Positions 1 to 64,000 of a DNA stretch of 64,000 nucleotides are shown here, in pieces. Source of the stretch: Ignavibacteriota bacterium (GTDB lineage Bacteria; Bacteroidota; Ignavibacteria; Kapaibacteriales; UBA2268); NCBI GenBank assembly GCA_020437395.1, contig JAGQWJ010000011.1:1-64000 (forward strand). The letters are read 5' to 3'. The number at the start of each line of letters is the position of its first letter. Position 1 is the first letter of the stretch. Position numbers and translations under genes: made by a program. The notes below the pieces were generated by a model. That model saw nothing but the letters and a program-made list of their open reading frames with translations, was not told the DNA's origin and searched no databases.

Positions 1-401
1 ATTCGCGGAAAATAGTTGGTTGGAGTTTGAGCGATAGGATGACAAAGCAGTTAGTAATTAGCTCTTTGCAAGAAGCAATAAATAGCAGAAGGCCAAAGAA
101 AGGATTAGTATTCCATTCAGATCAGGGAAGTCAATATGCAAGCACTGAATTGAGGAATATAATAAATTCAATAGGTGGCATTCAAAGTATGTCGAGAAGA
201 GGTAATTGTTGGGACAATGCTGTAGCAGAGAGTTTCTTTAAAACATTGAAGACGGAACTGATAAATAACGAACATTTTAAGACAAAAGAAGATGCAGAAA
301 TGAAGTTATTTGATTATATTGAGATATTCTACAATAGACAAAGGATGCATTCATCTATCGATGATCTTTCCCCAGTAGAGTATGAAGAACGAAATTGTTA
401 A
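1..401 (+). CDS. IS3-family transposase (OrfB), C-terminal part, cut by window edge
   Basis: This is the C-terminal part of a DDE integrase-type transposase. The frame is open from base 3 with no start, so the N-terminus lies outside the window. The first readable residues, RKIVGWSLSDRMTKQLV, are typical of IS3-family OrfB. The second catalytic Asp is in FHSDQGSQYAS and the catalytic Glu is in GNCWDNAVAESFFKTLK. The usual YNRQRMHSSIDDLSPVEYE tail follows. In this family OrfB is normally joined to OrfA by a -1 frameshift, which cannot be checked here. It is followed at once by an end-like sequence at 411-434. The copy may be intact, since this part contains no stop or frameshift. Confidence 0.93.
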   Translation, partial: SRKIVGWSLSDRMTKQLVISSLQEAINSRRPKKGLVFHSDQGSQYASTELRNIINSIGGIQSMSRRGNCWDNAVAESFFKTLKTELINNEHFKTKEDAEMKLFDYIEIFYNRQRMHSSIDDLSPVEYEERNC

Positions 402-410
402 TTAAGTCTG

Positions 411-434
411 TGTCCACTATAGTGGGACAGTCCA
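411..434 (+). repeat. Probable right terminal end of the IS3-family element
   Basis: Ten bases after the transposase stop lies TGTCCACTATAGTGGGACAG plus TCCA, an imperfect palindrome around ACTATAGT that ends in CA. IS3-family elements usually end a short way after orfB in an inverted repeat with a terminal CA. The left partner is outside the window, so the exact boundary and the target duplication cannot be verified. Confidence 0.55.
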
Positions 435-548
435 ATTCCAAATATATTGCAAATTAAGTACATTTTTTTCTCAATTGTTATATATTAAAGTTACGAGAGT
501 AGGAAGAAGAGTTTAGATAATTAACAAATTGGTGCATTGACATCACAA

Positions 549-580
549 AATAAAAAGGCTACCCTCAGGAAGCCTTTAAT
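549..580 (-). terminator. Rho-independent terminator of glyA
   Basis: Read on the minus strand, AAAGGCTTCC, loop TGAG, then GGTAGCCTTT form a 10-bp stem with one mismatch, followed by a T-rich run. It lies 25 bases past the glyA stop. The sequence is almost the same as the terminator at 10891-10919. Confidence 0.85.
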
Positions 581-604
581 ATAAAATCCTATTTATTATC
601 AATT

Positions 605-1903
605 TTACTTATTCACAGGTACGTGAAGTGGGAAACCACTAGTAAATTCGTGTACTTCATTTTTTATAGTTTCTATAACACTTTCGTTATCTACATTAGT
701 TATCGCTCTATCTATGAAATCAGCTACAGTTCGCATATCATCTTCTTTCATACCACGAGTAGTTAGTGCTGGTGTACCGAGACGGATACCTGAAGTCACC
801 AAAGGTGATTGGTCATCATTCGGAACAGAGTTCTTGTTGCAAGTCATTCCAGCTTCGTCAAGTGTATTCTCAGCTTTCTTACCAGTTAGACCTTTGTTAC
901 GAAGGTCTATTAGCATTAGGTGATTATCAGTACCACCAGACATAATATTATAATCTTTAGCTGCAAGTGCATTTGATAAAGCATTTGCATTTTTTATTAT
1001 CTGTGCAGTATAATCCGTGAAATCGTCTGTTAATGATTCTTTGAATGCAGTAGCTTTGGCAGCTATTATGTGCATTAGCGGTCCGCCTTGCATACCTGGC
1101 ATAACGCGTGAGTTAACTATCTCACTCATATTCTTCACTCTTCCAGATTTAGGAGCTACTATACCGAATGGATTTTCAAAGTCTTTACCCATTAATATTA
1201 GTCCACCACGAGGCCCACGAAGAGTCTTATGAGTAGTAGTAGCTACAATGTGCGCGTGAGGTATTGGTGAGTCTAGATGCCCTTTTGCTATCAATCCAGC
1301 TGGGTGAGCAATATCTGCAAATAGAAATGCTCCTACAGAGTCTGCAATTTCTCTAAAACGTTTATAATTGATATTTCTAGAATATGCAGAAGCACCTACA
1401 GTTATTAACTTTGGTTTTTCTTTTTTAGCTAGTTCTTCTACTTGATTGTAGTCTATTCTCCCCTCTTCATCCAGGTGATAAGGAACAAAATTGAACCACA
1501 TACCTGAGAAATTAACAGTTGAACCGTGAGTCAAATGCCCTCCATGCTCTAAACTAAGCCCCATGACCTTGTCGCCATGTTGTATAAAAGAGAAGTAAAC
1601 AGCCATATTAGCAGTACTGCCACTGTGAGGTTGTACGTTTGCATATTCAGCACCGAATAGCTTCTTAGCTCTTTCTATTGCTAGATTTTCAGCTATATCA
1701 ACAAATTCACACCCTCCATAGTAGCGGGCATTCGGATATCCTTCAGCGTATTTATTTGTAAGTACCGAGCCAGCAGCTTCTAATACAGCATTCGATACAA
1801 AGTTCTCACTTGCTATTAATTCTAATTTTTGTCGTTGTCTTCCACTTTCTTCAGTAATGGCGTGGAATAATTCAGGGTCATTCGATTTAATATTATCGTA
1901 CAT
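605..1903 (-). CDS. glyA: Serine hydroxymethyltransferase
   Basis: PLP enzyme that interconverts serine plus tetrahydrofolate with glycine plus 5,10-methylene-tetrahydrofolate in the cytoplasm, and is the main one-carbon source. At 432 aa it is full length for the bacterial family. Signatures include [12 protein letters not shown] near the N-terminus, [15 protein letters not shown], and the PLP-lysine motif [13 protein letters not shown] at about residue 225. The ATG start gives the usual short N-terminus. It lies 13 bp downstream of a T9SS cargo gene on the same strand, so the two may be co-transcribed, and it ends in a clear terminator. Confidence 0.98.
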
Positions 1904-1916
1904 AATTTACCAGTTT

Positions 1917-2795
1917 TTATTTTTGTATTAATAATTTTTCAGTTTCAAATCTATTTCTATAATCGTAAATAATAGTATATGAACCACTTGCAAGATTATC
2001 AGTATTTATTCTGCTATTTTCTAAATTTCTAGTTTCGAAAACGATATTGCCAAAAGAATCTACTATTCTAATTGATTCTAAGTTAGTAATATTGTCAAAT
2101 TTTAAATTAATATAATTATTAGCAGGATTTGGCGAAAAAGTATTTGAAACGGTTTCAACTGGTTTTACATTTGAAAGTGTTAAGCAATCAGTTTCACCAG
2201 TAACAGCATCAGTATAACATACAAAACTTTCACCTATACCAAATGTATTAACCCAATAAGGATAATCCATCTTGAAAAGTGGATTGAAAGTGTTTATTGA
2301 TAATGCAGTAGTTTGTGGTTCAGCTTCAGGATTATTCTTTATGTAATTTTGGTATGTTGCATTTGCTGATAAATCGTCAACTAATACTTTTGAATCTCTC
2401 CACTTAAGACTAATAGGTTCAGTAACAAAACCAGGAATCTCAAAGCCACTTTGACCAGATAAATTCAGTGCTTGGAATGCAAATAAAAGCTTTACAACGC
2501 CTATTATAGCTGTTTCTTCCGTTCCTTCATCCATAATTGCATAAGCCCAAGCTTCAGATTTGCCATTTGTTACATTCATACCAGCTTTTAAAGTAAAACC
2601 TGACATATCTAATTCTTGATTCATTGTAGCAACTGCTGTAAGTTTAGGGTTTTTGAAGCTTAAATCATTTTTAGTAAAATTTATCGCAGTTTCTAGACCT
2701 TCACTTGCAGTATAGCCAACTAATAATTGGGCATTAGATTTTGTACTAAAAAATAGTAAAACAAAACAAACAATAAATAGTTTTAGTAATTTCAT
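1917..2795 (-). CDS. Secreted protein with T9SS type A C-terminal sorting domain
   Basis: A 292-aa exported protein of unknown function. The Sec signal peptide is residues 1-22, ending in KSNAQ. From about residue 215 there is a T9SS sorting domain: FSPNPANNYINLKFDN, a middle IRIVDSFGNIVFE strand, LASGSYTIIYD, and the terminal KLLIQK. Such a domain directs outer-membrane translocation and surface attachment. The middle region (about 25-200) matches no family I recognise; its WAYAIMDEGTEE segment suggests beta structure. It precedes glyA by 13 bp, and no functional link to glyA is apparent. Confidence 0.88.
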   Translation of the reverse strand: MKLLKLFIVCFVLLFFSTKSNAQLLVGYTASEGLETAINFTKNDLSFKNPKLTAVATMNQELDMSGFTLKAGMNVTNGKSEAWAYAIMDEGTEETAIIGVVKLLFAFQALNLSGQSGFEIPGFVTEPISLKWRDSKVLVDDLSANATYQNYIKNNPEAEPQTTALSINTFNPLFKMDYPYWVNTFGIGESFVCYTDAVTGETDCLTLSNVKPVETVSNTFSPNPANNYINLKFDNITNLESIRIVDSFGNIVFETRNLENSRINTDNLASGSYTIIYDYRNRFETEKLLIQK

Positions 2796-2891
2796 ATTAT
2801 TTTTTCCATCATTTTAATAAATAATCAGCATAAGTTAAGAATAATTTTTATCATTGCATATTAGTTTTATTGGATTAATCGAATAGTTGAA

Positions 2892-3704
2892 TTGAATACT
2901 TTTAAAAATAAGCTTTACCATATAATATTTGAAGCAGATACGAAAGCGGGAAAATTATTTGATGTGGTTCTAATAGTCGCAATTATAGCAAGTGTGATAG
3001 TAGTAATGCTTGACAGTGTAGCAGAGCTAAATGCAAAATATGGACAATTGTTTATTCTATTAGAAATTGGCTTTACTATTTTATTTACATTAGAGTACTT
3101 TGCAAGAATTTATATTTCTGAACATAAATTAAAGTATATATTTAGTTTTTTCGGAATTGTAGATTTCTTGTCAATTTTTCCAACGTATTTTGGATTTATT
3201 TTTGGAACAAAATCAACCGCACTAATCACTATTAGAACTCTACGCTTGTTGAGAGTGTTCAGGGTATTAAAATTGATTGGGTTCATAAGTGAAGCAAGCG
3301 AATTGAAAAAAGCATTAAAAGCTAGTAAGAGGAAAATATTAGTATTTTTATTAGCGGTTGTTTCATTAGTAACAGTAATGGGAACTCTAATGTATATGAT
3401 AGAGTCTGTAGATTCCGGATTTACAAGTATTCCCCGTAGTATATATTGGGCAATAGTCACTCTAACGACCGTAGGTTATGGAGATATTGCACCATCTACA
3501 AATTTAGGACAGTTCATCGCATCTATTATTATGATACTTGGTTATGCAATTATAGCTGTTCCAACTGGTATAGTATCAACTGAAATGAAGACATTAAAGG
3601 AAAATGAAAGAAATAGAAATGATATGATTGTCTGCAAGAACTGCGATAAAAAAACTTCAGAGATTAACGCAAATTTTTGTTTTAATTGCGGCGAGAGATT
3701 GTAG
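2892..3704 (+). CDS. Voltage-gated potassium channel family protein with C-terminal zinc ribbon
   Basis: A 270-aa six-transmembrane ion channel subunit of the inner membrane. S1-S3 span about residues 20-110. An Arg-rich S4 reads RTLRLLRVFRVLKLIGF (about 118-134), and the selectivity filter TTVGYGD is at about 191-197, before S6. The C-terminus ends in a four-cysteine zinc-ribbon-like module (CKNC ... CFNC). There is no RCK/TrkA-N domain. The TTG start is chosen because a stop lies just upstream in frame and no ATG fits. The helicase gene starts 4 bp after its stop. The filter predicts K+ selectivity; gating is unknown. Confidence 0.93.
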   Translation: MNTFKNKLYHIIFEADTKAGKLFDVVLIVAIIASVIVVMLDSVAELNAKYGQLFILLEIGFTILFTLEYFARIYISEHKLKYIFSFFGIVDFLSIFPTYFGFIFGTKSTALITIRTLRLLRVFRVLKLIGFISEASELKKALKASKRKILVFLLAVVSLVTVMGTLMYMIESVDSGFTSIPRSIYWAIVTLTTVGYGDIAPSTNLGQFIASIIMILGYAIIAVPTGIVSTEMKTLKENERNRNDMIVCKNCDKKTSEINANFCFNCGERL

Positions 3705-3708
3705 CAAA

Positions 3709-5703
3709 ATGAAGAAACTTAGATTAAAGAAAAAAACAAGCTTAGTTGAGAATGCGTATTCAGTAGATTACAAAAATATTCTTAACGAAGAACAGCACAG
3801 AGCAGTTATGCACAGCAAAGGTGCAGCACTTGTTTTAGCAGGTGCAGGTTCAGGAAAAACAAGAACATTAGTTTATAGAGTATCTAGGTTAATTGAAGAT
3901 GGAATTGACCCAAGATCTATTCTTTTGTTAACATTTACGAGAAAAGCTTCAACAGAAATGTTATCAAGAATTACATCCTTGCTTGACACAAGAGCTGGTA
4001 AAATTACGACAGGTACTTTTCACTCTTTTGCTTTAAAAATTTTAAAACAATATTATAAACAAATTGGATTTGCTCAAGAATTTAGTGTTATAGACCAGCA
4101 AGATGCCGCAGACACTATCGACTTGATTAGAGGTAGGTATTTACCACCAAGTATAAAAAAAAGATTCCCAAAAAAAAATACACTACAAAAGATTCTATCT
4201 TTGTCAATTAATAAACAAGAAAGTACATCTGCTATTCTCGAGGAGAACTACCCAAAATATGTAGAGTTTGAAGATAAGATAAATACGATATTTCTCGACT
4301 ATCACAAATATAAGAAAACGGCAAACATTATGGATTATGATGATTTGCTTATTTATCTATTAGAACTATTGAAAGAAAACTATGAAGCTAGAAGTCAAAT
4401 AACTAATGTCTATCGTCATATAATGGTAGATGAATATCAAGACACAAATCGAATACAACATGAGATTATTCTTTTATTGGGTGGGAAAGAAAACAATATT
4501 ATGGCGGTTGGTGATGATGCTCAATCTATATATTCATTTCGAGGAGCTGATCATCAGAATATATTCTTTTTTCCTGAAAGTTTCGAGAATTGTGAGGTTT
4601 TCAAAATAGAACAAAACTACAGAAGTACTGAGCAGATATTGGATTTATCAAATGAAGTTATAAATGCCGCTGCTTTTAAATATGAAAAAAAATTATTCAG
4701 TAGAGATAGAATCGGTGAAAAGCCATATTTAGTTGCAGCAAATGGTGAGAGGCAACAATCAGAATTTATTGTTCAGCAAATATTGGAATTAAGAGAACAA
4801 GGCATTGAATTAGAAGAGATTGCTGTATTGTTTCGGTCAAGCTACCACGCATTTGACTTAGAAATTGAGTTAAATAAATCAAATATTCCTTATGTTAAAT
4901 TTGGTGGGATGAAATTTATAGAAACAGCACATATAAAAGATCTTATATCTTATATGCGACTTCTGTTTAACCCCAAAGATGTAGTTGCTTGGCAACGAGT
5001 ATTAATGTTAATAGAAGGAGTAGGCCCTGCGACTACCAGAAAAATAATTGAGAATATCTCAGATAACAAATTAAATATTAACAACTATAAAGACGTACTT
5101 CCTACGTTAAATAAAAATAAAGGAATTACCAATCTTTTCAAATTAGTTTCTGAAAATTTCGATCCTAATGATATAACTTATGCTGCTTCAGAAATGGCAT
5201 TCTATTATAAGGATTACATGGATGAGAAGTATGACAATGTTAATAAACGATGGCGAGATATAGAGACATTTTTGCAAATTACTGACCAATATTATGATCT
5301 ACCAACTTTTCTTAACGATATGGCATTAGATCCACCAATAAATTCATTAGATGAATTAGAACCAGAATCGAAAGAAGAAGAATACTTAACAATCTCGACA
5401 ATACACTCAGCAAAGGGATTAGAGTGGAAAATAGTATTTCTTATATGGACAACTGAGGGCAAGTTTCCTTCAGCAAAATCAACACATACAATAGATTCAG
5501 TTGAAGAAGAGCGAAGATTGTTTTATGTTGCAGTTACTCGTGCTAAAGATTATCTATATATTGTTTATCCTTTTGGTATTTTTGACAGAGAAAGTGGAAT
5601 GGTTTTGAGTGAACCCTCACGTTTCATAAGGGAAATTGGCGATGAATTTTTGGAAAAATTCATATTAACCAATGATGACGAAGACGAAGGAATAGACAAT
5701 TAG
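3709..5703 (+). CDS. ATP-dependent DNA helicase, UvrD/Rep/PcrA family (SF1A)
   Basis: A 664-aa 3'-5' helicase for repair or replication restart. Motif Q/I: LNEEQHRAV, then GAGSGKTRTL at about residues 45-54. Motif II: DEYQDTN at about 241. Motif III: GDDAQSIYSFRGA. Motif IV: QNYRSTEQIL. Motif V: STIHSAKGLEWK. Motif VI: VTRAKDYLYI. It is slightly shorter than UvrD (about 720 aa) and lacks AddA/RecB nuclease domains. I chose ATG at 3709, because a GTG at 3628 would run through the channel gene. It lies between the channel and a glycosyltransferase, so context does not fix its exact role. Confidence 0.95.
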   Translation: MKKLRLKKKTSLVENAYSVDYKNILNEEQHRAVMHSKGAALVLAGAGSGKTRTLVYRVSRLIEDGIDPRSILLLTFTRKASTEMLSRITSLLDTRAGKITTGTFHSFALKILKQYYKQIGFAQEFSVIDQQDAADTIDLIRGRYLPPSIKKRFPKKNTLQKILSLSINKQESTSAILEENYPKYVEFEDKINTIFLDYHKYKKTANIMDYDDLLIYLLELLKENYEARSQITNVYRHIMVDEYQDTNRIQHEIILLLGGKENNIMAVGDDAQSIYSFRGADHQNIFFFPESFENCEVFKIEQNYRSTEQILDLSNEVINAAAFKYEKKLFSRDRIGEKPYLVAANGERQQSEFIVQQILELREQGIELEEIAVLFRSSYHAFDLEIELNKSNIPYVKFGGMKFIETAHIKDLISYMRLLFNPKDVVAWQRVLMLIEGVGPATTRKIIENISDNKLNINNYKDVLPTLNKNKGITNLFKLVSENFDPNDITYAASEMAFYYKDYMDEKYDNVNKRWRDIETFLQITDQYYDLPTFLNDMALDPPINSLDELEPESKEEEYLTISTIHSAKGLEWKIVFLIWTTEGKFPSAKSTHTIDSVEEERRLFYVAVTRAKDYLYIVYPFGIFDRESGMVLSEPSRFIREIGDEFLEKFILTNDDEDEGIDN

Positions 5704-5712
5704 GAGTTTGCA

Positions 5713-6909
5713 ATGAAAAAATTGAATATTTTATTTTTGTTACCACGATACCCCTTCCCACTAATAGGCGGAGATAGGGTTAAACCATATTATATAATCA
5801 AACATCTGGCGAGAGAACATAATGTCACTTTAGTCACTTTTTTCCAAGGGAAGAAGTTTACTGAAAGTTTAAAAAATTCAGTAAAGAAATTAGGTGTTGA
5901 TCTTCATGTTATTCCACTTAAGCCATTTAATGCGGGTATAAGTTCTTTGCCCAAATTATTATCACGAAAACCATTAGAAATACTGTATTATGAGCAGAAA
6001 CAATATCACGAAGAAGTCGAAAAATTAATTGAAGAAAGAAACTTTGACATTGCTTTTTCTTTTTTCATGAGAACTGCTGAATATATAAAAAATGCACAAA
6101 TCCCAAGTATTTTGATGGCAGAAGACTGCAGAACTGAGTATCAAAAGCGTTCATATAAAGGAACAAAGAATTTAAAACAGAAATTAATAAGATATTGGGA
6201 ATGGAAGAAATTAGGAAGGTATGAACCTGATATTGTAAACTATTTTGATGCTGTAACATTCGTTACTGAAGATGATATCAAATTGATGAAGAAGTTAAAT
6301 CCAAATGCAAATTATCATTTACTAACGAATGGTGTTGATATTGAAAAGTTTATTCCAGATGAAAAGCAAGAACGAGAGAATTTGCTATTTACTGGTAAAT
6401 TAGATGTATGGGCAAATGAGCTAATGATAAACAGATTAGTAAATGAAATATTACCGCTCGTTAGAAAAGAATTTCCTAAAATAAAATTAATATTAGCTGG
6501 TGCAAACCCTTCTAAATCAGTTCAGAAGTTGGATGGAGAAGATATTGAAGTTCATTCGAATGTACCTGAGATAGTCTCATATCTTCAAAAAGCGGCAGTC
6601 TATGTACACCCCCATTTCGGTGGAACAGGAATACAGAATAAGCTACTTGAAGCAATGAGTGCTGGATGTCCTATTGTTACAACAACAACAGGTAATCAAG
6701 GAATATACGCTAATGATGGAGAGGAAATAATGATTGCAGATAGTTCTGAGGAATTCGCAATGAAAGTAATAAAGATACTTAAAGACAAACAACTATCTGA
6801 AAAGATTAGCAAAAACGCTCGTGATTACATCATAAGAACACATTCGTGGCAAATAATTTACGACCAATGTGATAATATAATTAAAGAGGTATGTGGCTTA
6901 TATGAATAA
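5713..6909 (+). CDS. Glycosyltransferase, GT-B fold (GT4-like)
   Basis: A 398-aa glycosyltransferase, probably for surface polysaccharide or lipopolysaccharide. The N-terminus NILFLLPRYPFPLIGGDRVK is the donor/acceptor domain start seen in sugar transferases of exopolysaccharide clusters. The C-terminal half has LLFTGKLDVWANELMINRL, then HPHFGGTGIQNKLLEAMSAG with the GT4 E-x7-E-like region (HPHFGGTGIQNKLLEA). It has no signal peptide. It starts 9 bp after the helicase with an AGGAG ribosome site, and its end overlaps the HAD phosphatase gene. Donor and acceptor cannot be predicted. Confidence 0.9.
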   Translation: MKKLNILFLLPRYPFPLIGGDRVKPYYIIKHLAREHNVTLVTFFQGKKFTESLKNSVKKLGVDLHVIPLKPFNAGISSLPKLLSRKPLEILYYEQKQYHEEVEKLIEERNFDIAFSFFMRTAEYIKNAQIPSILMAEDCRTEYQKRSYKGTKNLKQKLIRYWEWKKLGRYEPDIVNYFDAVTFVTEDDIKLMKKLNPNANYHLLTNGVDIEKFIPDEKQERENLLFTGKLDVWANELMINRLVNEILPLVRKEFPKIKLILAGANPSKSVQKLDGEDIEVHSNVPEIVSYLQKAAVYVHPHFGGTGIQNKLLEAMSAGCPIVTTTTGNQGIYANDGEEIMIADSSEEFAMKVIKILKDKQLSEKISKNARDYIIRTHSWQIIYDQCDNIIKEVCGLYE

Positions 6910-7429
6910 ATGTTTTTTCTTCGACAGAGATGGGATAGTAAATACTAGAAAATATGATGGATACATAAAATCATACGATGAATTTGAATTTATTCCTGAA
7001 TTTCTTGAAATATTCAAATTAACAGAGAAATTAGGATTTTTGAAAATAGTTATCACTAACCAACAAGGTATTGGTAAAGGTTTGATGACTGAAGAAGAGT
7101 TAAACACAATTCATAAATTAATGCAGTTCAATTTATATCAAAAATTGGGCTTTAGCTTCGATGACATTTACTACTGCCCTGATTTGGCAGACAGTGGTTC
7201 AAAGACAAGAAAACCTGAGCCAGGTATGCTTTTAGAAGCAATAGAAAAATGGAATATTGACAATAACGAGTCATATTTTATTGGAGATAGCGAGTCAGAT
7301 GCTTTGGCTGGTCAAAGAGCAGGAATAAAAACTATACTAATTGGTGATTTTACGAAAAATAAAGCTACTTTTGTATTCTCAAATTTCACAGAATTGATAA
7401 ATAATTTTGATAAAGTCATTAGAGAATAA
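6902..7429 (+). CDS. HAD-IIIA phosphatase, GmhB-like (D,D-heptose bisphosphate phosphatase family)
   Basis: A 175-aa HAD phosphatase. Motif I FFDRDGIVN is near the N-terminus, motif II is VITNQQGIGKG, the lysine is in SKTRKPEPGM, and motif III is IGDSESDALAGQRAG. The family (GmhB) removes the 7-phosphate in heptose synthesis for lipopolysaccharide core. Here the zinc loop Cys/His cluster of classical GmhB is mostly missing: only one Cys, in YYCPDLADSGSK. The substrate could therefore be a related sugar or histidinol phosphate. The ATG at 6902 is preferred to a GTG at 6893, which would sit too close to the AGAGG site. It overlaps the glycosyltransferase end by 8 bp, which supports a glycan role. 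Confidence 0.85.
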   Translation: MNKCFFFDRDGIVNTRKYDGYIKSYDEFEFIPEFLEIFKLTEKLGFLKIVITNQQGIGKGLMTEEELNTIHKLMQFNLYQKLGFSFDDIYYCPDLADSGSKTRKPEPGMLLEAIEKWNIDNNESYFIGDSESDALAGQRAGIKTILIGDFTKNKATFVFSNFTELINNFDKVIRE

Positions 7430-7513
7430 AGAGTAAAATAAATCAAGATAAGAAATCGTCTTTAACACAAGCATTATTAAGTTTTATATTAAAATAAATA
7501 ACCGGAGAACAGA

Positions 7514-7840
7514 ATGTCTCAACCAATTCATTTAACAGACGCAAATTTCACAGATGAAATAAAAAATTCAGATGTACCAGTAGTAGTTGATTTTTGGGCA
7601 GCTTGGTGCGGTCCATGTAGAATGATAGCACCTATAATTGACGAATTAGCAGCTGAATATGATGGTAAAGCCAAGATAGCAAAGGTTGATGTTGACAACA
7701 ATCAACAAGTAGCTATGCAATATGGAATCAGATCAATCCCTACTATTTTAATGTTTAAAGGTGGAGAGCAAGTTGAAACCATCGTTGGTGCAGTACCTAA
7801 AGAGCAAATACAAAACAAATTAAATGCCCTAATGGGATAA
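7514..7840 (+). CDS. trxA: Thioredoxin
   Basis: A 108-aa cytoplasmic disulfide reductant. The active site WCGPC is at residues 31-35, within VVVDFWAAWCGPCRM. The cis-Pro loop is RSIPTILMF and the C-terminus is VGAVPKEQIQNKL. It has no signal peptide, so it is the cytoplasmic type. An ACCGGAGAAC ribosome site lies just upstream. It is the first gene of a tight run with the pterin dehydratase (6-bp gap), enolase and phosphohexomutase. Confidence 0.97.
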   Translation: MSQPIHLTDANFTDEIKNSDVPVVVDFWAAWCGPCRMIAPIIDELAAEYDGKAKIAKVDVDNNQQVAMQYGIRSIPTILMFKGGEQVETIVGAVPKEQIQNKLNALMG

Positions 7841-7846
7841 TATAGC

Positions 7847-8155
7847 ATGTCAAGACCAGAACTATTAGATGATGAGAGAATAGATGACGAATTAGAAGAT
7901 TTGGTCAACTGGAACAAAGAAGGAAAAGAAATAATAAGAGAAATAGTAGCAGCTGACTTTGCATCCGCAATCGGATTTGTAAATTCAGTTGCTATTATAG
8001 CAGAAAGTATGGACCATCATCCAAATATCAAAATTTATGGATGGAACAAAATCAAAATAAGCGTCAGTACTCACGACGCAGGTGGTCTAACAGAATTAGA
8101 TTTCAAACTAGCCAAAAAAATAGATTCAATAAAACTAAACTCAAATGAGGAATAA
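7847..8155 (+). CDS. 4a-hydroxytetrahydrobiopterin dehydratase (PCD/DCoH family)
   Basis: A 102-aa pterin-4-alpha-carbinolamine dehydratase family protein. The conserved signature is clear: AESMDHHPNIKIYGWNKI, then VSTHDAGGLTELDFKLA. The family dehydrates 4a-hydroxy-tetrahydropterin made by aromatic amino acid hydroxylases. Some bacterial members without a hydroxylase partner are proposed to act in molybdopterin metabolism. No hydroxylase gene is seen in the window. It sits between trxA and eno with gaps of 6 and 3 bp, so it is surely in their operon. Confidence 0.93.
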   Translation: MSRPELLDDERIDDELEDLVNWNKEGKEIIREIVAADFASAIGFVNSVAIIAESMDHHPNIKIYGWNKIKISVSTHDAGGLTELDFKLAKKIDSIKLNSNEE

Positions 8156-9451
<1,296 letters not shown>

Positions 9452-9457
9452 GACAAT

Positions 9458-10861
9458 ATGATTAAATTTGGAACTGACGGTTGGAGAGGTGTAATAGCTG
9501 AGGATTTTACTTTTGCTAATTTACGTTATGTAGCTTTAGCAAGTGCAGATTATCTGAAAGAATTATCAGATGGACAATCAAACCCAAGTACTGTAATTGG
9601 CTATGATGGTAGGTTTATGTCTAGAGAATTTGCTGAAGAAACAGCAAAAGTCATGGCATCTCAAGGTATAACGGTAAACCTAAGCGACAGTATATCTTCA
9701 ACTCCACAAGTATCATTTAACACAAGACAGAAGAAAGCTGAATTGGGATTTGTAATTACGGCTTCTCATAATCCAGCTATATACAATGGATTTAAAGTAA
9801 AGAGTAGTTTTGGGGGACCTGCCACTCCCTCGCAGATAGCAAGGTTAGAAGAAATTCTCCATCAAAGAATATCCGAGGGATTTGATTTTAATTTGGAGTC
9901 CGTTGCTTACTACGAAGAAAAAGGATTGATTAAATATTTCGACGCGAAAGATACTTATATCAGGCACATAAAGAAACGCTTGGATATGGAAGCCATTCGC
10001 AAAGCAGATTTTAAAGTAATATTCGACCCTATGCACGGCGCAGGAATGCGTATGTTAGAAGGGTTAATCGATAAAGTTTTCGAACTTCATAGTGAATGGA
10101 ATCCTGGATTCGGAAACGTAGATCACCCAGAGCCAATAGAAAGCTGTTTAGTTGATTTGATAAGCACTATAAAGAGTGGCGAATTTGATTTTGGTCTAGC
10201 TACTGACGGAGACGCTGATAGATTGGGAGCTGTAGATGAAGAAGGGAACTTCGTAGATTCTCACAAAATATTTATGATTTTGCTTCGCTATCTGTATGAA
10301 AATAAAGGTAAAAGAGGCGATGTTGTAAAGACTGTATCACTTACTTCTATGGTAGATATGTATTGCGAAGACAAGGGAATAACTTTGCACGAGACTCCTG
10401 TCGGCTTTAAATATACAGCTGAGATTATGACTGAAAAGAATGTATTAGTTGGTGGTGAAGAATCTGGTGGATTAGGAACATCATTACATATACCTGAAAG
10501 AGATGGTATATTCAACGGTCTGTTACTTTTAGAAGCGATGGCAGTTACAGGTAAATCTCTGAAAGAACTATGTGATGATCTTGATGACGAATTCGGTCCT
10601 CATAGATATCATAGAATAGATAAGAAAATGACTCAAGAAGAAAAAGATACTATTCTAAACGCTGCTTACAAAATACCTAGTAAAATCGGTAGATTTGAAG
10701 TTGAAAGAGTCGATACCAAAGATGGAATTAAGTTCTACTTCAATCACGCTTGGCTATTAATAAGAGCATCTGGTACAGAGCCACTGCTTAGGTTCTACGC
10801 TGAAGCTGAATCAATGACAGTAGTTAATGAACTATTGCACGAAGCAATGGATTTGAAATAG
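9458..10861 (+). CDS. Phosphoglucomutase/phosphomannomutase family protein
   Basis: A 467-aa alpha-D-phosphohexomutase. The N-terminus KFGTDGWRGVIAEDFTFANL is typical. The phosphoserine loop is TASHNPAIYNGFK at about residues 101-113. The metal-binding loop is DGDADRLGAV at about 249, the sugar loop is GGEESGG, and the phosphate-binding loop RASGTEP is near the C-terminus. The family interconverts hexose 1- and 6-phosphates. Whether glucose, mannose or glucosamine is preferred cannot be read, though this N-terminus resembles archaeal/FCB phosphoglucomutases more than GlmM. It is the last gene of the trxA operon and is followed by a strong terminator. Confidence 0.92.
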   Translation: MIKFGTDGWRGVIAEDFTFANLRYVALASADYLKELSDGQSNPSTVIGYDGRFMSREFAEETAKVMASQGITVNLSDSISSTPQVSFNTRQKKAELGFVITASHNPAIYNGFKVKSSFGGPATPSQIARLEEILHQRISEGFDFNLESVAYYEEKGLIKYFDAKDTYIRHIKKRLDMEAIRKADFKVIFDPMHGAGMRMLEGLIDKVFELHSEWNPGFGNVDHPEPIESCLVDLISTIKSGEFDFGLATDGDADRLGAVDEEGNFVDSHKIFMILLRYLYENKGKRGDVVKTVSLTSMVDMYCEDKGITLHETPVGFKYTAEIMTEKNVLVGGEESGGLGTSLHIPERDGIFNGLLLLEAMAVTGKSLKELCDDLDDEFGPHRYHRIDKKMTQEEKDTILNAAYKIPSKIGRFEVERVDTKDGIKFYFNHAWLLIRASGTEPLLRFYAEAESMTVVNELLHEAMDLK

Positions 10862-10890
10862 AATAAAGTTAAGACAAGAATTTCAACAGA

Positions 10891-10919
10891 AAAGGCTGCC
10901 TGAGGGTAGCCTTTTTTTG
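10891..10919 (+). terminator. Rho-independent terminator after the phosphohexomutase gene
   Basis: AAAGGCTGCC, loop TGAG and GGTAGCCTTT form a 10-bp stem with one G-T pair, followed by seven T. It closes the trxA-eno operon and closely matches the glyA terminator at 549-580. Confidence 0.92.
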
Positions 10920-11035
10920 TGATTTTAAAGATGCAACAATAAAATTAAGTTACTTATTAATGAGGCTTAGATAGACTAGTATTATTTACGTTCAAATGTT
11001 GAAAACTTCCCTTTGTTTTTTACTTCTTATTTGCA

Positions 11036-11065
11036 AATTAAATTAAATTAAATTAAATTAAATTA
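11036..11065 (+). repeat. Pentanucleotide tandem repeat (AATTA)x6
   Basis: Six perfect copies of AATTA run without interruption. They end 42 bp before the ATG of the Cys-rich secreted protein. A near-consensus -7 element CAATTTTG lies at 11071-11078, just downstream. Short perfect repeats in promoters can change length by slippage. Confidence 0.9.
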
Positions 11066-11107
11066 GACCTCAATTTTGTTTTACACAAATTTTAAGAGTT
11101 ATTTATT

Positions 11108-11734
11108 ATGAAAAGATTTTCTAATATTTTGGTTGCTCTAGGAGTGACGATGCTCTTACTAACTGTCGGGATGAAAAGTGAGGCAGTGGCGCAATCTTGT
11201 TGTCCGAGTGGCTCTTACACTCAGACTTCTGTTACCTCGATAAATCCAACTAGTGGATGTACATTTACAATTAACTATTGCTATTATATTGAACCAAGTG
11301 GAGTAAGGAATATTTTTATTTGTAGTATTTCAGTCCCGACAGGTCAGCCTAACCCGCCTTGTGATTATAGTATTTTTGTTTTAGATGAAGATTTTTGGAT
11401 ATTAGTTGATACTGTTACTATTAGAGGTTTACATTCTATTAATCCCTTTGTCCCTTGTAATGAAGAGGGAGGTGGTCCATCGAATGTAATAGTTGAAACA
11501 ACGAAAGCAAAATGTCAAAGGTCATATTTAGATTATACTTCAGGAAATTATGTTATTGAAGCATGTGATGAGGAACCTGGTGAATGTCAAAATACTTATG
11601 CCGTATGTATGCTAAATGGAGAGTTTATAAAAACACATATTGCAGGTCCCACACAAACTGGAAGCGGAAGTTGTCCTAAACTAAACCCTGATTTAGACAC
11701 TAATAGCGGAGCATGTACAAGTACTTGCGATTAG
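11108..11734 (+). CDS. Cys-rich secreted protein of unknown function
   Basis: A 208-aa exported protein. The signal peptide is about residues 1-29 (hydrophobic ILVALGVTMLLLTVG, then SEAVAQ). The mature part has 14 cysteines spread from SCCPSG to ACTSTCD, so it is probably held by several disulfides outside the cytoplasm. No known domain is recognised, and it has no T9SS C-terminal domain of its own. It is followed 8 bp later by a BNR-repeat T9SS protein, so the two may be exported and act together. The upstream AATTA repeat may affect its expression. Confidence 0.82.
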   Translation: MKRFSNILVALGVTMLLLTVGMKSEAVAQSCCPSGSYTQTSVTSINPTSGCTFTINYCYYIEPSGVRNIFICSISVPTGQPNPPCDYSIFVLDEDFWILVDTVTIRGLHSINPFVPCNEEGGGPSNVIVETTKAKCQRSYLDYTSGNYVIEACDEEPGECQNTYAVCMLNGEFIKTHIAGPTQTGSGSCPKLNPDLDTNSGACTSTCD

Positions 11735-11742
11735 GAGCAACT

Positions 11743-12096
11743 ATGAAAAAATTATTTGTAATATTTATTCTAACGCAATTTTCATTATTTAGTCAGATTA
11801 ATGAAAATGAGTTTTATAATACAATAGATTTATATTTACAAGTCCATAAGATTGATAAAGGTGAATTTATATTCTATGGTAATAGAGGTGGAATAATTAG
11901 GACTTATGATTCTGGAGATAGCTATGTCCAGAATTACTCTGGGACAAATAGCAATATACTGAATCTTGAAAATCACAATGACTATGTAGTAGGTATTACG
12001 GATAATTACGAATTTATGGCTTCCCAAGATAAGGGAAGCCATTGGATTATTAGTAAGCTTACTGATAAGTATAGTTTCAATGGATGCAAGCGATAG
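11743..12096 (+). CDS. BNR-repeat T9SS protein, N-terminal segment (frameshifted gene)
   Basis: First 117 residues of a gene broken by a single-base shift; the rest continues in the next frame from about 12080. The ATG at 11743 follows an AGGAG site 8 bp after the previous gene. The signal peptide is MKKLFVIFILTQFSLFSQ. The segment holds the first Asp-box-like repeats (RTYDSGDSYVQNY, ASQDKGSHWIIS). The frame then ends in a spurious YSFNGCKR and a stop. Removing one T from the TTT at 12075-12077 would give YSSMDASDSFVV and join both parts cleanly. Confidence 0.8.
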   Translation: MKKLFVIFILTQFSLFSQINENEFYNTIDLYLQVHKIDKGEFIFYGNRGGIIRTYDSGDSYVQNYSGTNSNILNLENHNDYVVGITDNYEFMASQDKGSHWIISKLTDKYSFNGCKR

Positions 12097-14014
12097 TTTT
12101 GTTGTAATGGCATCATTGTTCGAGGATATTCTAATCTCCTCGAATGTTGGAAAAAGTTGGGATAGGATAAAAGTAGAAGGCAAATACTTTAGATATGTAT
12201 TTATAATTGAAGATAGAATATATACTATAGATAAAAATAATTCAATTGACTATACAGATGATTTCGGAAAATCGTGGACTAATATAAAAACCCCTGAAGA
12301 ATTATTTGATGGGATTTATGTTGCCCAAAGGGATGAAAATATAATAACTATACGAAATAGAAATTCATTTTTTAGGATAAACATTGATCAAACAATAACT
12401 AAATTTGATTTTAATGCGGAGTCTATACATAAATATAAAGCTAATGAAGACGGTTATACTTTTGTTAATGCAAACCCAGAAACAAGGGAAATTAGATATT
12501 ACGATTATAATATAGAGAATGAGACTGAAGAATTAGTATTTAACAAGAAAAATAATTTTTTTCATGGAACTACATTCAGAATTTATAGTATAGAAGAAGA
12601 TGAAAATTTAGTCTTTATTACATTAGAAAATAAAGCAATTATGAAGTCGATTGATTATGGTAAAACTTGGGAAGTAGTTACTTATACTCCAATCTTTGAT
12701 GGTGGAAGGTTAAAAGTTTTCGATGAAAAAAATTGGAGTATAGTAGGTTCAAGTTTAGTATTCAAATCAACTGACGGTGGCGTTACTTTCAAACCTGGGA
12801 AAGATGTACTAATTGACACGTCTGATTCAAAAAGATCAGTAGCTTCTATAAAAAGCTTTCATTATTTTACTAAAGATTCGGCCGTCTATTTAATAACTCA
12901 TGGTGACAATCACTCTAATTTAAAAGATATATATACAACAAATGATGGTGGCAATACTTTAATAGAAGGCACATTTAGCTCTTTTGGAAGTTACGCTTTT
13001 GTTGCAGATATGCAAACCCATCTTATACTTAGTAATGAGAAATTTTATGGAGCAGGCGGTATTACAACAAATGTATTTTATAAATACGATGAAGGAAAAG
13101 AATTAGATTCACTAAACTCAATAGACAGTGTTTATACTAATTTTTTCCAGACAATACATTTCAATGATAAAGTTTATATGTTTTATTCTCAAATAGAAAA
13201 TGACCAAGGTAAGTTAAGTGCTAAAATCGCTGCTTCATCAGATGGTATGAAAACTATTAAAGAAATATACTCCTTTAATGACGATAATCTAATTACCTTC
13301 TCATCTGTTAGAAAACTAAAAAGTAAAAATGGAAATATATATTTCGTAGTACAAGTTTTAAAAGACAATGCAATCACTTCCAACTATTACAGATTAGATA
13401 CAGAAACTGATATAGTATATAGTGTAGAAACTCCATTTAGTATTGTAAGTGGATACTATCTCGATGATGTATTCGTAGAAGACCAAGGATATTTTACAGC
13501 ACAGGAATTTGTAATTGAAGATAATTTAACCATTAATAAATTCGTAGAAGTTAAAGTAGAGGGAACAGAATTTGTATATGACACTCTTGGTGATAATAAC
13601 AAAAATCTTTTACCATTAAAATTTATGGATTCTGATAAAGTTATATTAATTGGTAGTCAATATCAGTATTGGAAGCAAATTGAACCAGACAGGTTAACTA
13701 GTGTAGAACAAACTGAATCAAGAACAGAAAATCTGCCTATATACCCTTTTGCACCTAGCCCTAACCCAGCAAAAGAAAAGATAAAGGTGAAATTCTATAC
13801 TGAATCTATGGAGAAAATAGATAATCTCAAGGTTCATCTAGTAAACATAGCTACAGGTACAAAGGTAGAAATAAAAGATTATGATATAAGTTTTACGAAT
13901 AATTGGAATGGCGAAATAGCATTTGATATTTCTGATTTCTCGATTGGGTCTTACCTTATTAATCTCTCAATAGATGATTACAATCGAAGTTCAAAACTCA
14001 TTATTACGAAATAA
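12080..14014 (+). CDS. BNR/Asp-box repeat protein with T9SS sorting domain, main segment (frameshifted gene)
   Basis: The 644-aa continuation of the gene that begins at 11743. It lacks its own signal peptide and ribosome site, so it is not an independent gene. Asp-box/BNR turns include SSNVGKSWDRI, TDDFGKSWTNI, SIDYGKTWEVV, STDGGVTFKP and TNDGGNTLIEG, as in sialidase or Vps10-like beta-propellers. The last ~90 residues are a T9SS type A domain: FAPSPNPAKEKIKVKFY through SYLINLSIDD to KLIITK. The full product would be a surface or secreted beta-propeller of about 760 aa. The sialidase catalytic residues are not evident, so a binding role is as likely as an enzymatic one. Confidence 0.82.
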   Translation: MDASDSFVVMASLFEDILISSNVGKSWDRIKVEGKYFRYVFIIEDRIYTIDKNNSIDYTDDFGKSWTNIKTPEELFDGIYVAQRDENIITIRNRNSFFRINIDQTITKFDFNAESIHKYKANEDGYTFVNANPETREIRYYDYNIENETEELVFNKKNNFFHGTTFRIYSIEEDENLVFITLENKAIMKSIDYGKTWEVVTYTPIFDGGRLKVFDEKNWSIVGSSLVFKSTDGGVTFKPGKDVLIDTSDSKRSVASIKSFHYFTKDSAVYLITHGDNHSNLKDIYTTNDGGNTLIEGTFSSFGSYAFVADMQTHLILSNEKFYGAGGITTNVFYKYDEGKELDSLNSIDSVYTNFFQTIHFNDKVYMFYSQIENDQGKLSAKIAASSDGMKTIKEIYSFNDDNLITFSSVRKLKSKNGNIYFVVQVLKDNAITSNYYRLDTETDIVYSVETPFSIVSGYYLDDVFVEDQGYFTAQEFVIEDNLTINKFVEVKVEGTEFVYDTLGDNNKNLLPLKFMDSDKVILIGSQYQYWKQIEPDRLTSVEQTESRTENLPIYPFAPSPNPAKEKIKVKFYTESMEKIDNLKVHLVNIATGTKVEIKDYDISFTNNWNGEIAFDISDFSIGSYLINLSIDDYNRSSKLIITK

Positions 14015-14017
14015 AAC

Positions 14018-14045
14018 AAAAAAAGCTCCCTCGGGAGCTTTTTAT
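14018..14045. terminator. Bidirectional rho-independent terminator
   Basis: AAAAAGCTCC, loop CTCG and GGAGCTTTTT, with A-runs on one side and T-runs on the other. It lies between convergent genes: the BNR protein (+, ends 14014) and hslO (-, ends 14071). It can serve both. Confidence 0.9.
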
Positions 14046-14070
14046 TTGCTATTCATATTCTTAATCAAAT

Positions 14071-14979
14071 TCAGTTACTCTTTGCTAAAGTTATTTCCTT
14101 TAACTTGTCAAAATCTTCCGTTTCTAATTTATAATGTGCATTGCAATACTGGCAAACTAGCTCATTTTCGTTGTTCTCTTCCATCTCCACAATCATTTTG
14201 TGAGGGAAAGTCACCAAACTATTTATAAACTTATCTTTCGAGCATCTGCAAAAGAAATCTACTTGTGTTGAATCAATTACTGTATATTCGAATGGTAGAA
14301 CTTCTGCAATTATTTCTTCAGGAGTTTTATCTTGCTTAAGTATCTCTGATAACCGTTTCATATTTTGTAAATTTTCAACGACAAGTGCTAAATCAGATTC
14401 CGATGCCCCAGGTAATGCTTGTATCATAATACCACCCGAATGACTTATAGTTCCATTCTCATCAAGTGCTACATCTAATATCAAAGAAGTAGGTATCTGC
14501 TCCGATTGAGTGAAGTAATAAGCTACATCGGTTGCTATATCTCCTTTTACGATTTCTATAATCCCATTAGTAGGTTCCGATTTATTATACAAGACTTTAC
14601 TAACTGTTAATAAACCCAAGCCAATAAAGTCACTATTCTTAACTTCTTCTAAGTTAATATCTTTCGATTGTATTGCATATCCTCTTACTTCACCTACTCT
14701 CAAAGCTTCAGCAAAAAGTTTAGTAATATGACCATCACTATTAGTTTCTAATACAACTCTTTCTTCCCCTTTTAAAGTTGATGCGATCAATGAGGCCGCA
14801 GATAACATCTTTGCAAGCAAAGTAGCAGGTACGAACCCAAGTTCGTGATTCTTCTGTGCTGTTTTCACAGCAACCGTATTTTTAACAGCAATTGCCCGAA
14901 TTTGCTTATCTTTAGCAAGTACTCTTATTACTCTATCTCTTAATCTTAACTCTTTTTTTATCTCTTCGTTTGATTTCAT
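14071..14979 (-). CDS. hslO: Redox-regulated chaperone Hsp33
   Basis: A 302-aa cytoplasmic holdase activated by oxidation. The N-terminal substrate domain starts IRVLAKDKQIRAIAVKNT. The C-terminal zinc centre has four cysteines in the family pattern: CxC in FFCRCSKDKF and CxxC in VCQYCNAHYK. All redox-sensing residues are present. It overlaps the acyl-CoA dehydrogenase gene upstream by 4 bp (ATGA type), so the two are translationally coupled. A terminator follows the stop. Confidence 0.96.
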   Translation of the reverse strand: MKSNEEIKKELRLRDRVIRVLAKDKQIRAIAVKNTVAVKTAQKNHELGFVPATLLAKMLSAASLIASTLKGEERVVLETNSDGHITKLFAEALRVGEVRGYAIQSKDINLEEVKNSDFIGLGLLTVSKVLYNKSEPTNGIIEIVKGDIATDVAYYFTQSEQIPTSLILDVALDENGTISHSGGIMIQALPGASESDLALVVENLQNMKRLSEILKQDKTPEEIIAEVLPFEYTVIDSTQVDFFCRCSKDKFINSLVTFPHKMIVEMEENNENELVCQYCNAHYKLETEDFDKLKEITLAKSN

Positions 14980-16139
14980 TTGAAAGCCGGTATTCCAGTA
15001 ATATGTTGACCTAAAATTAAAGTATGTATATCATGAGTACCTTCATACGTATATACCGACTCTAAATTATTTGCGTGACGCATAATCGGATATTCATTCA
15101 ATATGCCGTTGGCTCCATGCACCTCTCTAGCTATTCTACATGATTCTAGAGCCATTTTTACATTGTTTCTTTTTGCAAAAGAAATATGCTCAGGTTTGAA
15201 ATTACCAGATTCCATTAGTCTGCCAACTCTGTATGCTATTAACTGGGCTTTAGAGATTTCATCGAATATATGAACTAATTTGTCTTGTACTAATTGAAAA
15301 CCCGCTATTGGTTTATCGAATTGTATTCTAGATTTTGCATAATTAATTGACGATTCATAGACTTGCATAGCAGCACCGATTGCTCCATAAGCAATCCCAT
15401 ATCTAGCTTGTGTTAGACAGCTTAGAGGACCTTTTAGTCCATCTACATTTAGTCTATTTATCTCTGGAACTTCTACATCTTGAAAAATCAACTCAGAAGT
15501 AACAGATGCTCTAAGAGAATGTTTATTTTTCATTTCTGGTGCAGAAAAACCTTTCATTCCTTTTTCTACAAGAAATCCTGTGATTCTTCCATCTAACTTT
15601 GCCCAAACAACAGCAACATCTGCTAACGATCCATTAGTTATCCACATCTTTGCACCATTGAGCAAGTAACCACCATCAATTTTTTTAGCAGTAGTTAACA
15701 TTCCACTTGGATTTGATCCATGGTCAGGTTCAGTCAATCCGAAACATCCAATAGCTTTTCCTGAAGCTAATTTGGGCAACCATTCTTGTTTCTTTTCTTC
15801 ATTCGCATAAGTTTCAATTGGATACATTACTAATGAATTTTGAACAGAAGCAAATGAACGTACACCGGAATCGCCACGTTCCAATTCTTGCATAGCTAAA
15901 CCGTAAGTAGTGTAATTCGCACCTGCACCACCGTATTTTTCAGATGTTTTTATTCCAAACATTCCCAAGTTGCCTAATTTCTCAACTAGCTCCATAGGAA
16001 ATGTTCCTTTCATATAATGATCTTCTATTATTGGAACTATTTGCTCATCTACAAACTCCCTCACAGAGTCTCTTACCATCAATTCTTCTTCAGTATATAG
16101 TTCATCTAATCTGAAAAAATCTGTACCTTGAAAAGTCAT
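14976..16139 (-). CDS. Acyl-CoA dehydrogenase, glutaryl-CoA dehydrogenase-like
   Basis: A 387-aa FAD flavoenzyme. It shows ACAD signatures CFGLTEPDHGSNPSGM and ITNGSLADVAVVWAK. Features closest to glutaryl-CoA dehydrogenase are RSFASVQNSLVMYPI (substrate Arg region), MKNKHSLRASVTSEL, QARYGIAYGAIGAA, and the catalytic-Glu motif YTYEGTHDIHTLILG. Glutaryl-CoA dehydrogenase oxidises and decarboxylates glutaryl-CoA to crotonyl-CoA in lysine/tryptophan catabolism. No electron-transfer flavoprotein or other pathway gene is nearby. It is the first gene of a two-gene unit with hslO and diverges from nusA. Confidence 0.9.
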   Translation of the reverse strand: MTFQGTDFFRLDELYTEEELMVRDSVREFVDEQIVPIIEDHYMKGTFPMELVEKLGNLGMFGIKTSEKYGGAGANYTTYGLAMQELERGDSGVRSFASVQNSLVMYPIETYANEEKKQEWLPKLASGKAIGCFGLTEPDHGSNPSGMLTTAKKIDGGYLLNGAKMWITNGSLADVAVVWAKLDGRITGFLVEKGMKGFSAPEMKNKHSLRASVTSELIFQDVEVPEINRLNVDGLKGPLSCLTQARYGIAYGAIGAAMQVYESSINYAKSRIQFDKPIAGFQLVQDKLVHIFDEISKAQLIAYRVGRLMESGNFKPEHISFAKRNNVKMALESCRIAREVHGANGILNEYPIMRHANNLESVYTYEGTHDIHTLILGQHITGIPAFK

Positions 16140-16220
16140 ATTTTTTTATTCCTTTAATTTGAATTTTACAAATTTAATAATAAATGATTAAACGAAATTC
16201 AATATAATAATTGAATAACA

Positions 16221-16250
16221 TTGCTGATTATATATTTTTTCTTATTTTTG
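16221..16250 (+). promoter_or_regulatory. Bacteroidota-type promoter of the nusA operon
   Basis: TTG at 16221-16223, 19 bp, then TATTTTTG at 16243-16250 match the Bacteroidota primary-sigma consensus (TTTG-N19-TAnnTTTG). Transcription would start at about 16255-16258, just before a hairpin at 16262-16283. Confidence 0.65.
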
Positions 16251-16261
16251 TAAGACATCGT

Positions 16262-16283
16262 TGGGCCAAAGAGCCCATTTTTT
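16262..16283 (+). terminator. Terminator-like hairpin in the nusA leader (possible attenuator)
   Basis: TGGGC, loop CAAAGA, GCCCA, then six T: a 5-bp GC-rich stem with a T-run. It sits a few bases after the predicted transcription start and 22 bp before the nusA ATG. It has the form of an intrinsic terminator inside the leader. Confidence 0.6.
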
Positions 16284-16305
16284 ATTTATTAATGGTTATT
16301 AAAAA

Positions 16306-17781
16306 ATGGCACGAAAAAAAGCCAAACATACAATTGACAAAAAAATGATCATAGAAGCATTTGCTGATATGGCAAAATCAAAGAATATTGATAGAGATTT
16401 GCTTCAAGGTGTACTAGAAGAAACACTATCTATGATTGTTAGAAAAAAATATGGTATGGAATCAAACTTCGATATTATTGTTAATATGCAACAAGGTGAT
16501 ATCGAAATCTATATGATGCGCGATATTGTAGAAGAAGTTGAGAACCCAGAATTAGAAATCAGTTTAGAACAAGCTAACTTACACGCACCTGATGGTGAAG
16601 AGTTTGAACTTGGAGAAGAGTTTATCGAAGAAATCACACTTGATAATCTTGCTGATAATTTTGGAAGAAGACTAATCGCTTTAGCATCGCAAAACCTTAA
16701 TCAAAAAATTAGGGATATAGAGAAAGACCAAATTTATAATGAATATGTGAATAAAGTTGGCGATATTATCATCGGTGAAATTTATCAAGTTCGCCGTAAT
16801 GATATATTAGTACTACATGACAAAGTTGAAGTAAGATTGCCACGTGAAGAACAAATACATGGTGAAACATATCGTTATAAGAAGAACCAGACAATTAAAG
16901 CTGTTGTAAAAGATGTTAGACGTTCTGGTCAGGGTGGTCATCCTGACATAATAATATCAAGAGCATCTAAGGAATTTTTATCAAGATTGTTCGAAGTTGA
17001 GATTCCTGAGATATATGATGGAATTATTCAAATAAAAGCAATTGAAAGAGAAGCTGGCGAAAGATCAAAAGTAGCTGTTATGTCATTTGATGATAGAGTT
17101 GATCCAGTAGGTGCTTGTGTTGGTATGAAAGGTATTAGAATACATTCGATAGTTAGAGAATTGAATAATGAGAATATTGATCTGGTAGAATGGTCGGACA
17201 ATGATGCAGAATTTATCAAAAGAGCATTGTCTCCTGCCAAAATCAAAGAAGTTCAGTTGGATCCAGAAACAAGAACTGCAAATGTTGTAGTTCCAGATGA
17301 CCAGGTAAGTTTTGCAATTGGTAAAAGCGGGCAAAATGTTCGATTAGCTTCTAAATTGACGGGTTATAACTTGACATTGATCAAAGAAGGTGGCGAAGAT
17401 ATTGATTTAGACGAATTCAAGGTTGAGTTTGGCGATGAGTTATATGAAGAATTAGTTTCAATGAGAATAGAAACTGCAAGAGAGTTTTTAGAGACTCCTC
17501 CTGAAGAATTACTAGAAATAGAAGGAATGTCAAAGGAACTATTGTTAGAATTACGTTCGATTATACTAATAGAATTTGATGAAAGAGAATCTCAGACTAT
17601 GAAAGATAGAATCATGAATGCTGAAATTGGATATATTGATACAATTGATAATGATAATAGCAAGAGTTCTGAGACATTGATAAAAAATACGACAAATGAA
17701 GCAGAAGATAATAATGAAACTACTTCTGAAGTTTCATCGGTAGAACCAGAAGTAAAAGAAGATGAAAATACTGATAAATAA
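16306..17781 (+). CDS. nusA: Transcription termination/antitermination factor NusA
   Basis: A 491-aa RNA polymerase elongation factor. The order is an N-terminal RNAP-binding domain (about 1-130), an S1 domain (about 140-205, [15 protein letters not shown]), and KH domains containing [15 protein letters not shown] and [16 protein letters not shown]. An HhH-like helical segment ([18 protein letters not shown]) and an acidic Ser/Thr/Glu-rich tail follow. There is no rimP in front, unlike many bacteria. It begins the operon nusA-infB-rbfA-truB-ribF-rpsO-pnp. The leader carries a terminator-like hairpin that could let NusA control itself. Confidence 0.97.
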
Positions 17782-17832
17782 ATCGGTTATACTCCTTTAT
17801 AAGGTAAAAATTTAATTAAAAATACGAGTTTT

Positions 17833-20535
17833 ATGGCTGTCAAAAAAATAAGATTATTTAAGATTGCTTCCGAAATAAACATTGGGAAAGAAACCATTGT
17901 TGAGTACTTGCAATCGAAAGGGTTCGATATCCAAAACAAACCAACGTCAATTCTAACTGAAGAGATGATGGATGCTGTTTTCGAAAAATTTAAAAAGGAA
18001 ATGCAAGCAGCCGAAAGTCAAAGAAAGAAAATTAAAATTCATAAAGATATTAGAGAAGAAACTAAGAATCTTATAGAAGAGCGAAATAAGGAAAAAGCTG
18101 CTGTCAAAGAGGAAGTTAAACCAGTAGTTGAACAACCTCCTAAAAAAACGGTAGAAAAACCTGAAGTTAAAGTTGAAATAGAGCCAGAACCTGAAGTAGA
18201 AATTGCTCCTATCAAAGAAGAGCAGCCAACTGAATCTTCGTCAGATGTGGTTGAAGAAGTAGAATCTAAAGAAGTTGAGACAGAAAAGACTGTTGAAAAT
18301 TTAGAACACGAAGTGGATAATGATTTATCTGAACCTATTACTGAAAGCAAAAGTGAAAGACGCAAAGGAAAGCCAGTAAAAGAAGAACAAGCTGATGATA
18401 TAAAAGGTTTAAAAGTAGTAGGGAAAATAGAAATAGTTTCCGAAAAAAGGAAAAAGAAAAGTAGAAAACCCGTCAAAACTAGAGAAAAAGAAGAGACATC
18501 GGACGATGTTACTACTTCTAAGAAGAAAAGAAAGCCACGGGAAATTGATATTAAAGAGGAATCGAGTAAGGCAAGAGATTCCAAAAAAACTACTAATAAA
18601 CGAAGAAGAAAATCAATTCGTGAACAAATTAGCGAAGAAGATGTTCAAAAAGCAATAAAAAAGACTCTTGCAGGAATGGAAGATTCAGGTTCTAGTAATA
18701 GGTCAAAAGCTCGTTCGAAGAGAAAAGCCGAGAGACAAGAGAAAGAACAAATTGCTGAAGAACAAAGAATAATCCAAGAAAAAGTACTAAAGTTAACAGA
18801 ATATGTAACCACTGCTGATATGAGTGAGCAAATGGGAATAGACATTAACGAAATTATACTTAAGTGTATGGAGTTAGGTCTAATGGTTACAATTAATCAG
18901 AGGTTGGACAAAGATACGATAACAATTATAGCAGATGACTATGGTTTTGAAGTTGATTTTGTCGATGAACAAACTTTAGAAGCTATTCAAGATATTGAAG
19001 ATAAAGAAGAAGACTTAGAGCCAAGACCACCAATAGTAACTATTATGGGACATGTGGATCATGGTAAAACTTCACTTCTTGATTATGTACGTAATGCCAA
19101 TGTTGTTGCGGGTGAATCTGGAGGGATTACACAGCATATTGGTGCTTATATGGTTCAAAATGAAGAAGGTAAGAAGATTACTTTCTTAGATACTCCAGGT
19201 CACGAAGCATTCACAGCCATGAGAGCCAGAGGTGCGCAAATAACTGATATTGTTGTACTTGTTGTTGCGGCAGATGACAACGTGATGCCTCAAACAAAAG
19301 AAGCAATTTCTCATGCTCGTGCAGCAGAAGTGCCTATTGTTGTTGCAATCAATAAAATAGATAAACCAGAAGCTAATCCTGATAGGATAATGCAACAATT
19401 GTCTGAAGAAGGAGTACTTGTTGAGGATTGGGGTGGAAAATTCCAAACAGCACAAATATCGGCTAAATCTGGAAAAGGTATTGATGTCTTATTAGAAAAA
19501 ATATTATTGGAAGCAGATTTACTAGAATTAAGAGCAAACCCTAATAGAGTTGCACGTGGTACTGTAGTAGAAGCACATTTGGATAGAGGCTTAGGTCCAG
19601 TTGCGACTGTAGTTGTTCAGAAAGGAACTCTTAAACAAGGAGATTCGTTTATAGCTGGAACCGTATGGGGAAGAGTTAGAACTATGTTTGATGAAAGAAA
19701 CAATGTAGTTAATAATATTGGTCCTTCGCAACCAGTTAAACTAATTGGCTTCGATAAATTACCTTCTGCTGGTGATATTTTTATGATTGTTGATTCTGAC
19801 ACTGAAGCTCGTAATATAGCTTCTGAGAGAAATGCATTGAAACGTGAACAAGAAATGCGTCAAGTTAGACATACAACATTAGATGATATATCGAACCAAA
19901 TCAAAATTGGTGGTGTTGAAATTCTAAATATTATACTGAAAGCGGATGTATCCGGTTCATTAGAAGCCCTGTCTGATTCATTGTTAAAGCTCTCAAAGCA
20001 AGAAGTTAGAATTAATCTACTTCATAAAGGTGTAGGTGCTGTAACAGAAAATGATGTAAACCTGGCTATTGCTTCTGGAGCAATAATAATTGGTTTCCAA
20101 GTAAATGTGCCTCCTGCAATAGAGCTAATGGCTAAGGACGAAGATGTTGAAATTAGAAATTATGATATTATTTATGATTGTATAAATGATATTTCGCAAG
20201 CATTAGAAGGTATGCTAAAACCTGAATTCAAGGAAGAAATTACTTCTACTATTGAAGTAAGACAGACATTCAAAATTAGTAGAATGGGAACAATTGCTGG
20301 TTGTTATGTTATTGAAGGCAAAGTCTCTAAATCAGACAGTATTAGAGTTTTGAGAAATGGTTTACCAGTATATGATGGAAAAATAGCATCTCTCAAGAGA
20401 GAGAAAGACGATGTACGAGAAGTCAAATCTAAGTTCGAATGTGGTATAATGTTAGATGGATTTAACGACTTTATCATCGGTGATATATTAGAATCTTACA
20501 AAGAAGTAGAAGTTAAACGTAAATTTAAAAACTAA
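17833..20535 (+). CDS. infB: Translation initiation factor IF-2
   Basis: A 900-aa GTPase that brings initiator tRNA to the 30S subunit. The N-terminal IF2-N helix (RLFKIASEINIGKETIVEYL) is followed by a long Lys/Glu-rich linker (about 55-300) and a second IF2-N domain. G motifs are GHVDHGKTSLLDYVR, DTPGHEAFTAMRARG, NKIDKPEA and SAKSGKG; domains II-IV follow. The highly charged linker varies between species and explains the length. It starts 51 bp after nusA and is followed 1 bp later by rbfA. Confidence 0.98.
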   Translation: MAVKKIRLFKIASEINIGKETIVEYLQSKGFDIQNKPTSILTEEMMDAVFEKFKKEMQAAESQRKKIKIHKDIREETKNLIEERNKEKAAVKEEVKPVVEQPPKKTVEKPEVKVEIEPEPEVEIAPIKEEQPTESSSDVVEEVESKEVETEKTVENLEHEVDNDLSEPITESKSERRKGKPVKEEQADDIKGLKVVGKIEIVSEKRKKKSRKPVKTREKEETSDDVTTSKKKRKPREIDIKEESSKARDSKKTTNKRRRKSIREQISEEDVQKAIKKTLAGMEDSGSSNRSKARSKRKAERQEKEQIAEEQRIIQEKVLKLTEYVTTADMSEQMGIDINEIILKCMELGLMVTINQRLDKDTITIIADDYGFEVDFVDEQTLEAIQDIEDKEEDLEPRPPIVTIMGHVDHGKTSLLDYVRNANVVAGESGGITQHIGAYMVQNEEGKKITFLDTPGHEAFTAMRARGAQITDIVVLVVAADDNVMPQTKEAISHARAAEVPIVVAINKIDKPEANPDRIMQQLSEEGVLVEDWGGKFQTAQISAKSGKGIDVLLEKILLEADLLELRANPNRVARGTVVEAHLDRGLGPVATVVVQKGTLKQGDSFIAGTVWGRVRTMFDERNNVVNNIGPSQPVKLIGFDKLPSAGDIFMIVDSDTEARNIASERNALKREQEMRQVRHTTLDDISNQIKIGGVEILNIILKADVSGSLEALSDSLLKLSKQEVRINLLHKGVGAVTENDVNLAIASGAIIIGFQVNVPPAIELMAKDEDVEIRNYDIIYDCINDISQALEGMLKPEFKEEITSTIEVRQTFKISRMGTIAGCYVIEGKVSKSDSIRVLRNGLPVYDGKIASLKREKDDVREVKSKFECGIMLDGFNDFIIGDILESYKEVEVKRKFKN

Positions 20536-20536
20536 G

Positions 20537-20878
20537 ATGTCACTAAGAACAGAAAAAGTAGGAAGTTTACTAAAAGAAATAATAGCTAAACCAATTTCTG
20601 ACTTAGCTATGCAAGCAAAAGCTGGAATGGCTACGGTTACTTCTGTTATAGTTACTCCAGACTTGCAATTAGCTAAAGTAAATATTAGTTGTTTTGCTGG
20701 AAAAACTAAACCTGAAGACTTTATTAAATTTCTAGATTCGAATAAATATCTAATTAAAGATGTTATTGCTAAAGAGGCGAGACTAAGATTTATTCCAGAA
20801 ATCAAGTTTTATTTAGATGATACTCTTGATCAAATGGATAAAATTCAAGATATATTGGATAAGAATAAAAGTAATTAA
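20537..20878 (+). CDS. rbfA: 30S ribosome-binding factor A
   Basis: A 113-aa 30S maturation factor with a KH-like fold. The N-terminus RTEKVGSLLKEIIAKPIS and the C-terminal LRFIPEIKFYLDDTLDQMDKI are the family hallmarks. It sits 1 bp after infB, the standard place, and is followed directly by truB. Confidence 0.96.
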   Translation: MSLRTEKVGSLLKEIIAKPISDLAMQAKAGMATVTSVIVTPDLQLAKVNISCFAGKTKPEDFIKFLDSNKYLIKDVIAKEARLRFIPEIKFYLDDTLDQMDKIQDILDKNKSN

Positions 20879-20879
20879 A

Positions 20880-21608
20880 GTGCTTTATATCAAGAGAAAT
20901 ACAAGTATAACAAGAAGTGAAATTCAAAGAGAAGCCCAAGAAAATGGGCTTTTCTTGTATATAGATAAACAACAAGATTGGACTTCACATGACGTAGTTG
21001 CTAAGCTTAGAACTATGTTAAAAATCAAAAAAATTGGGCACTCTGGGACTTTAGACCCAATGGCAACAGGACTTTTGATCATTGCAATTGGTAGAGGTGC
21101 TACTAAACAAATTTCAGAACTCCAAGCAATGTCAAAGTCTTATACAGCTACAATGAAAATTGGAGCCACAACAAAAACTGATGATGCAGAAGCAAATGAA
21201 GAAAACTTAAAAGACATTTCTCATATAAATGAAAAAGAAATCAAAAACGTATTCTTGAATATGCAAGGAGAAATAGCACAAATTCCCCCTATGTTTTCTG
21301 CAAAGAAGGTTAAAGGGCAAAAATTATATCATCTTGCTCGTAAGAATATAGAGATTGAATTAGAACCATCTAATGTATTCTTATTTGAAAATAAAATTAC
21401 AAATATTAATCTTCCCTATATCAGTTTTGAAGTAAAATGCTCAAAAGGTACATATATTAGGGCTATAGCAAGGGATATAGGTAACGAATTAGGAGTAGGC
21501 GGATATTTGACTCAATTGAGAAGAACTTCAATTGAAAATCATAGAATTGAAGATGCACTTACCTTAATGGAACTACAACAAATAATTGACGAAAATGAAA
21601 GTATATAG
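20880..21608 (+). CDS. truB: tRNA pseudouridine(55) synthase
   Basis: A 242-aa enzyme that makes pseudouridine 55 in the tRNA T-loop. Motifs are LYIDKQQDWTSHDVVAKLR, the catalytic-Asp motif KIGHSGTLDPMATGLLIIAIG, YTATMKIGATTKTDDAE, and KCSKGTYIRAIARDIG. The start is uncertain. GTG at 20880, 1 bp after the rbfA stop, gives an N-terminus about 20 residues longer than usual before LFLYIDK; a TTG near 20953 is a shorter alternative. Its end overlaps ribF by 14 bp. Confidence 0.93.
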   Translation: MLYIKRNTSITRSEIQREAQENGLFLYIDKQQDWTSHDVVAKLRTMLKIKKIGHSGTLDPMATGLLIIAIGRGATKQISELQAMSKSYTATMKIGATTKTDDAEANEENLKDISHINEKEIKNVFLNMQGEIAQIPPMFSAKKVKGQKLYHLARKNIEIELEPSNVFLFENKITNINLPYISFEVKCSKGTYIRAIARDIGNELGVGGYLTQLRRTSIENHRIEDALTLMELQQIIDENESI

Positions 21609-22536
21609 AGACTTTGAAGAAATAGAGTATGATAAAAACACTGTTCTGACTGTTGGTACATTCGATGGTGTGCATCGAGGTCATAAGACTATACTCAACA
21701 GATTAAATGAGATTTCAGAAGCTGAAAATCTCAGAACTGTTGTTCTGACTATGGAACCACACCCAAGAATAGTTCTACAAAAAGGAGATAAACTACCAAT
21801 ATATTTACTAACCAATATAAATGAAAGAATTAATGAATTCAGAAAGCACGGTATTCAAAACTGTGTAGTAATGACATTTTCTTATGAGTTTTCTCAAATA
21901 CCTGCCGAAGTTTTTATACGCGAATATCTTTCAAAAAAAGTAGGACTTAAAAAAATACTAATTGGCTATGACCACATGTTCGGTAAAAATAGGGATGGCG
22001 ATGAGGCATTGCTTCAAAAATTAAGTGATGAGTTAGATTTTGAGATTGAACGAATAGAAGCTATGGAAGACAATGATGTTATTATATCGAGTACAAAAAT
22101 AAGAAACGCTTTAAAGTCTAATCAAATAGAAAAAGCAAACGAAATGCTTGGCTATGAATATATGATACAAGGAGTGGTAGTAAAGGGTGATGGCAGAGGT
22201 AAGACATTAGGTTTTCCAACAGCTAATATAATTCCTCCTAATCTCTATAAGCTAATTCCAGCAAATGGAGTTTATATAGTTTCTTCAGAAATTGATGGCA
22301 AACAATATTATGGTTTAGCAAATATAGGAACTAGACCTACTTTCCATGATCAAGATTCTAGTACAATAGAAGTACACTTTTTAGAACTAGACGAAAATCT
22401 TTATGGAAAAGAGCTTTTTATTAATTTTCATAAATTTATTAGAAATGAAATGAAGTTCAATGGGCCAGTTGAATTAGTTAACCAAATTAATTCGGATATG
22501 GAGTTTGCAATAAAATATATAAGAGAAATAAAATAA
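21595..22536 (+). CDS. ribF: Bifunctional riboflavin kinase/FAD synthetase
   Basis: A 313-aa enzyme that makes FMN and FAD from riboflavin. The adenylyltransferase domain has LTVGTFDGVHRGHKTIL, MEPHPRIVLQ and IGYDHMFGKNRDG. The C-terminal kinase domain has GDGRGKTLGFPTANI, NGVYIV and ANIGTRPTFHD. The ATG at 21595 is preferred to a TTG at 21586. It overlaps truB, a common arrangement, and precedes rpsO. Confidence 0.97.
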   Translation: MKVYRDFEEIEYDKNTVLTVGTFDGVHRGHKTILNRLNEISEAENLRTVVLTMEPHPRIVLQKGDKLPIYLLTNINERINEFRKHGIQNCVVMTFSYEFSQIPAEVFIREYLSKKVGLKKILIGYDHMFGKNRDGDEALLQKLSDELDFEIERIEAMEDNDVIISSTKIRNALKSNQIEKANEMLGYEYMIQGVVVKGDGRGKTLGFPTANIIPPNLYKLIPANGVYIVSSEIDGKQYYGLANIGTRPTFHDQDSSTIEVHFLELDENLYGKELFINFHKFIRNEMKFNGPVELVNQINSDMEFAIKYIREIK

Positions 22537-22538
22537 AG

Positions 22539-22569
22539 TTTTAAATATCAAATTATATTCTTAATTTTG
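22539..22569 (+). promoter_or_regulatory. Candidate promoter for rpsO
   Basis: A T-rich element near 22539-22542 and TAATTTTG at 22562-22569 fit the Bacteroidota pattern. The -7 box is exact and the -33 box weak. It lies 37 bp before rpsO and could give ribosomal protein S15 its own transcript inside the operon. Confidence 0.45.
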
Positions 22570-22606
22570 TGTTTATTATAAAATCGGAAATCGGAGAGTT
22601 TGGAGT

Positions 22607-22873
22607 ATGATTACTCAAGAAACAAAAGCAATGATAGTAAAGAAATATGGTGATTCACCAAAAGATTCTGGAAAGCCAGAAGTACAAGTTGCTTTACTAA
22701 CTGCTCGTATTATTGACCTTACTGGTCATGTAACAGCTAATAAAAAAGATGTACACTCAAGAAGAGGACTTATTAGCTTAGTAAACAAAAGAAGAACATT
22801 ATTGAATTATTTAGCTAAAAATGATATTAATCGTTATCGTAATATCATTAGCGAATTGAATTTAAGAAAATAA
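22607..22873 (+). CDS. rpsO: 30S ribosomal protein S15
   Basis: An 88-aa primary 16S rRNA-binding protein. Signatures are DSGKPEVQVALLTARI, TGHVTANKKDVHSRRGL and NKRRTLLNYLAKND. Length is exact for the family. A GGAG site precedes the ATG and a strong terminator follows. The rpsO-pnp order is conserved in many bacteria. Confidence 0.98.
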   Translation: MITQETKAMIVKKYGDSPKDSGKPEVQVALLTARIIDLTGHVTANKKDVHSRRGLISLVNKRRTLLNYLAKNDINRYRNIISELNLRK

Positions 22874-22876
22874 AGG

Positions 22877-22904
22877 AAAAACGGCTTTCAAGAGCCGTTT
22901 TTTG
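22877..22904 (+). terminator. Rho-independent terminator after rpsO
   Basis: AAAACGGCT, a six-base loop (TTCAAG) and AGCCGTTTTTT. The stem is GC-rich and is followed by T-runs up to 22914. It separates rpsO from the structured pnp leader. Confidence 0.9.
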
Positions 22905-22917
22905 TATTTTTTTTCAT

Positions 22918-23015
22918 AGCAGGTTACAAATATGACTCTATCTGAATTTAGTTAAGTATTTCAGTTATGAAATCTTTAATTAAGTTCAGAATAACATATT
23001 TAACCTGCTTTTTTT
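22918..23015 (+). promoter_or_regulatory. Large structured leader of pnp ending in a T-run
   Basis: The 5' arm 22918-22934 (AGCAGGTTACAAATATG) pairs with 22995-23009 (CATATTTAACCTGCT): 15 pairs with a 2-base bulge. Inside, CTGAA (22942-22946) can pair with TTCAG near 22985-22989, and TTTCA-GTTA-TGAAA forms a small hairpin. Seven T follow the outer stem at 23009-23015. The whole fits between the rpsO terminator and the pnp ribosome site (AGAGGTG). It is either an intrinsic terminator/attenuator or an RNase III-type control stem like that of E. coli pnp. Confidence 0.7.
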
Positions 23016-23039
23016 ATTAACAAAAAAAGAGGTGTTTAA

Positions 23040-25265
23040 ATGTCTTTAAACAATCCAATTAGTGTATCTGCCGAAATAGATGGGCAACTATATACACTCG
23101 AAACAGGTAGATATGCTAAATTTGCTAACGGCAACGTAATGATGAGTTGTGGTGACACAATGATACTTATCAATGCAATTGCTTCAAATGATGAAATGGA
23201 CGTTGATTTTTTACCTTTAATGGTTGATTATCGTGAGAGAATGTCTGCTTCTGGAAAAATCCCAGGTGGATTTTTGAAAAGAGAAAGCCGTCCTTCTACA
23301 AAAGAAATATTAGTGGCTCGTCTTATTGATAGACCACTTCGTCCCTTATTTCCAAAAAGCTGGCACTACGATACTCAAGTGATTGCATGGGTTATGTCAG
23401 CACAACCAGAAATTGACCCTGAAAATATAGCTGCAACTGGTGCATCTGCTGCACTTTTAATTTCTGATATACCATTCGAAGGTCCAATGTCAGAAGTTAG
23501 AGTAGCCAAAATTGATGGGAATTTTAAAGTTAATCCAACTCCAGAGGAACTTGAAATTGCTGAGATTGATTTTAGCGTTGCTGGAACGGACGAATCTATT
23601 CTTATGGTTGAAGGTGAGAGCAACGAGATAAGCGAAGATGATTTTCTTGAAGTTCTTGATTTTGCTCATACAAAAATCAGAGAATTTAATAATCTTCAAA
23701 GAGAATTATTGAAGAAAGTGAATAAAGAAAAAAGAGCAATTACTGAAAAAGAAATCCCATCAGATATTTACAATGCAGTAGTTAATGCAATTACTGATAA
23801 AACAAGAGTTTACGTAAATACAGTCACAACAAAATCCGAAAGACAAGAAACAAGAAATCAACTTAGAGATGAAGCTGTTGCAGTTGTAGAAGAGAAATTT
23901 GCTGACAATGAGGAATATGCTGATAAATTAATTGCTTATGCTAATAGTTCATTCTCTAAGTTAGAAAAACATCTTATGCGTGAGATGATTATCAAAGATG
24001 GAAAGAGATTGGACGGAAGAAGTCTTACGGATGTAAGACCTATTGAAACAGAAGTAGGTTTATTACCACGTGTACACGGATCATCTTTGTTCACAAGAGG
24101 AGAAACTCAGAGTTTAACATCAGTCACATTGGGAACTGAAAGAGATGAACAAATGATTGATGGACTGCTACCTACTTACTACACAAACTTCTATTTACAT
24201 TACAATTTCCCACCATTCAGTGTTGGAGAAACTGGTAGATATACAGGTGCAGGACGTAGAGAAATAGGTCACGGTAATTTGGCTGAAAGAGCATTGAAGA
24301 AATTGATGCCTTCAAAAGAGGAATTCCCTTATACTGTAAGAATAATTTCGGATATATTAGAATCTAATGGTTCTTCTTCAATGGCAACTGTTTGCGCTGG
24401 GTCTATGGCACTGATGCACGCTGGTGTCCCAATAAAAAAACCAGTTGCTGGTATTGCAATGGGACTAATTAAGGAAGGTGACGATGTTGCAATATTAACT
24501 GATATACTTGGTGATGAAGATTTCTTAGGCGATATGGATTTCAAAGTAGCTGGTACTAAAGATGGTATAACAGCGTGTCAAATGGACATCAAAATTGGTG
24601 GGTTGTCTGTTGAAATAATGAAGAAAGCATTGAATCAAGCAAAAGAAGGAAGACTTCATATTTTAGATAAAATGAATGAGACAATCCAAACTAAAAATGA
24701 AGAATTATCTAAATTTGCACCACGCTTTACAACTTTACAAGTTGAAAAAGATGAGATTGGAACTGTCATAGGATCTGGTGGTGACACTATCAGAGATATT
24801 ACTAAACAAAGTAACGCTGTAATAAATATCAATGATGATGGGGTAGTAACTATAGCTACTAACAATGATGATGATGCACAAATTGCACTCAATATGATAA
24901 AACGATTGTTAGAAAAACCAGAAGAAGGAAAAGTTTACACAGGGAAAGTAGATAGCGTGCGCGAGGGACTTGGTGCTATAGTTGAGTTCTTGCCTAAGAA
25001 AAAAGGTCTTGTTCATATTTCCGAAATCCAATGGGAACGAACGGAAACCGTAGGTGACCATTTGGAAGAAGGACAAGAGATACAAGTTAAATTATTGGAA
25101 GCAACTCGAGATGGGAAGTACCGATTAAGTATCCGTGCTTTATTGGATAAACCAGAAGGTTTTGTTGAAAGACCACCAAGACCACCAAGAGACAAAGACG
25201 ATAGAAACAAAGGTGGAAACCGAGGCGGTGGAAATCGCGATAGAAGAGATAGAAGAAGAGATTAA
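23040..25265 (+). CDS. pnp: Polyribonucleotide nucleotidyltransferase (PNPase)
   Basis: A 741-aa phosphorolytic 3'-5' exoribonuclease, a trimer in the RNA degradosome. Two RNase PH domains surround a helical domain: the first has FLPLMVDYRERMSASGKIPG, the second has GETQSLTSVTLGTERDEQ and FMGDMDFKVAGT-like FLGDMDFKVAGTKDG. KH follows (GTVIGSGGDTIRDI), then S1 (KVYTGKVDSVREGLGAIVEFL). The C-terminus is an Arg/Gly/Asp-rich tail (RPPRPPRDKDDRNKGGNRGG) that may bind RNA. It has its own structured leader and a terminator. Confidence 0.98.
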   Translation: MSLNNPISVSAEIDGQLYTLETGRYAKFANGNVMMSCGDTMILINAIASNDEMDVDFLPLMVDYRERMSASGKIPGGFLKRESRPSTKEILVARLIDRPLRPLFPKSWHYDTQVIAWVMSAQPEIDPENIAATGASAALLISDIPFEGPMSEVRVAKIDGNFKVNPTPEELEIAEIDFSVAGTDESILMVEGESNEISEDDFLEVLDFAHTKIREFNNLQRELLKKVNKEKRAITEKEIPSDIYNAVVNAITDKTRVYVNTVTTKSERQETRNQLRDEAVAVVEEKFADNEEYADKLIAYANSSFSKLEKHLMREMIIKDGKRLDGRSLTDVRPIETEVGLLPRVHGSSLFTRGETQSLTSVTLGTERDEQMIDGLLPTYYTNFYLHYNFPPFSVGETGRYTGAGRREIGHGNLAERALKKLMPSKEEFPYTVRIISDILESNGSSSMATVCAGSMALMHAGVPIKKPVAGIAMGLIKEGDDVAILTDILGDEDFLGDMDFKVAGTKDGITACQMDIKIGGLSVEIMKKALNQAKEGRLHILDKMNETIQTKNEELSKFAPRFTTLQVEKDEIGTVIGSGGDTIRDITKQSNAVININDDGVVTIATNNDDDAQIALNMIKRLLEKPEEGKVYTGKVDSVREGLGAIVEFLPKKKGLVHISEIQWERTETVGDHLEEGQEIQVKLLEATRDGKYRLSIRALLDKPEGFVERPPRPPRDKDDRNKGGNRGGGNRDRRDRRRD

Positions 25266-25286
25266 TTCTGAATTTCTTAATAATAT

Positions 25287-26078
25287 TTATTCAAAGGGGT
25301 TACTTTTAAGTAACCCTTTTTTTATAGCAATAACATCATCACCGATATTTGATTTCAAATATTTGTTAGCAGATTTGTTTTTTATTCCTATTTCAACTGT
25401 TTCACAACTACCATTATAGAAAAATAGATTTCCATCGGAGTCAGAATAGTTGTTCGATTTATTTGTGATTACTTCATCTCTGTATTCAATTGAATGAAAA
25501 TTTGAAATATTTCCCCCATTAATATTTGTCACAATATTACCGTAAACATCAATGTTCATTATTTTTCCGAATACTTTATCTCCAATCGTACTTTCGTTAA
25601 TGTCAATTGTTTTTACATTATTAAAACTTACTCTTTCTCCTAAAATAATTGAATCATTTCCAATGCTCATTTCAGAAGCTAATGGAGCGAATATATCTCT
25701 GCCATGAAATGTATTGCTGTTTTGAATTTTATCTATGTAGCTTGAATTAGCATAGAAAATACTAGATTCTTCAGTTATAACACCTGTTAACAAACCATTA
25801 TCAGGAGCCACAAAACATTGATTTTTATTCTTTACGATAAGAATTTTTCTATCGGTACCAACCCCAGGATCTACAACACAGCAGAAAATAGAATCTTCTG
25901 AAAAATATTTTACAGATTTTGAAAGAATAAAAGACGCTTGCAAAATATTCTGTGGTCTAATATTATTATTCAAATCTATGATATTGTTCTCTTTTGTTAT
26001 TCTTGTTATAACACCTTTCATTAAACCAATATATTGGTCTTGTGTACCAAAATCAGTTATTAAAACAATTTGTCTCAT
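25287..26078 (-). CDS. SAM hydroxide adenosyltransferase (DUF62 family)
   Basis: A 263-aa member of the SAM fluorinase/chlorinase/hydrolase superfamily. The N-terminal domain shows VLITDFGTQDQYIGLMKGVI, HxxxP-like IRPQNILQASF, and CCVVDPGVGTDRKI. CFVAPDNGLLTGV and GRDIFAPLASEM follow, then a C-terminal barrel with IMNIDVYGNIVTNI. Most members split SAM into adenosine and methionine using water; the halogenase-specific loop is not evident. It stands alone, convergent with pnp and divergent from elbB. Its physiological role is uncertain, as for the family. Confidence 0.92.
   Translation of the reverse strand: MRQIVLITDFGTQDQYIGLMKGVITRITKENNIIDLNNNIRPQNILQASFILSKSVKYFSEDSIFCCVVDPGVGTDRKILIVKNKNQCFVAPDNGLLTGVITEESSIFYANSSYIDKIQNSNTFHGRDIFAPLASEMSIGNDSIILGERVSFNNVKTIDINESTIGDKVFGKIMNIDVYGNIVTNINGGNISNFHSIEYRDEVITNKSNNYSDSDGNLFFYNGSCETVEIGIKNKSANKYLKSNIGDDVIAIKKGLLKSNPFE
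25296..25323 (+). terminator. Terminator of pnp, embedded in the end of the convergent gene
   Basis: GGGTTACT, loop TTTA, AGTAACCC, then seven T at 25317-25323. It lies 31 bp after the pnp stop. The same bases encode the last residues (KKGLLKSNPFE) of the minus-strand SAM hydrolase. Confidence 0.9.
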
Positions 26079-26138
26079 ATCACGTATAATTGTTATTGCT
26101 TAGTTATGTTTAATACAAAATAATAAAAAAGGATTGAA

Positions 26139-26828
26139 ATGAAAATTGGAGTTTTATTATCGGGTTGTGGCGTTTATGATGGATCAGAAATCCATGAGTC
26201 AGTATTTACTTTATTAGCGATTGAAGAAAATGAGGGAGAGGCTATATGTTTTGCTCCTGATAAGAATCAAGCTCATGTTATTAATCACTTAGATGGAACT
26301 GTTGAAAAAGAAGAAATTAGGAATACCTTAAAAGAATCAGCAAGAATAGCCAGAGGAAATATAAAGTCAATAAACAAAACATCAATTGACGATTTCGACG
26401 CTTTAGTAATACCAGGTGGATTTGGAGCTGCAAAAAATCTCAACAGATGGGCGTTCGATGGGCCAGATGGTGAAATTGACCCAGCTGTAAAACATTTAAT
26501 TCTTGATATGGTTGAAGCTAAAAAACCAATTGTGGGTTTGTGTATGGGGCCGACAGTTATAGCTTCTGCACTTCAAGGTACAGGAATTGGTACTAAATTA
26601 ACAGTTGGATCAGACAAGGAAAAATCACCTTATGAAATTAAAGAAATAAGTGAAGGAATGGAAAGTCTTGGAGCAATGTCTGTTATGAAGGCTATTAATG
26701 AAATATGTTTTGACGAAGAAAACAGAATCATTACGGCTCCTTGTTATATGATGGAGGCATCAATTAGTGAGGTCAGAGCAAATATAAAACAAGCGATTGA
26801 TAAGCTATTTACTTTATTAAAAAATTAA
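26139..26828 (+). CDS. elbB: ElbB-like glyoxalase/isoprenoid-biosynthesis protein (DJ-1/PfpI superfamily)
   Basis: A 229-aa DJ-1-like protein. Signatures are KIGVLLSGCGVYDGSEIHES, the ElbB-specific VIPGGFGAAKNLNRWAFDG, and the nucleophile Cys in PIVGLCMGPTVIAS. ElbB has weak glyoxalase activity and has been linked to isoprenoid synthesis by genetics; the true role is unsettled. The first Cys region (SGCGVYDG) is also conserved. Its stop codon overlaps the stop of the convergent acylase gene. Confidence 0.94.
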   Translation: MKIGVLLSGCGVYDGSEIHESVFTLLAIEENEGEAICFAPDKNQAHVINHLDGTVEKEEIRNTLKESARIARGNIKSINKTSIDDFDALVIPGGFGAAKNLNRWAFDGPDGEIDPAVKHLILDMVEAKKPIVGLCMGPTVIASALQGTGIGTKLTVGSDKEKSPYEIKEISEGMESLGAMSVMKAINEICFDEENRIITAPCYMMEASISEVRANIKQAIDKLFTLLKN

Positions 26829-29224
26829 TGGGGTGTAAATCTAGCTTTTAGTTCAAATTCACTGGTTGGAACTTTATTTATATTAAGTTTTAAATAGCCA
26901 CCATTCAGCCATAGTTGAACTTGGTCACCGTAGTTTGAACTCATAGGGTTACCAGATGTTCCTCCGGGTAATATCATATAAACAAGACTATCGTTCATAT
27001 CTGTTATAAACCTCATTGATGCGGAGACTATGACATTATTCGGGTCGCTGTACCTAGATTCTGTATTGAACAAAGTGGTGTTATCACCACCGAGTCCTAA
27101 TGGTTTCAGATTTACTGCTGGTCCGATGAACTTGTTATCCCCAAATAAGTGATTTAGTTTTAGTTTTCTTACTTCTCCATAAGTTAAATTACTTATACCA
27201 TCTATCCCATATTTTGATATTAATTTTTTTACAGCTTTTCTAAAAGATCTAAATATAATTATTTCTTTTGTCTCTTTTTTTTCCGTTTTCACATTGTCAA
27301 ATAATTCATGATTATCCTTTTCTAAGAGTTGCATTATAAGTCTATCAGGATAATTAGTCAAAAAACAATATCTCTCATAAATGCTCTTTCCTAATTCATC
27401 TTTAATTGTTTCTTCAATCAGAATTCTTTTGAAATAATTATATATCAATGGTTCGTTCAAATCTTTTGACAAAATATGATTCCAAGTTGAAAGTTTTTTG
27501 AATGCTTTTTTTTCATTATCATCCAATTTATCACTTACTTTCTCTATAACTGGTAAAGTGTATCTTAATAAATCGAATGCATAAGGTGAATGGTTATCCA
27601 TTTGCATAAACTCAAAATCTCTGATTGTAGTGAAATTCTTTTCACTTAACAACTGCTCAATTCTTCTAGCTCTTGAGTCGGGTTCCCAATTATTAGAAAC
27701 AAATATATCTTCTGGATAGAAATTATTATTAGCTGCCAAAACGTATCCATCATTATCAATGATTCTCTCACCTATTCCAGCTAAACTTGTGTAACCACTC
27801 CACCTATACTCTGTATCATTGTACGGATTAATAAAGTTTGGATTAGTTTTTCCTCTTTTCGGTATTTTACCAACGGCGAATTTTGCAACTTTTCCGGTTT
27901 TATCAGAATAGTTAAAAACTAATGCAGGTGCAGTCCAATTCTCTAGAGAGGATCTAAAATCGTTATAATTAGTTGCTTTGTTCAAATTATATAAAGAAAG
28001 GACTTCATCTGATTCCGATTTAGCAACCCAATCAAAACAAATATTATAATTGCGGAAAAAATTACTATTTGTTGAATCGTTCGACCATAAATGAGATTCA
28101 GAAATCAAAGCAGACATTTTAGTTTTTTTACGATAGTATTGATATGATTCTTTACCTTTGATTAAAATTGTATCACGTATAAACTCATATTCAACTTCAT
28201 TTCCTTTTTCATCTATGTAGAAATCATCATTTTTACCATTTTTTACCAGATAAATATCACAAATATCAGCCATTACATTTGTAATACCCCATGTAATACT
28301 ATCATTTCTTCCAACAATTATAGAAGGATTACCTGGTATTGCGTAGCCAACAACATTAATTTCGGGTGAGCTAATATGCATTTGATACCAACGAGCAGGT
28401 AAGTTAATAGGTAGGTGTGGATCATTTGCTAGAATTGTGTGTCTTGTACCGTCTTCTTTATAAGATATTGCCCAAGAATTGCTTCCAGTATATCCAGATC
28501 CAAAATTACTCACAATATTTGTTAAAAAATCACTATCCAATTTTGGCAATTTTGTCAAAATGGAATCACTGTGGTTATTACTATTATAATTGTTTTTGGG
28601 TACAAATTCTTTTGCTCTACTATGTCCTAATTTCGCAGCGATTTCCGATAATGTAAAATCAGACCAAAAACTAAAACTCATCTCGAAAGCCATCAATTTT
28701 CCTATTAATATGGAATGATATGGTTTCCATAATTCTGGCTCGTAATCTAAGGCACCAAATTCAAATTGCAAATGATTCTTGTTTTCAGCAATGAAAAAAT
28801 TTACACCAGCAGAATAACTTTCAAGGATTTCCTTAGATTTAGTAGATAATTTACTAAGAGATTTTTCGGCCGATTTATCCATCTCTAAACTTCTCAAAAA
28901 TAAATCCTGAGAAAAAGTCTTTTCTCCAAAAATTTCAGAAAGCTTGCCATCAGCAGCTCTTCTCATAACGTCCATCTGCCATAGTCTATCTTTTGCTTGA
29001 TAATATCCAATAGCAAAAAATAAATCTTTCTCGTTGTTAGCTGTAATATGTGGAATACCGTTAAAATTTTCATACACTTTAACTTCATCTGTCAAAATAG
29101 ATGACTCTAATTCAATAAATTTATCATCGAGCCCAATTCTTGTAATATTAATTGAAAAGATTATTATTGAGAATGAAAGCACAATCAATGAAATTAAAAA
29201 AGCAGTAAAATTTTTGGAAAACAT
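26825..29224 (-). CDS. Penicillin acylase family protein (Ntn hydrolase)
   Basis: A 799-aa exported or membrane-anchored amidase. Residues 5-28 form a hydrophobic signal or anchor. VKVYENFNGIPHITANNEKD, FAIGYYQAKDRLWQMDVMRR and GKLSEIFGE are typical of the alpha chain. The self-cleavage site and new N-terminal Ser lie in SGYTGSNSWAIS at about residue 250, followed by ANDPHLPINLPARWYQMHI. The beta-chain Asn is in NNFYPED. The family hydrolyses amide bonds in penicillins, N-acyl homoserine lactones or other N-acyl compounds; the substrate cannot be predicted. It is directly adjacent (0 bp) to the SDR gene upstream. Confidence 0.94.
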   Translation of the reverse strand: MFSKNFTAFLISLIVLSFSIIIFSINITRIGLDDKFIELESSILTDEVKVYENFNGIPHITANNEKDLFFAIGYYQAKDRLWQMDVMRRAADGKLSEIFGEKTFSQDLFLRSLEMDKSAEKSLSKLSTKSKEILESYSAGVNFFIAENKNHLQFEFGALDYEPELWKPYHSILIGKLMAFEMSFSFWSDFTLSEIAAKLGHSRAKEFVPKNNYNSNNHSDSILTKLPKLDSDFLTNIVSNFGSGYTGSNSWAISYKEDGTRHTILANDPHLPINLPARWYQMHISSPEINVVGYAIPGNPSIIVGRNDSITWGITNVMADICDIYLVKNGKNDDFYIDEKGNEVEYEFIRDTILIKGKESYQYYRKKTKMSALISESHLWSNDSTNSNFFRNYNICFDWVAKSESDEVLSLYNLNKATNYNDFRSSLENWTAPALVFNYSDKTGKVAKFAVGKIPKRGKTNPNFINPYNDTEYRWSGYTSLAGIGERIIDNDGYVLAANNNFYPEDIFVSNNWEPDSRARRIEQLLSEKNFTTIRDFEFMQMDNHSPYAFDLLRYTLPVIEKVSDKLDDNEKKAFKKLSTWNHILSKDLNEPLIYNYFKRILIEETIKDELGKSIYERYCFLTNYPDRLIMQLLEKDNHELFDNVKTEKKETKEIIIFRSFRKAVKKLISKYGIDGISNLTYGEVRKLKLNHLFGDNKFIGPAVNLKPLGLGGDNTTLFNTESRYSDPNNVIVSASMRFITDMNDSLVYMILPGGTSGNPMSSNYGDQVQLWLNGGYLKLNINKVPTSEFELKARFTPH

Positions 29225-30214
29225 TTACTTTATCCATCCATTGCTTTTGTACCATTCGAAAGTTATATCAAATCCCTCTTTTAAACTATACTTTTGAGCA
29301 TAACCAAAGTCTCTTTTTGCTTTCTCAACTGAGCAAGTCCAATACTTTTGGATAAAATCAATACTTTTTTCCGAATCGAATACGGGTGGTTTACCAGTGA
29401 ATTTTCCTATTAATCCATTTGCATTCCCCATAACTTTAACCAATAAATGAGGGATACGTAATTTTAAGATTTTATCTCTACCTGCTGAAGCTCCCATAGT
29501 GTCGATGATTTCTGTCCAATTATAATATTTCTCAGAAGCTATAAAATAAGATTCTCCAATTGTATTATCTGATAATGCAGCTTCAACAATACCTCTAGTC
29601 AAATCCATAGAACTAACTAAACTAACATATTTATCATCGAATCCAATTAAAGTCCCAATACCTTTCTGCGCAGCTTGAAACATAGGTAATGTAGCTGTAT
29701 CTCGTGGTCCATAGACTGCAGGTGGCCTAACTATTGTAATTGGTAAAATATCCTGACTGGCTTTCAAATAATCTTCCGCCATTTTTTTACTTTTACCGTA
29801 AGAAGTCAGCGGGTTTTGTGCCTGCTCTTCAGTAGAAATTTCATCTAGGGAAACAGATGGTCCAACAGCAGTTTGACTTGAAACATGCAGAAACCGCTGT
29901 AAATTAGGAGCTGTATATTTTGCTGCTTCGAATAGGTTTTTTGTTCCTGTTAGATTTGCTCTAACAAAATCTTCCATTGAGTTTGCGGCAGTTAAACCAG
30001 CCGAATGAAAAATTATATCTACATCTTTTACTACTTCCTTCAGTGATTCAATATCCGATAAGGATGCCTCTACAAGACTATAGCCCTTGTTTTCAACCCA
30101 TCTTAAATTGCTGGTTTTTCTTACTATACATATTACATCTGCACCTTTCTCTTTCATCTGGTCAGCTATATGACTACCAATGAATCCCGTTGCACCTGTT
30201 ACTAAAACTTTCAT
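29225..30214 (-). CDS. NAD(P)-dependent epimerase/dehydratase (extended SDR)
   Basis: A 329-aa Rossmann-fold oxidoreductase. The cofactor motif VTGATGFIGSHIADQM is at the N-terminus, catalytic YGKSKKMAEDYL is at about residue 140, and VRPPAVYGPRDTAT follows. It resembles 3-beta-hydroxysteroid dehydrogenase or NAD-dependent sugar epimerase types; the substrate is unknown. It is the first gene of a pair with the acylase (no gap), so they may act on one pathway, though this is only inferred from position. Confidence 0.93.
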   Translation of the reverse strand: MKVLVTGATGFIGSHIADQMKEKGADVICIVRKTSNLRWVENKGYSLVEASLSDIESLKEVVKDVDIIFHSAGLTAANSMEDFVRANLTGTKNLFEAAKYTAPNLQRFLHVSSQTAVGPSVSLDEISTEEQAQNPLTSYGKSKKMAEDYLKASQDILPITIVRPPAVYGPRDTATLPMFQAAQKGIGTLIGFDDKYVSLVSSMDLTRGIVEAALSDNTIGESYFIASEKYYNWTEIIDTMGASAGRDKILKLRIPHLLVKVMGNANGLIGKFTGKPPVFDSEKSIDFIQKYWTCSVEKAKRDFGYAQKYSLKEGFDITFEWYKSNGWIK

Positions 30215-30259
30215 GTTTTATCCATTAATTAAATTATTTATACAAAACTAACAGTATTA

Positions 30260-30290
30260 TTTGAGTTGCTCTATAAGATTGGATAAATTG
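30260..30290 (+). promoter_or_regulatory. Candidate promoter for the PTS IIA gene
   Basis: TTTG at 30260-30263, 20 bp, then TAAATTG at 30284-30290. It is one base short of the TAnnTTTG consensus. It lies 18 bp before the start codon. Confidence 0.35.
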
Positions 30291-30308
30291 TAAAAAAAAA
30301 ATGACACT

Positions 30309-30767
30309 ATGAAAAAAATATCTGATATATTAGACATCAAGAGTATAAAACTAAATTCTGAATTGAACGACAAAGACGAAATTATCGAGTCTTTAGTTGA
30401 GTTGGCAGCTAAATCCGGAAATATTATCAATAAAAATAAAGTGTTAGAAGAGGTTTTTGCAAGAGAAAAGTTGATGTCCACAGGAATTGGCAACAATATT
30501 GCTATACCTCATACTAAGTCTGAAGACATTAAAGTATTAACTGCTTCTATGATGACTTTGAGTAAGCCAGTTAATTTTGACTCTTTAGATGGGAAAAAAG
30601 TTTCGATTGTATTCTTAATTCTAAGTAATAACGAGGAGTTAGGATTGCATATTAAAGCATTGAGTAAAATATCAAGAATATTGCATAATCGTAGTTTCTT
30701 CGACAATTTGCTAAATGTTTCCAAAAACGTAGAAGTTATCGAACTTTTCGATAATTTTGAGAATTAA
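30309..30767 (+). CDS. PTS sugar transporter subunit IIA (PtsN/fructose type)
   Basis: A 152-aa EIIA domain of the mannitol/fructose/Ntr class. The phospho-accepting His is in GIGNNIAIPHTKSEDIK. LVELAAKSGNIINK before it and FLILSNNEELGLHIKALSKI after it are typical. No EI, HPr or EIIBC gene is nearby, so a regulatory PtsN-like role is more likely than sugar uptake. It lies 54 bp before the 2-oxoglutarate dehydrogenase gene on the same strand. Confidence 0.9.
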   Translation: MKKISDILDIKSIKLNSELNDKDEIIESLVELAAKSGNIINKNKVLEEVFAREKLMSTGIGNNIAIPHTKSEDIKVLTASMMTLSKPVNFDSLDGKKVSIVFLILSNNEELGLHIKALSKISRILHNRSFFDNLLNVSKNVEVIELFDNFEN

Positions 30768-30821
30768 TAAAAGACAATTAACTATTAAGTAAAGCGTCTT
30801 CGTTTTTTAAATTGTAAATTA

Positions 30822-33800
30822 ATGTTTAACATTCATAAAGTTGATAAAGTGATTGACTTAAACCAAGCCTTCGAAGAGGAGTTATATTTTAACTTCCTAA
30901 GAGATCCGAATTCTGTTAGTGCGGAATGGAGAGAATATTTTTCCAAAGCAAATGGGAAATCAATAGTATCGTTGCCATTTAATGGTAGTCAGGAATCAGT
31001 TAAGGTTTCGCCAATTGTTTCTGACAGTACTCCTAATGCTGATAAAATAGCTATGGAAAGGTTAACTGAATTACCAAATATTCCAACAAAAATTGCAGAA
31101 AATATGGAAGATAGTTTATCTGTTCCTACGGCTACTTCTGTAAGATTAATTCCAGTTAAACCATTGGATGAAAACCGAAGAATAATTAATAAATATTTAC
31201 TTAGACAAAGAAGATCAAAAATCTCTTTTTCACACTTATTACTTTGGGCTATAGTAAAGACTTTAAAAGAATATCCTTCTTTGAATGATAGTTTTGTAAA
31301 AAAGAATGGTAAATATTACAGACAAGTTAATAAAGAAATTAATATTGGTGTAGCTGTTGATGTTGAGAAAAGAAACGGAGAACGTTTGCTTCTCGTACCA
31401 AATTTGAAAGATGCTGGCAGTTTGAATTTCTCCGAATTCATCGAGAAACTATCTGATTTAATCAACAGAGCAAAAAATAGTAAAATCACTTTAGATGAAC
31501 TAGAAGGTACTACGGTTTCATTAACTAACCCGGGAATGATGGGTACAATTATGTCTGTACCGAGGTTAATGAATGGTCAAGGAATGATTATTGCTTCTGG
31601 TTCAATTGACTATCCGGCAGAATTCTCTGCTGTAAAACCCGATAAACTAACTGAACTTGCAATTTCAAAAGTCGTAAGTATAACAAATACTTATGATCAT
31701 AGAATAGTACAAGGAGCAGAATCGGCTGAATTTCTCAGATATATGCACCAATTATTACTTGGTGAAAAGAGATTCTACGATCAAATATTCGCAAGTTTAC
31801 GCATACCTTTTAATCCTGTAAAATGGGAAATTGATAGTTCTGATATAACTAAATCAGAGATGAATCACAGACAAAAAAAGAGTACTCATGTTATGTCTCT
31901 GATAAACTCATTCAGAGTCAGGGGGCACTTATTAGCTAATATAAATCCATTTGGAATGTCTAGCTATTCCTATCCAGAATTAGATATGTCCTATTATGGG
32001 TTAAATATTTGGGATTTGGAAAGAAGTTTTCCGTCAGTTGACTCTTGGGACAAAGATCAAATGACTCTTAGAGAGATACTTGAATTAATGCGTGATACTT
32101 ATTGCGGTACTATTGGTATCGAATTTATGTATATTCAAGATATTAATAAGAAAAATTGGATAAAAAATACATTAGAGTCTTCGAGAAATAGTTTAAAATT
32201 TGAAAAAGAAGAACGAAAAAATATTTTAAGAAAACTAATACAAGCGGAAACATTTGAAGACTTCCTGCACAAAAAATTTATTGGTCAAAAAAGATTTAGT
32301 TTAGAAGGGGGAGAATCTCTAATCGTAATGATAGATCAATTACTCCAAGATTCTGCTAACTCCAATACAGAGCAAGCAGTACTTGGTATGGCTCATAGAG
32401 GGAGACTCAATGTATTAGTTAACAATGCTGGTAAAAATGTAAGAAAAATATTCAACGAATTTGATGGTGATATAAAACCTCAAGACTACCACGGATCCGG
32501 AGATGTTAAATATCACTTAGGTCAAACTAATGAATATACATCTCTGAAAAATAATAAGATGAGTGTTCATTTATTGCCTAACCCAAGCCATTTGGAAGTT
32601 GTCAATCCTGTAGTTTTAGGATTTTGTAGGTCACTAGTTGATGAAAAATATGATGGTGATTTCTCGAAAGTATTGCCAATATTAGTTCATGGTGATGCTG
32701 CATTTGCTGGACAAGGAATAAGCCAAGAAGTACTTAATTTAGCTAGATTAGAGGGCTATACTACTGGTGGTACAATCCATATTATTGTTAATAATCAAAT
32801 TGGCTTCACTACTTCAGTAGAAGATGCTCGTTCAACATACTACGCAACTGATGTGGCTAAAATGTTACAAATCCCTATACTTCATGTGAATGGAGACGAT
32901 CCGGAGGCAGTGGCACAAGCAGCTATATTTGCATTAAACTATAGAAACAAATATAATGAAGATGTAATAATTGATATGCTTTGTTTCAGAAAATATGGTC
33001 ATAATGAAGGTGATGAACCGAGTTATACTCAGCCATTGATGTATAAGAAAATTAGATCAATGAAATCTACTAGAGAGATTTATGAAGAGGAATTAGTCTC
33101 TACTGGTATTTTAACCCAAGAGGAAGTTGATGAACTTTCGAATTCGTATTCAAGCGAGTTGGAAACTGCTTTTGAGCAAAGGAAAGAGAAACCAAAATCT
33201 CAGAAAATAATTTTTGAAGAAAAATTTGGTCAATCTATTAAGAATTATGAAACTACAATTAGTAAAGAATTAATTGAAACAATAATTCAAAAAACTACGG
33301 AAGTTCCAGATGGCTTCAATGTAAACCCAAAAGTTATTTATGGTTTACAGAAAAGAAGAACAATGGTAGATGATGATAAACCATCTTTCGATTGGGCTAC
33401 TGCTGAAACTTTAGCAATCGGTTCTGTATTAATAGAAAATAAAGCAATTAGATTCTCGGGCGAAGATGTTAGAAGAGGAACTTTTAGTCAAAGACATGCC
33501 GTTTTGATTGATTCGGAAACTGAAGAAGCATTTATACCTCTAAATAATATTGCTGAAGAACAAGCAAAAATTCAAATATATGATAGTCCATTGTCAGAAC
33601 TTGCTGTTGTAGGCTATGATTACGGATATAGTGTTAGTGCAAAAAATAGTCTCACATTTTGGGAAGCACAGTTTGGTGACTTCGTAAATATGGCACAACC
33701 TATTATTGATCAATTCATATCTTGTGGAGATGTGAAATGGGGACAAACAAGTAATTTAATAATGTTGTTGCCTCATGGACATGATGGGCAAGGCCCCGAA

Positions 33801-34421
33801 CATTCATCAGCTAGATTAGAGAGATTTTTGCAATTGTGTGCTGAAGAGAATATGATAGTATGTAACTTTACTACTCCGGCTAACTATTTCCACGCAATCA
33901 GAAGACAAGCTAAATTTCAACACAAATTACCTTTGATTGTTGTCAGCCCTAAAAGTATGCTAAGACATCATGATGCTGTTTCAAAAACTTCAGATTTTGT
34001 GAGCAATGAATTCCAACACATTATAGACGAGACCAAGAGTAATATCACAGCTAACAAAGTAAAAAGACTAGTTCTTTGTACTGGTAAGTTATATTATGAT
34101 TTAGCGAGCAAACGTGAAGAAGAGGGTATAGATGATGTTGCAATAGTTAGAATAGAGCAACTTTACCCAATGAAAATTTCAAAACTCGAAGAGATTTTGA
34201 AAAAGTATAATAAAGCTGAAAAAGTTGTTTGGGCACAAGAAGAGCCAAAAAATCAAGGTGCTTGGAATTATATGCTTAATGAATTGCTGCAATTAATTGA
34301 TAATCATAAGAAAATAGAGTATGCTGGTCGTCATACTGCAGCTTCCACTGCAACGGGTTCGTCAAAAATACATGTTCATGAACAAGCTTATGTTGTTAAT
34401 GCAGCTCTAGGAATTGATTAA
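30822..34421 (+). CDS. Multifunctional 2-oxoglutarate dehydrogenase (E2-E1 fusion, Kgd/OdhA type)
   Basis: A 1199-aa TCA-cycle enzyme. Residues 1-40 are the E1 N-terminal tail (NFLRDPNSVSAEWREYF). After a linker, residues about 100-335 are an E2 acyltransferase domain (GVAVDVEKRNGERLLLVPNL; catalytic TYDHRIVQGAESAEFL at about 291). There is no lipoyl domain. The rest is thiamine-dependent E1: VLGMAHRGRLNVL at about 522, then GDAAFAGQG and NNQIGFTT. This layout is that of mycobacterial Kgd and corynebacterial OdhA. A separate lipoyl protein and E3 would be needed. A terminator follows. Confidence 0.96.
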   Translation: MFNIHKVDKVIDLNQAFEEELYFNFLRDPNSVSAEWREYFSKANGKSIVSLPFNGSQESVKVSPIVSDSTPNADKIAMERLTELPNIPTKIAENMEDSLSVPTATSVRLIPVKPLDENRRIINKYLLRQRRSKISFSHLLLWAIVKTLKEYPSLNDSFVKKNGKYYRQVNKEINIGVAVDVEKRNGERLLLVPNLKDAGSLNFSEFIEKLSDLINRAKNSKITLDELEGTTVSLTNPGMMGTIMSVPRLMNGQGMIIASGSIDYPAEFSAVKPDKLTELAISKVVSITNTYDHRIVQGAESAEFLRYMHQLLLGEKRFYDQIFASLRIPFNPVKWEIDSSDITKSEMNHRQKKSTHVMSLINSFRVRGHLLANINPFGMSSYSYPELDMSYYGLNIWDLERSFPSVDSWDKDQMTLREILELMRDTYCGTIGIEFMYIQDINKKNWIKNTLESSRNSLKFEKEERKNILRKLIQAETFEDFLHKKFIGQKRFSLEGGESLIVMIDQLLQDSANSNTEQAVLGMAHRGRLNVLVNNAGKNVRKIFNEFDGDIKPQDYHGSGDVKYHLGQTNEYTSLKNNKMSVHLLPNPSHLEVVNPVVLGFCRSLVDEKYDGDFSKVLPILVHGDAAFAGQGISQEVLNLARLEGYTTGGTIHIIVNNQIGFTTSVEDARSTYYATDVAKMLQIPILHVNGDDPEAVAQAAIFALNYRNKYNEDVIIDMLCFRKYGHNEGDEPSYTQPLMYKKIRSMKSTREIYEEELVSTGILTQEEVDELSNSYSSELETAFEQRKEKPKSQKIIFEEKFGQSIKNYETTISKELIETIIQKTTEVPDGFNVNPKVIYGLQKRRTMVDDDKPSFDWATAETLAIGSVLIENKAIRFSGEDVRRGTFSQRHAVLIDSETEEAFIPLNNIAEEQAKIQIYDSPLSELAVVGYDYGYSVSAKNSLTFWEAQFGDFVNMAQPIIDQFISCGDVKWGQTSNLIMLLPHGHDGQGPEHSSARLERFLQLCAEENMIVCNFTTPANYFHAIRRQAKFQHKLPLIVVSPKSMLRHHDAVSKTSDFVSNEFQHIIDETKSNITANKVKRLVLCTGKLYYDLASKREEEGIDDVAIVRIEQLYPMKISKLEEILKKYNKAEKVVWAQEEPKNQGAWNYMLNELLQLIDNHKKIEYAGRHTAASTATGSSKIHVHEQAYVVNAALGID

Positions 34422-34446
34422 TAAATAAATTTAGATTTTAAATTTT

Positions 34447-34485
34447 AAAAAAAAGGGCTGTCATTAGATAATGATAGCCCTTTTT
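34447..34485. terminator. Bidirectional terminator after the 2-oxoglutarate dehydrogenase gene
   Basis: An 11-bp stem GGGCTGTCATT / AATGATAGCCC with loop AGAT, flanked by A-run and T-run. It lies between convergent genes ending at 34421 (+) and 34515 (-). Confidence 0.9.
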
Positions 34486-34514
34486 AAATTTTAACTTTTC
34501 TAAGTTAAACTTAA

Positions 34515-35219
34515 TTATTTTTCTAACTGATTTTCACCTTTTTTATCAGGATTTCTTTTGTAGATTTTGCCATCAGCAAACTCTATCATAGTAGGAATCC
34601 ATACTTTTCTAAGCTTATCAAAATTTTCTCTAACAAAAACATCTCTTTGATTCGCAGAATCATGATTGTAAGGATAAGGTTGATTTAAAGTTTTATCTGC
34701 TGGGATTTCTTTATTTATTTCGATTGTGAATCTTTTTATAAGTTGTTCACCGTTGTAATAATCAACAACTCCAGATAACTTGACAATACTTTTACCTGAG
34801 ATATTTTGGAACTGATATGTTGGTACATTTAGCAATTGTCCATTTTCTTGTTCTAATCTTTGGAATTCACTAATGTTGAACTTGATTGATTGTGTGAACA
34901 AAGTGCTAAAAGCAGTTGCTTGAGTTAAGTTGATATTAGTGCTTAAAGTTCTTTGTTTTTGTCCTTCAATAAGTTCACCAATTGTTTTACCTAATAATGA
35001 ATCCTTAATTGGTGAATAATATCTGATAGCACCGTTCAAGTAGTTTACATCTTCAACTGTTATTTTATCAGCATTTTCATCTAATAAACTTTTCATATCA
35101 GAAAGTAAATCAAAAGTTATTGTATCTTTATAGAAATCTGGTCTCTTCTTTGCACTTTCTTGGCAAGAAGTCAATCCTAATAGAGTTATAGCAATTAAGC
35201 CAAAAAGTAGTGAACGCAT
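34515..35219 (-). CDS. Lipoprotein of unknown function
   Basis: A 234-aa exported lipoprotein. The signal peptide ends in the lipobox LGLTSC (Cys19), so it is probably anchored in a membrane facing the periplasm or surface. The mature part is rich in Asp/Asn/Gln, with VDYYNGEQLIKRFTIEINKE suggesting beta-strands. No family is recognised and there is no T9SS domain. It stands alone, between a shared terminator and ppx. Confidence 0.8.
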   Translation of the reverse strand: MRSLLFGLIAITLLGLTSCQESAKKRPDFYKDTITFDLLSDMKSLLDENADKITVEDVNYLNGAIRYYSPIKDSLLGKTIGELIEGQKQRTLSTNINLTQATAFSTLFTQSIKFNISEFQRLEQENGQLLNVPTYQFQNISGKSIVKLSGVVDYYNGEQLIKRFTIEINKEIPADKTLNQPYPYNHDSANQRDVFVRENFDKLRKVWIPTMIEFADGKIYKRNPDKKGENQLEK

Positions 35220-35283
35220 AAAAATCTCCGATATTGGTAATTAAAATAATCACAAAACTAAGGCTATAAACTTAAAAATTCAA

Positions 35284-36189
35284 TTATTTTTTGAATATAT
35301 CCAATATTAAACCATAGCGAAGACCTCTACACGATACAATTAACTCCGATTTATCAGCATGTATAAGGAATTCCAATAATATTAAAGCTCCACCCAAAAT
35401 AACATCTGCTCTATTAGGATGAACGTTGTATTCCTTTACTAATTCTTCACTCTTCTTGTTTATAAATATTTCTACTATGGATTCTAAATTATTTCTTTTT
35501 AGTTTATGATTATGAATTAGATGAGCATTATATTGTGGTAAATTCAAATCTATAGCAGCAATTGTTGTTGGTGTACCAGCCACAGCGATTAAGTCATTTA
35601 CTTTTTCACCAAAAGTTATTTCTTTATATCTGTCTTTTATCATTAATCTTGCTTCATCCAAATTTTGTCTTTTTGAAGCAAAATCTTTGAAGAATATTTC
35701 AGTTATACGGACAGCTCCAATCTGAAGAGAGGTAGAGAACTCTATAGAACTATTTCTACCAGCAATTATTTCTGTACTTCCACCACCAATATCCAATACT
35801 ACATCGAAATTATTGGTTAACTTTTCTATACTACCTATGTAACTTAATCTAGCTTCTTCTAATCCATTAATTATATTAATTTTCGTTCCTAAAATAGATT
35901 CAAAAAGCTCTTTCACTTTGACATTGTTTTTTGCATCTCGCATTGCACTGGTTGCAGTAGCATTAACTACCACAACATTATATCTTGACATTAATAATTT
36001 ATAATCATGCAATATCCGGCTAGCCCTTATTATTGCTCTGTCAGATATAATTCCTGATTCGTTTAGTCCTTCGCCAAGTCGTGCAATTTGATGCTCATCA
36101 GCTATAATCTTTATAATTTTACCATCAATTACTTCAGCAATTAATAATAGTAAAGTATTTGTACCGATGTCAACCGATGCACATATCAT
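35284..36189 (-). CDS. ppx: Exopolyphosphatase/guanosine pentaphosphatase family (Ppx/GppA)
   Basis: A 301-aa ASKHA-fold phosphatase. Motifs are SVDIGTNTLLLLIAEV, ATSAMRDAKN, the phosphate loop VLDIGGGSTEIIAG, and AVAGTPTTIAAID. The family removes terminal phosphate from polyphosphate or pppGpp. It is the short form without the C-terminal HD-like domain of E. coli Ppx. It overlaps the broken prmA reading frame upstream by 4 bp, suggesting they were made as an operon. Confidence 0.93.
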   Translation of the reverse strand: MICASVDIGTNTLLLLIAEVIDGKIIKIIADEHQIARLGEGLNESGIISDRAIIRASRILHDYKLLMSRYNVVVVNATATSAMRDAKNNVKVKELFESILGTKINIINGLEEARLSYIGSIEKLTNNFDVVLDIGGGSTEIIAGRNSSIEFSTSLQIGAVRITEIFFKDFASKRQNLDEARLMIKDRYKEITFGEKVNDLIAVAGTPTTIAAIDLNLPQYNAHLIHNHKLKRNNLESIVEIFINKKSEELVKEYNVHPNRADVILGGALILLEFLIHADKSELIVSCRGLRYGLILDIFKK

Positions 36190-36713
36190 AATTTCTTCCT
36201 GAATTTATACGCAACCCATTCATCTTCATTTAGCTCCTCAAACAGCTCAAAGCCATTATCAATTGCAGCGTCCAATACTCTTTCTTTATCATATTTCAAT
36301 ATACCTGTGCATATAAATACACCATCAGTTTTGATTGCTTCCGAGAACTTTTTCATATTTTCGATAAGAATATTCGCAAAAATATTTGCCACTATACCGT
36401 CGTACAAACTAAACTGTAAGGTATTTAAATCACTTTGATCAACTGTAACATTTTTGACACTATTTAATTCAATATTTTCTATAGTATTATTAACAGACCA
36501 TTCATCAATATCGAATGCAAAAACTGATTTTGCTCCAATTTTTGAAGCTAAAATTGCTAAAACTCCAGTCCCAGTACCAGCATCAACCCAGTCTTCACCT
36601 TTAGCAACAGAGTCAAGTAATAGTGCCGATGCCAAACGAGTTGTTGCATGATATCCAGTGCCAAAAGACATTTGCGGATTTATTTTTATTATGTACTCGT
36701 AATCGTTCGCCAA
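36186..36713 (-). CDS. prmA: Ribosomal protein L11 methyltransferase, C-terminal segment (frameshifted gene)
   Basis: The catalytic part of PrmA. It holds IKINPQMSFGTGYHATTRL (the PrmA FGTG-H-TT signature), SAM motif DWVDAGTGTGVLAILASKIG, and the catalytic-region VANIFANILIENM. It has no start of its own: the ANDYEY region must be joined to the segment ending at 36719. Adding one A in the run near 36724 would read CLQAKVNSLANDYEYI and give one 281-residue protein of normal length. Confidence 0.88.
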   Translation of the reverse strand: MANDYEYIIKINPQMSFGTGYHATTRLASALLLDSVAKGEDWVDAGTGTGVLAILASKIGAKSVFAFDIDEWSVNNTIENIELNSVKNVTVDQSDLNTLQFSLYDGIVANIFANILIENMKKFSEAIKTDGVFICTGILKYDKERVLDAAIDNGFELFEELNEDEWVAYKFRKKL

Positions 36714-36718
36714 AGAAT

Positions 36719-37030
36719 TTACTTTGCTTGTAGACAGATTACCAATCTATGATTCACAACTACAGGTTCTAGAGACTTTTCCCAGTCCTCATTCCAATTT
36801 TTCTCTTCTATAGTTGATTGTGAAATAAGCTTATATTCGAAACCAAGTGTATTAGCTGAATCTGACAATTCATTCTCAACATTTTCGTTATAGTTATTGG
36901 CAAGGAAATTGATAGTTAATTCATCATTAACTTGTTCTATTCCTGTGAACTCTAAATCAGAAATTAATGCAATAAATGTATCTTGGTGTTCTTCAGGAAC
37001 GTATAGTTTAATAACAATATATTTTTTCAA
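36719..37030 (-). CDS. prmA: Ribosomal protein L11 methyltransferase, N-terminal segment (frameshifted gene)
   Basis: The 103-aa L11-binding part of PrmA, with the expected EEKNWNEDWEKSLEPVVVNHRLVI shortly before the break. The frame ends in LQAK and a stop where other PrmA proteins continue into the methyltransferase domain. Together with 36186-36713 it is one gene split by a single-base change. If the change is real, the cell would lack L11 trimethylation unless ribosomes slip at AAAG before the stop. Confidence 0.85.
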   Translation of the reverse strand: MKKYIVIKLYVPEEHQDTFIALISDLEFTGIEQVNDELTINFLANNYNENVENELSDSANTLGFEYKLISQSTIEEKNWNEDWEKSLEPVVVNHRLVICLQAK

Positions 37031-37097
37031 AAAATTACCTTTTAATTTTTTGTAAAGTTATGAAAATAGAAAATCATTTTAAACAGAGTGTCTCATT

Positions 37098-37595
37098 TTG
37101 GAACATGTAAAATTAATAATATTCGATGTTGATGGTACAATGACCGATGGAGGAATGTATTATTCTTCCGAAGGCGAGGTAATGAAAAGATTCCAAGTAA
37201 AAGATGGAATGGGAATAGTATTATTAAAAAAAGCAGGTTTCAAAATAGCTATTATGACAAGCGAAGATTCTCCTATTGCGGCATCTAGAGCAAAGAAATT
37301 AGGAGCTGATTCTGTAATTTTAGGATGTCATAATAAATCAGATGCAGTTAAATTAATAGCCAAAGAGATGGAATTCGAAATGAAAGAAATCGCTTTTATG
37401 GGAGACGATGTAAATGATTATCACGCTATGAATTTAGTAGGTTTTTCTGCTTGTCCTTCCGATGCAGTTGATGCTATAAAAAAAATATCGGATTATGTTT
37501 GTCAGAGCAGTGCAGGACACGGGGCGGTAAGAGAATTTGCTGAAGTTTTATTAAGAACACACGAAAAAACAAATATATTAAACGAAAATTGGTAG
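37098..37595 (+). CDS. kdsC: 3-deoxy-manno-octulosonate-8-phosphatase (HAD-IIIC)
   Basis: A 165-aa HAD phosphatase that makes Kdo for the inner core of lipopolysaccharide. KdsC signatures are LIIFDVDGTMTDGGMYYS, FQVKDGMGIVLLKKAG, IMTSEDSPIAASRAKKLG and AFMGDDVNDYHAMNLVG. TTG at 37098 is the start, as no ATG or GTG fits in frame before IIFDVDG. It implies that the cell makes Kdo. The next gene starts 8 bp after its stop. Confidence 0.93.
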   Translation: MEHVKLIIFDVDGTMTDGGMYYSSEGEVMKRFQVKDGMGIVLLKKAGFKIAIMTSEDSPIAASRAKKLGADSVILGCHNKSDAVKLIAKEMEFEMKEIAFMGDDVNDYHAMNLVGFSACPSDAVDAIKKISDYVCQSSAGHGAVREFAEVLLRTHEKTNILNENW

Positions 37596-37603
37596 GAGTC
37601 ATT

Positions 37604-38029
37604 ATGTCAAACGGACAAGATTATACAAAAGGTTTTCTTTTGGGTGCTTTAGTTGGCGGAGCAGTTGGTGCTGCTGTAGCTTTATTAACTGCGCCTAAAT
37701 CGGGAAAGGAGCTACGTCAAGATATTTCAACAAAATCAACTGAAATCTATGGCAAAGCAAATAGTAAATGGGCTGAAACTGAGAAAAAAATTGGACATCA
37801 AGTTTCAACTACAGTCAATGAGGGTAGAGTAAAAGCTCAAAATATAATTGATTCAGCTAAGAAACAAGCGAATGAATTACTTTATGCTGCAGAAAGTGTT
37901 CTGAATGAAGCTAAATCAAAAGCAGGTACAGCGAAAGAATCTGTGCAGCATAAAATAGAAGATGTGCGAACTGCTACTAAAGCTGGTGTCGAGACTTTCA
38001 AGAAAGAAATGAGTGAAGCTCAAAACTAA
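37604..38029 (+). CDS. YtxH domain-containing protein
   Basis: A 141-aa small envelope protein. The YtxH signature is GFLLGALVGGAVGAAVALLTAPKSGKELR: one glycine-zipper-like membrane segment, then an APxSGxELR motif. The remainder is a long Ala/Lys/Glu-rich helix resembling LEA/apolipoprotein-like coiled coil. I chose ATG 37604 because of its AGGAG site; an upstream in-frame start overlaps kdsC. The family is linked to stress but is not biochemically defined. It is followed by a similar small membrane-coil protein. Confidence 0.87.
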   Translation: MSNGQDYTKGFLLGALVGGAVGAAVALLTAPKSGKELRQDISTKSTEIYGKANSKWAETEKKIGHQVSTTVNEGRVKAQNIIDSAKKQANELLYAAESVLNEAKSKAGTAKESVQHKIEDVRTATKAGVETFKKEMSEAQN

Positions 38030-38057
38030 TTAGAAAACAAAATAATATTATTATTAT

Positions 38058-38513
38058 ATGGATGAAGTACTAAAAATTATTGCCATTATTGCACTTTCTT
38101 CTGTTACAATCTTAGTAGTGTACGCTCTTATTTTTTTGTCAAAGACTTTGAAAGTAGTAAATAGTGCAACAAAGAATCTTGACAAAATTACAGAGAATAT
38201 AACAGTTTTGAAAACTAGACTTATGATAACATTGGAAGAAGTCTCAGAAACTCGTAAGGATTTGAATGAATTAAAAATAAAATCAATAGAACATTTGGGA
38301 CATTGGAAAGTTACAAGCGATAAAGCTAATAATCTTATCGACAATGTTAACAATGGTGCTGGAAAAGTAATAGAAGCTATTGAACCTTACGAAAGATTGG
38401 TCAACCGTTCCTATGAAAGAATTGCACCACCAATCGATAAGGCAACATCAATATTTTCTGCTTTATTCAAAGCAATAGAAGTTTTTAGTAGTAAACTCAA
38501 CTCTCGAAAATAA
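38058..38513 (+). CDS. Single-pass membrane protein with coiled coil (DUF948-like)
   Basis: A 151-aa protein with an N-terminal membrane helix (about 6-29: IIAIIALSSVTILVVYALIF). A helical region of regularly spaced hydrophobics follows (KNLDKITENITVLKTRLMITLEE), as in DUF948 proteins that often sit beside YtxH genes. The neighbouring YtxH gene supports this. Function is unknown, perhaps envelope stress or cell shape. A near-perfect terminator follows. Confidence 0.82.
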   Translation: MDEVLKIIAIIALSSVTILVVYALIFLSKTLKVVNSATKNLDKITENITVLKTRLMITLEEVSETRKDLNELKIKSIEHLGHWKVTSDKANNLIDNVNNGAGKVIEAIEPYERLVNRSYERIAPPIDKATSIFSALFKAIEVFSSKLNSRK

Positions 38514-38522
38514 ATTACATAT

Positions 38523-38553
38523 AAAAAGCTCTAGATACTATCTAGAGCTTTTT
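38523..38553 (+). terminator. Rho-independent terminator before mutL
   Basis: A 14-bp perfect stem from AAAAAGCTCTAGAT to ATCTAGAGCTTTTT with a 3-base loop. The T-run is inside the stem end. It closes the kdsC unit and would also work in reverse. Confidence 0.9.
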
Positions 38554-38601
38554 ACTTTTCAACTTCAATGCCTCAGTTTTCATTTTATGTCATAATTCCT
38601 T

Positions 38602-38609
38602 TAATTTTG
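38602..38609 (+). promoter_or_regulatory. Candidate -7 element of mutL, very close to its start codon
   Basis: TAATTTTG matches TAnnTTTG exactly and ends 4 bases before the mutL ATG. If used, the transcript would begin at or just beside the ATG, a leaderless or near-leaderless mRNA. The -33 region (TTTT near 38577) is weak. Confidence 0.4.
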
Positions 38610-38613
38610 GAAT

Positions 38614-40422
38614 ATGACTTTAAATAAATCAAATACAATTAATATACTTCCAGATTTCATAGCTAATCAAATAGCTGCTGGTGAAGTAGTACAAAGACCC
38701 GAATCAGTTGTAAAAGAACTTGTTGAAAATTCTCTTGATTCTGGGGCTACAGAAATTGCTGTAATAGTTAGAAATGCTGGTAAAAGTCTAATACACATTA
38801 TTGATAATGGTATTGGAATGAGTAAATCAGATTTAGAACTAAGTATAAAAAGACATGCAACAAGTAAAATTCTAACGCAGACTGATTTAGAATCTATAAA
38901 ATCATTAGGGTTCAGAGGTGAAGCTTTAGCTTCGATAACCTCAGTTGCCCATGTTGAAATAATAACACGAAATAAAAATGATCAATTCGGTCATAAACTT
39001 ATTTCTGAACCTAATAAGCCAGCAATATTGGAAGAAGTCAATAGTAATCAAGGTACTCAAATATTAGTAAAAAATCTTTTCTACAATGTCCCTGCACGTC
39101 GTAAATTTCTTAAAAGTAATTTAAGCGAATTCAAAGCAATCTCTGAAACTATGATTAAATTTGCTTTGGCTTTTCCCTCAAAGAGATTCACTTTTTATGA
39201 TGATGAAAACCTTATATTTGATTTGAATGCCTCTGATTTAGAAACAAGAGTTATTGCTACTCTTGGCACTGCAGTGAAAGACTTATTAATTCCATTAGAA
39301 TATAAAGAAGAAGGCATCTCAATACATGGTTTTATTGGAAAACCATTCTTAGCTAGACAAAATTCGTCAAACCAATATTTATTCTTAAATGAAAGAACAA
39401 TAAAGAATAGATATTTAAACCATGCAATTATGTCTTGTTATGAGGAGCTACTTGAAGAAAAAAGATATCCTTTCTATGTTCTTTTTTTAGAAGTTGATCA
39501 TAAGACTATTGATATTAATGTGCATCCACAAAAACATGAAGTTAAATTCGAAAATGATAGGTTAGTATATAATATAGTAAAAAATGCTGTGATGAGCACA
39601 TTAAGAGAAGTAAATCTTATTCCAGAATTCAAAATAGATGCGGAACTAAGTTACTCACCTTTCCAAATCGAAAGAAATGATGAAGATAAACCAGTAATGA
39701 TTAACAGAAGTACTGGTGAGATAATAGAGAGAAGTGAGCAAAACATTAGAAGAATTTCTAATAACTTTAGTAACTGGCAAAAAGATGAATATAATAATAC
39801 AAACTTTACTGAAGAAATTAACTCAAATCTTAATTCTATTTTCAACGAAAGACAAGATCAGAGATTTGAATACTTATTGATAGATGATAGATTCATAATA
39901 GTTAAAGAATTAGAACATCTGATAGTTATATACAAAAGAAGAGCATTACAAAGGATTTATTTCGAATATTTGGTAGATTCATTCAACAGAAATCAAACTA
40001 AGAGTCAAGATTTATTATTTCCTGAAGAATTGCAGTTAGAAAAAAAGCAAATATCCTCATTAAAATCAAATACTGAAAATTTAAAAGATTTTGGTTTCAT
40101 TTTGGAATATAATGAAGAAAGTATTACAATCACTTCGGTTCCAGAGATTATAATAAACAACAATATCAAATTAATAATAGAAAGGATATCAAATAATTTA
40201 CTATCAATTGAACATAGTGATAGTGAAGAGATATTTGAGTATATTGCAAAAGTAATAGCAATAAGTATAAATATAAGAAGTAATGAAAATAAAAGTTCTG
40301 AAGAATTAAAAAAAATCTATTCAGATTTGTTCAAATGTAAAAATCCTCACCACAGTCCAACAGGGAAATTGACAACATTTTCAATATCTTATAGCGAATT
40401 AGAAAAAAAATTCAGATTATAA
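38614..40422 (+). CDS. mutL: DNA mismatch repair protein MutL
   Basis: A 602-aa GHKL ATPase that links MutS to strand removal. ATPase motifs are KELVENSLDSGATEI, IIDNGIGMSKSDLE, KSLGFRGEALASITSV and GTQILVKNLFYNVPARRKFL. Also present are LFLNERTIKNRY and VDHKTIDINVHPQKHEVKF. The C-terminal dimerization domain is there, but where most MutH-less MutL proteins have the metal-binding DQHA..E endonuclease motif, this one reads IVIYKRRALQRIYFEYL. Near the C-terminus, NPHHSPTGKLTTFSI replaces the usual GKPT-type motif. Confidence 0.95.
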   Translation: MTLNKSNTINILPDFIANQIAAGEVVQRPESVVKELVENSLDSGATEIAVIVRNAGKSLIHIIDNGIGMSKSDLELSIKRHATSKILTQTDLESIKSLGFRGEALASITSVAHVEIITRNKNDQFGHKLISEPNKPAILEEVNSNQGTQILVKNLFYNVPARRKFLKSNLSEFKAISETMIKFALAFPSKRFTFYDDENLIFDLNASDLETRVIATLGTAVKDLLIPLEYKEEGISIHGFIGKPFLARQNSSNQYLFLNERTIKNRYLNHAIMSCYEELLEEKRYPFYVLFLEVDHKTIDINVHPQKHEVKFENDRLVYNIVKNAVMSTLREVNLIPEFKIDAELSYSPFQIERNDEDKPVMINRSTGEIIERSEQNIRRISNNFSNWQKDEYNNTNFTEEINSNLNSIFNERQDQRFEYLLIDDRFIIVKELEHLIVIYKRRALQRIYFEYLVDSFNRNQTKSQDLLFPEELQLEKKQISSLKSNTENLKDFGFILEYNEESITITSVPEIIINNNIKLIIERISNNLLSIEHSDSEEIFEYIAKVIAISINIRSNENKSSEELKKIYSDLFKCKNPHHSPTGKLTTFSISYSELEKKFRL

Positions 40423-40431
40423 CTCAAAATA

Positions 40432-40463
40432 TTTGATATATTCTATTAATTCTTTTAATTTTG
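40432..40463 (+). promoter_or_regulatory. Bacteroidota-type promoter of rplM-rpsI
   Basis: TTTG at 40432-40435, 20 bp, then TAATTTTG at 40456-40463: an exact match to both boxes. It lies 38 bp before the rplM start. Confidence 0.65.
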
Positions 40464-40501
40464 TAAGCTATAATTAAAACGAAATATTTTGGAGATGTAA
40501 A

Positions 40502-40942
40502 TTGAGTACTGGACAATTTACCAAATCGCTTAGAAAAGAAGACGTCAACACCGAATGGTGGTTAGTTGACGCATCGGGCCAAACTGTTGGCAGAGTAGCT
40601 ACAAAAATTGCAACATTAATAAGAGGGAAGCATAAACCAAGCTTTACTCCCCACGTTGATGATGGAGATTGCGTAGTAGTAATTAACGCTGAAAAAGTAG
40701 TATTTACAGGTAAAAGAGAAGATAAGAAAACTTACTTCAAACATACTGGTTACCATGGAAGTGAAACTTTTACTCCAGTTAAAGAAGTAAGAGAAAAGCA
40801 TCCGGAAAGAATACTAGAAAGAGCAGTTAAAGGGATGTTACCTAAAACAAAACTTGGACGCAAAATGTCTAAAAAGTTAAAAGTTTATGCTGGTAGCGAG
40901 CATCCACACGAAGCACAAATGCCTAAAAAGTTAGAAATATAA
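40502..40942 (+). CDS. rplM: 50S ribosomal protein L13
   Basis: A 146-aa early 50S assembly protein. Signatures are WWLVDASGQTVGRVATKIA, DGDCVVVINAEKVVFTGKRE, KKTYFKHTGYHG and RAVKGMLPKTKLGRKMSKKLKVY. TTG start with a GGAG site 7 bases upstream; no in-frame ATG is near. It is followed by rpsI after 18 bp, the universal rplM-rpsI pair. Confidence 0.98.
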   Translation: MSTGQFTKSLRKEDVNTEWWLVDASGQTVGRVATKIATLIRGKHKPSFTPHVDDGDCVVVINAEKVVFTGKREDKKTYFKHTGYHGSETFTPVKEVREKHPERILERAVKGMLPKTKLGRKMSKKLKVYAGSEHPHEAQMPKKLEI

Positions 40943-40960
40943 GATAATATCGGAGTAAGA

Positions 40961-41347
40961 ATGAAACAGTTTTGGGGAACAGGTCGAAGAAAGACTTCTG
41001 TTGCGTCTGTAAGAATTACACCTGGTAAGGGTGAATTCATTATAAATGACAAAGATGTCGATCAGTTTATTGACCTCCAAAGTAATAAAGAAAAAATACT
41101 TAAACCGTTGGTAGTTACTGAACTAAAAGGGCAGTATAATATTGTAGCCAACGTTAAAGGTGGCGGATTGACTGGACAAACGGGTGCTATCCAATTAGGA
41201 TTGGCTCGTGCCATTATTGATATGGATCCTGAATTGAAGCAAAAATTGAAAGATGCGGACTTGCTAACTAGAGATTCTAGAATGGTCGAACGTAAGAAAT
41301 ACGGTCGCAAAAAAGCAAGAAAGAAATTCCAATTCTCGAAACGTTAA
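40961..41347 (+). CDS. rpsI: 30S ribosomal protein S9
   Basis: A 128-aa S9. The N-terminus is FWGTGRRKTSVASVRITPG, the middle is VKGGGLTGQTGAIQLGLARAI, and the C-terminal KKYGRKKARKKFQFSKR has the conserved basic tail that reaches the P-site tRNA. Length is normal. It lies downstream of rplM and is separated from rpsB by a structured 108-bp gap. Confidence 0.98.
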   Translation: MKQFWGTGRRKTSVASVRITPGKGEFIINDKDVDQFIDLQSNKEKILKPLVVTELKGQYNIVANVKGGGLTGQTGAIQLGLARAIIDMDPELKQKLKDADLLTRDSRMVERKKYGRKKARKKFQFSKR

Positions 41348-41368
41348 AAGAAATTTATTTATCAATCA

Positions 41369-41423
41369 TGCAAGAAAGTACTGTGTGTTGCATATAGAGA
41401 TATGTACCAAGATCTTTCTTGCA
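41369..41423 (+). promoter_or_regulatory. Structured RNA element in front of rpsB
   Basis: TGCAAGAAAG (41369-41378) and CTTTCTTGCA (41414-41423) form a perfect 10-bp stem. Inside, CATAT-AGAG-ATATG forms a second hairpin. No T-run follows, so it is not a terminator. It lies 32 bp before the rpsB ATG, where S2 autoregulatory leaders are found in other phyla. Confidence 0.65.
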
Positions 41424-41455
41424 GTAGTTAAAACACACAAAATTAAAGGATATAC

Positions 41456-42337
41456 ATGAAACACTATGTAGAAATAGAGCAGCTACTAAAAGCAGGTGCT
41501 CATTTTGGTCACTTGACTAGACGTTGGAACCCAGCTATGGAAGATTTCATCTTCAACGAAAGAAATGGGATCCATATTATAGACCTTCGTAAAACTCAAG
41601 TCTTATTAACTCTTGCAAGAGATGCTGCTTACGATATTGCACTGGGCGGTAGAAATATTCTTTTTGTTGGGACTAAGAGCCAGGCAAAAGATTTATTGCA
41701 AGATGCAGCTAAAAAAGCAGGCGTAAACTATGTCTCTGAGAGATGGTTAGGTGGTATGTTGACGAATTTTGCAACTATCAGAAAATCAATTAAAAGACTT
41801 TCTACTATTGATAAAATGTCAATAGATGGTACTTACGAAAAAATCACGAAGAAAGAGAGATTACTTTTCGATAGAGAAAGAGAAAAGTTAAGACGTATAT
41901 TCGGTGGTATCGAAAATATGACACGATTGCCGGGTGCAATCTTTATAGTAGATACAAAAAAGGAACACCTTGCTATAAAAGAAGCTCAGAATTTGAATAT
42001 TCCTGTAATTGCTATCGTTGATACAAATTCAAATCCTCATGAAGTTGATTTCCCTATTCCTGCTAATGATGATTCGAGAAATACTATCGAATTGATTCTT
42101 GGTGTTATAACTGATGCTTTAGTAGAAGGTTATACAGTTGCTAGATCAAAAAGTGCTGAACTTGCTGCTGAATCAGAGAGAGTTAGCAAAGAGAATGATG
42201 ATTTGGGTGATGAGCAAACAAAAGTTAAAAGAAAACTCAGAGAAAGAAAAAAAGGCACTTCGGACAAGCCAAAAAAGAAAACTGAAAGCTCAGAGAATGA
42301 AAGTGAAGCTGAAGTTAAGCAAGACTCAGCTAAATAA
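41456..42337 (+). CDS. rpsB: 30S ribosomal protein S2
   Basis: A 293-aa S2. Signatures are LLKAGAHFGHLTRRWNPAM, FIFNERNGIHIIDLRKTQ, ILFVGTKSQAKDLLQDAA, SERWLGGMLTNFATI and PVIAIVDTNSNPHEVDFPIPAND. It is longer than E. coli S2 (241 aa) because of a Lys/Glu-rich tail of about 55 residues (about 240-293). A stem-loop leader precedes it and a terminator follows; tsf is next. Confidence 0.98.
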   Translation: MKHYVEIEQLLKAGAHFGHLTRRWNPAMEDFIFNERNGIHIIDLRKTQVLLTLARDAAYDIALGGRNILFVGTKSQAKDLLQDAAKKAGVNYVSERWLGGMLTNFATIRKSIKRLSTIDKMSIDGTYEKITKKERLLFDREREKLRRIFGGIENMTRLPGAIFIVDTKKEHLAIKEAQNLNIPVIAIVDTNSNPHEVDFPIPANDDSRNTIELILGVITDALVEGYTVARSKSAELAAESERVSKENDDLGDEQTKVKRKLRERKKGTSDKPKKKTESSENESEAEVKQDSAK

Positions 42338-42348
42338 TGAATTTCAAC

Positions 42349-42380
42349 CAAGAGCATCTTAAAAAAGGATGCTCTTTTTA
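42349..42380 (+). terminator. Rho-independent terminator after rpsB
   Basis: AGAGCATC (42351-42358), 9-base loop, GATGCTCT (42368-42375) and T-run. It lies between rpsB and tsf, so it may lower rather than stop expression of tsf. Confidence 0.88.
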
Positions 42381-42422
42381 TAAATATTGAATATTACAAA
42401 CTAAATTTAAAAGAAATAAAAA

Positions 42423-43277
42423 ATGGCAAACATAACAGCACAACAAGTAAAAGAATTAAGAGACAAAACAGGCGCTGGAATGGCGGATTGTAAAAAAGCA
42501 TTAGTAGAAGCTGATGGTGATATGGGAGTTGCTATCGATGAACTTCGTAAAAGAGGTGCCGCATCTGCAGAAAAAAGAGCTGACAGAGACACTAACGAAG
42601 GTGTTGTTGCAACTAAAGTATCTGATAATGGTCAAAAAGCATCAATTGCTCAAGTTACATGCGAAACAGATTTCGTTGCTAGAAATGAAGAGTTTGTAAA
42701 TTTTGTTGATTCTATTGCAACAGTAGTTTTTGATAAATCACCTAATACAAAAGAAGATTTACTTGCTGCTGATTTGAATGGAAACAAAGTTGAAGATAAG
42801 TACAATGAAATATTAGCAAAGTTCAGCGAAAAAATTGAAGTTGGAAAATTTGAGAAAATAGAAACTCCAGGTTACTTAGTAGATTATATTCACGGTGGTA
42901 GCAAGTTGGGAGTTGTTGTTGAAGTAAGTTCACCTAAAATCAACGATGAAGCTAGATTATTGGTAAGAGACATTGCTATGCAAGTTGCTGCAATGAATCC
43001 TAGCTTCCTTGATAGAACATCTGTAACTCAAGAAATACTGGACAAAGAGAAAGAACTATACAAACAACAAGCAACAGAAGAAGGTAAACCAGCTGACATA
43101 GCTGAAAGAATTGCTGAAGGAAGAATTAATAAGTTCTACAAGGAAAATTGTTTGGTTGAACAGCAATATGTTAAAGATGGTAATATGACTATCAATGATG
43201 TGTTGAAACAAATCTCTAATATTGTTGGGGAAGAAGTAAAAATCAATCAGTTCATAAGATACGCTATTGGTGGTTAA
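42423..43277 (+). CDS. tsf: Translation elongation factor Ts
   Basis: A 284-aa nucleotide-exchange factor for EF-Tu. The N-terminal UBA-like motif is QQVKELRDKTGAGMADCKKAL, followed by GDMGVAIDELRKRG and AQVTCETDFVARNEEFV; the coiled-coil and C-terminal dimerization repeats are present. Length is normal. The rpsB-tsf order is conserved; pyrH begins 3 bp later. Confidence 0.98.
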   Translation: MANITAQQVKELRDKTGAGMADCKKALVEADGDMGVAIDELRKRGAASAEKRADRDTNEGVVATKVSDNGQKASIAQVTCETDFVARNEEFVNFVDSIATVVFDKSPNTKEDLLAADLNGNKVEDKYNEILAKFSEKIEVGKFEKIETPGYLVDYIHGGSKLGVVVEVSSPKINDEARLLVRDIAMQVAAMNPSFLDRTSVTQEILDKEKELYKQQATEEGKPADIAERIAEGRINKFYKENCLVEQQYVKDGNMTINDVLKQISNIVGEEVKINQFIRYAIGG

Positions 43278-43280
43278 TAA

Positions 43281-43994
43281 TTGAAACCAATCTATAAAAG
43301 AATATTCTTAAAAGTTAGTGGAGAATCATTGATGGGCGATACTGGTTATGGTATTAGCCCTGAGATTCTCACTAAATTTGTTCAAGAGATTGTACAAATA
43401 CATGAACTTGGAGTGGAAATTGGTATAGTTATAGGTGGTGGCAATATTTTCAGAGGAATACAAGCTTCCGCTCATGGTATAGATAAAGTTTCTGGTGATT
43501 ATATGGGTATGCTTGCAACAGTTATTAACTGTATGGCATTTCAAAATGTATTAGAAAAGCATGGTGTTCCAACAAGATTGCAAACCGCAATTAAAATGGA
43601 ACAGATAGCCGAACCTTATATTCAAAGAAGAGCAATACGCCATTTAGAAAAAGGAAGAGTGGTGTTGTTTGGAGCAGGCACAGGTAATCCTTACTTTACT
43701 ACTGATACTGCTGCAGTATTGAGAGCAATTGAAGTTAAAGCAGAAGTTGTAATCAAAGGGACTAGAGTCGAGGGAATCTATGACTCTGACCCTGAGAAGA
43801 ATAGCAATGCAGTTATGTTTGAGAATATTAGTTTCAAAGATGTAATCAGTAAAGATTTAAAAGTTATGGATCATACTGCTATTACTCTTTGTAATGAGAA
43901 TAAGCTACCGATTAAAGTTATAAATATGAATAAGACTGGAAATTTATATAAACTAGTTATGGGTGAAAAATTAGGTACAACTGTATCTAACTAA
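43281..43994 (+). CDS. pyrH: UMP kinase
   Basis: A 237-aa amino-acid-kinase-fold enzyme that converts UMP to UDP. Signatures are [53 protein letters not shown] and [22 protein letters not shown] start 3 bp after tsf; the frame has no nearby ATG. The frr gene follows after 10 bp. Confidence 0.98.
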
Positions 43995-44004
43995 GGAGTT
44001 AATT

Positions 44005-44568
44005 ATGGAATTAAATGAAATATTAAAGAATGCACAAGAGCACATGAAAAAATCTTTTGATTTTTCTAAAGCTCAAATAGAAAAAATAAGAACTGGTGGA
44101 GCAAGCTCTACGTTAGTAGATGGAATAGAAGTGCTTGCCTATGGTACAAATACGCCACTAAATCAAGTTGCGGGTATTTCAACTCCAGATGCTCGTACTA
44201 TCGTGATTCAACCTTATGATACTAGCTTATTGGGTGATATTGAAAGAGCAATTTTGACCGCTGATTTAGGGTTTAATCCCCAAAACGATGGTAATGTTTT
44301 AAGAATCCCAGTACCACCTCTTACGGAAGAAAGAAGGTTGGAATATGTCAAAGTTTGTAGAAACTATGCTGAAGAAGGGAGAGTAGCAATTAGAAACAGT
44401 CGTAGATCAGCAATAGAAGCAATTAGGTCTGCCGAAAAAGAAAAAGAAATTTCTGAAGATCAGCAAAAAGACGGTGAATCTGACGTTCAAACTCTTACAG
44501 ATAAGTATATTGCAATGGTCGATGAAGTACTTGCAAAGAAAGAAAAAGAGTTAATTGGTAAAGATTAG
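44005..44568 (+). CDS. frr: Ribosome recycling factor
   Basis: A 187-aa factor that splits post-termination ribosomes with EF-G. It has IEKIRTGGASSTLVDGIEVLAYG, PLNQVAGISTPDARTIVIQPYD, LGFNPQNDGNVLRIPVPPLTEERR and the long C-terminal helix. The ATG follows AAGGAG. It ends the rpsB-tsf-pyrH-frr run, followed by a terminator. Confidence 0.98.
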   Translation: MELNEILKNAQEHMKKSFDFSKAQIEKIRTGGASSTLVDGIEVLAYGTNTPLNQVAGISTPDARTIVIQPYDTSLLGDIERAILTADLGFNPQNDGNVLRIPVPPLTEERRLEYVKVCRNYAEEGRVAIRNSRRSAIEAIRSAEKEKEISEDQQKDGESDVQTLTDKYIAMVDEVLAKKEKELIGKD

Positions 44569-44584
44569 ATTGAAAAATGAAAAA

Positions 44585-44620
44585 CAAAAAAGCAGTTATA
44601 TTTTATAACTGCTTTTTTTT
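44585..44620. terminator. Bidirectional terminator after frr
   Basis: AGCAGTTATA and TATAACTGCT form a perfect 10-bp stem with a 3-base loop, flanked by A-run and eight T. It serves frr (+) and the convergent gene ending at 44620 (-). Confidence 0.92.
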
Positions 44621-45507
44621 TATCTTTTTCCTTTTATATATTCTTCGAGTTTAAAAATTGAATATGTGTAATGAAATCCTTTTGTTTTTTCACCTTTACC
44701 TAATTCTATCGTAAAATTTTGTTCTTGTGTGAAATATTGCCAAATAGGCAGATGAAGTTTATTACTTATATAATTTTCAATGTGTCCATTAAGTACTGAA
44801 GTCATATAGAACAAAGCTTCTTTACTGTCAACAAAAACTTCACCATTTCCAGTAGTTGATAAATCAATTCTTGTACATTCATAGTCTAAAGTATCAACGG
44901 AACCCATATTCTCAATTAAATATGTTTGTACTACTTTAGGAGTTTGAAATCCATTTTCAACTAGGTTTAATGTATCTTTTTGAATTATGGTACTGTTACC
45001 TTTTGTACTACATTTTAATCCTAATGGTTGAATGAGGGATCCTTGAAATGGTCCACCCGAAGTAAAACCTTTACTTGTTGTGTCTGTGTACTGACTAGAA
45101 TATCTTCTTCCTAGCGAATCAATCTCAATAATGACTTTCTTGTTCAACCAAGGATGATTATCTCTCTTTACTTCTTCGTATAACGGTTTAAATTCACTTC
45201 CACTAAAATCTATACTCTCGTAAGAAAGAAAAAAATGCCCTGTTTTCTTATCTATCTTTTCACAAACTATTCTGATCTTATCATTTCTTTTCTTTGTCAG
45301 ATAACTATTCCAATCAACCACAATTGAGTCACCAGACTCAACACTATAAATCAAGGTGTCGCCCAAATTGAAACTATAAAAATGACAAAGTGTGTCTTTG
45401 GTTTGTTCAATATTTCCTGTAATCAAACTCTCATCTAATTTTTGATTTTGAGACTTAAGGGTTATAAATGTTGTTAATATAAATACACAAATTAATCTTA
45501 TTTTCAT
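44620..45507 (-). CDS. Exported protein of unknown function
   Basis: A 295-aa protein with a signal peptide (MKIRLICVFILTTFITLKSQ). The mature part looks all-beta, with polar strands such as CHFYSFNLGDTLIYSVESGD and a Lys-rich C-terminus (KLEEYIKGKR). No T9SS domain, lipobox or known family is recognised. It is convergent with frr and divergent from the large WD40 protein, from which it is separated by 110 bp. Confidence 0.8.
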   Translation of the reverse strand: MKIRLICVFILTTFITLKSQNQKLDESLITGNIEQTKDTLCHFYSFNLGDTLIYSVESGDSIVVDWNSYLTKKRNDKIRIVCEKIDKKTGHFFLSYESIDFSGSEFKPLYEEVKRDNHPWLNKKVIIEIDSLGRRYSSQYTDTTSKGFTSGGPFQGSLIQPLGLKCSTKGNSTIIQKDTLNLVENGFQTPKVVQTYLIENMGSVDTLDYECTRIDLSTTGNGEVFVDSKEALFYMTSVLNGHIENYISNKLHLPIWQYFTQEQNFTIELGKGEKTKGFHYTYSIFKLEEYIKGKR

Positions 45508-45557
45508 AGCTTTTTTTATTTTTTTCTTAAGTGAATTTCCAAAGTTAATATATTTAA

Positions 45558-45588
45558 TTGTTTTTGTTAAAACATTGTCTTAATTTTA
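45558..45588 (+). promoter_or_regulatory. Candidate promoter for the WD40/T9SS gene
   Basis: TTG at 45558-45560, 20 bp, then TAATTTTA at 45581-45588, one base from TAnnTTTG. It lies 29 bp before the ATG. Confidence 0.35.
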
Positions 45589-45617
45589 CGGATAAAGCCT
45601 TTAAAAATTATAGTATT

Positions 45618-48600
45618 ATGAAAAAGTTAATAACATTAGTATTTGCAGCAGTACTAATACTTAACACTTCTTTGTTTTCGCAGTCGGGTTTATTAGTTAC
45701 TGACTATGACTATTCGAGTTATCCGGAAGTTACAATTAAGTATTATGTATTCAAGAATTCAATAAATCAAAACTCACTTCTGAACTCAAACGATATTGTT
45801 ATTTTGAATAATGATATTAGCATCACAGATAAAAAAATAGAATGTAAGAATAATGTAAATCTCAACGACAATTCTGTTATTGTTTCAATAGACCTGGCAA
45901 TAGATAATAAAAATTATAATTTTGATTCGGTACTTAGTGCTGCAAATTATCTACAACTGAACACTCCAAACTCAGAGTTTGCATTGTCTTCTTTCAATAC
46001 TGTTAACCACTTAAACTACGATTTCGGACAATCTTACTCAAGTTTTAAAATTGAGTTAGAAAAATTAAAAAATAGCAATAAGTCACGAATAGATTCTGTT
46101 TTCTATTCCAATCCTGCTGGAGCCAACACAATTTTTCAGACTGCGAATACTCAAAATGGCAAACATATAGTAATCTTTACTGATAAAAGAAATTCAATTA
46201 AAAAGGAAAATCTTGATAAATTAAAGGCAGATGGAATAAAACTTTATCTAGTAGTTTTAGATGAGAAAGCAGACAAAGAGGTGAAAACTTATTTTGAATC
46301 AAACAATAGCACTTACTTATTTGAGAATATTTCAAAAAATAATCTAAAACTTGTTACGCTTGCTATTAAAGAGCTTATAAATGGTAATTTGCCTTGTGCG
46401 TTGGTTTACAAAGGCAATTTAGATTGTGACACAACAATTGTATCGAATATTTCTGTTCCATCTATCTCTGCAACAAAAGATATTAAATTTGAGATTAATT
46501 CAAATTTAGTTCCACGATTAGAGTTAGCACCATCTTTCTATGGGTTTAGTTCTGTTTTACCAGGTCTAAAAAAAGAAGCAGATATTGTTATAACTGCTGT
46601 TAATACTGATATTAACATAGATAGTATCTATTTTTCAGATGATAAGAATGGAGTATTCAGATTCCTTTCTGGTCAAATAACCTCTCCTCAAACTATAACT
46701 AATGGAAATAATTGGACTGTGAGAATAGAATATGCACCAAAAGATTCTAATATTGTTTTTACCAAATTGATGATCACTTCCGATGCATGTTTCAATGAGG
46801 AAGTTTTAATAACTGGCGGTTTTCCAAATACACCACCAGTGGTTAAAAATATCGAGATTGTGGCACCGAATAAATGCGATGAAAAGTTAATAGTTGGGGA
46901 TAGATACAAAGTTGAATGGACGGGACTACTGCCAAGCGATGTTATTCAGCTTGAATACTCAACTGACAACGGAGTAAATTGGGATACACTTGCAAGTAAT
47001 GTTACTGATTTGAACTATAACTGGACTGTACCAGACATTGAAAGTGATGAATGTTTAGTGAGAGGAATTCAACTTTGGCCTAATAATATTGGTAGAACAT
47101 TAGATTTAGTTCATCCTGATGCTGTGAATACTGCCTTTTTTGATCATGTTGATGGTTCCAAATGTGTTACATCATGTGATGATGGTGGTGTTAGAATATG
47201 GAACACAAATACAGGAAAATTGGTAAAACATTTCAAAGGACATACAGATAACGTCAACTTTGCTGTGTTTAGTCCTGATGACTCAAAAATAGCATCTGCC
47301 AGCAATGATACAAGTGTAATATTGTGGGATTCGAATGATGACAATGCACCTTTGAATATATTCAATAATCATAATGATGTAGTTAGATCAGTAAACTTTA
47401 GTCCAAATGGTACTGAAATTATATCTGTTGATAAATCGGGTGTTTGTAAAATATTTGATGTCAATAGTGGTACCCAATTACACTCTTTCTCACCTGATGG
47501 AATTAAGCCGCTATGGTTTGGTACATATCATCCTTCAGGTGATTTTTATTTGACAGGTGGTAATGGCGGTAGTGTAAAAGTGTGGGATGTAAATACGAAT
47601 GAATTTGTAAAAGAATTTAAAATTGTAGGTTGGGTAAGTCAATTTGCTTTGAATAGAGATGGTAGTAGATTGCTTATAGTGGATATATTAACTAAAGAAA
47701 TTACTGTTTGGGATTATATTAACAATACTAAACTATTTACACTTAAGCATAATACTCAAGAGAACCGACCATTGAATTCTGGGTCATTTAATGATTTTGG
47801 TGGCAAAGAATATATCTTGACTTCAGGAGATGATTATACTGCTATTTTATGGGACTCAAATGGTGATAGTATCAATGTCTATAAAGAGCACACTAATTCT
47901 GTAAGAACAGCGAATTTTAATTTTGATGGACAACGAGTAATTACATCAAGTTGGGATGAAACGGCAAAGATTTGGAATCTTGATGAAAGAGATTTACAAA
48001 TGGATACTTCCGATTGTCAATTTACAATTACAAAATTAAAATATGACTCAAAAGGTTTGTATTTTGGCGACACTTATCTTGGTGATTACAAGGATACATT
48101 GTTTAATGATGCACTAACCAACTTAAATAATTTTCAATTTTCTATTAGAAATGCATTTCTCCGAGGAGCTAATGTATCAGATTTCGAAATTACTAATGAT
48201 TTGATTAATAAAGTTATTGATACACTTGAAACAAATAATTTTATTAGTCTTAATGTAAGATTTAAACCTACTGATTTGGGAATTAGAACTGCAGAATTAG
48301 TCTTGGATATACCTGGAAATCAAGTAGTCGTGCAGCTAGAAGGAAACTGTACTAAAAGGGATTTAGAGATTGTAGAAGGTGCAATTATTTATGAAAAAGT
48401 TGACATAGGTGATTTCAGAGATAAGATAGTTGATATTGTTGTAAGAAACAACTCAGAAAATGATCTTACTATTGATTCAGTTTATATTGATATACCAAGA
48501 AATAACGACTATTCATTAGTAATTGATAAACCAATAAATGAACTTAAAAAAGGCCGTGAACTAGGTATAATCGCTAGGTTTGCTCCGCAATATATAGATA

Positions 48601-49406
48601 GGTCAAATGCCGATATTGTGTTTATTCATAACGGAAATAATTCGCCAACGAGAATATCTTTGTTTGGAAGCGGATCCATCCCAGTATTCGACACAACCAC
48701 AGTAAGTATATCGAATATTGAAGCAGCATCGAACAACAGAGTAATTGCGAAGATTAATATCACAGAATTGAAACAAGAACTTAAGAATGAGGAGTTTAAA
48801 GGCATAACTTTAGATTTGTCATTTAATCCTACTTTGTTATATCCCGATTTTTCGATTAAATCTGACGAAATAAAGAATGGTATTAGGACAGTTAGAGTTG
48901 ATATTGAAGTAAAAGAAGATTGGTTTGCTAATGATAGCAAAGTGAATAGGATACAATCAAACGAAGTAGAAGTTGCTGAATTTCCATTCAGAACTGCTCT
49001 AGGTAACGACTCAACGTCGATATTGGACATAAGTAGCTCGAAAGTCTTAGGTAAAGCAAAATTGAAGATTTTTGAATCAGATGGAAATTTTAGATTGTTG
49101 GATCTATGTACAGAAGGTGGTACTAGACTATTTGACGGATCAGGAAGTTTCAAATTAGAAAATCCTAGTCCGAATCCACTTAGTGCCAATACATTTGTAA
49201 ATTATGAATTATTAGAAGATAGTCAGGTGGATTTAGACATTATTGATTACAGAGGAATAGGAATTTTAAGTATAGATTCTGGATTCAAATCTAAAGGAAT
49301 TTATTCAGTTCCATTTAATATTAATAATATTCCAACAGGTTTTTATTTTATAAGATTAAAAACCCCGAACCAAAGTATAGTTAAAAAAATTCAAATTGAA
49401 AGATAA
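45618..49406 (+). CDS. Large secreted WD40-repeat protein with T9SS sorting domain
   Basis: 1262 aa; start at ATG 45618, just before the signal peptide (KKLITLVFAAVLILNTSLFSQ). Residues about 60-270 look like a degenerate vWA fold (NSVIVSIDLAIDNKNYNFDS; GKHIVIFTDKRN). Ig-like segments follow, one with DRYKVEWTGLLPSDVIQLEY (about 415-435). A WD40 propeller spans about 497-790 (VRIWNTNTGKLVKHFKGH; VILWDSND; VKVWDVNTNEFV; AKIWNLDERD). Two ASPM/SPD-2/Hydin-like domains follow to about 1015. The end is a T9SS type A domain (NPSPNPLSANTFVNYELLED to KKIQIER). Probably a surface binding or scaffold protein. Confidence 0.9.
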   Translation: MKKLITLVFAAVLILNTSLFSQSGLLVTDYDYSSYPEVTIKYYVFKNSINQNSLLNSNDIVILNNDISITDKKIECKNNVNLNDNSVIVSIDLAIDNKNYNFDSVLSAANYLQLNTPNSEFALSSFNTVNHLNYDFGQSYSSFKIELEKLKNSNKSRIDSVFYSNPAGANTIFQTANTQNGKHIVIFTDKRNSIKKENLDKLKADGIKLYLVVLDEKADKEVKTYFESNNSTYLFENISKNNLKLVTLAIKELINGNLPCALVYKGNLDCDTTIVSNISVPSISATKDIKFEINSNLVPRLELAPSFYGFSSVLPGLKKEADIVITAVNTDINIDSIYFSDDKNGVFRFLSGQITSPQTITNGNNWTVRIEYAPKDSNIVFTKLMITSDACFNEEVLITGGFPNTPPVVKNIEIVAPNKCDEKLIVGDRYKVEWTGLLPSDVIQLEYSTDNGVNWDTLASNVTDLNYNWTVPDIESDECLVRGIQLWPNNIGRTLDLVHPDAVNTAFFDHVDGSKCVTSCDDGGVRIWNTNTGKLVKHFKGHTDNVNFAVFSPDDSKIASASNDTSVILWDSNDDNAPLNIFNNHNDVVRSVNFSPNGTEIISVDKSGVCKIFDVNSGTQLHSFSPDGIKPLWFGTYHPSGDFYLTGGNGGSVKVWDVNTNEFVKEFKIVGWVSQFALNRDGSRLLIVDILTKEITVWDYINNTKLFTLKHNTQENRPLNSGSFNDFGGKEYILTSGDDYTAILWDSNGDSINVYKEHTNSVRTANFNFDGQRVITSSWDETAKIWNLDERDLQMDTSDCQFTITKLKYDSKGLYFGDTYLGDYKDTLFNDALTNLNNFQFSIRNAFLRGANVSDFEITNDLINKVIDTLETNNFISLNVRFKPTDLGIRTAELVLDIPGNQVVVQLEGNCTKRDLEIVEGAIIYEKVDIGDFRDKIVDIVVRNNSENDLTIDSVYIDIPRNNDYSLVIDKPINELKKGRELGIIARFAPQYIDRSNADIVFIHNGNNSPTRISLFGSGSIPVFDTTTVSISNIEAASNNRVIAKINITELKQELKNEEFKGITLDLSFNPTLLYPDFSIKSDEIKNGIRTVRVDIEVKEDWFANDSKVNRIQSNEVEVAEFPFRTALGNDSTSILDISSSKVLGKAKLKIFESDGNFRLLDLCTEGGTRLFDGSGSFKLENPSPNPLSANTFVNYELLEDSQVDLDIIDYRGIGILSIDSGFKSKGIYSVPFNINNIPTGFYFIRLKTPNQSIVKKIQIER

Positions 49407-49408
49407 TT

Positions 49409-50662
49409 ATGATAAGATCACCAAGAGGAACTAATGATATACTACCTGCTGAAATAAGCAAATGGCATTATTTGGAATCAGCAATTAGAAAGGTAACTAC
49501 TCAGTTTGGATATTCCGAAATTAGAACTCCTATATTTGAGTCAACCGAAGTTTTTGCAAGGAGCATAGGTGATAGTTCAGATATAGTAAATAAGGAAATG
49601 TACACTTTCTTCGACAGAGGGGAAAATTCAATAACTTTAAGACCAGAAATGACAGCAGCTCTTGTTAGAGCATGTATTCAGAATAGTTTGGCAAATAGGG
49701 GTGAGTTAGAACGATTATGGTACTACGGACCGTTTTTCCGTTATGAAAGACCACAGAAAGGAAGATTTAGACAATTTCATCAATTCGGAGCAGAATGTCT
49801 TTCCTCTCCTAATCCTGAAGCAGATGCTGAAGTTATTCTTTTAGCTCATTCGCTAATTTCAGATTTAGGAATAAATGATTATTTACTTAATATCAATTCT
49901 CTTGGCAATAATGCATCCAGAGATAGATATAGAGATTCATTAGTTGAATACTTCAGCAAATATAAAAACGATTTATCAGAAGATTCATTAAGAAGACTGA
50001 CCACTAACCCATTAAGAATATTAGATTCAAAAGATATAAAAGATAACAAAATAATAGAAGACGCACCTCAAATTATAGATTCTTTAGATGATGAGAGTAA
50101 GAAACACTTTGATTACGTAATTAATTTGTTGGAATCTGTAAATGTGGCTTACAATGTAAGTTCTAAACTTGTAAGGGGGCTTGATTATTACTCCCACACA
50201 GTTTTTGAGTTCCAAAGTTCGGCTCTTGGTTCTCAAGATTCATTCGGTGGAGGTGGTAGATACGACGGCTTATTCGAACAGCTTGGAGGCAAATTCACAC
50301 CAGCTGTTGGTTTTGCACTGGGTGTAGAAAGAGTATTATTGATATTAGACTCACTAAATAAAAGTGAAAAAGAAAATAAAATAGATATTCAGATTATTAT
50401 TGGCGATGAAAGATATATAAATTCTGGATTTAATATTTCAAATGTATTACGAAAGCAAGGTCTTAACGTATTAATTGATATTCAAAGAAAATCATTTAAA
50501 TCACAAATGAAAGACGCAAATAAGAATAATGCAAACTATGTTATTATATTAGCAGAAAGAGAAATGAACGATAATGCCGTTGTACTTAAGAATATGTTGA
50601 ACGGTGAGCAACAAACAATAGCAACGGACAAGATAGATACTATTAAGAATTTTATAAAATGA
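49409..50662 (+). CDS. hisS: Histidine-tRNA ligase
   Basis: A 417-aa class II synthetase. Motifs are SPRGTNDILPAEISKWHYLE, motif 2 YYGPFFRYERPQKGRFRQFH, the His-binding LVRGLDYYSHTVFEF and GGGGRYDGLFEQLGG, and motif 3 PAVGFALGVERVLLIL. The C-terminal anticodon domain is present. It lies 2 bp after the WD40 protein stop and overlaps the kinase gene by 4 bp. Confidence 0.98.
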   Translation: MIRSPRGTNDILPAEISKWHYLESAIRKVTTQFGYSEIRTPIFESTEVFARSIGDSSDIVNKEMYTFFDRGENSITLRPEMTAALVRACIQNSLANRGELERLWYYGPFFRYERPQKGRFRQFHQFGAECLSSPNPEADAEVILLAHSLISDLGINDYLLNINSLGNNASRDRYRDSLVEYFSKYKNDLSEDSLRRLTTNPLRILDSKDIKDNKIIEDAPQIIDSLDDESKKHFDYVINLLESVNVAYNVSSKLVRGLDYYSHTVFEFQSSALGSQDSFGGGGRYDGLFEQLGGKFTPAVGFALGVERVLLILDSLNKSEKENKIDIQIIIGDERYINSGFNISNVLRKQGLNVLIDIQRKSFKSQMKDANKNNANYVIILAEREMNDNAVVLKNMLNGEQQTIATDKIDTIKNFIK

Positions 50663-51912
50663 AATTTCTTGAAAAAATAGATTTCCACAAAATTGCAATA
50701 ATGCCTGCTTTCCGTTGGCAATTCAAACTTGCACTAATATTTATTGCTCTTTTAACTGTTATTGTAATTATCTTCCAAACTCAGATAGTAGTTCAAGATA
50801 TTATAGAGAAAGAGAGAAACCTTATAAAATCATACTCTAAGATTCTTGAAAGTCTAGAAGACCCCAATTTTGAGAATATTGAGTTTTCACTTTTACTCAA
50901 TGACCAGATTTTACCTAATATATCATTCCCAATGATATTAACAGATGATAAGAATGAACCATTATTTCCTTTTGAAAATAATATCAGAAACATAGAGATT
51001 GACTCGACTAAATCGCTATCAGTTCAAAGAGAAATGTTAAAAAAGCAGATTATTGATATGGCTCAGACTTATGACCCTATAGTAATCAAAGACCACAATG
51101 GAAAAGTACTTTCTAAAATATATTATAATAACTCAGATTTAGTTACTGCACTACAACTTTACCCAATATTAGCAGTCATTGGTGTTATTGTCCTTCTTAC
51201 AATTGGCTATATAATATTTAGTAGCGTTAGGAGAAATGAAGAATCGAAAGTCTGGGTTGGTATGTCAAAAGAGGCAGCACATCAATTAGGTACACCTCTA
51301 TCATCTCTACTTGCGTGGATGGAGATTCTTAGACTTAATATAGACGAACCGAGAGCAATTAGTGAGACTCTATCTGAAATGGATAATGATGTAAATAGAA
51401 TGAAAACTATTGCAAATCGATTTTCAAAAATAGGTTCCAAACCTGAATTGGACAATGAACATATTTTTTATGTTATTGATTCTGCCTGTAATTATGTTGA
51501 AAAAAGATTACCTCATCTAGGAAGAAAAGTCGAAATAATCAGAGATTTTCCAAAGGAAAAAGTTGTTGTTGAGATGAATGTAGATCTTTTTACTTGGGTT
51601 ATGGAAAATCTCATAAAAAATGCTGCTGAATCTATAGAAGAAGACAACGGAAGAATAAGAGTATCTATGAGAGTAACGGGTAAGAAAGTTATCATTTTTG
51701 TTAAAGATAATGGAAAGGGGATGACAAATAGTTTGAAAAAACAGATATTTATACCTGGATTCACAACAAAAAAACGTGGATGGGGACTAGGACTTAGTTT
51801 ATCAAAAAGAATAATTGAAGATTATCACAAGGGTAGAATTTGGGTTGAAGATACATTCCCAGGTAAGGGTACCACTTTTGGTATAGAAATACCTGTGATA
51901 ACTAGTAATTAG
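50659..51912 (+). CDS. Sensor histidine kinase
   Basis: A 417-aa membrane kinase. TM1 is about residues 23-45 and TM2 about 168-190, around a ~120-residue external sensor domain. The H box is AAHQLGTPLSSLLAWMEIL (His at about 208). The N box is NLIKNAAESI and the G boxes are VKDNGKGM and RGWGLGLSLSKRIIEDYH. There is no HAMP or receiver domain. The ATGA overlap with hisS suggests coupling. No response regulator gene is nearby, so it is an orphan by position. The QLGTPL form of the H box is seen in FCB-group kinases. Confidence 0.92.
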   Translation: MKFLEKIDFHKIAIMPAFRWQFKLALIFIALLTVIVIIFQTQIVVQDIIEKERNLIKSYSKILESLEDPNFENIEFSLLLNDQILPNISFPMILTDDKNEPLFPFENNIRNIEIDSTKSLSVQREMLKKQIIDMAQTYDPIVIKDHNGKVLSKIYYNNSDLVTALQLYPILAVIGVIVLLTIGYIIFSSVRRNEESKVWVGMSKEAAHQLGTPLSSLLAWMEILRLNIDEPRAISETLSEMDNDVNRMKTIANRFSKIGSKPELDNEHIFYVIDSACNYVEKRLPHLGRKVEIIRDFPKEKVVVEMNVDLFTWVMENLIKNAAESIEEDNGRIRVSMRVTGKKVIIFVKDNGKGMTNSLKKQIFIPGFTTKKRGWGLGLSLSKRIIEDYHKGRIWVEDTFPGKGTTFGIEIPVITSN

Positions 51913-52411
51913 ATTCATCTCTCCATTGTTGAATTTTCCATATCTCATTCGAATTATTTCTTACTAACTGTATGTTTGCTCTACCGTTTATCCTCGTTAT
52001 ATCATCTGCTTTAAATGACAATTGGAGATTAAAGCTACGAAGTATATTTTTTGATAGAGAATCACCTATTTCAAAAATAATTTCATTCCAAATTAAGTCA
52101 ATGCTTTCCGTTGAGTCAAACAAAGTTCTTGTTGTTCTTAAGTCAATATCTTTACCCCACGAATTATCAATTCCTAATTCATAATTCCTATAAATAAAGG
52201 TGAATTTATCATCTAACAGATTGCTATAAACCGAAGTGTCTGCAAATATGTAAGCATAACGCCAGTTTTGGAATACACCTTCAACTGTCATCTGGTCACT
52301 TAGTACTAGGTTGCCTTCCTCGCCCGTGTATTTGCTTGGTGCAAAAGGGTTACAGGAAGAAAGAACCAATAATACTACTAATAATAATATTTTGATTTTA
52401 AATAAGACCAT
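51902..52411 (-). CDS. Lipoprotein, NTF2-like small domain (putative)
   Basis: A 169-aa lipoprotein; lipobox VLSSC with Cys20. The mature part has WRYAYIFADTSVYSNLLDDKF and ends NEIWKIQQWRDES. This layout (short helix, strands, closing WxIxxWxD) resembles NTF2/SnoaL-like domains, but the family assignment is tentative. Its end overlaps the kinase gene (convergent) by 11 bp, and its start overlaps the similar upstream lipoprotein gene by 34 bp. Confidence 0.78.
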   Translation of the reverse strand: MVLFKIKILLLVVLLVLSSCNPFAPSKYTGEEGNLVLSDQMTVEGVFQNWRYAYIFADTSVYSNLLDDKFTFIYRNYELGIDNSWGKDIDLRTTRTLFDSTESIDLIWNEIIFEIGDSLSKNILRSFNLQLSFKADDITRINGRANIQLVRNNSNEIWKIQQWRDESNY

Positions 52412-52965
52412 GAATAGAGAGATTTATTATCGGATTGAAAGTCATACCAACTAGTAATATACCAAAATCCACTTGAGCTATTTTTTAATACTATTCTGGT
52501 GTTTCCAGAATAATTTCTATCAGAAAGATCATTAGTAAATTCAATATTTAGATAGTAATTTGCAGTAAATATAATTGAGTCATTAAAATTCTGATATTCA
52601 ACATCTGTAAAATTTACATTAGGATTAGTTTCATCTAAAATAGAAGCAACCATCGAAGTAAAATATTTTTCTTCGTTCCTTCTGTACCATTCTGAAAATA
52701 ATACTTGGAACTGAGCCATTGATTGGGGGTCCGCAATATAAATAAAATCTGTTAAACCAGAAGTGCTTGAATCAGATAAACACAATAGATAGTTGTTCAA
52801 ATTCTTCTCTTTAATTGAGTTCTTTAGGTTTTCTATTACAATATCGTATGAAGTAGGTGGAATATATCCAGTTCCAGATATATCTGGTTCTTCAGGTGTT
52901 CTTGTTTGGAATAAGTCACAAGAATAGAATGAAATAGAAATAAATATGTACAATAACATTCTCAT
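52378..52965 (-). CDS. Lipoprotein, similar in plan to the next gene (putative)
   Basis: A 195-aa lipoprotein; lipobox FYSC with Cys16. It has LKNSIKEKNLNNYLLCLSDS and ends GFWYITSWYDFQSDNKSLYSWSYLKSK, the same plan as the adjacent 169-aa protein (WKIQQWRDES). The two are likely divergent paralogues, perhaps acting as a pair in the periplasm. It is preceded by recR with a 4-bp overlap. Confidence 0.78.
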   Translation of the reverse strand: MRMLLYIFISISFYSCDLFQTRTPEEPDISGTGYIPPTSYDIVIENLKNSIKEKNLNNYLLCLSDSSTSGLTDFIYIADPQSMAQFQVLFSEWYRRNEEKYFTSMVASILDETNPNVNFTDVEYQNFNDSIIFTANYYLNIEFTNDLSDRNYSGNTRIVLKNSSSGFWYITSWYDFQSDNKSLYSWSYLKSKYYY

Positions 52966-53558
52966 CTAACCAATACTCGCCCTTCCAACGCACGACTTAT
53001 AGTAGCATTGTCCGAATATTCTATACTAGTTCCCAGCGGTATTCCACTTGCCAACTTTGTTACTTTTATGTTTAATGGCTTGATAAGATTTGCTAAATAT
53101 TGAGCTGTTATATCGCTCTCCACATTAGGGTTTAAAGCTATAATCACTTCATCGACTCCTTGTAGTCTATTTATTAACTCTCTGATTTTCAAATCTTCAG
53201 CATTTATGTTGTTTAATGGATTTATTACACCGTGTAATACGTGAAACAAACCTGAAAACTCATTTGTATTATCAATATAACTTACATCAGATGGGTCCTC
53301 TACAACACATATCTTAGATTTATCCCTTTTCTCAGATTGACAAATTTTACAAACTTCTAATTCAGTAAAATTATAACAAACCTTGCAGAGGTTAACATTT
53401 TGTACCAAATCTAATAAGGTGGAAGAAAATTTATTAGCATATTCAATATCCTGTTTGAGAATAAAATATGTCAACCTTCTTGCAGTTTTTTTCCCAATTG
53501 TTGGTAATGAAGAAAGAATATCTACCATTCTTTCAATATTATCTACACCATTCTTCAT
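52962..53558 (-). CDS. recR: Recombination mediator protein RecR
   Basis: A 198-aa RecFOR repair protein. It has an N-terminal HhH (LSSLPTIGKKTARRLTYFIL), a zinc finger (CKVCYNFTELEVCKICQS), and a Toprim domain (KICVVEDPSDVSYIDNTNEF, and IIALNPNVESDITAQYL). The C-terminal TKLASGIPLGTSIEYSDNATI is typical. It is directly coupled to ybaB (1-bp overlap), the common ybaB-recR order. Confidence 0.97.
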   Translation of the reverse strand: MKNGVDNIERMVDILSSLPTIGKKTARRLTYFILKQDIEYANKFSSTLLDLVQNVNLCKVCYNFTELEVCKICQSEKRDKSKICVVEDPSDVSYIDNTNEFSGLFHVLHGVINPLNNINAEDLKIRELINRLQGVDEVIIALNPNVESDITAQYLANLIKPLNIKVTKLASGIPLGTSIEYSDNATISRALEGRVLVR

Positions 53559-53884
53559 TACAAACCTAAGTTTAAACCCGGTATGTTTGGAATACCATCT
53601 TTGAGTTTACCCATTTCTTGTTCCACTGTTTTTTCTACTTCTTCAATTGCCTTATTAGTAGCTGCCACAATTAAATCTGTAATCATAGTCATATCTTCCG
53701 ATTTAAGAATAGCATCGTCAATATCGATAGATTTTACTCTCGTATCGCAAGACATAGTTACCTTTACCATCCCTCCACCAGACTCAGCAGACACCTTTAT
53801 TTCCTTTAATCTTCTTTTGGTTTCTTCCATTTCTGTTTGCATGTTTCTGATTTTCTCCATCATGCCACCAAGATCAAAACTCAT
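53558..53884 (-). CDS. YbaB/EbfC family nucleoid-associated protein
   Basis: A 108-aa small DNA-binding protein. Features are MMEKIRNMQTEMEETKRRLK, VSAESGGGMVKVTMSCDTRVKSIDID and the C-terminal Gly/Pro-rich tail (PNIPGLNLG). It dimerizes and bends DNA in other species. It is upstream of recR, as in most bacteria. Confidence 0.95.
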   Translation of the reverse strand: MSFDLGGMMEKIRNMQTEMEETKRRLKEIKVSAESGGGMVKVTMSCDTRVKSIDIDDAILKSEDMTMITDLIVAATNKAIEEVEKTVEQEMGKLKDGIPNIPGLNLGL

Positions 53885-53996
53885 ATTTATTCTCCTTAAA
53901 AATTTAAAACTAATTCAAATATTATACGTTTAACTATGTAAGTTAATACAAACTAATAAATTTTTTTACTACTTATTAAAAAAGAGAGATGGAAAT

Positions 53997-54671
53997 ATGG
54001 GTATATTCACTAGAATGACCGATGTGATTAAGGCAAATATCAATGATTTACTTGACAAGGCCGAAGATCCGGAGAAAATGATCAAACAGATGGTTCTTGA
54101 GATGGAAGAATCTGTTAACAAAGCAACTTTATCTGTTGCACAATCTATTGCGAATGAGAAGCAACTTCAAAGAAGGTTAGAAAAAGAACAAGCTTCAGTA
54201 GCAGATTGGCAATCAAAAGCTGAACAAGCTATAGTTGCTGGTAGAGATGATTTGGCAAAAGCAGCTTTGGAAAAAAAGTTAATAGCTCAGAAAAATGTAA
54301 ACGATTTACAACCTACGTTTGAATCAGCAAAAAACACTGCTGAAAGATTGAAATCGCAATTAGATCAACTTAAAAAGAAATTAGATGAAGCAAGATCAAG
54401 ACAAAATACTTTGATAGCCCGTTCTAATGCCGCAAAAGCAGAAAAACAACTTAACCAAGCTATGAATGGAACTGGAACGGACGCATTCAGTAAGTTCGAA
54501 AAAATGGAAAGTAAAGTCGAGCAAATGGAATCAGAAGCTGAAGCATTCGGAGAGTTAAACAGTTCAGATAGATCATTAGAAGAGGAATTTGCTAATTTAT
54601 CAAATCCAGATGTTGATGATGAATTAGAAAAGCTAAAAGCACAAATTAATAGTAGAGGCAATAATGAATAG
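53997..54671 (+). CDS. pspA: PspA/IM30 family protein
   Basis: A 224-aa coiled-coil membrane-stress protein. The amphipathic start GIFTRMTDVIKANINDLLDK and AEDPEKMIKQMVLEMEESVN are typical. Long heptad helices follow (about 30-150). The family forms ESCRT-III-like assemblies on the inner membrane. There is no pspBC or pspF nearby. It overlaps the YbjN-like gene by 8 bp, indicating joint function. Confidence 0.94.
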   Translation: MGIFTRMTDVIKANINDLLDKAEDPEKMIKQMVLEMEESVNKATLSVAQSIANEKQLQRRLEKEQASVADWQSKAEQAIVAGRDDLAKAALEKKLIAQKNVNDLQPTFESAKNTAERLKSQLDQLKKKLDEARSRQNTLIARSNAAKAEKQLNQAMNGTGTDAFSKFEKMESKVEQMESEAEAFGELNSSDRSLEEEFANLSNPDVDDELEKLKAQINSRGNNE

Positions 54672-55104
54672 TAAACTTGCAGACACTAATCAAAAATTAA
54701 AATCCTTTTTTGAGAATAATTTTAATGAAACTACTTTTTTTGATGAAGAATCATTTATTGTCTCTAAAGGTTCAACTCAAGTTTTAGTAAAAGCTGAGAA
54801 TATCACTGAAGACCATATTGTAATAGATATAATTTCTCACGTTGTAAAAGGTGCGAATGTAGATGATAACCTAAAGAATTTCTTACTAAGAGCAAATTCC
54901 GAATTGAAGTTTGGTGCATTTGGATTACTATTTGATGATACAATTACTTTCCAGCACTCAATTCTAGCAAATGAATTTTCAGAAATTGATTTGAAAAGTT
55001 CAATAAATGCAGTTGCTAGTGTTTCGGACTATTATGATGATATTATTGTAGAAAAATCTGGTGGTAAAAGAGCCCTTGAAGATTTGAACGACGAAGCAAA
55101 CTGA
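54664..55104 (+). CDS. YbjN domain-containing protein (putative)
   Basis: A 146-aa soluble protein with the YbjN/type III chaperone-like plan: an N-terminal helix, strands ITEDHIVIDIISHVVKGANV, and NFLLRANSELKFGAFGLLFD. Families of this fold act as chaperone or sensory regulators. The overlap with pspA suggests it works with it in membrane stress. A terminator follows. Confidence 0.75.
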   Translation: MNSKLADTNQKLKSFFENNFNETTFFDEESFIVSKGSTQVLVKAENITEDHIVIDIISHVVKGANVDDNLKNFLLRANSELKFGAFGLLFDDTITFQHSILANEFSEIDLKSSINAVASVSDYYDDIIVEKSGGKRALEDLNDEAN

Positions 55105-55112
55105 AAATGATT

Positions 55113-55141
55113 AAAGCGATAAACAATTATCGCTTTTTTTT
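55113..55141 (+). terminator. Terminator after the pspA-ybjN pair
   Basis: AAAGCGATAA, loop ACAA, TTATCGCTTT: a 10-bp stem then eight T. The reverse side has only three T, so it acts mainly on the plus strand. It touches the stop of the OmpA gene. Confidence 0.9.
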
Positions 55142-57023
55142 ATTTAATTCTAATCTTAATACTTCTGTTTAAGTATCTTCCTTGTGGGGTTTTTTCGTCA
55201 TATTTATCAGTATTAGTCAATTCTTCAAAGTAAAAGACTTTTGATGTATTATTCTTAATAAATTCAATAGCGTTTGTAGCTCTTTCTTTCGCTATTTTTT
55301 TATTCGCATCTTCTAAGCCAATATTGTCACTATTACCAATAATTTCAATTGTTTTACCCTCTGGTAAATACTCAACCAATTGTTTTAACAAGCTTTTAGT
55401 CTCATCTGAAAGATTAGAACTAGCAAAATCGAACATTAACAATGCTTCAAATTCATCTGTCTTTAGCTCAACTTGTTTTTTGGTAATCCTCTCTAATTTT
55501 ACCTTTTCACTAACATTTACAGTTAATTCTTCATAATTCAATTTGGAGTCAATTGTAAAGTTAAATTTTTCATTTTTCAAATCTTTTATAAATTTTGTAT
55601 TTATTACTTCAGATTTGATTAACTTTTCATGCTCGTTTAAATTATTTTCGAAATAGACATTACCAGTTGTATTCTCAAGTTCTATATTATTATCAATATA
55701 TCCATGTAATAATTCAAAGTCTATTTTCTTAACAAATTCTACAGAATTAGCATTCATCAATTCTATCTCAACTCTTCTGTTCTCTTCTAATCCTTCTTCA
55801 TATTGAATGTTGGTAATAACTTTAGGGTATATATTATATCTTGTTTTTATTCTGTTTTCGGTGATTCCTTTTTCGATAAATATAGCTTTAGTGTTCTTTA
55901 CTCTCTCTTTTGCAAGATTAATATCATTTTTCTCATCTGGACCAGAAGTACTACCTTGAAGTATTATTTCGGATTCTGGGTATTTATTTAGAATCTCCAC
56001 TATCCTATCAAAAATATTATAGTAATCTTCAATTAAGTTTGTTTCATTTGGACCATTTTTATATGATTTTCTTATTTCACTAGAATTTTTATCGAAGAAA
56101 ATTGCTAATACAAGTGGGGGAGATGCAATAAGCTTTTCTCCGATTTCTATATAACTATTTCCATAGTCAAACTTACTGTCCAAAGATAATAGTGGTAATG
56201 GTATAGTTTCAATAGGTAATGGCTGAATTGGAGGTTTTGGTGGTAGTTTAGGAATTATTTCTTTTGGTGATTCAAATGCAAATTTAATCCCAAGTGTTCC
56301 GAACAAACTGTAGGATCTAATTTCTGCATCAGTCAAAAGTGAGTTTATATCGCTTGTTAATCCAATTTTTTGGGTAAAATAAAGATTATGTGCTATTTTC
56401 ATATTATTATATAACGAAGCATTAAAACTAAATATATTAGAACTTAATGTAGTTAATTCCCCTTCTGCATTAATCCGCTCAAAAAAAATCTTATCATCTA
56501 TCTTAAAAGTAGCTTCACTTGGTTTATTAATTACTTCCGTTTGAGTAAATTTTCCGTTTTGTTGAAAATTTATACTTGGTGATAAACTGAAATAGAGTGG
56601 ACCATTGAATAAATCTCTTTTAATGAGTACACTTATATCAAGACCCAAATCAAGTGAATTAAAAACAATATCTAATTGTTTGTTTGTATTTACTAATTCA
56701 ACTTTTTCCGTTTTTAAATTTCTTGCAAATGCAGTATCAATATTATTGAGTAATCCACTTTTAGTCTGATAACCAGCATGTAATCCTATATTTAGAAAAT
56801 CGAGTACTGCATATTCAGCAAATATTCTACCTCTAAGGTTTGTACCATTTCCAGATTCATAACATCCACAGCTTTCTATGCCCTTAAATTCAGTGAAGTT
56901 AGCATCAAAAAGCAATAATCCATAAGTACCTTCAAATCCTACATAATACGGTAATTCTTCAGAATTCGATAGATAGGGATTATTTATTACCAATAAAAGA
57001 ATGAAAGTGAAAAATAATTTCAT
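55140..57023 (-). CDS. Outer-membrane protein with two OmpA-like domains
   Basis: 627 aa. Signal peptide about 1-21, then a ~230-residue beta-barrel-like region (GLHAGYQTKSGL, LGIKFAFES). A Pro-rich linker (PKLPPKPPIQPLPIETIPLP, about 264-283) is followed by two OmpA-type peptidoglycan-binding domains. The first, about 305-430, contains ILQGSTSGPDEKNDINLAKE and LEENRRVEIE. The second, about 530-627, contains MFDFASSNLSDETKSLL, IEIIGNSDNIG and GRYLNRSIKIRI. It probably ties the outer membrane to the cell wall. One base separates it from crcB upstream. Confidence 0.9.
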   Translation of the reverse strand: MKLFFTFILLLVINNPYLSNSEELPYYVGFEGTYGLLLFDANFTEFKGIESCGCYESGNGTNLRGRIFAEYAVLDFLNIGLHAGYQTKSGLLNNIDTAFARNLKTEKVELVNTNKQLDIVFNSLDLGLDISVLIKRDLFNGPLYFSLSPSINFQQNGKFTQTEVINKPSEATFKIDDKIFFERINAEGELTTLSSNIFSFNASLYNNMKIAHNLYFTQKIGLTSDINSLLTDAEIRSYSLFGTLGIKFAFESPKEIIPKLPPKPPIQPLPIETIPLPLLSLDSKFDYGNSYIEIGEKLIASPPLVLAIFFDKNSSEIRKSYKNGPNETNLIEDYYNIFDRIVEILNKYPESEIILQGSTSGPDEKNDINLAKERVKNTKAIFIEKGITENRIKTRYNIYPKVITNIQYEEGLEENRRVEIELMNANSVEFVKKIDFELLHGYIDNNIELENTTGNVYFENNLNEHEKLIKSEVINTKFIKDLKNEKFNFTIDSKLNYEELTVNVSEKVKLERITKKQVELKTDEFEALLMFDFASSNLSDETKSLLKQLVEYLPEGKTIEIIGNSDNIGLEDANKKIAKERATNAIEFIKNNTSKVFYFEELTNTDKYDEKTPQGRYLNRSIKIRIK

Positions 57024-57024
57024 A

Positions 57025-57414
57025 TTAAAAATAGTTTGATATAAATATACCTAGGAATGTAAAAATTAAGGATAATAATACACTTAACACAATATATATT
57101 AAACCAAAAATCAATTCTCCAGACTGTATCAGTTTATAAGCGTCTAAGGAAAAAGACGAAAATGTTGTAAATCCGCCTAAAAAGCCAATCGTAAGAAATA
57201 AATATAAACTGTTACTAACGTTCAAATTATTTCTGAATAAACCATATAGAATACCAATTGCAAAACTACCAACTAAATTAACAACAAATGTACCTATTGG
57301 ATGGGAGCTATCAAGGAAATGATTCATTGCTTTTTCGCCGAGAATTATAACCAAATAACGCATTAGTGACCCAAATCCACCTCCAAGAAAAATGAAAAAT
57401 AAGTCAGAAATCAT
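57025..57414 (-). CDS. crcB: Fluoride efflux channel CrcB/Fluc
   Basis: A 129-aa four-helix membrane protein. Signatures are GGGFGSLMRYLVI, HPIGTFVVNLVGSFAIGILYG and TIGFLGGFTTFSSFSLDAYKL with the key Phe residues and Na+-site Thr/Gly. Length is normal for the dimeric channel. It comes just before the OmpA gene on the same strand. No fluoride riboswitch was seen in the 115 bp upstream. Confidence 0.95.
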   Translation of the reverse strand: MISDLFFIFLGGGFGSLMRYLVIILGEKAMNHFLDSSHPIGTFVVNLVGSFAIGILYGLFRNNLNVSNSLYLFLTIGFLGGFTTFSSFSLDAYKLIQSGELIFGLIYIVLSVLLSLIFTFLGIFISNYF

Positions 57415-57529
57415 TATAAACCTATCTGTTTTTATTAATTATTTACATCTACATTTATAATTTATCAAAAATTCTTCTTAATTTTACAATCTTATTCTAG
57501 TGTGCTAAAAACTAAATTGAGGTTAAACC

Positions 57530-58549
57530 ATGAAAGTATTAAAAATAGTAGTGATTGCAATCGCTATTATATTAGGACTTTTTATTCTTGTAGGATTATT
57601 CTTACCAAGCTCTATGTCAATTGAGAAATCAATTGTTATCGATACTCCACCCAATGTTCCATATAGCCAAGTGACTAATCTGAGGAATATGCCTAAATGG
57701 GATCCATGGTCAAATATTGATAGTACTATGGAAACTACTTATGATGGTCCAATAGCTGGTCTTGGAGCTAAAAGATCATGGAAAAGTACTAGTGACCAAG
57801 TAGGTACTGGTTCAATGACTATTACCAAAGATGATCCTTTCACTTTCGTAGAAGCAGAACTCGATTTTGGTGATCAAGGGTTAGCAAATTCTTATTATAA
57901 ATTCGAGGAAATAGAACCTGGGAAAACAAAAGTTACTTGGGGCTTTAATAGTGATATAGAAATACCAATATTTGGTGGTTACTTGGCTATGATGATGGGA
58001 CCAATGGTAGAGAAAGAATATGTCAAAGGGTTAGAAAGTTTAAAAAAATTATCTGAATCAATTGAAAATAAATTAGATGTTTCGGATAAGAAATTCTCTA
58101 TCGAAGAAGTGGAGTCTAGTAATGTTATTTGTATTTCTACTAAAACTGTTCCAACAGATAATAATCTATCAGAAAAAATGGCAAAAGCTTACGGTCAATT
58201 AGTAACTAATATACAAGTAAATGGTATGGAAATGTCTGGTCCGCCGATAACTATTACTACTAAATGGGAAGAAAATGAATATGAATTTGATAATTGTATC
58301 CCTATAGAAAATTTGAAAGGAGATTTATCAGCTGGTGTATTCAAAACAGAAACATATTCAGGAACTGCCATTAAGGTTGAACACGTTGGTTCTTATGCAA
58401 ATATGAATAATTCTTATGATGTTATTTTAGCATATATTTCGCAGTTAGGACTTGAGATTGTAGGTAATCCTTGGGAAGTTTATATTAGTGATCCTTCAAA
58501 TACACCTGAAGATAAACTACTGACAAACATATATTTCCCGGTTAAGTAA
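57530..58549 (+). CDS. Membrane-anchored SRPBCC domain protein with GyrI-like domain
   Basis: 339 aa. One N-terminal membrane helix (about 5-27), then an SRPBCC/polyketide-cyclase-like domain (about 30-165: SIEKSIVIDTPPNVPYSQVT, WDPWSNID, TKVTWGFNSDI). The C-terminal half (about 187-339) is a GyrI-like/AraC effector-binding-type small-molecule domain (NPWEVYISDPSNTPEDKLLT). This combination is found in other bacteria; ligand and role are unknown. It is divergent from crcB and precedes pdxB by 37 bp. Confidence 0.87.
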   Translation: MKVLKIVVIAIAIILGLFILVGLFLPSSMSIEKSIVIDTPPNVPYSQVTNLRNMPKWDPWSNIDSTMETTYDGPIAGLGAKRSWKSTSDQVGTGSMTITKDDPFTFVEAELDFGDQGLANSYYKFEEIEPGKTKVTWGFNSDIEIPIFGGYLAMMMGPMVEKEYVKGLESLKKLSESIENKLDVSDKKFSIEEVESSNVICISTKTVPTDNNLSEKMAKAYGQLVTNIQVNGMEMSGPPITITTKWEENEYEFDNCIPIENLKGDLSAGVFKTETYSGTAIKVEHVGSYANMNNSYDVILAYISQLGLEIVGNPWEVYISDPSNTPEDKLLTNIYFPVK

Positions 58550-58586
58550 AACAATTTGTAGAAGCTCCAAAAGATATGGATTTAAA

Positions 58587-59654
58587 ATGAATATTGCAGT
58601 TGATTCTAACATTGTTTTCCTTAAGAAAACTTTGGAATTTGACTTTAACGTAATAAGTTTTGATGGGGGAGAATTAAATTCAGATTTCTTGATTGAGAAT
58701 AAAATTGAAATACTTTTTGTGCGATCAACTACTGATTGTAACGAAACCCTATTAAATAACACGAAAGTTAAATTCGTTGGGACAGCAACTGCTGGAATTG
58801 ATAACCTCGATTTAGACTACCTAGAAAGTAATAATATCAAATGGACAAACGCTGCTGGTTCCAACTCTATTTCTGTTGCGGAATTTGTCACTCTATCTAT
58901 TCAATCATGGTTAATAGTGAACTTATTTGATATTACTAATATGAAAATCGGAATTATAGGATTTGGTAATATTGGGAAGAAAGTAGGAAAAATATTCGAA
59001 AAATATTCTAAGAGTATTCTAGTTTCAGATCCATTTGTTAAGGATGTAAGCATAAAAAATACTCAAATAAGAAATCTTGAAGAAGTATTAAGTGAATCAG
59101 ATATAATAACTTTCCATGTACCATTGATAAAGAATGGGAATCATCCCACATTCAATATCTTGGGCTCACATAATATTGATTTGGTAAAAAAAACTACGTT
59201 AATTGTTAATACATCAAGAGGAGGGGTAATCGATGAAAATTCTCTATTACAGAATATTAGTTCTAAAAATTTGATTTTTGATGTATGGGAAAATGAACCG
59301 AATATTGACACAGAATTTGCTTCCAAATTATTTCTATCCACTCCTCATATAGCCGGTCATTCATTTGAAGGGAAATTACGTGGTACATTAATGATGATTG
59401 AACAATTAGAAAATTACTTAGGTGTAAATATCGATAAGTCGGAAATTATGAAGGAAATGAATAAATCTACAAAAAAGGAATTAAGTAAACTAAGTTTCTT
59501 TGAATTGTATGATAGATTAAAAAATAATCTTCAATTGTCTGAAACTAATAATCAATTTAAAAGGATTTTAGAGAATTTTGATTCAGGGAAATTTAATAAT
59601 TTGAGAAAAAATTATCCAAAGCATAATGAAACTTTATCCGAGAATTCATTTTAA
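58587..59654 (+). CDS. pdxB: Erythronate-4-phosphate dehydrogenase
   Basis: A 355-aa D-2-hydroxyacid dehydrogenase that acts in pyridoxal phosphate synthesis (DXP-dependent route). Features are the PdxB N-terminus MNIAVDSNIVF, VGTATAGIDNLDLDYLESN, WTNAAGSNSISVAEFV, NAD motif IGIIGFGNIGKKVG at about 125-138, NTSRGGVIDENSLL and STPHIAGHSFEGKLRGT. The end is the shorter PdxB dimerization region. It overlaps a convergent lipoprotein gene by 9 bp. No pdxA/pdxJ is seen. Confidence 0.9.
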   Translation: MNIAVDSNIVFLKKTLEFDFNVISFDGGELNSDFLIENKIEILFVRSTTDCNETLLNNTKVKFVGTATAGIDNLDLDYLESNNIKWTNAAGSNSISVAEFVTLSIQSWLIVNLFDITNMKIGIIGFGNIGKKVGKIFEKYSKSILVSDPFVKDVSIKNTQIRNLEEVLSESDIITFHVPLIKNGNHPTFNILGSHNIDLVKKTTLIVNTSRGGVIDENSLLQNISSKNLIFDVWENEPNIDTEFASKLFLSTPHIAGHSFEGKLRGTLMMIEQLENYLGVNIDKSEIMKEMNKSTKKELSKLSFFELYDRLKNNLQLSETNNQFKRILENFDSGKFNNLRKNYPKHNETLSENSF

Positions 59655-60248
59655 TGTATTACAATTTGCTAATTTAATATAGATTGACTTTGGAAAATCC
59701 TTTTTCAATTTATCAAAATACCACTGAGCAGTATTTTCATCATTCAATGCACATAATAAATGTCCTTGTCTCAATAGGATTCTCTGTTTTAAGTTATCAC
59801 TCAAATTATTGTTCATAATATCATTAAGCAAATTGTTTGCTAACTTGTATTCATTATTCACAATAAGACACTCAGCACTATAGAAAACAGATTCAAAATA
59901 GAGAGAATCCTTTTCTTTTAAAGTTTCTTGAAGAATAGCAAATTTGCTACACGCTTCATCATATTTTCCTGAATTAAATAGATATATAGCTGAATCCAAT
60001 TCTACACTAAGCGAAATTCTTCTATTGTTTTTGCTTTCTTCAATATAGATAGGAGGTAATTTGATGATAAGTGTATCATCGGCATAAGATTGACCTGCAG
60101 ATGCAGATTCATTTGTCCCTACTTCTGTCTGATTGTTAGTTGCTGTGCTTCTATTAGATTCATTATCTGCACTTCTAGTCATATAGCGGTTTCTTACAGG
60201 TGAGCAAGCAACAAATATTAAAAAGAATATAATGTAAATATATTTCAT
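59646..60248 (-). CDS. Lipoprotein with tetratricopeptide-like repeats
   Basis: A 200-aa lipoprotein; lipobox FVAC with Cys15, then a Ser/Asn/Thr-rich linker. The C-terminal half has helical repeats ELDSAIYLFNSGKYDEACSK, SAECLIVNNEYKLANNLL and HLLCALNDENTAQWYFDKL, fitting TPR-like folds as in outer-membrane assembly lipoproteins. The function is unknown. It follows mraY by 6 bp, which may mean co-transcription with cell-wall genes. Confidence 0.82.
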   Translation of the reverse strand: MKYIYIIFFLIFVACSPVRNRYMTRSADNESNRSTATNNQTEVGTNESASAGQSYADDTLIIKLPPIYIEESKNNRRISLSVELDSAIYLFNSGKYDEACSKFAILQETLKEKDSLYFESVFYSAECLIVNNEYKLANNLLNDIMNNNLSDNLKQRILLRQGHLLCALNDENTAQWYFDKLKKDFPKSIYIKLANCNTLK

Positions 60249-60254
60249 TTTTGA

Positions 60255-61385
60255 TTATCTTACCTTAAACGTAGCCATAGTTATGATAGCCAAAATAATA
60301 CCAACAATGTAGAAACGTGTAACAATTTTAGATTCATGTATTCCAGTTTTCTCAAAATGATGATGAAGTGGTGCTATTCTGAAAATTCTTTTGCCAACCC
60401 CAGTCTTCTTTTTTGTATATCTAAAGTAAGTTACTTGTATAATAACTGATAATGCCTCAGCAAAAAAAAGTCCACCTAATATAGGTAATAAGAACTCTTT
60501 CTTAATTAATATAATCAATGCTCCTATAGCTCCACCTAAAGCTAAAGAACCCGTATCTCCCATAAAAACTTGTGCAGGATATGAGTTATACCAAAGAAAT
60601 CCTATTCCTGCTCCGATGAGTGCTGCTGTAAATATAGTCAATTCACCAGAACCTTGAATGAACATTATATTAAGATAATTTGCAAAAAAAGTATTTCCTG
60701 AAAAATAGGATAGAAGTGCCAATGTTAAACCTACTATGCTTACTGTTCCTATTGCTAAACCGTCTAAACCATCAGTAAGATTTACTGCGTTTGATGTAGC
60801 AGTTATTATAAAAACGACCATAGGAATGTAGAGTATTCCAAAATTAAAATTCAAATCCTTCGAAAAGGGAACAGTTGTCAATGTATTTATTTTTTCAAAT
60901 CCTGAAGAATAAATTTCTGGGAAAAAATATATAGTGGAGCCAAGAATTAGACCAATTGTTACTTGACCCAATATTTTGTACCTTCCAACCAATCCTTTGG
61001 GCAATTTTTTTATAACTTTTAGATAATCGTCGAGAAAGCCTACTCCACCTAACCAAGCTGTTACTAATACGGCCATAGCAACAAACATATTTGTCATATC
61101 TGCCCATAATATACTCGGTATTAATAATGAGGAAAGGACTATCAGACCGCCCATTGTAGGAGTACCTGCCTTATTCAAATGCAGCCCTTTGTCCATCAAT
61201 TCAGACTTTGCTTGTTCACCGATTTGCATTTTTTTTAGCTTAGAAATTATCTTCGGACCAATAAAAAAACTGATGACCATTGCCGTAATTGCTGCTGCTG
61301 CTGCTCTGAAAGTAATAAATTGGAAAACTCCAAACCCAGGTGGGTCAAAAGTATTATGTATCCATTCTGCAAGGAAATATAACAT
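60255..61385 (-). CDS. mraY: Phospho-N-acetylmuramoyl-pentapeptide transferase
   Basis: A 376-aa ten-helix inner-membrane enzyme that makes lipid I in peptidoglycan synthesis. Signatures are LNKAGTPTMGGLIVL, GFLDDYLKVIKK (catalytic Asp pair), NAVNLTDGLDGLAIG, GFLWYNSYPAQVFMGDTGSL and IAPLHHHFEKTG. Length is normal. It lies 82 bp after murF; the rest of the dcw cluster (murE, murD, ftsW, murG) is not here. Confidence 0.98.
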   Translation of the reverse strand: MLYFLAEWIHNTFDPPGFGVFQFITFRAAAAAITAMVISFFIGPKIISKLKKMQIGEQAKSELMDKGLHLNKAGTPTMGGLIVLSSLLIPSILWADMTNMFVAMAVLVTAWLGGVGFLDDYLKVIKKLPKGLVGRYKILGQVTIGLILGSTIYFFPEIYSSGFEKINTLTTVPFSKDLNFNFGILYIPMVVFIITATSNAVNLTDGLDGLAIGTVSIVGLTLALLSYFSGNTFFANYLNIMFIQGSGELTIFTAALIGAGIGFLWYNSYPAQVFMGDTGSLALGGAIGALIILIKKEFLLPILGGLFFAEALSVIIQVTYFRYTKKKTGVGKRIFRIAPLHHHFEKTGIHESKIVTRFYIVGIILAIITMATFKVR

Positions 61386-61467
61386 CTATGTAATATGCTG
61401 CTTAATTGAAATGATAACAAATATAATAATAAATTTTTAAAAACTACTAATTTAATAAGAAATAAAG

Positions 61468-62853
61468 CTATCTAGATTTCAAACTATCAATTACAACTTC
61501 CAATCTCATACCTCTGGAACCTTTTATAAGAATTGTACATTTATCTGAAATTCCTTTTAGTTTATCCGTAATATCTTCTTTATTGTTAAAATGTTCACTG
61601 TTAACTGTCATATCTAAGTTCTTGTAGATATTACCAAATAAATAAACTTCATCGGCTATATTCGAAGCATAATTGAGTATTTCTCTGTGTTCTAATATAC
61701 TATTTTCGCCTAATTCCAGCATATCACCCAATACTGCAATTTTCTTATTGTCAAATAATTTTAAAGTGTTAAGTGCTACTAATACAGAATCAGGATTTGC
61801 ATTATAACAATCATTTATAATTGTTTTATTATCAATTTTTTCAATTAACATTCTACCATAACTATTAGTAGAATCTGGCTCGTATGAATCCAAAGCTTTA
61901 ATTATATTTTCTTTATCTTCACCTAAATCAATCGCAACTGCAATTGCCGCCGCCGCATTAATTGCCTGTATTTTACCGACTATACCTTTTAATTTTACTT
62001 TGAAATTGATTTCGTTATATGTTTTCACATTAATAGTTGGGTGTAATTCTTCATCTAAATCTATGCTATATGTCAAGTGCATACCTTCTTGTTGCCCATA
62101 CACATATTTATTCTCCAACAAGTTAGCGTACTTACTTAAAATTTTATCGTCATAGTTAATAAATGATTTCTTGTTGAATTTTCTAAGATGTCCGAATAAG
62201 AAAGTCTCTTCCATCTCAACTCCGAATAGATCGACTAACTTTTCAAGGTGTTCTTTTCCAATATTAGTAATAAGTCCATGTGTTGGCTCTATTAATTCGG
62301 ATAAATAAGCAATTTCTCCAGGTTCATTTGTCCCAATCTCTAGCACCGCAACGTCATAGCTTTTGTCTAAGCAAAAAAGCATCAAAGGAACGCCAAGTTG
62401 ATTGTTGTAATTTTTATAAGTCCTTAATACTTTATTATCTACGGATAAAATATGAGAAAGTATTTCTTTGGTAGTAGTTTTTCCGTTAGAGCCACCTATA
62501 GCTACAATAGGTAATTCAAATCTTTTCCTATGAAAATTAGCTAGCAAACCAATTCCTTTGAGTGTATCGTCAACAATTAATAAAGGTAGTCCTTCTAATT
62601 TTGTTTTATTCTCATTATAATATTCATTATCCACAAGAGATAAAATTGCACCTTTATCAAAAGCTTCTATAATTAATGTGTTTCCGTTTAAATTTTCACC
62701 CTTCAATGGAACAAATAGATTGCCATCGTTTATTTTTCTAGTATCTATACTGACACCAGTAACTATTACATCATCTTCAATATTTATTGCATTTTTTGAG
62801 TTGAATATTAATTTCAATTCATATCCACTAAATTGTGCCTTGTTTTCTATCAT
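61468..62853 (-). CDS. murF: UDP-N-acetylmuramoyl-tripeptide--D-alanyl-D-alanine ligase
   Basis: A 461-aa ATP ligase that adds D-Ala-D-Ala to the peptidoglycan precursor. Signatures are TGVSIDTRKINDGNLFVPLKG, the P-loop IGGSNGKTTTKEILS at about 118-132, EIGTNEPGEI, TNIGKEHLEKL, NDCYNANPDS and AVLGDMLELGENS. Length is normal. It is upstream of mraY, the usual order. Confidence 0.97.
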   Translation of the reverse strand: MIENKAQFSGYELKLIFNSKNAINIEDDVIVTGVSIDTRKINDGNLFVPLKGENLNGNTLIIEAFDKGAILSLVDNEYYNENKTKLEGLPLLIVDDTLKGIGLLANFHRKRFELPIVAIGGSNGKTTTKEILSHILSVDNKVLRTYKNYNNQLGVPLMLFCLDKSYDVAVLEIGTNEPGEIAYLSELIEPTHGLITNIGKEHLEKLVDLFGVEMEETFLFGHLRKFNKKSFINYDDKILSKYANLLENKYVYGQQEGMHLTYSIDLDEELHPTINVKTYNEINFKVKLKGIVGKIQAINAAAAIAVAIDLGEDKENIIKALDSYEPDSTNSYGRMLIEKIDNKTIINDCYNANPDSVLVALNTLKLFDNKKIAVLGDMLELGENSILEHREILNYASNIADEVYLFGNIYKNLDMTVNSEHFNNKEDITDKLKGISDKCTILIKGSRGMRLEVVIDSLKSR

Positions 62854-62902
62854 TTTTCTAAATCTGTTTATAATTATTTTTCAAATATAAGGTATAAAAT
62901 AA

Positions 62903-62910
62903 TATATTTG
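62903..62910 (+). promoter_or_regulatory. Candidate -7 element for the small membrane protein gene
   Basis: TATATTTG is an exact TAnnTTTG match 20 bases before the ATG at 62931. A weak T-rich -33 region lies near 62877-62881, in the divergent gap shared with murF. Confidence 0.4.
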
Positions 62911-62930
62911 CTTTTCTAAATCTGAATTTT

Positions 62931-63449
62931 ATGAATCGAATTTCTAAATATCTTAATTCATTTGCAATAGTAAGTATTTTATTGTGGATTGGCTCTTCTG
63001 TAATAAGAAGTTCAATTGGTTTTTCACTATTCAAAGTTAAAGATCAGTTTACAATGCGAAACAATATTGATATGTCTGAATTATACTATACTATAAACAC
63101 TTATATCAATATTACATTCTATGTTGATTTATTCTATTTACTTTCCTTACTATTTATAACATTACTTTTAATATTTAATTTCAAATACCTGAAAAAATAC
63201 GGATGGTTATTTATATCAATAGTTTTGTTTTATATCTTTTCAATTCCAGAATTATATTTGATATTGAATGATGTAGATTTGTATTATTATAATCTTAAAT
63301 CAATTAATAATACAATCTCTAATGGAAGTTTGCATTTGTTCAAACAACGATTTATACTTGATACATTTAAAATAATTCAACCAATGTCATTCCTATCTCA
63401 TCTTGCAATAGCATTCTTTATGATTTTAAAGCCCCTAGAAAAGAAATGA
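62931..63449 (+). CDS. Small multi-pass membrane protein of unknown function
   Basis: A 172-aa, very hydrophobic protein with about four membrane helices: residues 10-30 (SFAIVSILLWIGSSVI), 60-82 (DLFYLLSLLFITLLLIFNF), 90-112 (LFISIVLFYIFSIPELYLIL) and 150-168 (MSFLSHLAIAFFMIL). Tyr/Asn are frequent. No family recognised. It overlaps the next small gene by 4 bp (ATGA), so they are coupled. Confidence 0.78.
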   Translation: MNRISKYLNSFAIVSILLWIGSSVIRSSIGFSLFKVKDQFTMRNNIDMSELYYTINTYINITFYVDLFYLLSLLFITLLLIFNFKYLKKYGWLFISIVLFYIFSIPELYLILNDVDLYYYNLKSINNTISNGSLHLFKQRFILDTFKIIQPMSFLSHLAIAFFMILKPLEKK

Positions 63450-63751
63450 AACCAGAAGAACTTTATAAAGAATTATGTGATTTAGCAATAAGTCTAGGTG
63501 TAAAAATCAAACGTGATAAAACGGCAAAAACCTCAGGAATTTGTCTTGTTGATGAAGAAACCATATTAGTATTAGATACAAAAATCCCCAAAGACAAATT
63601 AGCGTCTGTTATTGCTACTGAACTAAAAAGAGCAGAAATAGATAATAAATTCGTAAAACCAGTACTACGTGATTTCATCGATCAACAAGAAGTAAAAGAA
63701 GCCGAATATGTTTTAACAATAGAGTATCCTGAGGATTTTACAAAGGAGTAA
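63446..63751 (+). CDS. Small conserved-looking protein of unknown function
   Basis: A 101-aa soluble acidic protein. It has [40 protein letters not shown] and [17 protein letters not shown]. No domain is recognised. Coupling to the membrane protein gene suggests a shared role. Its end overlaps the purE gene on the other strand by 14 bp. Confidence 0.75.
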
Positions 63752-64000
63752 ATTCATCATTATTATTTTTCTTTCTTGATATCTCAGCCATTTCTTTCTT
63801 ATATTCAATCAATTTTTCAGCTAATAATTCATTCGATGTAGCTAATATACTTATAGCAAGCAGACCAGCATTTTTACCTGCTCCAATAGCAACAGTAGCC
63901 ACTGGTACACCTGGCGGCATTTGAACTATAGAATAAAGTGAATCAACACCGCTTAAAGTCTTAGTTTGTATAGGTACTCCTATTACTGGTAAATGAGTTG
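63738..64000 (-). CDS. purE: N5-carboxyaminoimidazole ribonucleotide mutase, C-terminal part, cut by window edge
   Basis: The C-terminal half of PurE, which moves the carboxyl group of N5-CAIR to C4 in purine synthesis. The visible protein reads [39 protein letters not shown] and [12 protein letters not shown], a near-ideal PurE signature. The frame runs off the right end of the window. The tail ([17 protein letters not shown]) is slightly longer than usual. Confidence 0.95.

Follow-up and report, generated by a model that had tools for sequence, protein, structure and literature searches.

The question raised by this locus is whether the long hairpin between rpsI and rpsB, in the 64,000-nt stretch of DNA analysed here (the window), is a regulatory leader through which ribosomal protein S2 controls its own gene. 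An earlier note, made from these letters, had proposed as much. On the comparisons given below the element at 41365-41444 is probably (roughly 0.8) a cis-acting leader of rpsB within an rplM-rpsI-rpsB run, through which S2 (uS2) would repress its own synthesis.

The hairpin was found as the earlier note had described it. The perfect 10-bp stem at 41369-41423 can be read directly (TGCAAGAAAG/CTTTCTTGCA), the inner hairpin is present, and the stem end at 41423 lies 32 nt from the ATG at 41456, in a gap of 108 nt between the two genes. A T-run 3' of the stem is absent, as had been stated, and an intrinsic terminator or attenuator is ruled out on this ground. A promoter was looked for in the rpsI-rpsB gap and was not found. 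The stem is real but is only a part of the element; the second strand of a pseudoknot had been missed. The loop strand UGUGUGUU forms a perfect 8-bp match with AACACACA downstream of the stem, giving an H-type pseudoknot with a duplex energy of -8.7 kcal/mol, and the 3' end of this pseudoknot is 5 nt upstream of the rpsB Shine-Dalgarno (SD) sequence. The anti-SD CCTCC is present in the 16S tail of the window genome. The features are listed in Table 1.

Table 1. Coordinates of the rpsB leader and its neighbouring genes in the window.
Feature	Position	Strand	Basis or remark
rpsI (S9), upstream neighbour, same direction as rpsB	40961-41347	+	ORF call
Complete leader, span matched by covariance models R1/R2/R3	41365-41444	+	
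P1 5' strand TGCAAGAAAG	41369-41378	+	perfect complement of 41414-41423
Putative P2 5' strand GTAC	41378-41381	+	candidate partner GTAC at about 41404-41407, from sequence
Pseudoknot 5' strand TGTGTGTT (= loop strand UGUGUGUU)	41382-41389	+	8-bp complement of 41432-41439
P3 hairpin CATAT-AGAG-ATATG	41391-41404	+	sequence
Internal-loop strand CAAGAT	41408-41413	+	aligned to family consensus AAGAUGAA
P1 3' strand CTTTCTTGCA	41414-41423	+	10-bp perfect pairing with 41369-41378
Pseudoknot 3' strand AACACACA	41432-41439	+	complement of 41382-41389
SD-like AAAGGA of rpsB	41445-41450	+	5 nt after pseudoknot, 5 nt before ATG
rpsB, gene for S2, presumably both regulator and target	41456-42337	+	ORF call and homologues

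Taken singly, the hairpin and the pseudoknot are only mildly unusual, with a chance of about 1-2% each: when the 108-nt gap was shuffled 2000 times, 19 of the shuffles contained a perfect inverted repeat 10 bp or longer, and an 8-bp pseudoknot complement arose in 2% of shuffles. The fold z-score of the leader region is -1.17, and minimum-energy folding by itself is misleading for this leader as it hides the pseudoknot. A generic or chance hairpin of an AT-rich intergenic region, or a dispersed repeat, might be suspected from the approximately 12 perfect 10-bp inverted repeats found in shuffled sequence of 64 kb, but the leader hairpin is single copy in the 2.9 Mb window genome and its position is conserved. 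This explanation is refuted by covariation across more than 70 leaders and is left with practically no probability. The reality of the leader is thus argued from conservation and covariation in relatives, and not from single-sequence odds.

Homologs of rpsB were recovered from 52 of the 54 genomes of the family (Candidatus Kapabacteria), and P1, the internal loop, P2, the pseudoknot strand and P3 are common to nearly all of them. The family consensus reads AUCAUG-P1-GGAUU-P2-UGUGUGG-P3-GAG-P2'-AAGAUGAA-P1'-CAGAAGU-AACACAA-(A)GGAG, and the unpaired nucleotides GGAUU, AAGAUGAA and CAGAAGU are kept. When 18 diverse relatives were aligned with MAFFT, with structure not used in fitting (alignment A1), 92.7% of cells were paired, compared to 72.7% in shuffles and 36-48% when the structure was slid (slid maximum 47.6%). 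Double-change cells numbered 86, against 26 in shuffles, and covariation was 0.618 (0.235 shuffled, at most 0.133 slid); these figures were not attained in any shuffle. RNAalifold independently arrived at the nested portion of this structure.

A larger alignment of 72 leaders (A3) was made in which the nested helices were fitted to the search model; the pseudoknot lies outside that model and its counts are therefore unfitted. Covariation was 0.738 (0.218 shuffled, at most 0.123 slid), there were 493 double-change cells compared to 146 in shuffles, and changes on both sides were seen in 22 of the 24 pairs and in each helix, with 98% of cells paired in P1 and 94% in both P2 and P3. The pseudoknot occurs as UGUGU/ACACA in 22 leaders and CCUGU/ACAGG in 13, in addition to UUUGU/ACAAA, UGGGU/ACCCA and GGUGU/ACACU. 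In sibling genomes P1 pairing is preserved through changes, for example from A-U to U-A, and P3 appears as CATAC/GTATG; P3 covaries in the family in both alignments, and P2 covaries strongly in the rest of the family (A1). A covariance check in relatives had been suggested by the earlier note, and the pairing came through it strongly in A1 and in the 72 leaders.

The window's genus carries the most derived form in the family; the GGAUU loop strand is missing, and scores with the models are only 22-36 bits, compared to 40-90 bits for most relatives. Across its four genomes the genus shows no variation in the GUAC/GUAC pairing (P2) or in the pseudoknot, so neither gains covariation support within it, and the support for the pseudoknot is drawn from more distant relatives. 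Given the missing GGAUU and the low scores, ligand recognition could have changed in this genus.

Three covariance models (R1, R2 and R3) were grown stepwise from leaders, and only matches outside each training set were counted as independent. R1 alone was trained without the window's genus, which is included in the training alignments of R2 and R3, and the E-values are rough as they rest on short calibrations. All three models gave the leader as their best match in the window, with E = 0.0093 for R1, 8.7e-6 for R2 and 1e-4 for R3. There is also a weak second match at 30120-30200 on the minus strand (E about 0.15-0.3), which is probably due to chance.

A blind R1 scan of 247 genomes of the phylum yielded 30 with a match, one per genome, and all but three of these are from the same class, order or family as the window; rpsB was the next gene in 16 of 16 loci examined. 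With its strict filter, the R1 genome scan overlooked many true leaders and gave no match in the genome of the window, and the rpsB upstream regions were then fetched by protein and searched locally. R2 detected the leader in half of the protein-fetched loci (15/30), mostly from scan-negative genomes, and each of the 72 selected rpsB loci had exactly one model match, located 5' of rpsB. In another family of the same order, by-eye inspection picked out diverged rpsB leaders with a GUGGA/UCCAC-type pseudoknot (L159, L160, L161 and L164), which are too diverged for the models and have the same arrangement as in the family.

Models built on this lineage also recognise rpsB leaders far outside it. 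R2 detected Firmicutes leaders outside its training set (L149 at 2e-8, and L151, L145, L117, L144 and L119) as well as those of Balneolaceae (L087) and KSB1 (L095). R3, tested on loci kept out of its training, E. coli included, recovered rpsB leaders of Tepidibacter (2e-12), Balneolales, Gemmatimonadetes, Limosilactobacillus, Butyrivibrio, KSB1, Calditrichota and Thermochlorobacteriaceae. Among its held-out Firmicutes matches were L127 (2e-12), L153 (1e-9), L101 (1e-8) and L124 (6e-6). Held-out Chlorobi leaders were recovered by lineage-built models too. In E. coli K-12, R3 gave a weak match in register at the t44 position (18 bits, E = 0.03), and the link that this suggests between the Kapabacterial leader and t44 is marginal.

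In the reverse direction, Rfam at gathering and relaxed thresholds gave no meaningful match in the window or its relatives. The 44-bit gathering threshold of the t44 model (RF00127) was not reached by the rpsB leader of the window or by those of its relatives, and the tested non-proteobacterial rpsB leaders went unrecognised by this model, for which the E. coli control scored 83.5 bits. Across the 54 family genomes it matched only a foreign rpsB contig in one assembly (G041), plus one chance-level match. That contig, in an assembly of the same genus, carries a second rpsB (G041:C60:2173-2930, L056) which is 51% identical and has a t44-like leader of 26.8 bits; it is probably contamination.

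The rpsB motif of Meyer et al. (2009) precedes rpsB and has a long stem, a junction cap and a variable P3; it was described in most Alpha- and Gammaproteobacteria and in a few of the remaining Proteobacteria, in Cyanobacteria and in some Firmicutes (PMC2704228), a range that leaves out Kapabacteria and other Bacteroidota. The window element is alike in its site and its junction-capped long stem: it lies 5' of rpsB, has an internal-loop stem with a variable P3 and a pseudoknot to the 3' extension of P1, and its lineage-grown model recognises held-out Firmicutes leaders, although E. coli only at 0.03. It differs in its pseudoknot, UGUGU/ACACA in Kapabacteria and the 8 bp UGUGUGUU/AACACACA in the window, and in the loss of one internal-loop strand in the window's genus. 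The E. coli leader (t44) has the same topology, with P1, P2, a GGGGUG strand, P3 and a GGGG/CCCC pseudoknot, and its 3' GGAGGCAUAACCCC is comparable to GCAGAAGUAUAACACA, whereas its internal-loop sequences differ and its pseudoknot is farther upstream of the SD. By these likenesses the window element is placed as a divergent member of the S2 leader family, and not as Rfam t44 as modelled. The suggestion that it may be a lineage-specific form holds for the sequence (UGUGU/ACACA, and a genus without GGAUU) but not for the architecture, which it shares with the widespread rpsB motif. The kind of leader is therefore known, and what is new is its Kapabacterial form, which the standard RNA library does not annotate.

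A different leader is known from the same operon in a related class. The L13 r-leader of Bacteroidia (Eckert et al. 2020) belongs to the rplM operon, with L13 as the likely ligand (PMC7247131); it shares the rplM-rpsI operon, sometimes with rpsB, but heads the operon and is not an S2 leader at rpsB. Directly upstream of rpsB, eight Bacteroidia loci (L094, L100, L103, L107, L178, L182, L183 and L186) have another conserved element, GTTTAG[CT]A[TC]C[TC]AAA - stem - GA..GTAAAC or similar, in which GUUUA/UAAAC is invariant. Neither the S2 leader models run there nor Rfam (four loci) matched this element, which is a candidate Bacteroidia-specific S2 leader.

Which product acts on the leader has to be judged from its neighbours. 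With rpsI directly upstream and in the same order in 62 of the 72 leaders, a conserved leader that controls rpsB in response to something else (S1, an S1-S2 complex, S9 or translational coupling to rpsI) could be envisaged, the more so as the S2 site on the leader is putative and S2 in E. coli needs S1 for good repression (PMC10931766). The leader nonetheless tracks rpsB and not rpsI: it stays with rpsB in Firmicutes where rpsI is absent upstream (L111, L156 and L137), and in E. coli the gene upstream is map, on the opposite strand. As the leader persists at rpsB without rpsI, the ligand is more likely to be S2 than S9; among the products that all these contexts share, none but S2 is known to act on a leader of this type. 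Another ligand or trigger is accordingly rather improbable. Less probable again, and by a good way, is an mRNA processing or stability element (an RNase III or RNase E site, or a decay barrier) with no protein sensing. A long intercistronic stem lacking a T-run would suit such a role, but a stability hairpin has no need of a pseudoknot, of conserved unpaired GGAUU, AAGAUGAA and CAGAAGU or of a fixed closeness to the SD, and the element is retained where the upstream gene differs. Covariation, together with the leader staying with rpsB across phyla, argues for the S2 autoregulatory reading made in the earlier note.

The E. coli leader mediates repression of rpsB-tsf by surplus S2, helped by S1, but how S2 blocks initiation is described as unclear, since the ribosome binding site (RBS) lies outside the operator (PMC10931766). 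In Kapabacteria the 3' strand of the pseudoknot abuts the SD, and in many Ignavibacteria it overlaps it, as AACAGGAG with CCUGU (CCUGU/ACAGGag; CUCCUGU in L084), an overlap which supports SD occlusion as the mechanism. The most economical reading of the direction of effect is that S2 in excess over 30S subunits would bind the leader RNA and stabilise the pseudoknot, which would then exclude the 30S subunit from initiation at rpsB; output of S2, and perhaps of the downstream tsf, would fall, and translation of rplM and rpsI would be unaffected. The rpsB-tsf gap contains a terminator-like stem at 42350-42379 (AAGAGCATC/GATGCTCTT); its loop is 9 nt long, a T-run is present, and through it tsf could become uncoupled from rpsB.

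More tentatively, the S2 leader may be near-universal, with a pseudoknot that drifts in sequence and is fused with the SD in Ignavibacteria, such that S2 would close the RBS directly; this would supply the mechanism for E. coli, with the Kapabacterial form, a few nucleotides before the SD, as an intermediate.

The finding carries a classic autoregulatory RNA into a section of the Bacteroidota for which the RNA library has no annotation, and shows that some of the S2 leader family lies beyond the reach of the t44 model. Natural variants with the pseudoknot placed over the SD make the mechanism of S2 autoregulation directly testable.
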